DNA of 64,000 nt from Toxoplasma gondii ME49 (lineage: Eukaryota > Apicomplexa > Conoidasida > Eucoccidiorida > Sarcocystidae): NCBI RefSeq assembly GCF_000006565.2, contig NC_031472.1, positions 1,916,227 through 1,980,226 of the forward strand. Reading direction: 5' to 3'. The number at the start of each line of letters is the position of its first letter. Within the stretch, counting starts at the first letter, position 1. A program made the translations under genes and the position numbers. This document shows positions 1 to 64,000 of this stretch, one piece after another. Below the pieces are notes generated by a model, which was given only the letters and a program-made list of their open reading frames with translations, was not told the DNA's origin and did no database searches.

Positions 1-1847
1 ACGTTTCTGGGTGGTCCGTCGATGTTTCTCTTCTCAGCCAGTCTCTACCGCCAGGCTGCGTCGGTTCCTCGGTCCGGACTTTCGCTTCCTGTCTCTCGAG
101 GAAGGTAAGAGAAGTCGATGAACCGGCAGTGGCGCGAGGATACCTACCCCGTAGGTCTGCTTCCATTATCGACCTCTTCTGCGTTGCAGGCGTCTCGTCG
201 AACCTTTCCTCCTCTCTTCTTCTTTCGTGTCTCCTTTCGCTCCTGCGTCTGCCGTCTCGAAATCTAGGTATCTTTGTTGCGTTCACATCGAAGCAAGCGA
301 GGGAGGATCGGCGGCGAAAGGAGGTCGCCGACGAAACGCATCTCCTCCTTTTTTTCGAACTGTCGACACCAAGTGCGGGGCGCCTCACGTTGCCTCCTTC
401 AGGCTGGAAACACAATTTTGTCTGCTGCAGGAATTCAACGGACTGTCCAGTGGTTCGTCCAAAACAACAAAAGCGCGAGAACCTAAAGAGACGAGTCCCT
501 CCTCTACCCTCTGCTTGTCCACCTCTGCAACCGAATATTCATCTCCTACATATTCAGTTATGCATGATCAGGTATGTGGCGACTGTACGCGTAACTGTTT
601 TCGGAGGTGTGCACCAGTGCCGTTCGGTGACGGGGGAGTCAGAGAGAGAGGAAGACCTGCGTTTTTTTCTGCAACTTCATTTTATCTTTTTTCCTTGTTC
701 AAGAGAGAGTCTGAGGAACAAAGGCCCATATCTCTTCGTCGACGCGTCTGAACTCTGTGGTCACCAAAGTTTTTTACCTTCGATTTCGCAGTTCAGATTT
801 TCGGTTCTGAAACTGACGTCTCTCCATAAGTTCTCTCACTTTCGACTTCAACAATATATTTCTAAGAATGTGGATGTGAAGAAACACTCAGTTTTGGAAT
901 ACCCTGGACTCCTACGTCGAAGCCGACAGCTTTCCAGCAAACGCGCGGGCAACCCAGATACTGGAATCCAGCCTTTTCAGCTATCTTTACCCGTTCAAAG
1001 GAAGATGCTGCACAGCCGTTTCTGTTTCTCTCTCTTCACTCTCTTCGGCCTCGTTACAGTCGCTGTGTGCTGGAATCTACATGTACCCGACTGGACTGGC
1101 GCCCTACGGGGAGAACGGCGCAGAAGCGTCGCGAAACGACTCTAATCCTGAACTCTGAGAGCGCGAACAGCAGGCGCGCGAGGGGAGCCACAGAAGACGC
1201 CGTCTGTCCGGCGTGAAGCGACAGATGGACAGAGCTCTGAGAGAAGCAAGGCGAGCACATGGCGGAGACTGTGGAGTTCGCCCCCTGGCCTGAGGCCTGG
1301 CGGAGCAGCGACGTCGCAGGGTGTTTTTGGATAACTGGATAGCGCGACACCTGCACTGCTTTCGAACGGCTGTTTCCACCACAGATCGAACGACTTTTTG
1401 CAGGCGCGTTGTTTCCTCGCGCTCTCTCGAGACTGCAGAGAACTCAACACCTGCCTCCCGAGGATCCGAGAAGACGACCGACTGGGACTCGCGCAGACAC
1501 AGGAAAAAAGGCGAAGAGCAAGCCAAGTTCAGTGGCAACCACAGAGAGAGGGCGGTGCCACCGGCGCAGCGTAGTGAGAGAGAGTCGAGCAGGGGGCGAC
1601 AGAGGAGAGAGAGAAGAAAACCGGAAAGAGAGACGCGGCAGAAACGAAAGACAGGCGAACGAGGAACACTGCATTCGCAACGTGAAGTCGACACAGAAAG
1701 GAAGCGGAGAGAAACGCAAGTCGCAGAAAAAACTAGGCTTGAGAACGACGCGAGAAGACCCGGCCAGACTGATAGACTTTGGAATCTATATAGAGACGCA
1801 GAGACGCGGAATTCGAAGAGAACGTTGAACTCCAAACGTCGCCTGCT
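1..1847. other. Left-edge region without a recognisable gene; possible exon end at 1-104
   Basis: The first 100 bases read open on the plus strand in the second frame and run into a plausible splice donor (GAG GAA G|gtaaga near 104-110), so this could be the end of an exon of a plus-strand gene starting outside the window. No family could be recognised from the roughly 35 residues. A 338-codon plus-strand reading frame covers 129-1145, but its composition gives no domain or signal. The rest is purine-rich sequence downstream of the phosphatase 4 stop codon and probably contains its 3' UTR. Confidence 0.3.
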
Positions 1848-4800
1848 TCACAAAAAGTAGTCTGGAGGCGGCTTCTTCGACGGGATGCCTCGTCGCTCCT
1901 GAAGACAACGAACAGTCTCATGCACATCCACTTTCCTGTCAGTCTGGCAAACAACCCTGTCTGTTCACTTGCAGATCTATTCTTCGTTGTGCACTACACA
2001 TAGATGTACAAAAGTAGAGACACAGAAATATGCAAATACGTATACACAAATACACAGATGTAGTTACATATTTACATGCACGTATATATATATATATATA
2101 TGATTGCATGTACACGCATATAGATGCATGTGTCTGCATATCTTCAGGTGAACAGGTGTATCGGCGTATGAGGCTGTCATGAAACGTAGATGGATGTACG
2201 GATGGGGAGTCGAGGACGCACGGAACGAAGTATTGGAAATAAGGAGACAACTGTCGACAGAAAAAGCTTCCGAAAGGGGGATCCGAGAACGTTTGCGCGG
2301 TCAGGCGGTCCGGCTGACACGCCATCGGGGAGCGAAACGTTCAGAAGACAGGATTAGAAAAGTTACTCACTGGCGGAGCAGCTTCGAAGGTCTTGAATTG
2401 ATAGTTCAGCTGCTCGTCCAGCTCCATAACTGTGGCTACGTTGCCGCATCTGAAAAAGCCATTTCCCCGCAAAAACCGCTTGAGAGTTTGTTATCTGAAG
2501 CGTGTGGCTTCCCACTCGTGATTTGCCCAGGAGCTGAGAGAACGGTTTTTCCTCGAGTCGGCCTATCCATTCAAGTTAAAAAGCGAAAAGAAGCCTTCCT
2601 CTTTCGGCAAAGCGTGGATCGAACGACGGCGCCCTGCCCATGAATGTGCGGTGCTCGCTTGGCCCGTTCCATCAGTTGCAGATCTCCAGCTTGCCGTGAT
2701 TTTCTCGGACAGTTTGCATGCGAATCCACTCTCTTTTCTCACCGGTAGCAGTAGTTCGGGGCGGACCAAACCGTCACGAGCTTCTTGCCGAACCACCATT
2801 TGTAACCCTGCAGCCGATCGAGCGAAGAGAAGCGGGAGACAAAAATGCGGGAGACGCAGAGGACGAAGGACACCAGGAGACAGACAAGCGACCGCGCGAG
2901 AAGAAAGCCAAGCAGAAACGGGCACAAGGGCACACGGAAAGAAGGAAAGAAGGAAACGGAGAGGTGGACAACGCGGCAGGGAACAGGCGAAGAACCGCCT
3001 CGATACGAGGCAACACTGACGCTGCACAGCGGGCGCCAAGAAAACGCGCGAGCAGAGCTGGGCAGCGGACGCGAACGAAAGAAATGGATCATCACGAGAA
3101 GATGACTCCCGCGGAGGAAAGACAAGGAGGAAACGATCGAATGGAAGTTCTAGAGAAAGACGAGAAGGACCGAGAAAGTCTTTGCAATTCTATAGCGGCT
3201 CTGGGGAAGAAGGCGACCTACGTCCATAACGAGCTGATGGGCTCTGGCGATGATCTCGATGTTGTTGGTATGGCAGAACTGCGAAAAAAAAACACAAACA
3301 CCCTTCTTTCTGTCGCTTCTACGCTTCTCAGCCTCGCGCCTCCGTCCAGACTCTACTGTCCAGATTCTACTGTCCACATTCTACTGTCCAGACTCTGCTG
3401 CGCGCGCCCCGCGCCCGTTTCGCGTTCTCCCTCGAATCCCTCAGCCTCGGTGTTCTGCAGAGAGAGGCGAAACGAGTCCGCAAAAGCTTCCCTAGGAAAG
3501 AGGCCGCGCCGGCGCGACAAAGCATCTCCAGTCACTGCACCGGAGAACGCAGTTCGAGCAGCTACACTGGTGAAACTTAGGCTTCGACGTCTGCTCGGAC
3601 TTCCCCTTCCCCTTCAAAGTCATGGCATCTGCTGCACCCGTTCGACAAACAAGAAACGCGAGCAGCAGCAGCGAGAAAGCACAAGACCAAGACACCACCG
3701 CGACGAACGATAAGCCAATTCTGAAATAAATAAACACAGACGTAAACCTACAAACCTATACATATAAATATGTATATATATATATATATAAATATGTATA
3801 TACATATATATATATATAAATATGTATATATATATATATGTGTGTGTAGATGTGTGTGGACACATATGTATGGACTGTGAAATGGGCGCATAAAGTTGGC
3901 GAGATATCGGGAAGAGGAAGAGACAGATGGACAGAAAATCAGATAAGAAAGACGACTAGAGGTGGAGAAGCATGCAGCTCTCGGCAGCAAAGTGAGGCTG
4001 ACGAAAACAGGACAAATTCGGATCTCCTGCAAAGGCTGTCTGCAAAGCGCATCGTGTTTTTCGGTGGAAACAGAAAAACGACGAATCATGACCGCGCGTC
4101 CCCTCTCTCTATTTTCCTCTCTGCGTGGTTGCACTCGTTTCTCCTCTCTTAACGTCTTTCTATTTTTCCATGCTTTTCCGTATTCTTGCGTTTTCGCCTC
4201 GAGGAAAACTCACAGCCTTGACGATGTCGGCTCCGAAGAGGTACCCTGCACCTCGTGGGCTGTATCCCCAGCCTTGCATATCTGCACAGGAAACACAACG
4301 CAGAAACGCATACTTTCTCCCCTTTCCTCCAGTCCAACTTCTGCAACGTCTCCAGCGCGAACGGGAGAAAGCCGCGGGGACGCCACACATGAAAACCGAT
4401 GGAAAGAAAGCGAGAGAAGACCATGCCGACTGCGTACGCTGAAGAGGACGAGGGTAGACTGGCAAGGTGAGAGCGAGTAGAAACTGAGAACCGGAGGAGA
4501 AGCACAGACAGCACGGAGCAAGGAAAAGACAGCAAAAAGGCAACTGAACAGAGAACAAAGACGAAACACAACAGGAGGAAACACTGAAGGGAGGTGAACT
4601 CGAACCAGCCGCTCGCGCTTTGCCCGAACGTCCTATTCAACCACCACGAGCAGACGACGAAGAGCACCTTGAGAGAAGCCAGCGAGAGAGATGGAAAAAA
4701 ACAGCGTAGCGAGGCAAAAATGGACGAGGTCAGAAAGAAAATGCAGCAACCGAACTAGAGAACAGAGGGACCTTCAAAAAAGAAGAAACGCTGAAAAGAA

Positions 4801-7472
4801 CGTTTACCTTCTGGGTCACTCCAGAGCAAATCACACATAGGGCCTTCGTGCGGGACTTCTTGTTTCCGGTCAATGGACCTTATCTGAAGAACAGGAGAAA
4901 GCAAAAGACGGCTTCTCCTTTGTTTCACTTTCGTTTCCTCTTCGCCGCGGGTGTTCTACGCGACTGCCGACTTCATCCTCTTTCTGCGGCGAGTCAAACA
5001 AACCTGAAGATATCTTTTCCCCCCGCTTTGAGCCTCCTAAACGCGCCGAAGCGAGCTAAAAAGCAAAAGCTCTTTCCAGGGACCCACACAGTCTCGGAGA
5101 AAGGCAGGAACGTCAGAAAACACAAAAGAGGGAGATACACGGAGACGCGCGCCGACGCGTGCGTCTCCGCACCTGTAAAATCCAGACTAAAAAAGTTCGC
5201 TTCCTTCTATGTATGTCAATGCCAGTTTATTCACAGAGAAAGACATAGGTGCATGCAAACACAGGCATATATCCACACAGAAGTATCGATATGTATGCAT
5301 ATCCAGAGATACGTCGACACACCTCTGTGTACGTCAAGCACATGTATCCCATATATATATATATATATATATATGTATATGTATACACGTATATATATAT
5401 ATATATATGTATACACGTATACATATATATATATATATACGTATATACATATATACATATATATATATATACATATCAATATATGAAATGCACAGAACTG
5501 TCAGTCTCTGCATGCACATGCAAGCACGTGGACATGTTTCAGCAAGTTCTGTCGGGGTCTTTGCGTACCTCGTCCACGCTGGAGATGGCCGGAGAGAGGC
5601 CGCCGTGGAGAGCAAACAGGCGATCGTCGATGATCGCAGCGAGAGCGAGATAATCGAAGACCTCTGTGCAGTACCGCCAAACGGTGCTGCTCCCATACTT
5701 CCTCAAACACTCATCGTAAAATCCGTAAACCTGAAACGAAATGTAATACAGACGTTTGCAATTTCACAAGTATACATATGAATATATAATATACATATAC
5801 ATATATACTATGAATGAACAATGCGTCGACGGACGTATATATGTACAAACATGTACATTTAAATGGGGCAGTCTACAACATTGTGTGCGTATCCATCACC
5901 ACGCATATATATATATATATATATATATCTGGACAACAGCTACGAAGACCTGTTTGTGTGGATAGCGTCGGAAAATGAGGTTCTCCCTGGAGAGCGTGAG
6001 GAAAGTAAAGAAGGCGAGAGAGTCGGAGGGAGAGAGCCGGAGAGTGGAGAGACAGACCCAGGCGGAAGAAGGGAGGAAACGAGTCAAGGAGACAGGGCAG
6101 AAACACGAGAAGACGAGACAAGAAGCGACAGCCAGAAGTCGACGAAAAAGTCGGACGGGGTCTGCTTCGTCGTGGAGAGAGGAAAGGAGAGAGAAGAAGC
6201 GAAGGGAAGGAGAACCGGCAGACACGGACTCGCTCAAAAGGAAGAAAGAAAGGAAAAGAAAAAAGCCGTAGGCGTTTTTGCACAGTTCAAACCGAGGTAA
6301 GAGGGCAGGCAGGTTCGCACGAAGGGACTGCTGCCAGACGGACCCAGAGGCGACGAAATACAGAGACGCGAGCGATGGATGGACAGGAAAGCAGTGAGAA
6401 TCGTTTCTCAACGCAGTGGCCATGACAACGACTCCTCGATTGTGCAGAAGACGCGAAAAGCGACGCAGCCTTCTGCGCACCTGAGTGATCTGTCTCGACT
6501 CGTGGTTGCCGCGAATGAGGGTGATGCGGTCGGGGTACCGAACTTTCAGGGCGAGCAGAAAAAGAAACGTTTCGACGGAGAAGTACCCGCGGTCGACGAA
6601 GTCTCCGAGGAACAAGTAACTCGTCTCCGGAAGGAAATTCCCCACACGAAAGAGCTCGAGCAGGTCGTAGAACTGTCCGTGGATGTCGCCGCAGATCTGA
6701 AGAGTGGAGGAGACGCCTCTCAGAAAATCGAGTTCCTCAGTCCAATCGCAGAAAAGAAGCTTCACGAGAAAGTGACAGTGGAAAGAGGAAACGCGACGTC
6801 GTCAGGGCCTCTTTCGCCGAGACACACGACGCAAAAAAACGAAAAAGCAGACCACCAAAGTCCTGCTGCCCGGCATCAACCCCAGACAAAATATCCATGA
6901 GTACATACACCCCAAGCCGTCCCAGATCGCATGCACGCAGAATCTCTCCAGAAAATAAATAAAGAGATGAGAGAGGCGTACACTCTGCTGCAAATACAGA
7001 TACACCTTTGCAGATATGTGATATGTGTAGACAGTGTATGTACATCAGTGCATGCATCTCGATGTGCAGACCGACAGACTGACGGACCGGTATGGATGCC
7101 TACGCATCGCGGAGATGCAGATTTGTGGGCAGTGGTCGAAGTGAAGTCATGAGGGAGTTGCAACTGTTCAGGTGGAGAAGATGCATTGGCATCTTGCTCT
7201 CTTGGTCGCTCTGCGAAAGAGCTGCTCACCGTGACTGGGACGTCGACGCGTTGAACGTTGCTTTCCTCGACAAGGATTTCCTTGGCCTTCGCGCAGAGGG
7301 CCTTCACCTCGCGTTCAGGAATGCACTCGCAGCGACGCAGTTGCTCGATTTGTCTGTCGAGGAGACTCATGCTCGAAGCCGCCTTCGTCGCGTTCTCGCC
7401 AGGCCCTTCGCAGGAGCCCAGAGCCGCCCCGCCAGCGCCCTCCCCAGCTACGGGACCTTCGATCCCCGCCAT
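1848..7472 (-). CDS. PPP4C: Serine/threonine-protein phosphatase 4 catalytic subunit, nine exons
   Basis: Metal-dependent phosphoserine/threonine phosphatase of the PPP family, PP2A-like branch. Exons on the minus strand: 7472-7230, 6696-6481, 5730-5569, 4883-4808, 4281-4214, 3278-3222, 2807-2743, 2449-2371, 1898-1848. They join in frame to 338 residues. Catalytic motifs are GDIHG (84-88), GDFVDRG (112-118), RGNHESR (143-149), LHGGLSP (194-200), RAHQLV (267-272) and SAPNYC. The sequence follows PP4 rather than PP2A or PP6 ([38 protein letters not shown]). It ends in DYFL, the tail whose terminal leucine is carboxymethylated in PP2A-type phosphatases. It carries about 34 extra Gly/Ala-rich residues before the point where PP4 normally begins; an internal Met at 35 would give the usual length of about 305. 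Several introns contain (TA)n tracts. Family certain; the choice of start codon less so. Confidence 0.95.
2082..2102. repeat. (TA)n microsatellite in a phosphatase 4 intron
   Basis: About ten uninterrupted TA dinucleotides, inside the last intron (1899-2370) of the phosphatase 4 gene. Confidence 0.9.
3344..3399. repeat. 14-bp minisatellite, four copies, in a phosphatase 4 intron
   Basis: Four head-to-tail copies of a 14-base unit close to GTCCAGATTCTACT, with one or two changes between copies. They lie in the 935-base intron between exons 5 and 6 of the phosphatase 4 gene. No function is apparent. Confidence 0.8.
3757..3860. repeat. Compound (TA)n / TATG microsatellite in a phosphatase 4 intron
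   Basis: A TA-rich tract of about 100 bases, broken by AAATATG and TACA steps, followed by a short GTGTGT run. It lies in the intron 3279-4213. Reading frames through it give only Tyr-Ile repeats and are not genes. Confidence 0.9.
5340..5490. repeat. Long compound (TA)n microsatellite in a phosphatase 4 intron
   Basis: About 150 bases of TA repeats interrupted by TACACGTA and TATGTATA blocks, inside the intron 4884-5568. All apparent reading frames here are repeat artefacts (alternating Tyr and Ile). Confidence 0.9.
5766..5930. repeat. Two (TA)n tracts in a phosphatase 4 intron
   Basis: TA-rich tracts at about 5766-5815 and a clean (TA)n at about 5905-5928, both in the intron 5731-6480. Confidence 0.85.
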
Positions 7473-10400
7473 GAGAGGAGAGAGCAGCAGAACGCGTAGA
7501 CGGAAAGAGTGAGGAGGAGGCGACGAACAGAGAGAAGAAGACGCCTGACGGAGAGAAGACGACGACGTCGAATGCGACGGCGTCGAATGCGACGGATAGA
7601 GAGACGGCGTGAGGTGCAAAGACGAGGAGAGAAAAGGACGCGTGGAGTTGCGAGGAAGCAGGTAAGATGACGAGAGAGAGAGCGAGCGACGAGGTGAACG
7701 CTCGGCAGCCGGGGAGAGAGTCGAATCCGCAGGGGGAAGGAGACAAACGGAAACGGAAAGGATACACTCTGACTACCACGGGCATCTAAGCGGCGGAAGC
7801 GAGGAGGGAGAGAGAAGCCTCTCTTTGCCCCTGAAGAATGCCAGTCTTCAGTTCCTGTCGGACTTGTCTGTCTGCTCGAGACCAGACACTCGCTTCCTCT
7901 CGGAGATCGCCCTAGACATGCGCGTAACCAAGACGAAAGACACGATGTCCATCCTCCTCTCTCCCGTCCTCTCTCCTTCACAGTTTCGCCTCCCTCTGTG
8001 CCGCCATGTGGTTCTTCCGCTGTCGCGTTTCGCCTTCGTCTTCTCTTGAAGCGAACGTTCAGGCTTCAAGTGCTGCAGCAACCGTTTCCCGAAAACGTCT
8101 TGGGTCAGAAGAGACGGATCTGCGGCTCTGTGAGGCCCCCCTCTCGATCTGGACTGCATGCAAAGAGCGAACGTGCGAGAGGACGACGCGAGAGAGACTT
8201 CTGCGTTTCAACAGCAGCAAAATCATCACTCGCTTCTCGCGCGGCCGCGGCTTTCTCGCGTCGCCTCCCCTCGTCGCCCGCTCGACGTCTGGTATCTTTC
8301 AGGCTCTGTGCATTGTCTCCGTGAGCCTCGCGGGTGCATGCGCCTCTCCGGCTGTTCTCGCCTGACTGAAAAATTCAATTTCTTCTCTGTGCCGCTTGGA
8401 GCCTTCCCCGCGGGGGAGAGGAGCCGTTCAGAGAGAGACGCACGTTGACGGAAGAGGAAAACGAGACAAAATGGCCTGGGACAGGCCCAAAAACGGGGAG
8501 AAGTAGCAACGCAGACGGAGGTGAGCCGAGGAGAAAACGAGTCCTGACGAGGAGAGTGGGAAACGGCGCGCAGAAGGGAGACGAAGAGAGCGTCGTTTTC
8601 AGAGCTAACGAAGAAAAGGTACACGAACAAAGGAGAGGACAAGGGAGAGGACCGAGAAAGAACGGAACGACAGACAAGAGGGATGAATAAAAGATCTCTT
8701 GTTTGCAGATTTAACGAAGGACGAGAGGTCGACTGGGCTTACACGGAGGGGGAGAGAAGACACCAGAAAAACCGAGACCGCGACGAGAAGAATTTTCTCC
8801 ACTCTCGCCAAAAAGCGTCCTCTTGTCACCGTAAAAGCGTGGCGTCAGATCTGCCAAAAGGCTTTTTTACAGGCTTCGTCGCGCCTTCTCCTCTTGAAGC
8901 CCTACACCAAGAACAGGCATGCATGCAGATACGCGTCTCTCGACCCTCACCTCCACCTGCGTACCGATTTGTGCTTTACAGGTCCACAGCAGATTCCAGA
9001 CGGCCCTGCGGGTGCGTTTGTACTCGAAAAAATGCATTGATGCACAGCTGTGTGCTGCATGTGCGTCCTGCGGTCCGACCCAAACAGAAAAGGTCGAGGA
9101 CCGACTGCAGCGTCCGCCTACGGGCGAAGGTCGTCTTTGTATCGGACAAGAAAGCCTTTCTGTGACGAAGTTTGGCCCGCGAAGGAGGCGAAAAGGCCTT
9201 CTCCCTTGTGCTTCGTGCTTCCCTTGGGAGTCGCGCGCAAGCCCGAGTTGCGCGGAGGCGGAACTTCCGCAGCTGTCGGGTGTACATACAGCTCGAACTG
9301 TGCCCGGTCAGCAGATCGCCAGGGAATCCAAGAGAAGACGGAGAGACCCTCCTGGCTCACGACTGCGCGGCAGAGAGCAAGAAAGGAGACAGGGGAAGGA
9401 GGAAGCCGAGCGACGAGTTCGGAGAGGAGCAGGGAAAGTTCGCGCATGCAGCGCAGGCCCCGCAGCAGAGAAGCGATGGACAGCGCGGGAACAGCGGATT
9501 CACAGCGTTAAATCTCCCGAGTTGTCGCCTGAAGAGAAAGAGAAGACAGAGAAAAAGTGACGGGCTGCGGACGCGGAGGGCAAGGACCTCGAGCCCCGTG
9601 CGAAAAGTGGCGAGCGCAAAACCGGGGAGAAAGGACGACGGCGCTTGAGTGGGCGGAGCGCGCGGCGAGGAAAGGTGATGAAATCAGAGGCTGTTGTCGC
9701 GGCGAGAAACGTGGAGTCGTTCGGGAGATCGCGCCGAAAAAAGAGCAAGCTGACAGAGTCGCGCGAAGAAATACGGAAAAACCGAGTTCGACGCCAACAA
9801 GCGAAAAACGGGGTGTACCTACACAACGCGCCTTGGGGGGGTGGTCGCTCCGGGCTGCGCGGTGTATGTACACCTCACGTGGCATGCGAAAAGAATTCAA
9901 GACACCGCCACCGACCCCAAGCAGGTTTTTCGGCAGTTTCGCCGGGGGCCCAGGGCGCTCGGGTGCCTCGAACTTTCTTTCTCCGGTGTATTTTTCTCTC
10001 CTTTTCTGCCAGCCAGCTCCTGAGGGTCCTCGTCTGAGTGTTCAGACACCTCAGGGACGGCCTTGCGCCTCGACGCATCGTCTCTCTTCTGGTCTTCTGC
10101 AAAGGGGAGAACCAAGTTTTTCGCGGGCCCTCCAGGTGCCCTCTCTGCCGGACGATGTGACCACTTGCGAGGAGAGAAAAAGTATATTTCAAGCGTTAAA
10201 ATGAACCTGCTCTGCACGCAGCTGCCAACTTGCATAGCTCGGTGCCTATCAGAAGGAAGGGGCGGCGACGCTCTCGCTTTCTCCGGCTTCTCTCTACCTG
10301 CCAGCTCTCTGGCGACGCAGCAGTGTGTGCGTCGTGTCTTCTCGAAATCCTCTTATAAAGACGGGTCTCCTAGAGAAAAGAAAGTCTCGAAAATAAGAGG

Positions 10401-10890
10401 ATTTCTTCCTCAGAAGAGAAACAAGTTCTTTTCCCTCCACGCCTCCGCCTCAGCAGGAATCTGGACGCAGTTCCCTTCTTCTCCATAACGGCCTGGTTCG
10501 GTGCGCCACGAAGCTGCTCCTCATTCTGCTCCCCGTCCGTCTCACGCAGCGCCCTCTTCTCTTCAACATTCCGTGTATCCTCCATCTCTCTGCTTTTTCT
10601 CGTCGCCACCCGCGTACTCTCCTACTTCCGAGTGTGTAGGAGCCTGACCGCCCCCGTCCACGCGTCGATCGATTCCGCCTCTTCATCGCTGTCGACTTCT
10701 CTCTCCTCTGGACAGCCCTCCTTCGACAGCCTGTCTCTCAGCTCTTTGCAGCCCCTATTCTCATCTAACGGTCATCCTTTCTGTCTCTCCTCTCTGTCTC
10801 TCCTTCCCTCCTTCCTTCCCTTTTCTCTGTTGCCATTCTCACCCTCCTTTCCGCTGGCTTCAACTGGCCTTTCTGTCTCTCTGTTTCGCG
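7473..10890. promoter_or_regulatory. Divergent intergenic region between phosphatase 4 and the tail-anchored protein gene
   Basis: 3.4 kb between two start codons pointing away from each other, so it must contain both promoters and 5' UTRs. I see no conserved coding sequence. It has many short purine- or pyrimidine-biased runs, including a long C/T-rich strand from about 10620 to 10890 just ahead of the plus-strand start codon. It also holds several TGCATGC-type words (near 8155, 8335, 8918-8925 and 9445), a motif known to be enriched upstream of apicomplexan genes. No TATA-type core promoter can be assigned. Confidence 0.45.
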
Positions 10891-13800
10891 ATGCCTCTCC
10901 TGCCTCAGCGTAACGGACCCCACCTGGGGGCGCTTGCCACAGAGTCTGGGTCCTTGGGGTCTCAGCCTGCGGAGAAGAAAGGGCATGCTTCGGCAGACAC
11001 GCGGACAAGTTTCAGCAGGCCTCAGGCCGCCTCTCTCGCCGACTTACCTCCAGCAGGCAGAAGAGTTGGAAGCCGGGAGCATTTCTCTCTCTCCTTGTCT
11101 CACAGTGGCGGGGAAGCTCCGATCCGTCGCAGCGCGAAAGCCAACAGGCCTCCAACGCCTCCCGTCCAGTCTGCTCTCGCGCGCGAGGCTCGACCGCTCC
11201 TGCCGAGCGAGGACAAAAAGGGACGAGATGTCTCCCCGTCTCCGTCTTCCTCTTCTCTCGCCTCTTCTTCCTCTCCTTCGCTCCTCGTGGCTGCCGCTGT
11301 CTTCTCTCATCCGGTGCATGCAGCGTTTGCCTCCCAGCTCCGTGCGCCGTCGCCTCGCCAGGCCTCCACGCGGCTCTCGTCTTCTCTCGGACAGGTCTCG
11401 CCGGCCGCCTCTCTCTCTGTCTCGGTCTCTGGAGGCGACGCGTATGCGCAGGACATGAGTGCCTGTCGAAGGAGCTCTGTTCGCTCCGAAACGTTCAGAG
11501 TGTCTGCGCGGGAGGCCCCGCCTCCGCCGCCCCACACGCAGGGCCCCACGCGGCGGGCAAGTGTCTCCTCGCCCTCCCGCCGAAGAAGCGGGACGCCTTC
11601 GTATCTGAACCCCACTGTCGCTTCGCGGCAGCGATCTCTGCAGCGCAGCGAGGAGCGAAGGGGAGAGCGTTTTTCTCGGAACCGGTCTCCGTCGTTGACT
11701 CGCGAGGGGCCCTCTCGTTCTTCTCAGATTCCGCTCTCCTCGCGGCCTACCTTTCCCCCATCCTCTCTCACTTCTTCTCTTCGTCTCCACAGCGTGTCTG
11801 CGACTCCAGGCGCGCTGCCGCCTCTGCCGCCTGCGCGCTTTCGAGGATGTCGAGCGCTCGAAGAGACCGAGCAGAGGCGGGTGACGGGCGCGCTGCAGCT
11901 GCAAACTGTCTCGTGCATGCGTTCGTCGTCTTCAGACAGGGAATTGACACTGGGGACCGACCGCGGCGAAGTTTCACGTAGCCTCGGGGGCCCTGCGGTG
12001 CGACTCGCGCCCCGAAGAGCACTCGGCGAGAGAGAGGAGACAGCGGAGTGCGAAGAGAGGAACGCGGAGGGCAGAGGCGAATCGAGGAGCAGGTCGGAGC
12101 AAAGGGCAGAGGGCGAAAACACTAAAGACGGGAGGAGGCGAGCGATACGAGAAGCGGGAGAAGAGGGGGAAGCGAGAAGCACGAGAAGAAGTGCAGAGCT
12201 CGGAGGCGGTAGAGAAGGACGAGCGAACGCAGAAACGGGAGAGAGAAGGCAGGTGCAGCCTAGCGTCACTCGAGACTCACATACAGCGAAGCCGAGGATG
12301 TCGTCTTCTTCAGCCCCCTCGCGAGGCGAAGACGAACGCTGTCACTTCGAGACGCCCTGGGCGCTGGGGCCTTCGTCCACGCCGCGCCGCCGCTCTTCAG
12401 CTTCTTCCTCCTTTTCATTGTACACTTCATGTTCTTCTCTTCGCGCGACAGAGAGAGAATCCGGAGAGGGGGAAAGCCGATCGAACCGTGGTCTGCGGTC
12501 CTCTGCTTCCCCCCAAAGCGTTCCGAGAGACTCCGAATCCAGGCGGCAGAGTCAGTGCCTCAACACACACACACAGTGTGTCTCGGCTCCAGTCTCGCGA
12601 GAAGAGAAACAGTTCCTTTCTGCGGCTGCTCGCGTCTCGGCCTCCAGCCGCCCACGCGCAGACCCGCCCGAGGCGAGGGCGGGGCCTTTGCTGGAGGATC
12701 CGTGTGCTCGTTCCTTCTCCTCTTTCGGCGGAACTCGTTCGCCTTCTGACTTGCAGAGACGGAGTTGTGCGGAGTTTCTACTGGAGGCGAGCGCGACGGA
12801 CGCAACTGCGAACTCGAAAAAGAAGGAAGAAGCAGCCGAAGAAGATCTTTCCTCGAGTTCTTGGTTGGAGCGCGACCCTCTGTTTCGGGCACTGTCGGAG
12901 CGGGCCGCGTCGACGGTCCGCGAGTTGCCTGTCGACCAACTTCTTGCGGACGAGGCCGCGAGCTTTGGAGCCCAAAACCCCACAGTGTCGCCTCGCGGTG
13001 GGAGGTCGGAGACAGGTGTGGCCGCGACCGGAGGAGACAGTCCCCTGTTTCTATCGCAGCAGCTCTCAGATGGGGAGGCTCCAATGCTCACAAGGACCCA
13101 GAGACCTGACGAAGAAAAGCGCGCGAGGGAAGCAGATGAGCTCGAGAAAGAGGTCAACCGTCACGAAGAAGAGACCGGCGCGCGAGGGAGTGTGGGGGGA
13201 CAGAGACTGCCCCAGCGTGGAGACAACGGAGGCAGCGCCTGGAGCGAGAGCAACCAGACTTCCCTCTGCCCTGACGTTTCCCGCAGATGTTTCTTCTCTC
13301 TCTTTTCTCGCCAGGTCGACTCCGCAGAAAGCGCAGAAAGCGAGAGACGCGGTAACGTTTCATGTGGCGACGCGCATGTTGAAGCAGATGCTGAGGAGTC
13401 GGACGAGACCGAAGCGAAAACGAGGAGAGCGGGGGGTGAAGAAGAGAGAGACCAGGAGGACGAGAGGGGAGAGAGAAAAACGCAGGTACTCAGTCGATAC
13501 CCGGTATCTTCCTCGCAAGCGAGACGGGAGCCAAGTCGCCTCCACTCTTCGGCTGTCTCCAGGGCCTCTGTGCCGTCTTCGTCTTCTTCTCGCGTATCAA
13601 AGGAGAACGCAGAAAGCAGCCTGTCTCATGCTTGGCCTTCCTCGCTTCCACCTCCGCCCAAGCGAGGACTCAAGCCCGAGGGCCTTTCCTCTTCCACGGA
13701 CCGTCGCGCGTCTCCTTCTCTGATTCCGAAGGCGCGGCCTCTCGGTCTCGCTCGTCCTGCAACTGCGCGAGAGCGAGCAGGTCAGGCCAGGGTCGCGTCC

Positions 13801-15162
13801 ACGCTCTCGTCTTCCTCTTCTCTTTCTTCTGCCTCTGCGTCTCTTTGTTCCTCTTCTTCCGGCTTGCTGAGAGTCGCGGGAGGTGTACAGGGACGGAGAG
13901 ATCACGCTGCAGATGGGGCAGGCGGGGAGAAGGGAGACCCTTTGTTTGCGTCGGTCGTAGCGGGCGAGGCTGAGGAGGAAGCGTCTCTCGCAGGCAGACA
14001 TGCAGAGACCCCTCAGAGAGAAGGAGAGAGGGAGGGAAGCGAAGACATGGCGGAGGGAGGCATCAGCGAGTCTCCTGCTTCCGCAAGTGCTGCGTCGAAG
14101 AGAGGAGGTGGACTTTGTGACTTGTCTTCGTGGCTTGTCTCGTCGTTCTCCTTTTCTTCGCGTCGTCCTCCTCAGTCGCAAACGGGAGCGAGGCTTGCGT
14201 CTGGAACGAAGACGGTGTCTGCCTCTCTCGCCGCAGACTCGGTCGCAGACGAGAGAAACCAAGGAGCTGGCGAGAGAGGCCGAGCCGTCGGTCCTCGACT
14301 CTGGAGGGAAATCCTTCGCAGGGCGCTCACGCTCCTTCTTCTCCTCGGTCGGGTGCTCACCTCCTCGTACGACTCTCTCGCGGCTCATGGAGGCGTCCGC
14401 GGCGTTATCGCTTCTCTCGAAGAAGCAAAGGAAGAGAAAGAAGAAGTGAGAGAAGACGGGAGAGAAAACGATGGCAGCCGAAGGGGAAGCCGAGCGAGAG
14501 GAGACAGCACACAACAGAGCACGATCACTCGTAGCCAAGGAAGCGTGGAGAGGCCGTTCACGGAGACAGCGAGGGGACGCGAAAGTCGAGGGGATGGAAG
14601 AAAAGAGTTGGCTGGAAAGGGCAACCGACTGCTTGTGCAAACTGGACAGAGAGAAGCCGCGCGACCTCGATCAGCAGATGCTCAAGGTGTGTCTGTGGAC
14701 AGCCGAGTGAGCGACAGTTCGGGTGCGTCGCCGATGGGGAGACTCTCAGAGGCGGCTGCTCGACTATCCATGGAGAAAGGACGTTTCGCATGTCATCTTG
14801 TCTCTCGTATGGTTTGCGAAGCCGAGAGCCAGGTTTTCTCTGGGGGTGTTCTCTCTCTCCTTTTTGGGAGACGCCGAGAGGGAGAAGGTGAGAGGGAATC
14901 CGCAGCGAAAGGCGGAGCACGCGCCGAGCATGCAGCGGGGACGGCGGAAGTCAGGAAAGACTCGTGGATTCCAACGCGAGAAAAGGACCCGGGGAGTCTG
15001 GAGGAGAAAGCGAAAAGTGACGGACAAGCTGCGGCAACTGAAAGGTCTTTTTCCCTCACTTCTCCACTGTTCTTCATCGCTCTCCTCTCCTTTCTCGGAT
15101 TATTCTTCTTCTTAACTCTTGAGTCTCACGAAGACGACCTCGTAGACATCGACTTTATGTAA
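10891..15162 (+). CDS. Large Ser/Arg-rich hypothetical protein with a C-terminal membrane anchor
   Basis: Single open frame of 1423 codons with no intron needed. I recognise no catalytic or structural domain. The first 1100 or so residues are low-complexity Ser/Arg/Glu/Pro sequence typical of coccidian disordered regions. A hydrophobic stretch (ALTLLLLLGRVL) lies near residue 1148. The chain ends in a clear transmembrane segment (PLFFIALLSFLGLFFFL, about 1393-1411), then LESHEDDLVDIDFM, an acidic tail of only 14 residues. This is the layout of a tail-anchored or type II protein facing the cytosol. The ATG at 10891 was chosen as the first in frame, but the frame stays open for a while upstream, so an earlier start or a 5' exon is possible. 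The length of the frame and the sensible C-terminal anchor argue against a chance ORF. Confidence 0.6.
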   Translation: MPLLPQRNGPHLGALATESGSLGSQPAEKKGHASADTRTSFSRPQAASLADLPPAGRRVGSREHFSLSLSHSGGEAPIRRSAKANRPPTPPVQSALAREARPLLPSEDKKGRDVSPSPSSSSLASSSSPSLLVAAAVFSHPVHAAFASQLRAPSPRQASTRLSSSLGQVSPAASLSVSVSGGDAYAQDMSACRRSSVRSETFRVSAREAPPPPPHTQGPTRRASVSSPSRRRSGTPSYLNPTVASRQRSLQRSEERRGERFSRNRSPSLTREGPSRSSQIPLSSRPTFPPSSLTSSLRLHSVSATPGALPPLPPARFRGCRALEETEQRRVTGALQLQTVSCMRSSSSDRELTLGTDRGEVSRSLGGPAVRLAPRRALGEREETAECEERNAEGRGESRSRSEQRAEGENTKDGRRRAIREAGEEGEARSTRRSAELGGGREGRANAETGERRQVQPSVTRDSHTAKPRMSSSSAPSRGEDERCHFETPWALGPSSTPRRRSSASSSFSLYTSCSSLRATERESGEGESRSNRGLRSSASPQSVPRDSESRRQSQCLNTHTQCVSAPVSREEKQFLSAAARVSASSRPRADPPEARAGPLLEDPCARSFSSFGGTRSPSDLQRRSCAEFLLEASATDATANSKKKEEAAEEDLSSSSWLERDPLFRALSERAASTVRELPVDQLLADEAASFGAQNPTVSPRGGRSETGVAATGGDSPLFLSQQLSDGEAPMLTRTQRPDEEKRAREADELEKEVNRHEEETGARGSVGGQRLPQRGDNGGSAWSESNQTSLCPDVSRRCFFSLFSRQVDSAESAESERRGNVSCGDAHVEADAEESDETEAKTRRAGGEEERDQEDERGERKTQVLSRYPVSSSQARREPSRLHSSAVSRASVPSSSSSRVSKENAESSLSHAWPSSLPPPPKRGLKPEGLSSSTDRRASPSLIPKARPLGLARPATARERAGQARVASTLSSSSSLSSASASLCSSSSGLLRVAGGVQGRRDHAADGAGGEKGDPLFASVVAGEAEEEASLAGRHAETPQREGEREGSEDMAEGGISESPASASAASKRGGGLCDLSSWLVSSFSFSSRRPPQSQTGARLASGTKTVSASLAADSVADERNQGAGERGRAVGPRLWREILRRALTLLLLLGRVLTSSYDSLAAHGGVRGVIASLEEAKEEKEEVREDGRENDGSRRGSRARGDSTQQSTITRSQGSVERPFTETARGRESRGDGRKELAGKGNRLLVQTGQREAARPRSADAQGVSVDSRVSDSSGASPMGRLSEAAARLSMEKGRFACHLVSRMVCEAESQVFSGGVLSLLFGRRREGEGERESAAKGGARAEHAAGTAEVRKDSWIPTREKDPGSLEEKAKSDGQAAATERSFSLTSPLFFIALLSFLGLFFFLTLESHEDDLVDIDFM

Positions 15163-15934
15163 AGAAAACCGAATCAAAGGAGGAGAACGAGACTGGAGGG
15201 ATGCTCTGGGCGAGGAGAAGTGGGAAAATGGTGAAGGCGAAGAGCAGGCTGTCTTCTTTATCTCTCGAGCTCCTGCTGTGACGTCTGAGCGGGTGTCTCC
15301 CCGAGAGTCGCCCCGCGCGGGAGTCTCTGCTGTGTGCCTGTGGAGAGGCCTGCCTTCAGTCGTGTACGCGCGTAAACCGTCTTTCGAAGTATTCCCAGTT
15401 TCACCTGTCTGGAGACGCTCCTGGGGAGAAAGGTCAAAGTCCTTCCTTTTCCTCTGCGCCTCCGCAGTGAAGCAGAGAGAGAGAACAAGGAAGAGCACCA
15501 GCAGGGTGGAGAGGTCGAGAAGGGAAGCGAACTTTAGGACCTCGAGAAACCAAGAAAGAACATGAGAGTTTGCGCGCTCTCGATCTACCGATTTGTCTTT
15601 TTCTTGTCTCTTTGAGAGGGAAGATGAATCTCCATCTTCAGCCTCTGAGAAGCCGTCACAAAACTAGACACGAGGCTTGTGCAAGGACCCCGGGCAAACG
15701 TCCGTGGCTTCTTCTTTCAGAGAAGAAAGACGAAAAGAACAGCCTCACCACAGAGTCCTTCACAGACTCTCCTGCGTAGAAACGCACTCCAGCCTGTGCG
15801 CTGCACATGCGTCGGCGAGTATCCACATGTACACAGGTATACGCATGCATAAAAAGTTTCGGCTATCCAGAGATACATTTAGATTTTTATGCAGCTAGAG
15901 ACATCTACGCGTACGCAACGGAGCACACATGTAA

Positions 15935-15936
<2 letters not shown>

Positions 15937-15977
<41 letters not shown>
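15937..15977. repeat. (TA)n microsatellite
   Basis: About 20 TA dinucleotides without interruption, in the convergent intergenic region. Confidence 0.95.
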
Positions 15978-15979
<2 letters not shown>

Positions 15980-16117
15980 AAAGCATAGTCATGCATGTAT
16001 CTGCAAGTGAGCATCTACACATGCATCTCACCATCAATGGAGATAGTCGTACACATGTATGAAGGCAGTCATTTATAAGCGCGTATGAATATACAGTCAT
16101 ACACACGTATACATCTG

Positions 16118-16119
<2 letters not shown>

Positions 16120-16153
<34 letters not shown>
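16120..16153. repeat. (TA)n microsatellite
   Basis: About 16 TA dinucleotides, followed shortly by a TGCATGCATGC word. Confidence 0.95.
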
Positions 16154-16155
<2 letters not shown>

Positions 16156-16517
16156 TGAGTGCATGCATGCGCCTAGATTCCCCGCGGAGGCTCTGCGATG
16201 ACAACGGAAGAAAGTGAAGAACGACGATCTTCGAAAACAAAGGACTTTCTGCGTTCTTCTCTACCTCTGTCATGCTGTGGACTTCCAGCTTCTCGGTCCA
16301 CGACTTCGGTAGTTGTCACAGTTGCCCCGTTGTCTGCCATTTCGGCTTACACTCGAAACGAAGCGGAAGGCGCTTGATAAAGTCAAACCACTCCCCAACG
16401 CCCTTCCCGACGTATGCTGCAGATTCTCAAGCCAACCTCCCAGCGAGTGGAAGATGCCCCGGACTCTCTGCTCTGAGCTTTGTCTCAAAAACTCCAAAAC
16501 GCAAATGCACGTACAGA

Positions 16518-16582
16518 TATAAATATATACAAATATACACATATATGTATATTTGTATATATATATATATATATATATTTTA
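16518..16582. repeat. Compound (TA)n microsatellite
   Basis: AAATATATAC steps followed by a clean run of about 12 TA dinucleotides. Confidence 0.9.
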
Positions 16583-17582
16583 ATTAGATGCACATATGTA
16601 AGTACCTCTGCACAGAAGCATAAACATTTGTATATGCATACACATGGAGACGTATATGTGTGTTAACGTAGGCTCATGTCAAGTCGCCACGCGCGCGCGT
16701 TGTGATCTGAACTCTGCTAATCTCTGAGTTCCTCGTGACTTCCGCACCTCAGCTTTCGCCTCTCTTTTCAGATGCACTCTCTAGGAGGCCAATGAGCCTT
16801 TGGGGCGCTAGAGGCTCTGCAGCCTCCTTTTTAGAGAACCTCATCTGGTTCTCTCGGCTACCTGGAGGATCCCGGGTGTCTGTGAATCTCTCACTGAGTT
16901 TATCGCATTTTCTTCCGGTCAAAGAAGAGTGACGCATGTGTGGAGCAAGACAAGCGCGTAAAGACGCAAACAGCGCCGAGAGTGCAGGCGAATGAGTGAG
17001 GCGGAGGCGACAGCGGTAACAGCAAGTGCGTGCCTTTTGACAGAGCGGAAAAGTCGCGTTTCTTGAGTTTCAGAGTATCTCTTTGAAAAGTGGAAGGTGT
17101 CAGCGACATTGCAGCTTATTCGTCTTCATACTTCTCTGTAGTTTCCTGCATCTTGATTCTTTTTTATGACTCCTCTCCAGTCCTGGACGTTGCGAAAGAC
17201 TGGCCGTGGCTCAGGGATCGCACGAGATCCTGTCAGTTTGTCTCATCCGAGGTCCCAACCTCAGAATTGCTCCTCGGACTTGTCGCCTCGGACCGCGAGG
17301 CGATCGTGTGTGGAGGACGCCAGCGTCTTCCCGCAGAAGGAGCGCGAGGCCACAGACAGACACCAGAATGAAAAAAAAATTAGATCCCTTCAGAAACGTT
17401 CAAAAACGCGCTCTGTCTAGACACCCAAGTGCGCATGCGTCAATGCCACCCTCGCGTCTCTCTCTCTCTGCACCTCTCGGCCTCTGCAATGCCAACCAAA
17501 TCGCTGCAAGCTCTTCAAAATCCTAACCAAGAACTGAGGAATCTTACACATGTCACGCATACACAATGACACACATATGCAT

Positions 17583-17615
17583 CCATATATGTTTATATAT
17601 ATATATATATACATA
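17583..17615. repeat. (TA)n microsatellite
   Basis: Short TA-rich tract just beyond the stop codon of the methionyl-tRNA synthetase gene, so it may be in its 3' UTR. Confidence 0.85.
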
Positions 17616-17722
17616 TTCAGATAGAGATAGACATATGTGGAGAGCTGCGTGTCTTCGGCGTTTAAGCCGAGAGAGATCTTCACTTTCACGGAGTCTCTTT
17701 TCTCTGTTTGTCCATCGTCTGA

Positions 17723-18292
17723 TTAGCTGAGTGGAGGCAGCATCTGTTGCGGTGTCTCGACAGCCCATCCACCCGGCATCATGTCGGCGCCTTCCTGCTC
17801 GTTTTCTGCACTTTCTGTCTCCTCTTTGCTGCATGTTTTTCCTGACTTTTGCGCGAGAGTGCGGAGGCCAACGGGCACCCGCAGTTGGGCAAAAATTTTT
17901 TCGGCGAGGCCTGGCGAGACAGGCGCCAGCAGTCGCGCGAAGCGGCGAAGGAACTCGCAAAGAAAAAACAAAGCTGTTTCCAGAGACGCGCGTCTGGCCT
18001 CCTCATTCGCAGCAGAAAGAGAAAGGGAGAGGTCAGAAGAAGACGAGAGAGAAGACGAGAAAGCCGAAGATGGGCGGAGCGACGATGAGGAAAGCAGCCG
18101 CCAAGGAGCCTGCAGAGTGGAGGGAAGTAGAAGAAATGCAGAGCAAACAGAAGTGACGGAGGCCGAAGGAGAGGCGCGAACAAAGACGCAAGACATCTCT
18201 CTGGCCACGCAGAAAGTCCGCATGCACCGAATGCTGGAAGAAACAGACGCTCGTCATCTCGCGCATTTCTTTCTAGTCCTGTGGATATATAC

Positions 18293-18348
<56 letters not shown>

Positions 18349-19736
18349 GTATGTACGTATATAGGGAGAGACGATGAATAAGCAAGAGGAATTAGACGGC
18401 TGGAATCGAGAACTGGAGACGATTCCGAGAGAGAGAAAGAGAGAAGCGAGAGAGAGCTATATGCATGTAGTTTTTGTCTATGTTCGCAAGTTCGTGGCAT
18501 CCCATCTGTTCTCCTTTCTTTGGTGTGCCACCCTCGACCGAGTTCGCAAGAGACAGTTCCTGTCAACATTTCCAGAGTCCGTTTCTGTCGGCATGCGTTC
18601 AACTGTTCGTTCCCTGAGACTTACCAGGCGATCGATGAATGCGTTCGCCTCGCTCGCGAGCCGCAGCAGATGTCGGGTGTACAGGTGGAACTGCAGAGTG
18701 TGCATGCATGCGTCTGCGTCTTGCTCAAAGTCGATTATCTTTTTCAGGAAAACTCGACAGTCTTCCTTCATCCGCTCAGAGGCTCCCGCCGTTGTTGAGG
18801 TGTCTGCATCGAGACTGCTCTGCAAGCCTTCGCATTCGCGTTCCTGCGCATGGCCCTTCGACTCGTTCCACATGCGTTGCTCCTGGGCGTCAGGCTCCCT
18901 GCCTCTTCCGTCGTCTCTCTTGTCTCTGACCGCGTTGTCTCCGAGCCACTGTTTCTCCCTCGCGGCGGCTTCGCTTTCTTCTCTCGCAGCCTCAGTCTCC
19001 TCTCCTCTCCCGTCTCTCTCGCTGTTCTCGTCGCGTCCCAACGACGCAACGTCTCGCGCGCTTGTCTCCGCCGTCGCGCGTCGCCTGTCGCTCTCTTCCA
19101 CAGGTCGCGTTTCGGCTCGACTCGCGCCGAACGCCCGGTCGACCCACCGCGGCCGTCGAGGGAGCCGACCTCTCGCTCCGCTGCGTTTCCACAGCAGACT
19201 CAGGACCCTCGAAAGCAAGTTCCCTACTGACCTCTGTAACGTCACGTAGACTTCAGGGATGGACAAGCTGTTCTCGCCTGCACTCGCAGATGGAGAACGA
19301 GAGGACGAGGCGTGTGGGCGAGGAGTTGTTTCGCTTCGCTTGGTCTTCTCGAAGCCAGCAGCGGTCGAGACGAAAAAAGCCATGTCCTTCTCGGGAGACT
19401 TTGCATGCAGCAGAAAGAAGCGAAGCTGAGACACACACCAGCCCCCGTGGGCAACGCAGCAGAAACGCGTTCAAGCGCTCTCGTGACTTATCGCGAGTCC
19501 ACGCCGCGCTCTTTACCGACTCGACATGAAACCCACTCACCAGACCGTCCAAACACATTCACATATGTAGATTTATGCCTATAAATATATAAAAATAAAT
19601 AAATATATATAAATATATATATATATATAGGGCCTGGCTAAGAGCGTTGACGAAGGGTGGTAGAGAATAAGGGGTCACATGCGTTCTTCGGAAAGCGACT
19701 TGCACACCATACATATTCACAGACACACATATACAA

Positions 19737-19780
<44 letters not shown>

Positions 19781-22700
19781 AAAGAGAGAGGTTTATATAA
19801 ATAAATATAAATATATGGAAATATATATATATATATATATATATAAATATTTATACGAACATGAGCACACGTATATACAGATCGGTATGTGTCCTGGCGT
19901 TAGGATGTTGATTCGGAGAGGAGGGACGAGGTCCGAACGCACAGACGATGAAAGCGCCAGCACCGTCTCAGTGAGGGAGTATGTGAAAGGGCATTGCCGC
20001 GTTAAAGAAAGGAGAGTTTTCAGAAGCGAATCAACACTTCGGCGAGCCTCTGGCATTTGCATTTTTGCGTCGTCGTTGCATGCATTGCTTTGTCTTTTAT
20101 ATAAGACGCATACCACGTCCGGGCTGTACAGGTCGACCAAGCGCCGCAAGGCCTCGCTGAGGGAGTTGTCGCCAGACCAAGAAGCCTTCGACTCTACATC
20201 ATCTTTGTCAAATCGCGCTCTTCCCCTTTGTTCACTCGCCTCGCCTCTCTCGCCTGTCTTCTCTGCCTTCTCGTCTCCTCTCCGGCATCCCCCTGTCTCT
20301 GCTGCAGCTTCTCTGGACGCTTTTCCACAGTCTCCTCGAGTCTCCCCTCCAACGTCTCCTTCGGTGTCTTCTCTGCATGTCCCTCTGGAGTCTCCGTTTG
20401 TGTCTCTCCGCGGTGTCTCTGCGTCTCTTGTCTCTCGTTCTCCTCGCGTTCGAGACCCGTCCGCATTCGTCGCGTCCTCGTCTGGTAAGGAGGTTTTCTC
20501 CTGCGTCTTTTTCTCGCTTCTGTCTCCGTCGCGAGAAGCCGAAGGCTGTTCCTCTTCCTCGTCTCTTCTCTTTCTTTCCTGGACCGGCGTCTCCCGAGTC
20601 GCCGCGTCGGAGGAAGAAAGGCTCACCGCGGCAGCGCTCTTTGACAGCTTCCGGTTGCGGGTGTCTGTCCACCAGCCGTGGACCAGGAGGCGCCGCGGGA
20701 GAGGCAGGCCCACACCGAGCAACAGCGCAGGGAGCAAAACTCCGTGGAAGCGGAGAATGTCTTTCCCCAACACCTGCAGAGAGGGTGGCCTGGAGTCCGC
20801 AAGAAACGAAGGGGAAATTGAGAAGCAAGGCGAGTGGAGGACGTGAGGCATGGAAACAGCAGGGAGGAGGAAGACAGGAAAAGCAAGATAGAACGGCGCA
20901 CAGACAGAAGCGTGGAGAGAGAAGCAGAAGAAGCAGAAGGAGAAACAGAACGAAACATAGGAGAGAAAGAAAGAAACATACAAGGACATCTAGAGAGATA
21001 AAAAGACAGAATAAAGACAGTAATACATACATACACACATACATAGATATTATATACGTATATATATATATATATATGAAGAGATAGAGAGAGAAATGGG
21101 GACGAGAGACTACATGGAGTCGGAAGTAAAAAGTGCAGGGCATGCTTCAAAGACCCAAGTTGGGAGAGACACATCCGTTTCCACTGCGTTGGTTCACCGT
21201 TTACGTTTGTGACAGGTCGACAAAGAAAGCTGGGATGGTGCCTTTGAACAGCGACCGAATCTGCTCACCAGAGAGCGCGAAAGCGACGCGAATTTACGTC
21301 GGGGAAACCTGCGGCTGTGAGATATCCGACGACGGCATCAAACCACACATACACCGCATTTCGCTCAGACCGGCAAGAAGAAGAGCGAGACGAAGACGGG
21401 AAGGCGAAGGGAGAAGGGAGTGAGAGAAAATCATCGAAGTCGACGGGAGGCACCCGCAGACCCCAAACTCCCACCGTGTTTCCACTCTGGCGCCTCCGCT
21501 CCGTCCGACGAAGGATCTCCTCCCTCGACACTGAAGAATCGACAGCGGAGTCGGATCGAAGAGAGCATGGCGAGAGATGCGACTGTGGAGAAGAAACTGG
21601 TGAAGAAGAATACGGCCAAGACGCAGGCGACGACGAAGACGACGAAGCAGCCAACGAGTGAAGGAGAGGCGAAACTGTATACGTCGAACTGGGTCGAGAG
21701 ATGGCGAGGTCGCGGAGGCCGCCATGTTCTACGAAGGCTTTCACTTCTTCCAGGCGGCTCGCGGGGGCGATCGAGAAGAGGCGAGGCGACGCGTAGAGCC
21801 TAGAAGGAACGTGACAGGAAGAAGAAAGGGTGACTTTGGAAAGGTGAAGCCAGCAGAGGTCACAGAGGAGGATCCACGGGCGCATAAACAGAAAAACAGA
21901 TTTCTTCTCGAAGACACAACGCGGCTGAGAGACGTCTCTGTCTGCTCTTCGAAGCGGAGGAGACATCTGCGGGTGAAACGACTCAGAGCCTCCAGGGGAA
22001 CCACTGCCTGCGGGAACGCGATGCCGCGGTTGCTGGGAGAGTCCGTGTCTGGACCGCCCGGCTTCCCTTACTGTAGGAGAGCGTCTTTGAAATGCGTCAG
22101 ACGGAAAAAGTAAAACTCGGCGCCTCCTCCTTCCCCTGCTGGATCTTCGCTTTCTTCCTTTTCCTCCTGCTTCTCTCCTCGGTGTTCCTCTCCGTCTTCG
22201 CTTCCTTGACTCTCTCGCCTTCTTCGCCGGTCAAGACAAGCTGCCTGAGAAGCCTCTCCGCCGCGTCTCTCTCTCTCTGGCAGAGCAGCCGAAAGGGGAG
22301 AAGAAGACACAGAAAGAGAAGAAGGAGACAGAGAAAGAGAAGAAGACAGAGAAGAAGACGAGACGGAAGAAGAGGCCGGGCCAGGAAGAGACGCGGAGAC
22401 GGGGGAACGAGTGCCCCGCGAAACGTGCATACCCCACGCTTGGTCTTCTTCTTCTTCTCCAACGAAGTTGAACGCCTCCTGTCTCCCTCGCGAAGCGGAG
22501 GCGGAGGACAAGGCCGAAGGCAAAGGGGAAGCAGCCGCTTTGTAGATCAGGCCTTTCTCTTCCAGCATTCTCCAGAGTGTCCATACAGCCCGTTCGTGCG
22601 CGCTTCGCGGTGTTGCTCGTTTCTTCGCATCGCCGCCATCTCTCCAGAGTCTGCGAATTTCGCCGCTTTTGTCTCTTTCCTCACCCAGTCGTTCTGTCTC

Positions 22701-24962
22701 CGGAGCCTCCTCTCTGCATCTCCCCACACTTCTCTCTGCGTCCTCGCGCCTCTCCACCTTCTCAACAGAATCAGAATCGGCAGAAGCGAAAGAAGAAGCT
22801 GAAGAAGAGGAAGGAGAGCGGGAAGTTGAAGAAGAGAAAGAAGAGAAAGAAAAGAAAGAAGACGGTTCATCGCGGGTGCTGGTCCGAAAGAAGGGCAATG
22901 ACCCATCCGGGTGCTGAAGGATGTGGAGACGCCTGAGCATCGCGCAGTTGTAGGCGGCAATCGAGTTGACAAATGCTTCAACTGAGTCTTGAGAAAAAGC
23001 AGACGAAAAGCAAGGCGAAAACGGAGATACTGGCGACGCAGATGTCAGCACAGAAGGCGTACTCAGATCTGGAGACGCATGCGGCTTTGCGAGACTTTCA
23101 TCTGTCTCTCCGCTGTCTGCATTCTTTTCTTCTTCCCCCTTTTTCTCTGTCTGTTTCCAGTAGGCTCTCCACGCGGCCTCAGCAGCGCGCACAACTTTCC
23201 CACCGTGTTCGTCTGCTCCTGTCAAAATCATGCATCCTCCTTCTCTCTCCCTTGCTCCTCCCTCTCGCTCTTCTTTCTCTCCTTCCTTCAGTCGTCTTGC
23301 GTCGGGGCTCTTTTCTCCTGCGCTCTCCGCTGTGCTCGCCTCGGTTGCTTCTGTCTCTCTGTGTGTCTCTCGCTGTGTCTCTGTCTCTCTGTCTGTCTCT
23401 GTCTCTGTCTCTGTGTGCTCGCCTCCGTCCCCCGCGTCCTCTCCTCGCGCCGGCTCTGCTGTTCGCAGAGGGGGGCCTGCTGGTTCCTCCGAACGCGAAA
23501 GCGGCGAGTCGTAGAAGCCTTGCCGAGAGCGAGCGTACCGCACAAGCGCGTCTGCCAACACACACGAATACGCATGTCCCAGATGCATGCGGGCATTGCT
23601 GTAGAAAAGCGGACAGGTCACAAGTCGGTAGTCGCCCCAGGCTGCGTCCCCGGTCTCCTTCACTTCGTTTTTGTCCTCTCCTCGCTCGTGACCTCGTTCT
23701 CGTTCTCTCTCTCTTCCTCTCCGTTGCGCTTCCTCTGGGTCGCTCCCTCGTCCTCCCGGAGCTTCCCTGTGGAGGGAGAGCGCCCAAGCTGCACTCGGAG
23801 AGCCGCCAGAGGCAGAGGAGCGCGAGCAAAGGACGGAGTGCCGCGGGTGAGACGACGAAGACGACGAAGACGACGAAGACGACGAGCGAAGAACGGAGAG
23901 GAGTGAGACAGGCAGAGCTGCAGACGACTTCGGCCTCGGCTGTGACAGAGGCTGTGACAGAGACTGTGACGGGAGAGGAGAGCAGTGGCCGGAGGAAAGC
24001 GAGTGAGAGGATGAGGGCGACTGGAAGACCAACGGCGTCTCGGAAGACGTCTGTCGACTGGCAGTCCGCAGAATACGGCGAAGCGAAGAAGGAAGAGGCG
24101 AGAGGGAAAGCGTCGACTCCGGCGAACACTGTCCTCGCGGGCAAGGGACGGTGAATGCACACAGGGCTGGCGAAGAGGAGAGAAAGGAATATCGGGAAGG
24201 ACACCAGGAATGCGTCCTGTGGACAAAGAGAGCATTTCCAGTGGAGGACGCCCAACGCGGCGGTCTTTGTAGAGTGCTCTGGAGCGGCCGAAGGAGACAG
24301 CTGTCTCCGCAGGGAGACGCAGGCAGCTCTTGAGAAAACACCCACGAGCGCCGTTCCGGTATGTTTCGCGTCTTCCTCAGAGAGACGCGTTTCTTTCTTC
24401 TCTTTCCTTTTTTGTCTGCAATTTTCAACTTTGCACCACAGCCACCAAGAGCTGCACAAGGGGGCAGACCGGCTAGATGCCTCCAGGCCTCTTCCGGCAG
24501 CCACCGGTCCGTCTGCGCCAACTTCACACTGTCTGTTCCCTCTTCTTTTTTCGCTCTTCTTGCCAGACTTTGGCCAGTGCAGCGGCCGCCTCTCCTCTCC
24601 CTTCCTCTCCCCTTTGCTGTCCCTCCTGCAGCAGCTGTTCCGTTTCGTCGCTTCGGTGTAAAGCGAGCTTTCAGGCCGCTTGAGACCCAAGGAGAGCAAC
24701 ACAAGGCGCCGAGCGGCCCGGCGCCTCGTTGGGGCGTCGGCTGCCAGTTGGGCGCGGAGACCAGGCGAGGAGACACGCCCGCAGGCCGCGCCTCCAGAGA
24801 GAAGCGCGGAGCCTCTGCGGCGACGAACAAGGCGGGCAGCGCACCGAGGAAGGAGACGAAGACGCACAGGCGCAACCAGCTGCTTGTCTGCGTCTGCAGA
24901 TGAGCTCTGAGCAGGAGCAGCTTGAGCAGAGAAGTCCAGAAGAATGCGAGAGGCAAATCCAT
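17723..24962 (-). CDS. Methionyl-tRNA synthetase, organellar (probably apicoplast), five exons
   Basis: Class I aminoacyl-tRNA synthetase that charges tRNA(Met) with methionine. Exons: 24962-22072, 21799-21269, 20789-20114, 19425-18625, 18109-17723, in frame to about 1761 residues. Landmarks are the HIGH-type HLGH in NARMHLGHAYS (near 458), LTGADEHGGK (near 583), YVWFDAVVGYLTA (near 1113), VLGKDILRFHG (about 1147), and KLSKS in place of KMSKS (1188-1192), followed by the anticodon-binding helices. Bacterial enzymes have 500-680 residues; the excess is low-complexity insertion. The N-terminus has a hydrophobic signal segment (RLCVFVSFLGALPALFVAAEA) and then a long basic, Ser/Arg-rich stretch, which is the bipartite leader that sends nuclear-encoded proteins to the apicoplast. 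The Cys residues of the zinc knuckle that usually follow GLIYK are absent. The C-terminal 30 or so residues may end differently if a further intron exists. Confidence 0.92.
18287..18365. repeat. (TA)n followed by (GA)n microsatellite in a synthetase intron
   Basis: About 14 TA dinucleotides run straight into about 11 GA dinucleotides, inside intron 4 (18110-18624) of the methionyl-tRNA synthetase gene. Confidence 0.95.
19570..19855. repeat. Cluster of (TA)n tracts in a synthetase intron
   Basis: Three TA-rich tracts (about 19575-19632, 19738-19775, 19797-19852) within intron 3 (19426-20113) of the methionyl-tRNA synthetase gene. Confidence 0.9.
21044..21082. repeat. (TA)n microsatellite in a synthetase intron
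   Basis: TA-rich tract in intron 2 (20790-21268) of the methionyl-tRNA synthetase gene. Confidence 0.9.
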
Positions 24963-27010
24963 TTTCCAGACTGACGCGCCAGCCGAGCTACGACAGGAGA
25001 GGCCTCATGGCGGCAACGAGTGGAGAAACGGGAGGCGAGAGAGAACGGCAAGACGTGGAGGATGCGGGACCGAGATCGATTCTCAAACCAAAGACGACAA
25101 GAAGCAGCGAGAGTGTCTCAGGCCGTTGAGAAGAAGAATAGATGGAGACAGTCCTGACGAAGAAGCACACACGAAGGGGAGAGGCGGAGGAAACAGGCGA
25201 AGGAGAGCTGCAGGAGAAAACAGGTCATCTGCGAGAGACGAGACGAGGCCACCCACAGGAGCGGAGGGCGAAACGAGAGGAGACCGAAAGTCAAGGCAGT
25301 CGACCCAAGGAGGAAAGACAGCAAGCCGAGCGACTCTGTCTTGGCATTGAGCCTCAGAGACAGGCTCTCCCGACGGGTCTCGCCAGTGTGAAGCTCACTT
25401 TCACCTCAAAAAACTGGCCTTTATCGATTCGCAGACGTCGCCGTTCATCCCCAGTGAAGTGGAAGCATTTGTGTCGCCTCCTTCGTCTCTCCTCCGACCC
25501 TTTCAAGGACGCCTCCAGGAAAAGTCTCTTTACACTTTCCTGCCGGTGTGAGACGCAGACTCAGTCCCTTTCGCTCGCGGCGCTCTGCAGCGCCTCGGCT
25601 CGGGTGTCCACACACCGCCTGGCATTCGGACGGGGATCGCGCGAGTCGAGACGCTTCGCGGCGTCTTCTGGAACAGACAGAAACACAGAAACCCGTTGCG
25701 GGGACGGAGTTTTTCCCCAGCATGCACTCGAAACGAGGAAGGCAAGTCGTGGTGGCCTCCGCGCCGCAGCTGGCACGGCAGCGAAACTGCGCCGCGGTTC
25801 CGGTGCCTGTACACCGGCTCCTCAGAACAGGAGACAGTTTCGGAGTGCGAACTTTTTTCCGACGGCCGAAAAGGCTTTTCTCATTCAGAGGCTTTTTCTC
25901 GCTGGCTGTGTGTGGAGGGAGGACCCACGCGGGCGGAACGGCAAAAACGCTCTCGCCGCGAGGGTGTGAGCGATCGGCGGTCTTTTTTTCGCGAACTTGT
26001 CTGTCCAGGTTTTCTTCGGTTGTCCTTCAAAGGTCCTGCCTCTTCGTCCGTGAAAGGCTTTCTTCTTCTTAGAGAGAGAGAGAACTGTGCGGCCGAAGCG
26101 ACGAGTGTGTGTAAAAGGTTTACGGCTTCCAAGTATGCGCTTTTCGCGAGCTGCTGAGCGCGTGCATGCATGAGAAGACAAACGGGAAAAAGGACCGCCA
26201 AACCACACACAAGGTTGTGTGTTTGACGGACTCACCGAGACAGGGGCTAGGCACTCGTTTCCTGAAAAGCGAAAACATGAGCAAATCCACTTGAAAAAGT
26301 CTTTTTTCGACACAGACACTCCTGGATGCCGCTGCTTTCGCTTCCAGTGCGTGGCGCCGGGAAGGCGAAACTGGGAAGACTCCCAGACTGTCCGCCGACT
26401 GAGGTGTACATACACCCAAAAGGTTGCCTTTTCGCGTTGTGAAAGCGAGAAAAGTCTAGTTTTTGACCAGGCCAAAAGCGGTATTTACGGGGTCGGAAAC
26501 GCGGGTCAAGATCTCTTGTGTTTTTTCCTAGTTTCCTCGAGTCTAAGGCCTGCATAGATGAACTCCTTTCCTGGCGGCCGGCCGTCCCCCCTGTCGAAAG
26601 CCACGGTCGGCCGTTTGCTTGCTCGATGTACGTCGAGGAACAGCCCCCTCTGTTTGTCGCGAAGCCTCAACTCTCTCTCTCTCGTGTTTCTCCCGCTCTT
26701 CCGAAGCCTGCTTTGCGCGGTCTCCTTTCCTGTCGCTCCACCTGCTTCGTTTTTCCTCTTCGTCTCTACTTTCTGCGTAGCTGCCTGTCGGTGTTTCCTC
26801 TCTTCCTCGGCACTCGGTTCGAGTTCCACCCTGTAGGACGAAGAGTCAGCAGTCCTTCACTGGAGAACGGGTCTCTCCTCGTCCCTTTCTCTCTGCATTC
26901 TCCTCCAGAGGTCTTGGTCTCTCTCATCTTGGTCGCCTCCCCTCTCCTCAGTCTGCCGCTTGTCTTCGGCCGGTGAGGTCTCGTTCTCTCTCCGTTCGAG
27001 CGTTTCCACC
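24963..27010. promoter_or_regulatory. Divergent promoter region between the synthetase and the large coiled-coil gene
   Basis: 2 kb between two outward-facing start codons. A 275-codon plus-strand frame (25142-25969) and several smaller ones overlap on both strands, but none shows a family, a signal or frame-consistent splice sites, so I treat the stretch as promoters plus 5' UTRs. The sequence just before the plus-strand ATG is pyrimidine-rich and ends in CCACCATG, a good translation-start context. A TGCATG word lies at 26164. Confidence 0.45.
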
Positions 27011-30000
27011 ATGTGGTTGACGCGCGTCGTTGCTCACGTCCTCAGAGATGACTCTGTCACCCCGACGAACAGGGCGTCGGATTCGGCTGCAGAGTCTTCG
27101 ACTTTCCCGGCTGCTGGCTTGTCTTCTCAACAGCCGAAGGCTGCGGGCACCACCCTTCCCTGTCCTCTTCTGCCTCCCTCCTCGCTCTCGTCTTCTCCTC
27201 TTCCTTGTTTTTCGCGGCCTTCGGCTGCCGCCGCAAACGCCCGACCTTCTGTCCAGACACTCGGGGGAGGACAAGGACATGTGGACCAGATAGCGGAGCG
27301 GCGAGAAGAGGAAACGAGATGGAGAGAGGAGAACGATGGCGGACGAGCCTGGTCGGTCGACGACTTTGAGGTTGATGAGAGTCCCTGCACTCGACTGGAA
27401 GGACATACGGACTTTGTGCCCTTCTCTCCTCAGAGACAAGACGAAAGCCAAGCTGCACCTGAACGCGTTCCATCTCCCTCTGCGTCTCTTCCACCTTCTT
27501 CTTCTCCTCTCCCTTCTTCTTCTCTTCTCCCTTCTTCTTCTCCTCTCCCTTCTTCTTCTTCCGTCCCCGCAGCCTCTGCGTCTCTTCCACCTTCGTTTGC
27601 TGCTCTTCCCTGTCCTTCTGTTCCTGCTTCAGCTTCTTCAGTTCAGACGAGTTCTGCGGCGGCACTGTGGGGTTGGGAGGATGAAGACTTTGAGATTCCG
27701 GGAGAAGAAGATCGCAGAGCCGAGGGCGCTCTCAGGCCACTGAAGGAGACACCTTCTCCGGCTTCCACGCTGCCCCTCGCGGGGACAGAAGGCCTGGCGG
27801 GGGCCTCACGCCCGCGAGCGGACTGCGCGTTTCTCGGCAAGTCGTTGTCTGGAGAGTCTGTTGGCCTTTCTCCGGTTTCTCTGGATGAAGCCAGAAAGTT
27901 CAACTCAGACAGCTCAGACGAACTGCGAGTGCACCGGAACGAACTGGAAGAAGAGACAGGAAGAGATCCACCTCTTCGCGGAGCCGCATCTCCAGGAGGA
28001 GGGCCTCCCGTTTCCTCTTTCAAGCAAGAAGAGAAGGAGCGCGACTCTGCATGGAGTGCAGATTTCGATTTCGACCTTGACGGTGCTAATACGCCGGAAG
28101 GACATATCGACGGGCGTTCGTCTCCTCTGCATGTGGAGAATGCAAATGTTAACTCTTCGACGCCTCTTGTGACTTCTCCCCCGTCTCCTTCTGCTCAACC
28201 GCCTCCTTTCGCTGCCGCATCGGTTCTTCCCTTTTGTCCGCCTCCAGTCATCCCTTCGTCTGTGTCTCCCTCTGCTCCCTCTTCTTTGTCTCGCTCTCTT
28301 CCTTCTTCTTTCCCTTCTTCTTTCCCTTCTCCTTCTTTTCCTTCTTCTTCTTTTCCTTCTTCTTCTGTTCCGTCTTTTTCTCTGTCTCCGTCTGTTCTTC
28401 CTTCTGTGAATCCGCAGCCGTCTGCTTCTGTCTCTACGGTGGACTTGGGGTCTGGCTGGCACGGGGATTTCGAGTTTGAAGATTCTGCGCCCGGCGAGGC
28501 TCTGGCAGGCGCAGGCGAAGAAGCGAGAGAGAACAGAGTCGCCAACTGGAACGGCGACACCGCTGTGGATGCACCCGAGGACGGCGGCCTTATGCCGGCA
28601 GAGGACAGTGCAGACGTGCCTGGCGCCGAGCGCGTTGGGGACAGACTTGCGCAGAGTGCGCCTCTTTCTTTGTCGGAGTCGTTTGAGAAGAAGGAGAAGC
28701 TTTTCTCGTTTTCGAATTCTCCTGAAGGCGCCAGTCTGGACACCATATTGGCTCCTGCCTCTCTTCAGCCAGTGAACTCCGAGAGAGGACGTTCCACGCG
28801 AGAAGAGAGAGGCGAAAGAACCGAAGCAGGACCAGGCGTTGATATGAACGGAATGATAAAAAACGTGACGTCTCCGTCTCCCTCAGTCGCACTGTCTTCC
28901 GACATCTCTCCTTCCTGGAACGTTGATTTCGACATCGAGGCGACGGATGTTCAAGCGGTCCAACAGTCTCCTTCAGAAGACCGAGAGAACGAGGGAGAGG
29001 AGGGAGGGAAAAGGAGAGTGGAAGACGACAGACGTTCTGCGCGTCCTCAGGCCGAGGCTGTTCAAGGACCTAGTGCCTGGAACGATGATTTCGACATCGA
29101 GGCGACGGGCGTTCAAGCGGTGCAACAGTCTCCTTCAGAAGACCGAGAGAACGAGGGAGAGGAGGGAAGGAAAAGGAGAGTGGACGACGACAGACGTTCT
29201 GCGCGTCCTCAGGCCGAGGTTGTTCAAGGACCTAGTGCCTGGAACGATGATTTCGACATCGAGGCGACGGGCGTTCAAGCGGTGCAACAGTCTCCTTCAG
29301 AAGACCGAGAAGACGAGGGAGAGGAGGGAAGGAAAAGGAGAGTGGACGACGACAGACGTTCTGCGCGTCCTCAGGCCGAGGCTGTTCAAGGACCTAGTGC
29401 CTGGAACGATGATTTCGACATCGAGGCGACGGGCGTTCAAGCGGTGCAACAGTCTCCTTCAGAAGGCCGAGAAGACGAGGGAGAGGAGGGAGGGAAAAGG
29501 AGAGTGGACGACGACAGACGTTCTGCGCGTCCTCAGGCCGAGGCTGTTCAAGGACCTAGTGCCTGGAACGATGATTTCGACATCGAGGCGACGGGCGTTC
29601 AAGCGGTGCAACAGTCTCCTTCAGAAGGCCGAGAAGACGAGGGAGAGGAGGGAAGGAAAAGGAGAGTGGAAGACGACAGACGTTCTGCGCGTCCTCAGGC
29701 CGAGGCTGTTCAAGGACCTAGTGCCTGGAACGATGATTTCGACATCGAGGCGACGGGCGTTCAAGCGGTGCAACAGTCTCCTTCAGAAGACCGAGAAGAC
29801 GAGGGAGAGGAGGGAGGGAAAAGGAGAGTGGACGACGACAGACGTTCTGCGCGTCCTCAGGCCGAGGCTGTTCAAGGACCTAGTGCCTGGAACGATGATT
29901 TCGACATCGAGGCGACGGGCGTTCAAGCGGTGCAACAGTCTCCTTCAGAAGGCCGAGAAGACGAGGGAGAGGAGGGAGGGGAAAGGAGAGTGGACGACGA

Positions 30001-33000
30001 CAGACGTTCTGCGCGTCCTCAGGCCGAGGCTGTTCAAGGACCTAGTGCCTGGAACGATGATTTCGACATCGAGGCGACGGGCGTTCAAGCGGTGCAACAG
30101 TCTCCTTCAGAAGGCCGAGAAGACGAGGGAGAGGAGGGAGGGAAAAGGAGAGTGGAAGACGACAGACGTTCTGCGCGTCCTCAGGCCGAGGCTGTTCAAG
30201 GACCTAGTGTCTGGAACGATGATTTCGACATCGAGGCGACGGGCGTTCAAGCGGTACACCAGTCTCCTTCAGCAGACCGAGAAGAAGGAGAGGGAGGAGG
30301 AGAGAAGCGGGATGGAGTCGATGGACTGGAGGACGGCGTTGGAGAGAGGCAAAGAGAAGAAGGAAGGGATGAAGAAGACGAGAAGAGAATCGCTTTGGAC
30401 GGCCGTTTTGTCTCTGTCTTCGCGGGTGTCTCTCCTGAGTGGGACGTCGACTTTGATATGTCGGATTCTGAGGAGCAACGCAAAGAGACAACAGACGTTG
30501 GCGAAGAAAAGGTGGATGCAGGGCCCCCAGAAAACAGAGCGGAAGGTATGCAAGGCTGTTCAGAGAGAGGGGGAAGCTTTTCGGCAAGAGACAACCAAGA
30601 ACGCACAGAAGATCACACTGTTTCCTTCGGCCGCAGAGGCATCGCCGCGAGCCTTCCGATCAGTGGGGACCAGTTCTCTTGTCTTCAACGAGGAGCGGGA
30701 GGAGACAAGGAGACAGCAACCGAGAGAGAAGAGAGGAACAGAGAAGATGCGCCCTCCTTTCTTGAAGGAGGACTCGGAGATGACGAGACAGAGAGAGCGA
30801 AGCAAGCGAGTGAGTTGCCCGCGTCTCTTTGCTCTTTCGCCGCAGCACGCAGGGACGCGAGCCGCGCAGAGAAGACAGGCGCAAAGGGGGAGGAAGCCAG
30901 AGAGAAAGAAGTCAGTTTCGGTGAAGACAGTGGGCTATCCAGACAGGCGGACATGGACAGTTCGCAGGAATCCGTCAACGAAGGAGAGCCGCTACACGAC
31001 AGAGCCGCAGGGGAGGACGCAGAAGGCGGGGGAGCGGAGGCGATCGACGGAGACAGAGAGGGAGACGAGAAGGAGACTCGAGACGTCGAGGACGAAGGAG
31101 AGACGCGTCGTTCTTCCTCTTTCGCTGAACAAACTGGAAATGAAAGAACCGAGATGAGAACCAGACATGGGGGTGACGAGGGCTGGACCTCGAAGTCGAA
31201 TCGGTTCGCTTTTGCCTGCCCTCGGTTTTCCAAATCTGATGTCTGCTGTTCTCCCCAGGCTCGGCTATCTTTGCCTGAACAGTCCCTAGGCTCCTCTCCG
31301 TCGTCGCCCATTTCTGTCACAAATGATGTCTATGCTCTCTTCGATTCGTCTGCATCTCCTCTGCATGCGGGAGAGTTATCTTCTCTTCCCGGCGCGGTCT
31401 GGGCCTCAGAGCGCCTATTGACTGCTCCGGCAGAAACAGGTCCCTCGGCCTCCTCAGCCTGCCTCTCCGTTTCTTCTTGTGGTCCAGGCGAAATGTCTCC
31501 GACAGCGGGTACGATGAGACACGACGCGGAAGAGAGAGAACGCAGGAGAGTGGAGGAAGAGAAGGAGAGAGAGAGACAGGAAGAAGAAGAGAGAGAACGC
31601 AGGAGAGTGGAGGAAGAGAAGGCGAGAGAGAGACAGGAAGAAGAAGAGAGAGAACGCAGGAGAGTGGAGGAAGAGAAGGAGAGAGAGAGACAGGAAGAAG
31701 AAGAGAGAGAACGCAGGAGGGTGGAGGAAGAGAAGGCGAGACAGAGAGAGGAAGAAGAAGAGAGAGAACGCAGGAGAGTGGAGGAAGAGAAGGAGAGAGA
31801 GAGACAGGAAGAAGAAGAGAGAGAACGCAGGAGAGTGGAGGAAGAGAAGGAGCGAGAGAGACAGGAAGAAGAAGAGAGAGAACGCAGGAGAGTGGAGGAA
31901 GAGAAGGCGAGACAGAGAGAGGAAGAAGAAGAGAGAGAACGCAGGAGAGTGGAGGAAGAGAAGGAGAGAGAGAGACAGGAAGAAGAAGAGAGAGAACGCA
32001 GGAGAGTGGAGGAAGAGAAGGCGAGACAGAGAGAGGAAGAAGAAGAGAGAGAACGCAGGAGAGTGGAGGAAGAGAAGGCGAGACAGAGAGAGGAAGAAGA
32101 AGAGAGAGAACGCAGGAGAGTGGAGGAAGAGAAGGCGAGACAGAGACAGGAAGAAGAAGGGAGAGAAAGACAAAGACGAGAGGAGAGAGAAGAGAGAGAG
32201 AGAGAATTTCAACAGCGCGAGGCGGAGCTGAAGACACGGCTAGTAGAGCTTCAGAGAGAGCACGCAGAATCTGTTGAAACGTGGATGAAGGAGCAAGGAG
32301 AACGAGAAAGGCACTTGACTCAGGATTGGGAGAGGAAATTGCATGCGTTTGAAGAGCAGAGTCGGACTGTGTTGCTCCAAGAGAGATCTCGTCACAAGCA
32401 GCTGGAGGAGGAAAATGCAGAGCTGAAAATGAGAATTTCCCAGCTGTCGCGCAATTTCGCGTCTCTCCGCGAGCAGCTTGTGGCCTCAGAAAAAGAACGC
32501 GAAATGCAGAGACGCGAGGAAGAAGAGAAGAAGGCTGGCGAGGAGAGAGACAGGCAGAAGAGGGAGGAGACTCGGAAAGAGAAAGAAGCGTTCCTGCTTC
32601 TTGTAGAGCGCGACAGAGAAGAGCTGAAGAAGTTCGTCGTTCCTGCTCTCTCGGAGCTGCAAGAAGACTTCGAAATGTGGAGGCAGCAATTGGAAGAAAA
32701 AGTCACAGAGACAGCGGAGAGGCGGAGAAGAGCAGCAGAGGAACACGCGCGTCTGGAGGGAGCGTTGTTGCATGCAGAGGAAGAACTCGCCCGGGAGAGA
32801 AGAGAACACAAGGACCAGATCGTCCGCATGTCCAGGGAAAAAGAAGGTAGGGGAAAACCACAGAAAGACGGAAGGGCAAGAAGACAAGGTATAGGGAGAA
32901 AAAAGAGAAGAAAAGGGGAGGAATGGAGTGTACGGAGAATCTCGACCAGAAGAAAGGGTGGTGTATAGAGGCGAGTGCAGACACAAAGAAGATCCATTGA

Positions 33001-36000
33001 GCTTCTCCTGACCTCTCATTTCCCTCCGCGTGGAAGTGACAACGTGTGACGCTCCAAAGGCCTATGGTACTCCCGGTCCCCTCAGAGCCGGAATGGGAGG
33101 CAGTGCCTCAAAAAAAAAGGTGTGCGCCCAGATTCAGACTTGCAGGGTTCTGTAAAAAAACAACGTGTCAGTCTGCAGACATATAAATAAAAAAATATAC
33201 ATAAATAAAAAATATGTATATAAATATATATAAATATATATATGTATATATATGTGCATGCGTCGTGATCCTCTCCTGTCTCGACACGTGTGTGTGTGTG
33301 AGACTGTGTTTCCGAGTGGTATCTCTGTGAAGCGTTTTCAGTATACGGAGTTAGGAATTTTCGTCTGAAAGGGGACGGGGAAGTCGACATCGGGAACTGG
33401 ATTTTCGGGGATTGACCGGGTTGTCAGTGCACAGCAAGTCGTGGGGAAACGTTCGTTGTGTAGCCCACTGTGCAAATCTGAGATTGAAAGATCAAGATGC
33501 CTCGCTTCTGCCATTCTCTTTCGCAGACGAGCTGCAGCGAGAGCGCGCCGAGCGCAGGCGCCTCGCGAGGGAGCTGCAGACGATTCTGCGCATGCAACGC
33601 CAATCGGAGAGTGAGACAGGAAGGCCGCCAAGCGGTGTCTCTCTTGGACGCACTCGCGCCCACGCAAGGCGCGAACGGTTCTTCTCACATCTCTCAAGAA
33701 GCTGGGCGTCCTGCGACCTCAGGAGTACAGATTTGTGCATAGGGACGCATACAGAGACATGTTTCTGCGTTGTCTCCCGTCTGCGTGTGTCTCGTTCTGT
33801 GAGAAGAAAGAAGACATACAGGTTCATGTGAAGAAATGCCAAAGATCTACACAGGTGCATGAATATGTAGATACATGAGGAGATCCGAGTGAATATGTTT
33901 GCACATGTTGGTTTGTTTTCCTGGTTTTGTGCATGCGAACATGTACTACGCGGATGCAGGGAGTGAAGAGGAAGAAGCTGCTGAGATGGGGCAGAGCAGC
34001 GAGGCAATCGAAGCGAGGTATTTTGCGGCGGAACTGCAGAGGTGCAGGTGCGTGTTCTCTGCAAGATGGAACGGGGAACGGCGATGTGAAGGACGAAAGA
34101 AAAGTCACAGTGAAATAAAGAGGAGAAATCAGATCTGATGCAGACCGGCGCGTACTGAAGGACATAGCGACAGCGAGAGGGCAGAGGCGAAGGAGGAGAA
34201 CAAAGAGGAGGAGAGACGGCAGTCACACGCCAGATGTCCACTGTGTGTTTCTACAGATCTTCGATGGAAGTTTGGCATGCCGACAAGGCAGAACTTGTTC
34301 GTCGTCACGAGGAGCGCGAGAGACGATTGGCGGTAGGATTTTCTCGTCTCGTTGTTTACGCGTTGTTTCTGAAACCAGCGCTTTTGAACTTTTTTCTGGG
34401 TCTCTCTTGCCCCGTTGTTTTTCGGGTCATCTGTCCAGGGCGACGTGACACCTCTCTTTTTTCGTTATTCTCTTCTCTTCGTCGAGTTTCTCGTCTGTTT
34501 CTGCCCCCTGTCGGATGCACAGCTGTCAGTGCTTGATCTCTCCGTCCTCGTCTGCACTGCTTCTTTCCAGCTGGCCGCGACACAGAGACGGTCTTTCTCT
34601 CTGGAACGTTCGTCTGGTCGTCTCTCTGCCGGACCGGTGTTCAGATTTGCTTTTGTGTTTCGGAGTCTCCGAAAGCGACTTCTTGCCTAGGGCGGCTGCG
34701 CGCTCGATCGCGCGTCCCTCCCTTCCTTCGTGTAGACGCAGAAACGACCAGGCCGCTGGCACAGAGTGTCGAACCTAGTCTTGCTTACGTCTGTTCAATA
34801 CGGGGGTGAGCTGCGTGTGAACGTCCCTGTGGCGAGGCTCCTCCGCACCGCACTGAGGCTGAAAATCCTTCCGATGTCCTTCGCCTTTTTCGCAGGAAGA
34901 AATCCAGTCTCTGGCGGCGGCTGGCGCGGAGGAACGCGCGAATTGCGATAAACTGTTGAACGCAAACAGAGCCTTGGCACAGTGAGGCCCCTGCCTGCAA
35001 AGTGACGTGGTTTTTTCTCTTCTCTGTCGATTTGTAGCTCTTCTTGTCTGTCGATGTCTTCTGTTCCATGTCAGCTTTTTCTCTTTCTTACTTGGAGTCG
35101 CTCGCGACCAAGTTCCTTTCTTGCTCCTCCTTTCTGCTCCGCTCTGCCCAAAAAGTTCATGCTTTTACGTTCGCTTCTGTTCCCTTTCCTCGAATGTGTT
35201 TCCTCTTTTGTCTTGCGTCTCGGTGCATTTGTCACGGTTCCCCTGGCGCGGCTTCTGTTAATCTCGCGCAGCTCGACGACGCTCTGCGTTTCGGAGTCCT
35301 CTTTGTGGCATTTCAGCTTTTTCTCCGTTTTTTCGCTTTGGTCACTCGTTCCGCGCTGTGTTCATGTCTCCGTCTCGTGACTCTTCAGAGAGCTGCATGC
35401 AGTGCGGAGAGAAATGGAGAAAGTCGAAGCCACACGCGAGGAGGTGGAATCAAAGGGAGCTCTCGAGGACGAACGGCAGCGCGAACGCCTGAAGCAGCAA
35501 ATCTTCGAGTTGCAGTGTGACCTTCAGCAGCGGGAGAAAGAAAATGAACATCTTCGCATGCAGTTGCGTCTCCTTGAAGAGGAGCCGGTCACTTCTCCCC
35601 TTCCTGTCTCGGTTGTTTCTCGCCAGCCGCAGCCTCGCGAACCGCAGACGTCGCCTCAAGCTTTTCTTGGGGCGCTTTCGGGACCTCCGAAACCCACCCC
35701 ACACTTGTCTACGGCCCCTGTCTCTTCCCGTGACTCCTCGCCTATCTCCTTGGCGCCGGCAGGAAGTTCCCGTTCGGGTGTCACGGGCGAGTCCCTGCAT
35801 GACCCGCAACAGAGAGAACAAACGCCCTTCGATCCTGCTCTGTCTCCGCCTCAACAAGAAATATCACCGCAGGAGACCCCTCAGAGGGCCAAGGAGTCGT
35901 GGACCCCAGGCGGTCCCTCCAGCCGGAGAGCCTTCCCTGGTGCATCGTTCGATCGCCTCGAAACCCCCCAAGAAGCTAGGAGGGCGGCAGCGGAGAGAGA

Positions 36001-37669
36001 GGAAGAAGCGCGAAAAACGCCAAGAGAAGAGGCTCTGGGCCCCGCGGCTTCCGCCGTGAGTGTCGCCTCTGCAGCTGCCGCAGTCGCAACGTCGTTCGCG
36101 CGCTCGGCCTTCACCGGCGCCTTCTTTGGGCGAGAGTCCACGAGCCTGGAAGATCTGCAGAAGCACTTGAAGATGCAAAGAGAGAACGAAGAGCGGGCGA
36201 GGAGCGAAAGAGAACAAAGAGAACGAGAAGAAAGAGAACAACGCAGAGGTGATTCTCAAGGAGCAGTGAGAAGAGAAACAGTAAAAACGGGATGGGAGGA
36301 AGACTTTGACTTCGACGAGATCGAAGATTCCGTTGCCAGAGAGGAAGTCGAAGTCATTTCTGCTGCCCCCCAGTGGAGCCCAAAGGCGGGGGCGGAGGCC
36401 CTTTCGCGCCGTCCTCCAGTGTCTCTCCAAACTCCAGTTGTCTGTGTAGGTGATGGAGGTACGCCGGGGGTTCCAAGTTCCCCGGATCGACACGCAGGCG
36501 TTTCAGAGTCACATTTGCAGCCGTCTTCGTCGCTTTCTTCTTCCAGCCAGAACTCACTCGCCGTGCAAGCGTCCTCTGTCCGTCACAATATGCTTCGTCC
36601 TCCGGAACAGAGAGGAGAGACAAGCGACCGGGTGCACGGGCGCATTCAGGGCCAACCGGGGAAGCGTTTGTCGACCCCGGAGACCCCGGGAGGGTGGGGC
36701 AAGGATGGAGATTTCGATTTCTTCGAGGACGAGTCTCCCCCAACAAAAGAAGGAGTGACGTCGAGTCTCAAACAACTCTCAGGGACCTCTTCTTCGCTTC
36801 GTGCCTCTCTGCCTCAAAACCGTGAAGGTCAGTCCCTGTCTCCGTCTCTGGACCCCTCTGCTGTGCGCTGTGGGGGGGCCCTGGCGCCTGGTAGCCCCCC
36901 GAGGATCCCGTTGGCCGCATCCGCCTCTCCGATATCGTCTTCTGGGTGTCTACCTTCTTCCTTGGAGCCTCAGCGGTGCCAGGAACAGCGATATGAGAGC
37001 GGGATCCAGATTTCCGCTGGACAGGACCCTCTGTTTGCATGCAGCGTGGGTGTGAGCGCGGACGCGCAGTCCCCAGTGGAAGTGAAATGCGAACATGAAA
37101 GGCGAGAGACTTTCTTTTTTCAAGAGACGAGTCGGGCGCCCCTCTCTCCGGAGCTTCCGTCTCGCGCGAGCCGAGAGGAAACGCCGTGTCTCCACCCCAC
37201 AGAGCTGCTCACTTCCCAAGCATACAGCTCGGGCCGGGCGGTTCCGGCCCCGCAGGTGTCTATGCACCTCGCCGCGGGAGGCGTCCACGGGGGAGCTCTT
37301 CCTCCAGCTTCAGCTCCTGCGCGTGAGCAAACGTGTGGTCGAGTTCGAGGTTGTCCCGGTGAAGGTAGCGCCGGCGTATCGCTGAGAGGAGAGAGCGACA
37401 GAGCGCATGCAGTTCCCGGTGTGCAGCGGGAGCCTGCGGATATGCCAAATTCCTCTCGCTCTCAATTGCCTCCTGCGACCTTACAGGCAAAGTCGATGAC
37501 GGGGACTGAATTGCATGCAAAGGAACTCGATTTGACGGCGTTTGGCTCTCGGCAGCCGCGACGGCTGGTGATCGCAGGTCCGGGGGTCGCCCGTGGGGTC
37601 CTTGACCCGCCGCGGAGCCGACAGGAAGCAGTCCAGGATATCGACTTGGAAGATTTTCTCAACAGCTGA
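27011..37669 (+). CDS. Very large coiled-coil protein with an acidic W-x3-F motif array, six exons
   Basis: Exons: 27011-32846, 33527-33610, 33960-34041, 34257-34332, 34896-34981, 35389-37669. All five junctions are GT-AG and in phase, giving about 2814 residues. Residues 1-1450 or so are disordered and carry repeated short acidic motifs of the form W-x-x-D-F-[DE]-[FIL]. Examples are WEDEDFEIP, WSADFDFDLD and WHGDFEFED, then eight tandem copies of WNDDFDIEA on a 54-residue repeat (about 636-1067), then WDVDFDMSD. A Glu/Arg coiled coil spans about 1505 to 2117 and continues smoothly through all four small exons. The last 550 residues are disordered again, with WEEDFDFDE (near 2356) and WGKDGDFDFFED (near 2490), and the chain ends in LEDFLNS. 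The layout resembles golgins or tethers with acidic Trp motifs that bind coat subunits; that role is inference. No enzyme domain is visible. The ATG at 27011 was chosen for its CCACC context. Confidence 0.85.
28916..30290 (+). repeat. 162-bp coding tandem repeat, eight full copies plus a partial ninth
   Basis: The TGG codon that opens each unit recurs exactly every 162 bases from 28916 to 30212, which is 54 codons per unit. Each unit encodes WNDDFDIEATGVQAVQQSPS, then an acidic stretch, KRRV-[ED]-DDRRSARPQAE and VQGPSA. Copies differ by only a few substitutions (D/N, G/D, K/E, A/V), which suggests recent expansion or gene conversion. The ninth copy diverges after about 25 codons. There are no indels between units. 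Confidence 0.97.
31529..32165 (+). repeat. 60-bp coding minisatellite, eleven copies, coiled-coil repeat
   Basis: Eleven copies of a 20-residue unit of the type ERERRRVEEEK-[EA]-R-[EQ]-R-[QE]-EEE lie within exon 1 of the large coiled-coil gene. The high Glu/Arg content and near-heptad spacing predict a long single or coiled helix. Subtypes (ERER, ARER, ARQR) are shuffled along the array, as expected from unequal exchange. The same bases are also open for long stretches in two minus-strand frames; these are by-products of the repeat. Confidence 0.95.
33180..33256. repeat. (TA)n / AAATA microsatellite in a large coiled-coil gene intron
   Basis: TA-rich tract with AAATAAA steps in intron 1 (32847-33526) of the large coiled-coil gene. 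Confidence 0.9.
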
Positions 37670-37998
37670 GATCTGAGCAAGGAGGAAACGCGGGACAGAG
37701 TCGGTTTCATAAATCAAGGTTTAGCCGGAAAGGTCGTGTCTACCAAATATAACTGAGCACGCATTCGGTGATCCTGGCGGTTGTAGGAGTGTCACGATGA
37801 GAGCTCTGCTGCTGGAGATGTCGACAGGCGAGAGTGACAAATGTACTTGCCATTGCAACTAAGAAAAAGAAATTATAAGATTCGTTGTTCTTCACAGTGC
37901 TCCACAATCGTGTCTGCGCTGTAGCGATTTCGATGCGGCTCTCAGCGTATACCTGAATGTGGAGTCTTCTCAAGTGTCGCACACGTAGCAAAACCGAC

Positions 37999-38040
37999 AT
38001 ATATATATATATATGTATATATGTATATATATATATATGC
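37999..38040. repeat. (TA)n microsatellite
   Basis: TA repeats with TATG interruptions, in the convergent intergenic region. Confidence 0.9.
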
Positions 38041-38216
38041 AGACTTGCCGACACTGTCTCTTTCCATTTATTAACGACGGGAGACCAAGCGCCATGCGCC
38101 AAATGGCGGCCGCGTTCAAAGTGCGAAACTAAATTTGTGATGGCATTCTTCATGAACGTCCACACACACCTCCATCTGTACGCCTATCGTTAAATGGGTG
38201 TCTTCTTCGACTTGTT

Positions 38217-38268
38217 GGTATGTATATATGTATATAATATATATATATATATATTTATTTATAGATGA
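38217..38268. repeat. (TA)n microsatellite
   Basis: TATG steps then a clean (TA)n run. This is the rightmost tract of this type in the window. Confidence 0.9.
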
Positions 38269-39966
38269 ATGTAGAAGCTTGCATCCTTTGACGTACGTCC
38301 TTTGAGTACTTACGTCGCATTTATCAGTCTTGGGTCCATCAGTTGTGTCCCTGACTGTGAGCAGTGGAGGCCTCGATATTCTGCAGTTCCGTATCTCACT
38401 TGCACGTCATCGTGTTTTTCTGTTCCTTGAGACCGAACAAGCAGGCTGTCTGCCGCTGTAAAGTCACTACTTCCGAATGTTTCCGCGGGCAGTGGTCTGG
38501 TGGAGTCGAAGGTCCAGCATGTAATCCTTGAAACATTCTGCTAAATTTTCGTTCATCTGAGTGCTATGGAAAGCGAAGCCACATGCTGGGCGTTTTTGTG
38601 GAGCGACAAGCCGGCGGTGGATAACTGGACAGGTTGTGCGAGCCAAAAAGGGCTCCAGGAAAGTTTTGAATGGAGTCGCACTTAAATCCACCAAACCAGA
38701 CAGAACATTCCATTAACGCACGATATCTTTAGACAGCTGTTATGCTGAGGAACATAGGAAAGGCTACACACATTGGCACGAGGGACTAAACGGGAGGCAG
38801 TGAAGTTGCGTGTGTGCAATTCGAATCGGCTGAGCAAAGCTCCCTTCAATGATGCACTTTTCCTCTCACAATTTTGCATTCCTAGCGTTCAAAGAGGCAG
38901 AAACATCGGTAACCACAAGTTCAAAAGTGCAGCTTGGGTTTGAAGCATTTGCGGCGAAACGTGCTTGGCTGCGGGATCCGTAGACGCCTCTCTGGATCCA
39001 CATCATTTAGAGAAGAAGCCTTTGAAAGAGCCAGGTCTGTAGGTAGGAACACAGAACTCTTGAGACGTCATTTTCGAAGGTCAACTGGCCCAGCGCTCAG
39101 GGCGTAACGGGCAGAAGTGCTCGGTTTTGTTGCACGCCAGCCTGCAGCAAATGTCGAGCGTTCGAACTGTTGGGAGCTGCCGCGAAATTGGCCTCTTCCC
39201 GTCTGTCTATAAGGGGACAAGGCTGTTTAGTTGCGCGGAACCACGTTCTTTGTTTTGTTACGCACCATTAAAGGTTTCGGATTCGTTCGGTACTTTTGCG
39301 TGAAGGGGCATGTGCCATTCTGAGGCCTGTGTACGTCTACGATCAGATAAACTTGTGGGCATCTGCTCCTCTCGGGTACTTTTTCTTCTGTGCCGAAACC
39401 AATGCTCCAGCCGAGACAGCTGGTGTAGTTGATGTCGAGTGGTCAGGTGTTCTTTACTATTACAAATGAAAGAGTGCTTCTCGCGTCCGCAAGAGGTTGG
39501 TACCAGCTGGGTCGGTGCCGGTCGTCTGTATTTGTGTGTGTGTGTGAAGTGAAATGTTGGAAAGTTGGTAAATGCGACTCGGTACGTTGCTACTACGGAG
39601 CCTGCAAATGCATGTGGTTAGCATTGGCTCAGAGGCTTCATCCCCGAGCCCGGATATTTCTTCAATCTCGAAGGAGATTGGTTTGTTTGCGGGCAGAACA
39701 AGGTCACAAAAAAAAATCTCTAACAGAAATTCCGGGAGCCACACGGGCAGCTTAGCATCCTGCGACGCCCGTGCCAACTGTGGGACAACCCTCTGTTTTG
39801 CTTTGAACGCCTTGGTTGTGCAAAACTTTTACGGGCAAATTAACAGGAAACAGGGAGAAACCGATGCAATAGCAAGGCTTCGAAAAACGAATAAATGTAA
39901 GACCTCGGACGGAGAGAGAACTGCTCTACAGTTCGCGCGAGTCTGACAACCCAGAGTGTCGTGAAG

Positions 39967-41918
39967 CTAATGAAGCCCGGAGCAGGAGCAGTCCTTCGGC
40001 CCCGAGATCAACTTCTCCGTAGTCTCGTTCTTCGTCCAGTCGTGGAGCGCCCCCCCACCCTTCAGGTAGCAAACTTTGCTAACTGTGTCGAAAGTAAAGT
40101 AGACGCAGCCCTCCCGTGTTTGGCATTGCTGCTGGCAGTCCTGGACAGAGAGCACTTTCTCATCATCGACTGTCTCGAGGTCGTGTCCAGCGTAATCGAC
40201 TCCGATCTCATAGCATGGAGGGGGGTTATGAATATAGAAGGCAGGATACATGAACGGGCTTTGCGATAGAGAAGCAAGACGAAGGTCACGGTCCATGGGG
40301 CAGAACTTCGACCCGGAGACAAGAGATCGCGTCGAATTATCCCGGCGCCACGCTTCCAACGCGTCGGGCCCTTTCAGGTAGCAGTTTTTCCAGTCCGACG
40401 CCCATGTCCAAAAGAAGCAATTGGCGTCCTTGATACACAAGTCCCGGCACTGCTCTGAACTGACAATGCTCTTCGTCTCCACGCGTCGTACGTCATGCCC
40501 GTAGTAGTCCGTACCGAGTTCCGTGCAGACGCCTGTCGAGTAGAGACAGAACAAGGAACACCGAAAACGTCTCGCACTCTTCTACACGCAGATCTAACCG
40601 GCTACACAGGCACTCAACACGCTGACAAAGAAGGCAAGCAAAACGATCCTGATGCTCGTGCCACAACTCAGCGCCGATGCCGCCACATCATCACGACATC
40701 GCTTAACCTTGTTCGTACTGGTATCCCCTGACAGCAGAGAAACGTGTGTCGACAGGAAATAACACGTGGTGCCGCTATTCTCTGCCAGGCGCGGCTGATG
40801 TCTCTTCACTCCACCATTTAGAAAGTTTATAAGAGGGATGCGCCAGTCTCAGAGAAGAAGGTCAGGACGAGCTACATATTGGTACTACAGTACTGCAGAG
40901 CGGTACTAACGGACAGGGAAAGTTGTAGACATCCTTTCGACTGAGCTGTCAGCGACAACTCTCTGTTTACGGAATGGAGGCGATGAGTACTGCAGTGATG
41001 TGTTGTGCTTAGATTCCCGTTGCAGCGGCAGTGGCGGTGTGAACGTGCAAATGTGATTCCCACAAAAAACACGAATGCGGTGGCAGAAAGGGTTTAGCTT
41101 TACGACAGACCGAAGCATTCCTCTAGCTTGAGAACCCACCGCAGTTCTTCATTCCTGAGATTTTCCCGATGGTGTCGAACGATCGGCGCCAGGCCCGGAG
41201 AGCGTTCGCACTCTTCAGTTGACACTCCATCGAATCCGCAGTCCATGTCCAGTAGCGGCAGTCTTCCAATTCAACGCAGGCTCGGTGGCAGTCAAGAACA
41301 CTCCGGATGTTCGTTAGGGGATTTTTGATGATGTCGTATCCTTCATAAGAGACGTCGACTTCGTAGCACCGCAGAGGATGCGGCATCATACACCATTTTG
41401 GTCCGCTAATTTTATTTCGTGTGTCGTAATTCTTCTGCCGGCTGAAAAGCGCTGTGGAGTTCTTTAAGTAGCAGTCCTTCTTAACTGAGTTCCACGTCCA
41501 AAAGTAGCAGTCTTGGTAGCGCTGGCATAAATCTTGGCATGATGACGGAGAGTGAACGTGACCTCCTTCGATTGCCAAGTTGGTGTGGTCCACATACTCC
41601 ACGTCTGGCTCATAACAGACATCTGTAACACACACATCACGCGGCGAAGAAGTACATTCCTAGCCCAGGCGGCCTTCCTCCGCTTTAGAAAAACTTCACC
41701 TGAACTGACGCAGCCTACGGTGGGCAAGAAGTGCTCTCCTCCGTCTCACAGTCGCACCCAACGAATGATCTACAACCGAGGGAGCAAATTTAGGGGCATC
41801 AGTCTGCTACTGGGAGGTAACCATACTCCAAAAAGTGACGACAATCTTACGAGCCTCGGCGTTGTCTTCAACAAATGGCGTCATGTCCATATCCTGCCGT
41901 CGGAGTTCTAGGCCCTCG
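39967..41918 (-). CDS. Secreted-type protein with four tandem PAN/Apple domains (5' end not found)
   Basis: Two large exons, each coding exactly two PAN modules: 41622-41140 and 40532-39967 (stop TAG). A probable short upstream exon is 41918-41851. Each module has the six-Cys PAN pattern: an initial C-Y/T-E, a central pair as in SCQDLC, the DC-[YF]-FWTW type core, a C-[YQ]-LK strand, and a closing SGPKWC-type end. Introns between modules are phase 1, so module pairs can be duplicated or shuffled without a frameshift. PAN/Apple domains bind carbohydrate or protein; in coccidia such arrays occur in microneme adhesins of the MIC4 type, whose Apple domains bind galactosylated glycans. The chain ends eight residues after the last module (CSCSGLH), with no membrane anchor. 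I could not locate the signal peptide or first exon upstream of 41918, so the N-terminus and the microneme assignment remain open. Confidence 0.85.
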
Positions 41919-44900
41919 CTGCAAAACGACACACCAGCGCAGGATACTGTGTCGTTTTTTTCGCATTTTCTCACGTCAACTCTTTCACGTTTCAGTTCAG
42001 CCTGGTTGAAAGAGCGCGTCTTCATTGGTGACCTCCCCTGAAAAGGTTTTTTTTTTAAACAGCGCAGAGTGCAGCTGGCGAAAAGCCATGCTCGAGGACA
42101 CGTACTCTGCCACTACGATCCTGCACTGGTCTGCGTCGCGACTAACCACTGTTCCCAGCGATAGCACACCCCCAGAACGCTTGCCTCAACTTTGGGATTC
42201 GTTTGAAGCCATGCTATGAGTGTAATGTCAAGCATTTTTCTGGAATCGCAGAAAGAGGAGTATGGAGACGACGCGCCCCAGCCGGCGACGAGACGGCGAC
42301 TGCGATTGCGATCGCTGCAAAGACCCCTCCCCTACTTGAAACCAGGAACTGGCTTTGGCCTCCGCTAGGCGAAGTTCCGAAAGCCGAGTGGCCGTACACT
42401 CCCAGGGAATTGCAGAAAAGAAGATGCTAGGTCGCTTACGAGTAGATGTGTGCCTCAGCTCCAAGTGGACCAAACAGGAGCGCCGCCGCCACCGTGGCCG
42501 CAGTGCGGACGGCGCGTTTTCGCCAAGGTTGACTCCGTCGGTGAGGCATCGTGCAGTCACCGCGGACAAGGGGAGAGAGAAATCAACGGAAGGCAGATAC
42601 GAAAGACTGGAATGTGCTCCAAGAGATAAAAAAAAAACACAATCTGTGTTCTCCTTCTCGATGTGCGCCAAATGCATCGCACCTCGTTCGGCACTCTGAC
42701 ACCCTGGCGCGGTCGGATCCAAAAAGTCACCAGCCGGGGACTTTCTAACTGTGGTCAGCGCATTTTTGAGTAGCGCCTTGGTGCAAGGCGCTCTACCAGC
42801 GACAGATCCGCCTTAAGCAAAATGGACGGAGCCACCGTTTTCGCCGCGTATTCTAGTCCCGTAGATCGCCCGGAACCGCGTAGATCACTGTCTCGTTCTC
42901 GATCCCGCTAACGTTCTAGAGAGACCACCAATAACGTACAAAGAGAGGTATCAAAAAGGCGACTTTCCTGACACGAACCTGTTATGGACCAGCTACTGGA
43001 CCTGCAGTCGATGTCGCAACGAACGTCAACTTTGTGTGGGGACAAACACGCAGAGTGTGCTCAGTCCTTCCCCAGTCTTTGCTTACGGCACAAAGAAAGG
43101 CAGGTAACGGATGTGCGGTACTTCCCTGAAACCGGGGTTCCGGGTGGCGTTCTCCGAAAAATGAACAGGTGTCGTTTTTGGGATGACGTCTTTCACTATT
43201 CCAAGCTGCGACACGCTCCGCACCAGACGCAAGGGAAAAATATGCCCTTGGGTTTGGGGGGGAGAAACCGCCCCTGGCCGGACTGATTGAAAACTCTGCC
43301 GTCAATAAAAGGAAGTATTCTTTTACATTAATGGAGAACTGCACCCATCGAAATTTATCAGTGTAAATGTGAAGAAACCTGCCGTCAGTAGAGGTCTTTA
43401 GATTCTTTCAACATAACAACATCGCATGTCATAATCCAGGGACAGGCTGACATGGTTTGTCGCCGTCTCTACGATATAACTTTCTCTGGGCAGCTCGTTG
43501 CCTGTTGACAACTCTTTGTGTGCAAGTAAATGACAATGAAGACTGTTGACTAGATCCAGAGAAATCGCGCCGTTCGTACAAGACTGCGAATGGTGTCCGA
43601 TGCACAGAATTTTTCCATCGCGCTGGACAAGACATGTGCGCCGGACAAGCTTGCGCTATTAGATGAACTCGTAGCAGGAAACAAACAGAAGGGTGTGTGA
43701 CATGTGTGTTGGACTTTGACGGGCTACAACCGCATATCTTTGCTCGTACGATAGAAATTCGCCTTCGCAGTGTTACTTTCTGGTGGGAGGCTCTCTCTAC
43801 TTCATTCCATAAATACCAATGTTCTCCGGCCACCAGGACGGCAAACAGCGACGTTCGATTCTGTACCAGGGTGCTTGTGCGAGCGTGACGATGTAGGCAA
43901 AGTGCTCCTTTGAGAGACGCCTGAGGCTGTGCAGTTTTCACAAAATGAAACTGCACTACGTTCCCTCGTCATCCCCCTCGAAATCATTGCCTAGAGGAAG
44001 TGCTGAACGACAACTATGGGGTACTTGGATCGCTGTCGCCATTGTTGACGTCCAGGAAAAAGCATATCAGTCTTTGTTGATGATGTCAACTCGAACTGGA
44101 TACTGCAGCTTCTGGCACCCCCAAACGACATCACTTCACAGAAATAAATTAGGCTGACGCCGTTCAGAGCGAGACGACACTTGCCGTACGACGCAGAGTG
44201 CACCTGAGTTGTGTGGTCTCTCCAAGACGTGAAAAGGAGCTAGGATGCCTGCGTGGATCTTTCGACGTGTGCAAACGACAGCAACACTTTCCCAGCTCGT
44301 AGAACCGTGCTGTCTTTCGGAAAAGTGCAGCAGACATCTCCAACCCACTGGATTGATGCTCTACTCCATGACCCTAGTGGAGAAAAACAACACAAACGAT
44401 TTTCGAGATGGTAAATTTCCGAGTCGAGGGTTCCTCCAACCTTCTACAAGATAGGCTGTGCGAGTAGACGCATTCTTCACTGCGCAGGACTTCAGCGGAA
44501 CTGGCTCCTGAATCCCTCCCTTCTGTGGACCTTTGGTAGCAAGATCGTTCCTTTTAGGCCGTTTTTCGCGACTGTTGGCTGAAGAGAAAAGGGACGTTCC
44601 CAGTGAGGGCTCTAGGCGTGCAGAGCGGCACACACCTTTAGGCCGGCTGCTTGGTGAGCTGGTCGAGCAACGGTTCTGGCGGGAGATTTCCCTCGCTTCT
44701 CGCACACCAGAAATTCGTGTTTCTTTGAGGAATTGTACGATCGTAAAGCGCGTGCTGGACTGGCAAAAAAGTCCAAAGACAGGCGTGTCCGGAGTGTCTT
44801 CTGGAGGGGTCGTTCGTGTTTGGATCACACGTCGTGCATGCACACCCAGGTTTTCGCCGACGAGGAAGCGAGGAGAAGCAACGTCATCTAGATGAAGGGG

Positions 44901-46573
44901 GGTCTTCTATGTCTTCTTCCACGTTCGTTGCCGGTCACCCTCCACGCGGCGAGGGCGTTCTTTCAAACTTTTCTCTGTTTCGAAAGCCGCCTCGCGGTTT
45001 CGGCTTCCACACCTCTTCGACACTCGTTTTTTCTAGGATCGTTTGCCTTCCGCTTTGTCTTGCGTTTTGCCTGCCTAGAAGTAGTTAAAAAGTCACACAA
45101 CCCCCCTCGTTCACCGCTGGCTTCCGAACCACCACCCCCCGGGTTCCGCGTAGAATAGTTTTTCTGAGCTCGCTTCCGAAACTGGAGAAACGGAAGTGTA
45201 AACCGGGGAACGCGTGCGTTTGTCTTTTTCTCGACGTGAATCCTTCTCGTCCTTCCGCCCTCCAGCCCACAGTCTCCCGTCTGTCTGCTGCCTTCTCTCG
45301 TCTCGCCTGCGCAAATGCGTCTACTGCAGGCACATTCGCCTGCAGCCTGTTGTTTTGCTCCAGAGTTGTCTTTTGAAATTCAAGTTCGGAAAACAGGTAG
45401 AGGTCACTAAAAAGTCGGAGGCGACCGCCCTCGTCTCCCCGCGAACTCTGCACTCGCCCTTCCATATTGCGCAGGCGACGAAACGAACTATGAGATACAC
45501 TTATTATGAGTCCTCTTCACGCACGCATACACTGTGAGTTTCTCGAGTACAATCCTTTCTGTTCACCCTCCCTTCGGCGTTTGTCCTGCCAGTTGAATCC
45601 AGGGCTCCAAAGGCACTGGTCAAGCTCACTAGCCGCCTCTCTGCCGAAACAATTTGTGTTTTCACGTGAGGGGCAAAGAATTCAAAATACCGTGCTCTCT
45701 AGTGTTCGAGCAGCCGTCACCGTTTCCCGCCAAGAAAAACTGGAGACCTATTTTTCAGGAAAAAGTGCGCCTGTCGGACAGGCGTCAACGCGCCGTCTTG
45801 CCCATCGTCTCGTGACTAACTTCCGCTGTCACTGAACTTCCTGAGAATGTGCTTTACTGTCTTCAGAGAACCGTCGTGTTTTCACCCACCGTCTTCTCCT
45901 AAACTCTGTCAGTCGTTCTCAAGAGTTTTCCACTGTCTACCCCAACTCGGTTTCCTTCTTTCTTCATCGCAAACAGAGAGGCAAGAGAATCGAGACTTCG
46001 TTCCTGGTTGCTTACTTAGAGATCGAAGGATCCGCACCAGAGGGGGCTGTCTCGACCCTCACGTTTGAAGATAATTGCTTTCTCTAAAATTCCCGGATAA
46101 ACGATATGTCAAGAGACGTTAGAGGGCAGTGCAGACCGAATTGTGTCTTTCGAGTCTCGCGTCCGATTTCATACTTTGGTTCGTCTCTCTCAATTAGAGA
46201 GTCGGTGCCGCAGAGCCTCTCGGGGCCTAGACGCCAGCAGGGGAGCTAGAAAGCTGACTTGTCTTTCAGCGGAAAGCCGCAACAAGAGACACACATGCTC
46301 GCTGTGAGTCGATCCAACTCCACCTGCCGACGTTCCTTCGCCCTGCGAGACCATTTGAAACGGATGAAGAACTAGCTGTGCGGACCTTGCGCGAGGAGAC
46401 GGTAAAGACCGTTTTCCTGCGCGGGTTGCGGAAACCAGGCGTTGGGCGGCGATGCAGGTTGCGGCGTACGTACACCCGAGTAGCCCCGGCGTCGTTCGCG
46501 CACCGACCTGTCGCAGAGGGGCGCGCATGCGGACTTTCAGGCGCTCCCTTGCTCTTTCCTTCGGTTGCTCGCC
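41919..46573. other. 4.6 kb divergent intergenic region with no recognised gene
   Basis: Lies between the 5' side of the PAN-domain gene (minus) and the start codon of the Psf2-domain gene (plus). It should contain the missing 5' exon(s) and promoter of the former and the promoter of the latter. Reading frames of up to 175 codons occur on both strands, but I recognise no family and no frame-consistent splicing. A perfect hairpin lies at 42772-42792. Confidence 0.4.
42772..42792. other. Perfect 9-bp hairpin with a 3-base loop
   Basis: AGCGCCTTG, GTG, CAAGGCGCT form a perfect inverted repeat. On the minus strand the flanking bases (GCTGGTAGAGCGCCTTG) look like the D-arm and anticodon-stem half of a tRNA(Ala), but no T-arm (GGTTCRA) follows. 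It may be a decayed tRNA-like fragment or a chance hairpin. Confidence 0.4.
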
Positions 46574-49500
46574 ATGAAACGCAGCACGAGTGGGGAGGAT
46601 CCTCTCGCCTTTTTGGCGGGGCGGAAAAAGCGGAACCAGAACCAGTCTTCTTCCCTCTTCTTTCAGGACAGCCGACGCGGGAGTGTCTCTTCGCAGCGAG
46701 CTACAGGCGGAGCGTTCCAGCCGACCCCCCGAAGCTCGCATGACCGCGGCTTTTCTCGTCATACCGCTGGCTCTAGAAGCGACACACCGCGCGCCTCTTC
46801 CTCGCAGCCAGATTCTTCTCAGTCTTCTCAGTCTTCTTCGTCGCAATCACAGTCTAGTCACCGGCGGGGCAGCGTGAGCCGGTCCGCCGGCCGCCCCGGC
46901 GCCGGCGCGTCCTTTGGACTCCAGCGGCGGCGCCGACGTCCGAGCGAGGACGGAGACAGTGCGCCGAGCAGCCAAAGCTCCAGCGGGGCCTCGCACTTGC
47001 CCTCTTCCCTCTCGGGGCTGGGAGGCTCTGCCTTCTCTCAGTCTTCGGGTGTGCACTCCGACGCTGCGACTCCGCAGCGCGGACGCGAGGAGACAGACAG
47101 GAGCAGTCGGGCGCGGCACGAGTTTAGGTCCGTTGCGAGCAGTGGGAGCGTGAGAGGAGACAGGGACGGAACTGTCTCCTCCCACGACAAAGCCAGGGGT
47201 GGAAGAGACACTCCCCCCGCAACGCCTGTAGACGTCGTTCTCGAGGAGGCGCGCGCACCGGAACGATCGATAGACGACTGCTTTCCTGTCCTCGTCGAGC
47301 TGCCTGCAGTAAGGAGCGCGCGACGCACCGCAGAGACGGAAAAAGACCCGAGCAGCCTTCTTCAGTGACTCCTGGTGATAGATAGATGCTCGCGAGAGAA
47401 CGAGCAGCTTGTGCTCTTTCACAGGGGAAGCGGGGCCACCGGCGTCGCGGGGGTCTCTGTCGAAGTCGAGGGAGCACAGCCCAAGAGGCTTCGGCTTACA
47501 GGCGCGCAATAGGCTAATCGCATGCATGGATAGAAGTAGGCGCACGCGGAGGTATCCAGGTAGACAGAGAAGCCCTGGCACGGCAAGCGTAGGTTCAACA
47601 ACTGTCTACAGAAAACGCGTCTGCCGTATTCCGTTGATATACAACTTGGTATTCCACTGGTGCAGAATTAATAAACATACGTCTGTGGGGAATCGTCTCA
47701 AGAGCCAGAGCTTTTCGTCTGGAGCCGAATACGAAATGAAAAACAGTCGCTTGCCGATTTCTTGGAAAATCGACGATTTTATCCAGACACACGCATGCAT
47801 GCACCTCTGTCTTGGCGAGCTCGGTGTCTTGTGTGCTTTGCAGAGAGGGGCTGCTCATCTTTGCAATCTCGGCTTCCACTTGCTCGCTGATGACCAGCTT
47901 CAACGCCATCTCGACTCAGTCCTGGAAGTAGGTTTTTTCTGTGTTCTCTACATGCGGCCCTGTCTCTGGTTTCTTTCAGGTGGCTCGTCTGGGCTTCCTC
48001 CGCCGCTTTCTACTCCAGTTTTACCTTTCCTTCCAAACAAATTTCATAAAATACAGCACATCCTGCCATATATGTTTGTATTTTGTTTGTATATTCATAT
48101 ATGTGTACGTAATCCGTACGGAACATGGATCAGATTCGTACTGGCCTGGCACCTGCGTCGCAACTGGATGCACACACTTTGTATGTGGGCAACCTTGCCG
48201 CTTGTGTACGGCTCCATTCGCATGCATTTACTTGTCTCCTGATTGCCGGTGAAAAATGCGCGTTATTGCCCGTGTCGACTCGTGGCTCTCCCCTTCCTTC
48301 TGGACTCTCAAAAAGAAACAGCCTGAACTGACATCGGCGCATCTTCTCTCGCTCTTGTCGTCTGCGGTGACTCTGAAGCCCCTGCTTTCCGATTTTCACT
48401 GCGGCTACATGCGCAGCAGACGCGTTGAAAAGTTAAGCAACCTTTCCGAGGAAATCCAGCGCCTGGGTAGCATCCTCCGCTGCAGGCCCTACATGCGTCG
48501 CTTTGCTCGTTTCGAGACGTCTCTTTCGTTACAAAGTTCCCCCATTCTTTTGTCTTCAGCCACCTCGCCTTCCCGCGTGCGTTTTCGTTCTCCTCGTTTT
48601 CTGAGTGCTCTTGAATCCTGGGTCTTGACAGACTCGCTGGCTTTTTTGAATCTCTCGTCGCACTTCTTCTTTCTCAGCAGTCCGAAGAACGCTTTTTCGT
48701 ATCTCCGCTGGTCCTCCGCGCTTCTGAGTAGTTTACCTCTCCAGTGCACTTCTGCGTTGTGTGTACAGTGGGAGCTGGAGCAGTCGCAGCGAGTGCCGAC
48801 CGGCGTGACGAATGGAATCCACCAGGCTTCCTTCGATCGTCTTCGAGGTGTGCTGCGCCTCCTCTGTTCCTACGAGGGCAGCTCGTACAAGTCTCCGCTT
48901 CCCCTCTCTCAGGAGGAGGACCGCGACAACAGAGAGGGCTGCGGCTTCCTCGTGCTCCCGCGGAAAAACGGAGGCGAACGCGCGGTCTTCGTCGGCCACC
49001 AGGAACTGCGTGGCGCCACTCTCGTTCGAAAGGAGACGGCCGCTGGCCTCATCGAGAAAATTATTCAAGGTGGACGTTTCGGCGACCGCTCCCAAGAGTC
49101 TTCCCTTGACCTCGAAGTCTGGCCGCTGAGAAGGTCAGCTATCGACTCCTACAAGTTTACATGTGAACGTTTTTTGCGTGTGTTTGAAGACAGACTGCGC
49201 ACTTGTACCCACACATGCGCAAATCTAATGACGCGCGTGGGTCGGTTCTTGCTGAAAATCGGTTTTAAAAGGTCGTGAAGTGAGCGGGGTGGCTGCGGCG
49301 TCGAATAGGCGACGCCTGTCGCCTCTTGCATCGCCGGAGAATCTTGCCCTGCACAAACCGAGATACGTTTCTCGCCGTCCGCAACATATTTTCTTCTGTT
49401 TGTACGTGTATTTGTTCGTGACTTGCGGATGCTGATGGACTCGCAGAGTCTATGGCAATGCTGGCCGCCAAATGCCCACCCTCAGTTTCCGGAATTCCCT

Positions 49501-50935
49501 CGGCGCAGCGCGTGCGTCGTACGTCATCAGATATGCATGTGTGTTCTACACACGCGCAAGGGAAAGGTATTCATCTGTCTCGATGTTCGTATGGACTCGG
49601 TCAGGAGTCTGCTGCGCTCTTACAGGCCCTGTTGAACGCCCTCTCTCACGTTCTGTTCGCCTCTCTTTCCTCCTTTTCCCGCAGGTCCACGGAGTTCTTG
49701 GCGAGACGACGGAGCGCGTTCGGCAGCGCCTTGGATTCTCTGCTCATGTTTAGGGCGTCTTCGCTCTGCGTCATTCCTTGTCAGTTGATTATGCCGCTTC
49801 CTTCCCTCGACTTGCAAGCAGTAGAGGGCTTTGAGTTGGAGGAAGTGGCGCCCGGCCAACTTCTTCTCCTCCCTGCTTGGTGCGCGCAAGTGCTCTACCG
49901 CCGCAGACTCGCCGATGTGTATCTTCCGAGATTCTTGACTGCTGGTGAGGCCTGAGCTCCGGAACGCTGATGCAGGTGTCGTTAGACGGAGAGGGGTGCT
50001 TCGGTGAGGAAAACGGGGACGGTTCAAGAGAAGAAGCGGAAAGCCACAGATAACGAGAGAAAAAGACAGCGAATGAGGGCAAGCAAAAAGCAGAAGAGAC
50101 AACGGGAGGAAAGCATTTTCTCTCTGTCTTTTTCTGGAAGAGAAACTACGTATATATGTGTGTACGTGGGGGAGGCCAATCTGCGCATGTTGATGCCTGT
50201 CTGGCTTTCCTGTGTCTTTTCAGAGCAACTGAAACAAACGCTTTCCCGGGAGGAAAAAATGAAGGAAGAGCTGTCTGACCTGCCCGAGAGTTTCTTCGAC
50301 ATCGCCAACTTGATTCTTTTCAACCCTCTGTGCGTCTTTGGAAAGGCCTTCACGGAGCACGAAAGGAAACGACAAACAGCATCCTCAGCCAGCTTTACAA
50401 ATTCATCTTGTACCCATCTACGAATTTGCGTTTATGTGCGACTGCATGCGAAGGGCACAACTCGAAACGTGGAACATTCTCAGTCACTTTTTTCTTTGCT
50501 GGGAGGGTGAGACACCAAGAAGAAGGAGCGGCTCTCAGCGATGGCATCGACATGTTTCGACTAGCCAAATTTCGTCTCTTGTCGTGTATTGGTTGGATCA
50601 GGCTTCAACCCCGGGGCGCAGAGTTCGACGGCGAAAAGGAGAGAGGCTTGGTGTTGCAAATTTGGGATCGCCGCCAAACCAAAATTTCTCAAAGTAAGAG
50701 AGAGGTTCACTGCAGTGCGATTGTTTTCCTGGAACACCAATTTGATTGCGAGCTCACTCATCCACGAGAAGAGGCTATCTTTTTCCAGAAAAACGCTTCG
50801 TCTCTGTGCGCGTCGACAGAGCAGCGAACAGAGGAATTTGTCTCCGCTACATGTTCTGAGCGGGCCGATGAACACAGAGGTACTTCTGCGTCGATGTGTT
50901 TCGGAGAGCCTACACATCTGCACACCCAAGCCTGA
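46574..50935 (+). CDS. PSF2: GINS complex subunit Psf2-domain protein with a long N-terminal extension
   Basis: Psf2 is one of four GINS subunits of the CMG replicative helicase. Supported exons: 46574-47308, 47844-47927, about 48322-49133, 49685-49944, 50224-50329, and probably 50539 onward (in frame to a stop at 50935, though it may end or splice earlier). The junctions from 49133 to the end are all in phase. The GINS part starts near LLMFRASSLCVIP (matching Psf2 FLAEKELVTIIP). It continues with LLLLPAWCAQVLYRRRLADV and YLPRFLTAEQL, which match the Psf2 segment VPLWLA to LPPEWM, and with SDLPESFFDIANLILFNP. A short helix, DGIDMFRLAKFRLL, follows. Before it come about 245 disordered Ser/Arg-rich residues and a Leu-rich helical stretch absent from the usual 185-residue Psf2. 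The link between exon 2 and the 48.3 kb exon is unresolved, so the extension could belong to a separate gene. Confidence 0.65.
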
Positions 50936-53900
50936 ACTCGACGTTGTTCTTGCAATTGTGCACTGTACCGACAGTCATCTCCCGACACCGAGCGAGCGAC
51001 GACAGAATCGCCGTCACCAACATACAACCCTCAGAAACGTTCCTTCTGTAAGAGACAAACCTCTCGAGTACTGTCGAGGCGAGGGGTCCGCGAGAGTCTG
51101 AAGGGCGCAATTGGTGAAGAACGAATGAGGCATAGGAACCACCGGAATGAATAGATTGACACAGACAAGGCTGATCTCGGTATTCAGAAAGCGTTGCTGT
51201 CGCTTCAGGTGGCGGTCACCTCGCTTTGAAATTCGGCGACTTTGTGGGTTTCGGCGATTTGAGAAGAGGCAGAAACACCACTTGAGAGCCTTAACTGTCT
51301 CCGAAGGAAACGCTGTTCCGCGACAGAGAGAAGAATTCAAGTTTTTTCGTGTGCCCTGTTTTTCTTGCAGGTCCCACGTCCGCTTCGAAGCCGAAGACGA
51401 AGTCTTAGGTGCCTAAGAAGCCAAACAGTTTTCCACGTCTGTTGATACAGTGCGGGGATGCAAGACGCATCTGCCGCTTTCGCTGGGTCGTCAGCCCTAA
51501 AGTCTTGCTTTGAAACCCCCATTCTTTGCACTTGAGAACCTTTGTGAAAACCGGCGCTACAGCTCCTTCGGTGCTCGTCGCTCTGCTGGTCTACCTAGTG
51601 TCACAGCTTGTTTCAGTTCGATAGGATTTGAAGCAGTGTCTTACTGCTCTGGTCTTTGAGGGGGGACCGTTCTGCTCAGCCATCAATTTCTCCGTCTTCT
51701 CGCGCTTGTGGGGACGTTCTAGCTTTTTCGGCTTCGTGTGTCGTCACAAGGCAAGGCTCTATTTGCACAATGAAGTTCGTCGGGAAAACGGGAAAAATCG
51801 ACATGCAGATGAAAAGCTCCTCTAAAGAAGGAGAAACCGAGACACAGATGCAGTGCAAGCCCTAGTTGCAGACTTTACACCTGCGCACGACCAGTCAGAT
51901 TATCTGACGTTTTTAGAACACGGCACAATCAACTGCCACGGTTTCTCCGTGCATTGCCGCACACTAGTGTTCTTACTCACCTGACAGCCATGTTCAGAGG
52001 CCTCGGGGATTCCTGTGATTTCCATTGTAGCGTTGATAACGCGGAACGCAGCTTCAGTTGTTTTGTAACTTCTTCACGTTATTCAACATCAGTTACACTC
52101 TAAGAGAAAGGTGATATTTCCTGGCATTAATCGGTGGTCTGCAACCGCGGAAATTTGCACCAATGTTACTATGATCATACCGAGGTGGCGCACCATACGA
52201 ACGGGTAAGTTCGAGATCTCGGAATGTCCATGTCACTGGCTAGGATATCGAAAAGTCCCCGGCGGCAACCTCTCGTTTCGTCTCCCAGATCGGACAGAGT
52301 ATCTGTGTAGCTGACGCGCATTACCCTTGTGTAACTCAGATCGAATAGCAGTAAACTCTACGCCTTACGGCATGAAACCCAAATCATTTAATTGTACCAG
52401 ATACAGGTACTATTGTGTTAGCAGAGCACTCTCGATTCCATAGCAGCTGAGTAACCGTCCGCGGTCGACGGTGGAGTTCTCGACAGAGACAGAGCCGTCA
52501 GCTGCCAGCAAGTACATGGCGAGATTTAGGCGAGACACCTTTCTGTTCGACGTATCGTTGGAGGCCATTGCCACGGGTTCAGCGGTGGAATAATAAACTC
52601 TTCACATTGTCAGACAACAAGTCACAGCTTTCGTCACTTTCCGAAAGCTGTCAAAACAGTCGCAGCGAATCACCCTGCCGCACGTCTTCGCAAACGTCTA
52701 TTGCGTCATCGTCACAGGCACGGGAGGATTCCATTGTTCTTTTGGACGGACGGTTGATTTGCTGCACGTCTCCCGTCCCGTCAGTTCGAACTCTACGGCC
52801 ATAGTTCACAGAATGCTTTGATATCCAGATCACAAGAAACAGAAAGACAACCCGTCTCTGCGTTGAGGCATCTCCACACTTACCGACCACACAGTATTGA
52901 AGGCGACGGAATGTCGCCCCTTTTCCCCTCTGCTGCCCACGTCGCTCCTTGCTGCTGTCAGCTACCACCGGCTTTCTCTCCTGTAATACCTGCGTATCCC
53001 GCCACCGTAAAACTCCTAGGAAGCGCGACCTGACCAACCGTTTGAAATTTTCGCTCGGCGTAACCTCAGAGACACGACCCCGTCCTAACGCCGGTTTCAC
53101 TGTTAGGGATCTGTCACATGCTTTACCTTCCTAGTGAAAATGAGCCTTGGAGCTCTCCTATTCCGACCGACACGAAAGCCTGGTGCTAAACGCTGGCATC
53201 CATTGTGACGCTTCGTCCAGCATTTTATGTGTTTGAAGAACCAGACAGACAAAACTGATGCCATATGTGTGCTCTGCTGTTCGTATTTGTATATACGACA
53301 ACCACGAAGGACCGGAACGACGAGACCGTCTCGACATGCGAAAATGAGAGCACCACGGACAGCCTGGGCAGCTCCACGAAAGGTGCGCACAAAAGCGCCG
53401 CGGGTATTCCTCCCGCTGGAGTAATACCTTTCGAGATTCCGACGACCCTGGGAAGTCTGGCCGGAGCAAAGCAAGTCACCCCACGAATGTGCCTCTTCAG
53501 ACGACCCCGCCTTCAAGCCGTGGAAAAAGTTGTCTGGAAGCGATTGATGTCGATGAAGCCTTTTGTGTAGATGAAGATAAGATCTTCGTCTGTCCCTGTC
53601 AAAGGAGAAACGCAGTACGGCCACCCTGAGATGCATTGCCGCTTTCATTCTGTCAAGCTGTCTAATTCACAGCAGCAGCGACAGACTCAAGTTGCACTGC
53701 GAAGAAATGATCTCTTGGCCGGAGTGCCCAGATGGTGACTACAAGCACATAATGGGTAGGTGCCTCCCCAAAAAGCAACAATCAGCTGTGCTTGTCGCAA
53801 ACGAATTGGAAACGACACCCTCACGTGGAAATCTGCACCGCGGTCTCTTACGCTTTACAAGGCGCGTCACGCACCCTCATCAAGCTTCAGATTACAGTAA

Positions 53901-53966
53901 CTCTACGGGCAGCAGTCGCATACAGGGTCGGTAGAAATCATGCTTCGTTGTTGGTATTCGCAGCGA
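50936..53966. other. Region without a recognised gene
   Basis: 3 kb between the end of the Psf2-domain gene and the stop codon of the GUCD1-like gene. Overlapping frames of 60-180 codons occur on both strands (longest 53103-53648 minus, 52651-53100 minus, 53265-53570 plus), but none shows a family match or clear splice structure. It must include both genes' 3' UTRs. Confidence 0.4.
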
Positions 53967-56900
53967 TTACGCCACAGCCGGAGCTGTTAAACCAGGCGTT
54001 CCTAGTACTTCCTGTTTGCCACATGTTGGTTTGTCTGGTACATGTGCAAATACCATCATGCGTCTCGTGTAGAGACAGACGGAGCTGTCCGTACCTGCAG
54101 CTTTTCTGGCCAAAGTCAGGACATCCTCGTCAACAATTTGCATCCCTGGCTCTGCAGGGTCAAGAAAGAAATAATCCCACTCTGCTGCATCGATTTCGCC
54201 TGCCTTTCCTTGCACTGAACCGGTAACTTTCACTTTTCCTGTCTCCTTGCTTCTGTGCCGTAGCCAGTAACGCTGGTGTGTTTGGGTACCCTGCGCATTG
54301 CACGCTGATCCTGTGCTCAGATCACAGTTCCGAGCACCTGCCAGCACTCCATTTTCCCCATTTGAAACGCTTAGGTTTGCTGAGTGAGCTGTGGAGTTCC
54401 TAGTGGAAGGTCCCGTTGCACTGTGATTCGGCGGAAAAGGAGAGCTGCATAGCTCATCCGGAGTCGAGGTGCACGGCTCCACTGCCTTCCTAACGCCGAC
54501 CAAGACGACAAAGTGTCCTGCAAAGCAAAGATGCAAGCAGACTGACGACACCACATTATAATCGCGAGCCCCCGATCCAAAATCAACATTTGTTCGCCGG
54601 CCAGCAGCGCAGACAGCATATTCGTCTCAACCGTCGTGGATACACCTCTATCAAAACGCAGATGCACAACAGTTCCCTCACGAAGAGCTTGTCTACACAG
54701 TAAACACTGGTGGATAACCGTGGATAACCGCATATTAAAAGTAACAACTGGGCGTTTGTCCTAAAGTCGTATGCTTTATCGGGTGTCCTTGACGGATTTG
54801 GACTGACACGCATTTACGCTGGGGTGAGGAAGCAAAACAGTCGCTCGATGCAACAAGAAGACTCTGTCCACATGAAATTATTGGGAAGGCCTTGCAATCC
54901 ACCTCAATTCTGGATACTCGCAGCACAACTAACGAGTTTTGGCGAAGTCTTGTCGCCACTCATATAGGACTGTCACGCCTTCTCTTCTTACACGCTGTCT
55001 GGCTCTACGACTCCAAGTCTTGAAGGTGGAGTGCAGAAGAAAAGCGCGGATCTAGAACACATTCAGGTCAAAGAGGCCAGGAACGCGAAAGATGCATTAC
55101 CTTCGTACTCCTGGTTGGTTGCCGATGTTGCAGCTTGCCTCGCATAAGCCCGCAGCGTACTCGCTTCCTGTTTTGACCTGACTAAGCGGGACTTCATCAC
55201 GGACAAATAGGCGTCCACGATCTTTCTATGTACCAAGCAGATGATCACTCCCTCTGTTTTCAGAAACTCACGCAGCTCCAGCGCCGAAAAACTCCTGCAG
55301 CGCATAGAGGTCGTGCCAGCACAATTTCCCGGTGATCAGCCGCTCAGCGACCCTCCCCTTTGAAGCCACTTTGTCCTCAACGCAAAATACAGAGTTGCGG
55401 CAAAGCATCGAAATGTACGTAAAAGATGACGAACCACATGAGTATCTATCAAATTAAAAACCTCAGTACTTGCGCATGAGGCCTCTATTCGCCTTTCTGC
55501 AAGTCGAGACGGAGAAAGAAAAACCGTTGTACCTCTTTCTGAGTTTCTGTGTCTGTCTACCAAATCTCCCTGCAAGTACTGAAGTCCCTACTCACACAAG
55601 TACGTATCCGGCTGATCATTGTTGACTTTACACGGTCCTCGCAACTCTGCGTCCTGCGGGGCGGTGGGGTACAGCAGCGGTAAAGAACTTGGTTTTCTCT
55701 AACCTCATAACAGGAGCCATCACCTTCCCTGAAACGCAAGACCTCAGCTCTAGGCGACAGGCTTCAGAGCCACTCCTGACCTGTTCAACACGACGCCCCC
55801 TGCTTGTCGAACGAGGCTGAACTGGCGATCAACGCGCTGTTGCTCTTCGGCTTCTGCATCTTTGTAGAAAGGCTGCAGGGCACACCAAGTGAACCGACTT
55901 TGTGCTCTCAGTCCTTCGCCTCGCGATCTCCAGGCGCGGCTCAAACACTGTTCAGCACGCAGAGTGGGAAGACAGTTGGTCCTCTTCGAACCGAGAAACA
56001 ATGTGCCTTGTCAAAATGTGTGCTTTTTCGGACCGTCTGGAACGTCAGCAACGCACATACTTTGTCGAAGCTAATTCTCAGCTTGGGTGAAGCAGAGTCT
56101 CCCATGCCTACCCGATGAACATGCATGGCGTTGAAGCCTTCGCACACAGTAGCGAAGAGGCAAGAGGCGCCTAGGCCGAGGTGAAGGAGGAGCAGGAAAA
56201 GGTCGACGGTCCATGCGCCCACACTGAGTCGCTGCCAGAGTCGACATGTTTCTTCTCGCCGCTGTGCGAGTATCGCGTCGAAAGGGACGCCAGCAAGTTC
56301 CCTGATGTCTTCGTTTGCTAGCGAACCTAGAGTCCGCGTCACACATCCCACCTGCCTTTTCTCGGATGGCGGATCCCGCTGGCAAGTAGAAGCAGACTTC
56401 ACTTGTTGCGTCGACGACCGCGAGTAAGCTGTCGACTTCTGCGCATGCTTCCGCAAACTGCACACTAACGTCTCGTCACAGTCTAAGTCGATGGAGTCTT
56501 CCCCACCGACGGCACACATGTCCTGCCTGGGCATAGCACCGCGTTTTTCACGTACATCAAAAACTCGCTTCGTCCCGAGTGGGTTCGTCCGCATCAGCAA
56601 AGAGGCATCCTGGGTAAAGTTTAGGTCAGGAGACGCGTCGTATTCACAAATTCCGCACACTGATCGAGCAGTCGACGATGACGTCCGGACGCGGCGCAGG
56701 ATGCTGCAGAAGGACCAAACGAGCCAACCAAACGACACTAACAGGAAATAAATGGGGCGCCTCGAAAATCTCTGATGAGACCAGCAACAAGGCCTCGCCT
56801 GCAATTCGCGCCAACTCCGGCAGCGGATGCGCCTAAAGTAAGCTGTGGACTACGCTTAAAAAACTAACAGCGGGTTAAATACTTGGAAGTCACGCCAGAG

Positions 56901-57263
56901 TACCTATTCGGAAGTTACCGCTTTTTGAAATGCACGTTTTTCCAGGAAATCGGAAAGCGACTTAGAGAGATTCACTCGCATGAACTGGTCTTCTGACCCT
57001 GATGCCTCCAAAGCTTACCGAAGAACCATTCTAACGCATGTCAGCCCGCAGTCGTTGTCATTTTGTTGCCCGAGCCATTCGAACTCCGGGCAACTTTCGT
57101 CGCCAGATGCCGCCATTACCGACGTGGAAACGAGCACGCCTTGGAGCATTGAATTCATGGCACAGGTACCTCCGCAAGGCAGCTTTCCTGCCGTGGTATT
57201 TCCGGCTGTTGTGCGAAAGTCAATAACGCTTCGGCCTCGCCGACTCTTCCCCGTCATAGACAT
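53967..57263 (-). CDS. GUCD1 / 'guanylyl cyclase 2' family protein with a C39-peptidase-like fold, five exons
   Basis: Exons: 57263-57019, 56457-56061, 55872-55781, 55294-55101, 54517-53967, in frame to about 492 residues. The order of conserved blocks matches GUCD1 (about 240 residues in animals). It has QNDNDCGLTCVRMVLR (Cys 72), a W-T-V-D-L block followed by a Leu-rich strand, and PFYKDAEAEEQQRVDRQF. A helix with LREFLKTEGVIICLVH comes next, then GHFVVLVGV (His 311), DYFFLDPAEPG (Asp 429) and LTLARKAAGTDSSV. The family was named after a plant protein reported as a guanylyl cyclase, but its fold and the Cys-His-Asp arrangement are those of papain-like C39 peptidases. Compared with animal GUCD1 there is an insertion of about 100 Ser/Thr/Asn-rich residues between the His and Asp blocks and a longer N-terminus. 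The exon 2 acceptor was chosen because it restores phase. Substrate and location are unknown. Confidence 0.9.
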
Positions 57264-59714
57264 CTGGTTCCCGTGGGCTTCTCCGTTCGACCACGTGTGG
57301 AGAGTGCTCCTCGGTCAACTGGTTTCGGATCTAGGAACCAAAATTAGTGAACCGATGAAAATTCTTCAGTCACTTTGAGCGATTCCAACAAAGTAGAAAG
57401 GCTGCTTGACCCTGCCCCCATTGATTGACGATTAGACGGTGTACAACTCTCTCGGGCATGTCGTGTCTTTCGCTATTTCCTGTGCTAGACAGCTGGTCCG
57501 ATCAACTAGTAGATATCTGTAGCTTTCACCTCGGTAAATTGCCCCATTTTGAGGGAAACTAGTTTGGATACGACCCACTTCGCCTTTACCAGCCAGCCAC
57601 ATCGGAGTAGAAGTGGAGGAAAAGAACAGAAAAATGTGGGTGAAGGTAGACCAAGACCTACACTAGGAGGTAACTACTGCGATTCCAGGCGTCAGAGAGA
57701 TCCAATCCCGATAGAGCCGAATTCACAGAGAGGAAATCGGCGATAACAGACGTGCGAAGGTCTGCAGACGCTAGCACTGTTGCAGTTGCAACAGCCAGCT
57801 GCATCGGGAGCAACAGACAGCCATGTTAGGAAGTCGTCGGTGTATCCATGGAAGAATTGCCTCATCAGCGAAGTTTCAAACCCTCTGAATTGTCCTTTTT
57901 TTAATTTTTACAGGGTCAGTTCACTCCCAGTGCACCAACGAGACGCAGTTTTTGCCCGATTAAGTTAGGCACGGGCATGGGTGTGAGCATGCACATGCAG
58001 TTGGTCCAAGGCCACGCATACTTTCCGGACAGGAAGATAGACAAGTTTAACTCTCAAGAGCATTTATTTCTCTAGTTAGCCCATCACCTGTCCAACCGTA
58101 GTATAATAATCGAGAGAAGCATCACCTCGCACGCTTCCCCTCCCGAATGATCGAATCTATTTGTATCTAGACACATCGTCCAGTCGACAGCTCAGGAAGC
58201 ACTCGACGCCGGAACGCTGCGGGCGAGGTTTTTCGTTCATCGGGAGTGCCGCCGGAGTTCAAGACGCAGCGTTGGACATCGAGGATTCCATCAGATGGTG
58301 GTCTTTTCAGTACTCGCAAGCGCGTGCATCGCCAGGTTACAGCAATCCACCCGTGCTAGCGCGACGCATACAGTTGCTGTAAACGGAATATTGCGGGCGG
58401 AAGACTCTTGGATGCCCACGGATTTCACTCGGACAATGCGTAGGGCGTCACATAGAGTGGAGCTGCACACAAGGTAACAGCGATTCAGCTGAAAGTGGTT
58501 CTGAAAGCTGCGTCGGGCTGGTGTCACGATTCGGAGCGACACCCACCACCTACAGCAGTGGGCGTCGCGGGAAATGCCAGTTTCAGGGTGTTGTTTCAGA
58601 ACCGATGCCAGGCGATTTCAGATCTACATCAAGGAGATGATAGTGAATTTCTGTATAGGTGCATCGCTGACAATACATGGAACTAAAATCTCCCGTTGAT
58701 TCTCTATACCCAGTGCCAGCACACTACATCACGGATCGTTAGATGTCAGGAAGATTCTACTGCGTTCTCAAATAGAGACACTCACTAGCTAATATCTCCA
58801 TTCGTAGTCTCAGAGTGGAAAGCTCAAGGTCATATCATGGTGAAGGTAAAAAGGATCGCCACCTCCACGTACAAAAGTGTTTCATGAAGATGCCTGCGTT
58901 TGATGTCAGTGACTGGACCAACTGAAAAAAGAAGTGGTTCCACACTAGGGGCCCAGGAGAGGCGACAGTCTGACGCGGTGACGGTCTGGTACTAGCATGG
59001 CACAAGTGCATCTCCCCCACGCACCCAGACAGCTGCGCTGGCTAGAGAGGTCTGGCTCCTGTGTTCTGTGGCCAATGCATCTCGACATGCAAGGCATTTT
59101 AAAGTGTAAACGCTATCTCTGAATCAGGTCCAAACTGTATGCATTTTCAGTCTCTCAGAGGTACACTGCAGCCAAGTTACCTGCCACTGTGAGAGGAGTC
59201 CTACTGTGGAGTCGCTCCTCTGATGTGTTCTTAGTGAAAAATCCGTGGTAATAGCCTCTTCGCAGTGGATCTCTGGGAACGATCACCCGGACATATGTTC
59301 AACACAGCGACACCATCGTCGCCCTTGGGCAGATATTGCACGGTGTCGCGGCTCTCAGATTTCGGACAGCTCTGGGGATTATCAAGTAGCGACACTCTCA
59401 GGAAGCGACGCCACGGAGGGAATGAATCGACAGCACGGCAAAATATTCAAAATACAACACGAACTCCATCAAATGTCTTGGTCGTTTATTAAAAACGCGT
59501 AAAGACGCACAAACGTTTGAGGTATTGCAATACGACAAAGTGTTTGCGTTACCGACGGGGCTGTCTTCGCAGAGCAGAGCTCAGCCTCCGTGAAACCTCC
59601 AGTAGCTACCTTTAGCTTTTGCGTGCTACGGTGACACGGTGGAAACTTGGCCAAACCAGTCAACGCAATGGTTGGTCTCTCAGAGGGCCGAGAGCAGTTT
59701 GTCAACCTTACGGT
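57264..59714. other. Intergenic region without a recognised gene
   Basis: 2.4 kb between the start of the GUCD1-like gene and the stop codon of the prolyl oligopeptidase, both on the minus strand. It should hold the promoter of the former and the 3' UTR of the latter. Only short frames of up to about 85 codons occur, and none is recognisable. Confidence 0.45.
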
Positions 59715-62700
59715 TTACTGCTCATGCCACTGAATGTGCAACGCATTTGCCAAGAAGCCGTACACATCCGCCGCCTCTTCGATGGTCTGCAAATAACACA
59801 CCACGTCCGCAGTTTGAGTCTTTGATGGGTCTAATCCCTGTTACCAGCAGATCAACCAGTGCCTGTTTTCCTTTTTCTCTGCTCATTTTTGGTACAACAA
59901 TTAGAAATGTTAAGATAATTCTTTATTTATTTGGACAGAAAAAAGCGGTAGAGTAAGTAAAGTCCTCGCCTTAAATATTAAACTGTGCCGATGAAACAGC
60001 GACAGCGGCCAGCTTGAAGCAGTTCCAGACCCACTGCTAAAAGTTTAAGCCGTCCTAAGCACAGTCTCCATCTTGATTCTTTCCTCCACACCCGATGCAC
60101 ACATACATACACTGTCGATGTGGCTGCCCACGCGTCCTACGCTAAAACGTTCGCACAGCCTGAGGAATTTAAAACACAGAGATCTACCAAAGATCACGAG
60201 AGACCCTCACCTCATCAGTGCAACCTCAAGACGAGAAACGCTACTGTTCCTGGTAAAATAGCAACTTTTGAAATTGGCCCAGGCTTACCTTCTTCACTGG
60301 CTTCCCTGCTCCATGGCCGGTGTTCGTGTCGACGCGAATCACCAACGGATTGGTTTGCTTCGGAGAGCTCCCGACAGAGTGCTGAACCGAGAGAGCGCCA
60401 GAGATCGCAAGAACCTCCATCAGGCATAGGTACACAACAAATGCGTGCGCTTCCTCTAGACCTAACGCCTTTCCTTCCCGCAATCACAGATGTTTGAAGG
60501 TATTCAATGGCGTTTCCCGCAAGGCGACCTCAAGACCAAGGGTCACCAAGCACCCCTCTCAACTGATGCTGGAAACACCATCACGCTTTCAACGGTGGAG
60601 AAACACTCCCTACACCACAGCATTCTAGGAGATCAACGAAAAATCACGAGAAAAAACAATAATGGGATCACGAACATCTGAAACGCGTATCCGTTTCTGT
60701 GCAGGTCGATACCTCCGTCACATACCCTACCCCGCTTTTCGCTGCCTCCCCGAAACCTCTCAGCCGCTTGAAAGCAGTTTTTTACATCTCATGCATTCCT
60801 TAATATCTGGGATAGTCCATCACGATGATGTAGTGAAAGGAGGAGGATTCTCCGACCAGCAACACAGCAGCGAGTGTGAATCAGGCTCCGTGTGTCATTA
60901 TAGGACTCTCTACGGCCGGCAAAAGAGCTCTCACCTGGAGTTCCGCGATGTACTTGAGCGAGTGGAAGGGGGAAACGCGATCATCGTGGTCTCCTGTCAG
61001 GAGTAACACTGCCGGATATTGGTGTCCTTTACCTTTTCCACGACCCTTGCCGATGTTGTGCAACGGCGAAATTCTGTGCAAGCACACACACGCATGCCGG
61101 TGGATGTTTTGGAAGCAGAAAAAGGAAGCACAAATCTCAGCGTTTCAGCTAGTTTAGGCGAGTAGGAATAAATCGGGTCCCCAGAACCAGTAGAGCTGCC
61201 GGTACCACACAAAAACTGTGCAAGTGGTGACACCTATAACGAGAACCTGTGTATCACCTCTCTGAGTCAGCTGTGACGAGTGTGATGCTGATTCGAAGTC
61301 ACGCTGTTTGCGCGACTGTGGGTCTCATCGGATAACGTACGCGAGAATGGCAGGGAAGTCCTCTTCGTTTTCCGGGTTACCGTAGTCACTTGTCCTGCGA
61401 CCAACAGATCGACGTCACAAGCATGCCTCCTCATGACACAGCGTTCACTTGCATGAAAAATTACACAGCAAACTTCTCCCGTTCTGGCTCGGCTTTGTCC
61501 TGGACAGCTGCGGGGGCCATACAGGAGCGCCTTAAGAATGGAAAAAATCCGGGAAAAGATCAGGCTCGCAAAACAGCGGCGCACGAGAACGAATACAAGG
61601 CAAATGACAGCGTGGGATCTTCCGAAACCAGCGTACCAGGCATGGCCGATGGTGAATTTGTGAAAGCGCAAGAGATCGAGGACACCGACGTGGATAATTG
61701 CGGCGCCATAGAGATCAGGCCGCTGGTTGATGCATGCGCCAACCAAGAGACCTCCGTTGGAGCCTCCCTCAATCGCCAGCCTGAGATCAATCGCAAATCC
61801 CGTCAACACACAACTGCTAGACAAAAGGTTGAAATCCGGAGTGTTTAATTCCTCAAACGAAATGAACAGAGCACAGAACAGGCGGACAAGCGGCCACACG
61901 CCTAGTTGCAAGCGCCCACGGCCTTCCGGCGACAATCCGTCTTCACCGCAGATCCACGGGCCGCGCTGACCTATGGTTCTCGGGGATCCACAGAGCGGCA
62001 TGTACACGCAGTGGTTCTGTACTTCAAATGAAACTCGAGAATCTGAAAAGATTAAAGAAACATTAGACCAAGAGATGGTGAAGAAATACACCGCGCTCAA
62101 AGCACGCTCTTCCATGTCCCCTACTTCGCTTACTGTTGAGGCGAAGTGTACTTTTGTGCGATGAGATATTCAGCAGCTTGCTGGAAGTCATCGTAGCTGA
62201 CCTGAGCCACCGGAAAAAGAAAAATGTTGTACGCTACGATTTGCCACATACTTCCACGAGATCCGCACATCTTCCTCGTCGCTGTCTAAAATACTTGCCC
62301 CTCTCCCGTCGTCGCCCGCTTCCACCTGGAAAAATCATCCCATTCGATGAAGTCGCACCCAGGACACCACTTTTCAGAATAGATGTTCAAGCCACGGACG
62401 CAGGACCATTTTCGCGAGGGGAGCAGGACGCCCTCAGTCCTGCGGAGTTCGCCGAGATTGTCACCTGTTTCTTCGTTTTGATTGCAGCCTCATACCAGGC
62501 CCTCCCGTATTCGCCTCCGCCGCGGATATTCGCAACTGCCATGATCATGCCCAAGTTGAGCATCGCAACGACCCACGAGGCGCTGAAGAACGGCGTTATT
62601 GAGATGTTGAATCTGCAAAGATGTTAGGTGGCGCAAAACAGCACCATCGGATGAAAACAGAGGATATTTGAGGTCAGTGGGAAGGAAGGGATCCACGTGA

Positions 62701-63964
62701 TGCCCGTGAGCGATTCTGCAAGTATAGACCTGCGTACGAGAGTCCTTCATCTCCTGTCGCCTTGTTTTCGCGCAAGAAATCGACCACGTTCCCGGGTGAA
62801 CGTGTGCGCTGTCCAGAGAGCTGTACTGCACTGTGGATGAGAGGAGACACAAGGACCGGTGAAAATGTTCGCCGCAAGTCGCGGGTTCTCACCCGCCGTA
62901 TCCGTAAAGGTTAGCGGGGTTGCTGCCATCGCGTTTGATTCCTTTTTTGTGCACGATGAACATCGGGATCTTGGTGCCGTCCTTGCCATCGAAAAACTCC
63001 TGGCGAACTTCCAGCTGGCTCAAGTCCGCTCCGTCAAGCTACGGAGACGTTCGACACAAAATCGAAAAACCCAGATCATTTGTGCAGAGACAATATCGAC
63101 TTGTGGCGTGACCCATATATGACGCCTAGAACACAATTTGGTGACTCCTCTCGTGACTGGTATCAATGAAATCAGCCACCTCCTTGCCACTATCGCTGAA
63201 GGCAAATCTGTGGTTGAATTTCCGAGCTCTCTTCGACGAAAACTTGAAGCCTTATCGCGTCAAGAACCAAGCACTGTGAGGTTCTGCAAAGTTGCAACTT
63301 TACAGCACATAACAGCTGAAGTCTATAACGAGGTTCGATCAGTCTGAATTTCTGAGCTCTCGCGATCACATGAAGAGTGTGCGGAGAATTGGGTTCAACC
63401 AACAAATCCACAGCTTGAGGCTGCTGAGATGTCAGTTAGTTCACGGTTAATGTTCTGCGACACTCGATCTAATACTCGTTCCTGGAAGGCTGGGAACCTG
63501 TGGGCTGCCGCACGGCGCGCTCCTGGAAGTCGTGTACACTGAAGGTCTTCGGCAAAGCCTCCGATACTTCGCAAGCCGGACACAACATTCACCGCTTTGG
63601 TAACCTTTTGTCTTTCGAGTCACTGTCCCCGTGTTCTGACGCCTTTTCTCTACCACATATAAGATCCTCGACTACAACGGTATGCTCCTGAGTGTAACGG
63701 TATAACGGTACAAGCTGTAAACAAAACACTCCTTGGATTATATTGAAGTGAGGAGTCAAACAGGTACAAACCGGTACAGGATCCATTACGTCAATCTGTG
63801 CATCTGCGTCGCCAGTCGGTACCCCTTTCAAGCGAGCGTTTACCTTGGTCTGTCGGTACAGCGTCGGTCTCCAGTCCCCGCTCTTGGCCGCAGCAGTCAC
63901 GTTGACCTGGTAGATGTCGGAGGGTGTCGTGAAGGATGTGAAGGAGAAGAGCAAGTGAGGGAAT
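59715..63964 (-). CDS. Prolyl oligopeptidase (family S9A), nine 3' exons; 5' part outside the window
   Basis: Serine peptidase that cleaves after proline in short peptides. Exons: 63964-63844, 63038-62893, 62612-62465, 62201-62134, 61780-61637, 61394-61341, 61073-60935, 60381-60289, 59786-59715 (stop TAA). Every junction is GT-AG and keeps phase, so the catalytic domain is complete from the end of the beta-propeller ([14 protein letters not shown]) to the C-terminus. Landmarks are [34 protein letters not shown] and [13 protein letters not shown]. The nucleophile Ser lies in [20 protein letters not shown], the catalytic Asp in [15 protein letters not shown] and the His in NTGHGAGKP, each on a different exon. 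The tail is [21 protein letters not shown]. There is no membrane segment in the visible part; family members are soluble and cytosolic or secreted. The first visible exon needs two bases from an upstream exon, so the propeller-coding 5' exons lie past position 64000. Confidence 0.96.
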
Positions 63965-64000
63965 CTGCGTTCGCCAGAGATTTTTTTCACACTCCCGAGT

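Follow-up and report, generated by a model that had tools for sequence, protein, structure and literature searches.

Introduction

Ligands of the delta-COP mu-homology domain, among them the Dsl1 lasso, ArfGAP1/Gcs1, Cex1 and insect FAM114A, share a Trp with a second Trp or a Phe 1-6 residues apart in an acidic stretch (PMC7145657, PMC6737914, PMC4868844, PMC8015235, PMC11441981), a class that has been worded as Wx(1-6)[WF] (PMC11441981). As far as the available portions of these papers extend, one motif each is named for Gcs1, Cex1 and FAM114A; the motif in Cex1 is a resemblance pointed out by the Cex1 authors, and a WDDW mutation in Drosophila FAM114A lowered COPI binding (PMC11441981). In the available text on the Toxoplasma gondii micropore, TgEps15L and KAE likewise pair an aromatic motif, WxxF, with a coat ear domain (PMC10105704).

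Golgins have a long coiled coil and, in the excerpts at hand, an extreme N-terminal Trp motif, M-S-W-L/F, while TMF is described there with about 400 disordered residues ahead of about 500 residues of coil. Coccidia possess lineage-specific Golgi coiled-coil proteins, namely TgUlp1, TgGlp1 and the series GLP1-4, and the accessible parts of the reports present TgUlp1, TgGlp1 and GLP2-4 as coccidia-restricted, with few or no known domains beyond coiled coil (PMC10746232, PMC11559087). According to one of these excerpts, T. gondii has at least one conventional golgin, CASP (PMC11559087), and therefore the need for a golgin replacement is not complete.

Here we describe a T. gondii protein that resembles these systems in part. 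It has 16 Trp motifs, of which a tandem array accounts for nine, compared with the single motif named for each of Gcs1, Cex1 and FAM114A, and unlike the described delta-COP ligands it has no ArfGAP, SCYL or FAM114A domain.

Results

Gene structure and identity of the protein

The window analysed is a stretch of 64,000 nucleotides of T. gondii ME49 DNA, and all features below lie on its + strand and are given in window coordinates. The gene (27011-37669) consists of six exons (27011-32846, 33527-33610, 33960-34047, 34257-34332, 34896-34981 and 35389-37669) that join into one spliced frame of 2816 aa, with the ATG at 27011 and the last base of the stop codon at 37669, exactly the ends proposed in the sequence-only reading. 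All five introns have GT-AG borders, and all five exon joins are the same in P0001, a predicted, partial protein from another T. gondii strain.

The orthologues P0001, P0002, P0003 (UniRef), P0005 and P0006 carry the database name 'serine/threonine kinase', according to which the protein would be a protein kinase. The kinase-domain scan, which took in P0001, P0002 and P0003, returned no Pfam family at E values up to 10 and no NCBIfam kinase model at E values up to 1. As no kinase domain was found in these scans, we rejected the kinase identity, for which we see practically no chance. Pfam gave no domain in the protein or its orthologues, hence no GRIP or TMF domain. Among the literature matches listed, no paper on the protein could be recognized by title or start of abstract, which does not prove its novelty.

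Tryptophan motifs

The protein contains 16 motifs of the form W-x(3-5)-F-[DE], with Trp at aa 114, 222, 348, 483, 636, 690, 744, 798, 852, 906, 960, 1014, 1068, 1144, 2359 and 2493; 14 are N-terminal and two C-terminal of a helical rod. In 1000 whole-protein shuffles the pattern occurred 0.61 times on average and at most 4 times, which bears out the claimed array of about 16 acidic Trp motifs on both sides of the rod. The distance from W to F is three residues in 13 motifs, four in two and five in one. Genome-wide, a strict pattern at the DNA level, spelling out W-x-x-D-F-[DE]-phi-[DE], was found at 17 places, 12 of them inside this gene (reversed control: 1), and a laxer pattern at 86 places, 13 of them in the gene (control: 47).

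The first four motifs (aa 114, 222 with W220-x-W222, 348 and 483; 27350..28480) pair with Neospora W137, W250/W252, W368 and W528 in an unanchored alignment. They are followed by a degenerate slot, WNGDTAVD at aa 513 (28547..28570), where Neospora has WNVDFAVE, and by a 162-bp (54-aa) tandem array of 8.6 copies with 97% matches (28914..30300). Since this one array holds nine of the 16 motifs (aa 636-1068, mostly WNDDFDIEA), the number of independent slots is eight. The remaining motifs are WDVDFDMS at aa 1144 (30440..30463), which pairs with Neospora W860; WEEDFDFDE at aa 2359 (36293..36316), identical in Neospora; and WGKDGDFDFFEDE at aa 2493 (36695..36727), whose Neospora counterpart is WGNDQDFDFSEDE. 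In the 12 residues that follow W, Asp and Glu account for 47% at the eight independent slots and for 33% in the repeats, compared with 20% in the whole arm. The surroundings of the motifs appear disordered, as judged from composition and, for one motif, also from a structure model.

Relatives in Neospora and Besnoitia

The sequence-only reading depended on conservation of the motif in orthologues, and it is conserved in both relatives: the regular expression W.{2,5}F[DE] matched nine times in the Neospora caninum and nine times in the Besnoitia besnoiti orthologue, with shuffle means of 0.53 and 0.63 and maxima of 4. Between Neospora and T. gondii, W pairs with W at all nine slots compared, at about 45% identity, in alignments that were not anchored on W and with a matrix that itself rewards W. 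In the likewise unanchored Besnoitia alignment, the T. gondii slots at aa 222, 348, 2359 and 2493 pair, aa 636 pairs with WIVAVDLEE, from which the F is absent, aa 114 stands opposite a W that has no motif, and aa 483 and 513 are unpaired.

Apart from T. gondii strains, the protein searches gave N. caninum and B. besnoiti as the only species, so that the protein is known to date from Toxoplasma, Neospora and Besnoitia; no Cystoisospora orthologue was found, and absence elsewhere is not implied, the searches for distant coccidian homologues having scored 7974-7986 candidates each, limited by protein length.

Rod and other conserved segments

The helical rod between the 14 and the two motifs measures about 620 residues, close in length to the coiled coil of about 600 residues claimed previously. 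Only about 390 of them (aa 1736-2125, 32216..35593, exons 1-6) show the heptad pattern of a coiled coil in a simple count of a/d positions, and this part is well conserved at EAIEARYFAAELQRCR and EEIQSLAAAGAEERA. The first approximately 233 residues (aa 1503-1735, 31517..32215) are built of a 19-aa E/R-rich repeat encoded by a 57-bp tandem array (31529-32205) with an LIVMF content of 4-5%; by repeat and composition analysis they look like a single alpha-helix, and we rejected a coiled coil over the whole rod for this reason.

The sequence-only reading had seen nothing else that looked conserved, which was incorrect. The N-terminus MWLTRVVAHVLRDDSVTPTN, with Trp at position 2 (27011..27070), is identical at 15 of 20 residues across the three species; an Ala/Ser helix at aa 2275-2303 containing ASAVSVASAAAAVATSFARSAFTGAFF (36041..36127; predicted, block pLDDT <60) is conserved; and the C-terminus IDLEDFLNS (37640..37666) is identical in the protein described here, P0001, P0002, P0003, P0005 and P0006. 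A charged helix at aa 2310-2347 (36146..36259; block pLDDT 80-87, down to 62 at its end) lies ahead of the motif at aa 2359. The hydrophobic moments of the N-terminal and Ala/Ser segments were no better than those of shuffles (P 0.22-0.51).

Acidic activation domains are acidic stretches that contain W, F and I/L, and E/R rods are found in structural proteins. The arm and the rod recall these two features, respectively, and the motifs might then be aromatic stickers of a nuclear acidic activation-type region or of a cytoskeletal scaffold or condensate protein. We consider this unlikely, as the motif has a set order (W, acid before F, F, acid after F, hydrophobic residue) and returns at fixed slots, and as both ends of the protein are conserved as well.

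Candidate receptors of the motifs

All 16 motifs, with their x3 to x5 spacing, as well as W220-x-W222, agree with the delta-COP pattern of W followed by W or F after 1-6 residues, and the acidic, disordered-looking surroundings of delta-COP ligands are matched by the arms. Both x3-x5 spacing and W-x-W are allowed by Wx(1-6)[WF]. The spacing, the W-x-W and the acidic context fit this class more closely than they fit AP-2-ear or kinesin patterns. The candidate receptor domain is present in the genome: the exons of T. gondii delta-COP at C3 yield matches to mu-homology domains from solved delta-COP structures (4o8q, E 4.7e-25; yeast 5fk0, 6.2e-10; 5fjw, 1.4e-8). A Pfam mu-homology search of the genome gave no match at this locus, and a survey, in its available part, states that the delta subunits of most apicomplexans lack the conserved domain present in the human subunit (PMC6357402).

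Alternatively, the motifs could bind an AP appendage in endocytosis or TGN traffic, for instance that of KAE, an alpha-ear protein of the micropore. According to the accessible text, the KAE ear binds TgEps15L via WxxF and the micropore has coiled-coil proteins (PMC10105704), and the genome has two ear-type PF02883 matches over the cut-off (C13 and C10). However, the T. gondii protein has no WxxF at all; the alpha-ear spacing W-x2-F-x-[DE] was absent from each of the three species, W-x2-F occurred once, in Neospora only, Besnoitia alone had DP[FW] and FxDxF, one of each, and gamma-ear, NPF and clathrin-box patterns were absent, which makes this alternative quite improbable. By pattern count we rejected AP-2 ear, gamma-ear, clathrin-box, EH (NPF) and kinesin-light-chain W-acidic motifs.

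The W-x3-[FY] spacing of Pex5 is found in 13 of the 16 motifs and not in the other three, and docking on the Pex14 N-domain at peroxisome-like bodies would be conceivable: at 30.5 bits, one Pex14_N match in the genome passes the curated cut-off, and it weakly matches solved Pex14 (E 0.002); and TgPex5 is described, in the portion of the report available, with three WxxxF motifs (PMC6162456). We nevertheless regard this as very improbable, since the slots at aa 114 and 2493, two of the three T. gondii slots without x3 spacing, are not x3 in Neospora either, and one W-x-W recurs per species at the same slot in T. gondii, Neospora and Besnoitia. Moreover, the orthologues contain no Pfam family, neither the PTS1-binding TPR domain typical of Pex5 nor any other.

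Discussion

We consider a coccidian golgin-like tether that holds the COPI coat multivalently the best reading of this protein, with a probability of roughly 45%; we infer its binding, place and direction and the mechanism as a whole. The helical rod, consisting of the single-helix segment and the coiled coil, would be about 90 nm long as calculated from residue counts, with disordered acidic arms on either side, the one before it long and the one after it shorter. The Wx(1-6)[WF] motifs of the arms would dock on the delta-COP mu-homology domain, each weakly and all jointly strongly, and the docked arms may catch or concentrate the COPI coat or COPI vesicles at the Golgi. Near the C-terminus, the conserved Ala/Ser helix could serve in binding to membrane or to a small GTPase.

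The multivalent coat ligand proposed from the DNA at the outset is supported in part: the conservation of the motif in two genera, the agreement with the delta-COP class in spacing and acidity and the presence of a mu-homology domain speak in favour, whereas the C-terminal Golgi anchor of golgins, a GTPase-binding domain or transmembrane segment, was not found by Pfam and hydropathy. Over 19 residues the hydropathy reached 1.58 at most, and no transmembrane segment stood out clearly. The protein shares with golgins the long coiled coil, in its heptad-type part, and its layout is similar to that of TMF. It differs from golgins in having no Pfam domain, no clear transmembrane anchor and no sequence homology that we could see, and in the 14 internal Trp motifs of its approximately 1480 acidic, disordered-looking residues. 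Its start, MWL, is conserved in T. gondii, Neospora and Besnoitia but differs from M-S-W, and its hydrophobic moment does not exceed that of shuffles. The coil positions stated for TgUlp1, TgGlp1 and GLP2-4 in the available portions of the reports do not match aa 1736-2125, and no Trp motif is mentioned there for them (PMC10746232, PMC11559087).

If the protein binds coats multivalently through a defined motif that can be mutated, the organization of Golgi traffic in these parasites becomes directly testable. In a more speculative version, which we consider doubtful, cyst-forming coccidia, being without most conserved golgins, would have built a 'coat brush': a rod tether whose disordered arms carry many delta-COP hooks, the number of hooks being set by a fast-changing minisatellite, so that COPI avidity could differ between species and strains. 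Among the three species compared, the 54-aa repeat is present in T. gondii only, and it would offer a natural series of motif numbers for work on the avidity between a coat and its tether.

The Trp-motif array

The gene at window positions 27011–37669 (plus strand), which the sequence-only reading had placed at its exact ATG-to-stop span, is split into six exons, all introns being GT-AG, and encodes 2816 amino acids. The join at exon 3 is supported by P0001, a partial orthologue from another T. gondii strain that is itself predicted, with the sequence ARYFAAELQRCRSSMEVWH, and a protein search showed the last 1072 residues to be 98% identical to a T. gondii TgCatPRC2 entry. About 16 acidic Trp motifs had been described on either side of a coiled coil; indeed, we counted 16 of the form W-x(3-5)-F-[DE], 14 before and 2 after the long helical segment at about aa 1503–2125 (the rod), with W-to-F spacings of x3 in 13, x4 in two and x5 in one. 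The regular expression W.{2,5}F[DE] matched 16 times in T. gondii, nine times each in Neospora and Besnoitia and four times in the partial P0001, whereas 1000 shuffles averaged 0.61, 0.53, 0.63 and 0.23 matches and never exceeded 4, 4, 4 and 2, respectively.

The window occupies C6:1916227–1980226 of a 65.28-Mb genome, and C6, at 3.33 Mb, would by size correspond to chromosome V. The genome was scanned with exon-wise DNA patterns. With the strict version (W-x-x-D-F-[DE]-phi-[DE]) there were 17 places, 12 of them within this gene (control: 1); among the other five, two were flanked on each side by about 50 codons of open frame and three had stops nearby. A laxer pattern occurred at 86 places, 13 of them in the gene (control: 47). 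These counts indicate that, so far as such patterns tell, the array is peculiar to a single gene.

Conservation of the motif positions

Since nine of the 16 motifs lie inside one 162-bp tandem array (8.6 copies, 97% matches), whose marker string is found neither in the Neospora nor in the Besnoitia protein, eight independent slots remain (numbered by their Trp). We compared these eight with Neospora, together with a ninth slot, degenerate in T. gondii as WNGDTAVD and intact in Neospora as WNVDFAVE: all nine paired Trp with Trp in global alignments without Trp anchoring (stretches 278/616, 156/367 and 298/579 identical), which is supportive but not decisive because the substitution matrix rewards such pairs. 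One Neospora partner, WNTDLDLE, has L replacing F. Of the Trp residues outside motifs, those at aa 104 and 1392 paired and those at aa 1464, 2228 and 2386 did not. When the comparison was anchored on Trp, 51/81 positions were identical in the nine-residue cores versus 201/432 in the flanks, a gap inflated by the anchoring.

In the unanchored Besnoitia alignment, slots 222, 348, 2359 and 2493 paired with W motifs, two of them altered (WEEDVLEVG, without F; WEDDDEDW, with a second W), slot 636 paired with WIVAVDLEE and slot 114 with a motif-less Trp, and slots 483 and 513 had no Trp partner. Motifs of Besnoitia's own include WAFDDDFDIES, WDVDFDLED, WNDDFDIES, WSDDFDIEE and WGVEFDLEP. The unanchored check upheld slot conservation in Neospora and weakened it in Besnoitia; the odds of the readings were unchanged, as they rest on the Besnoitia motif count, which it did not alter. 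The motif is thus kept as a type, and copies of it seem to come and go in place, a pattern that speaks for the motif itself being used.

Candidate partners

The spacing, the single W-x-W per species and the acidity agree with the delta-COP ligand class, listed in ELM as LIG_deltaCOP1_diTrp_1 (PMC7145657); for Gcs1, a WxxF motif is described (PMC6737914). We located T. gondii delta-COP with an approximate Arabidopsis query and then read the downstream exons. The joined exon peptide matched the solved delta-COP mu-homology domain 4o8q (E 4.7e-25). It also matched two yeast entries, 5fk0 (6.2e-10) and 5fjw (1.4e-8), which we take to be complexes with Trp peptides. A Pfam search for this domain gave matches at three other loci only, not at the delta-COP locus. 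The T. gondii protein (contig C3, about 410347–416400) retains the domain over several exons. According to one survey, most apicomplexans have delta subunits that lack the conserved domain found in their human homologue (PMC6357402), and tagged T. gondii delta-COP is reported at the Golgi, near the COG complex (PMC10746232). We put the probability that the protein is a COPI tether, docking through its motifs on delta-COP, at roughly 0.45.

AP ears are quite unlikely partners: pattern counts in the three species found no alpha-ear pattern and none of the gamma-ear, NPF or clathrin-box patterns as defined here, and DP[FW] and FxDxF once each, in Besnoitia only. A kinesin-light-chain ligand was rejected, its pattern as defined here being absent from the same count. 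Binding to Pex14 is improbable, although a Pex14-type W-x3-F fits 13 of the 16 motifs and the genome contains a Pex14_N match over the curated cut-off (C14:3723125–3723217, 30.5 bits; E 0.002 to solved Pex14): slots 114 and 2493 are spaced otherwise than x3, likewise in Neospora. One source calls the presence of Pex14 in this genome disputed (PMC6162456). A role outside coats is rather unlikely, and the rest of the probability goes to partners other than these.

The rod, conserved termini and likeness to golgins

The rod starts with a 57-bp tandem array of 19-aa units. Windows there are 84–88% charged with 4–5% LIVMF, and LIVMFA occupies at best 12–25% of a/d positions versus 31–62% in the next 390 residues. 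By residue composition and a/d counts, the first 233 residues resemble a segment of the single-alpha-helix type, and the remainder reads as coiled coil. That nothing else looked conserved was not borne out: 15/20 residues of the N-terminus MWLTRVVAHVLRDDSVTPTN are identical across three species, the C-terminal nine residues (IDLEDFLNS) are identical, and an Ala/Ser-rich stretch (aa 2275–2303) falls in the best conserved non-repetitive window (aa 2281–2340, 58% identical in all three species). AlphaFold2 (four sequences; mean pLDDT 61.7) predicted this stretch as a low-confidence helix (blocks <60) and, after it, a charged helix (blocks 80–87, then 62); it assigned no secondary structure to the W motif at aa 2359.

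By analogy, the protein would come closest in its workings to a golgin that carries coat hooks internally, a mechanism that as a whole we infer. No Golgi anchor was found in it; its highest 19-residue hydropathy is 1.58. The N-terminal M-W-L recalls the golgin M-S-W-L/F, a short match shifted by one residue. The Trp of the latter matters in golgin-84 and GMAP-210 (PMC5267433); a survey describes the motif of GMAP-210 and TMF as not kept outside animals and that of golgin-84 as kept (PMC5840792). Coccidia-restricted Golgi coiled-coil proteins, TgUlp1 and GLP1-4, are already reported (PMC10746232, PMC11559087), so one more would add no new kind of protein; what is new here is the multivalent Trp arms.

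Distribution, strain variation and neighbouring frames

Among the matches listed, all orthologues came from N. caninum, B. besnoiti or strains of T. gondii; the searches covered proteins within length windows, cut to about 8000 candidates, so that orthologues in Cystoisospora, Sarcocystis, Eimeria or Plasmodium may have been missed. Over the final third of the T. gondii protein, identity was 50% at full coverage for N. caninum and 37% at 62% coverage for B. besnoiti. Two coding minisatellites (window 31529–32205 and 28914–30300) seem to be variable. With counts from truncated strain proteins taken as lower bounds, RRVEEEK units number 11 here, against 4 in TgCatPRC2, 3 in a truncated CAST protein and 0 in a shorter FOU fragment, and the 54-aa unit marker is present 8 times here and once in the truncated TgCatPRC2 protein.

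The database orthologues P0001, P0002, P0003, P0005 and P0006 carry the name 'non-specific serine/threonine protein kinase'. In P0001, P0002 and P0003, the three of these that were scanned, Pfam at E up to 10 found no family. Elsewhere in the window, Pfam matched nothing at E up to 0.01 in an open frame of 1504 codons (10648–15162, plus strand). Frames on the minus strand contain pieces of a calcineurin-like phosphoesterase (PF00149; 5896–6801), a prolyl oligopeptidase (PF00326; 61267–62169) and, upstream of the gene studied and on the opposite strand to it, a methionyl-tRNA synthetase (PF09334; 22068–25004).
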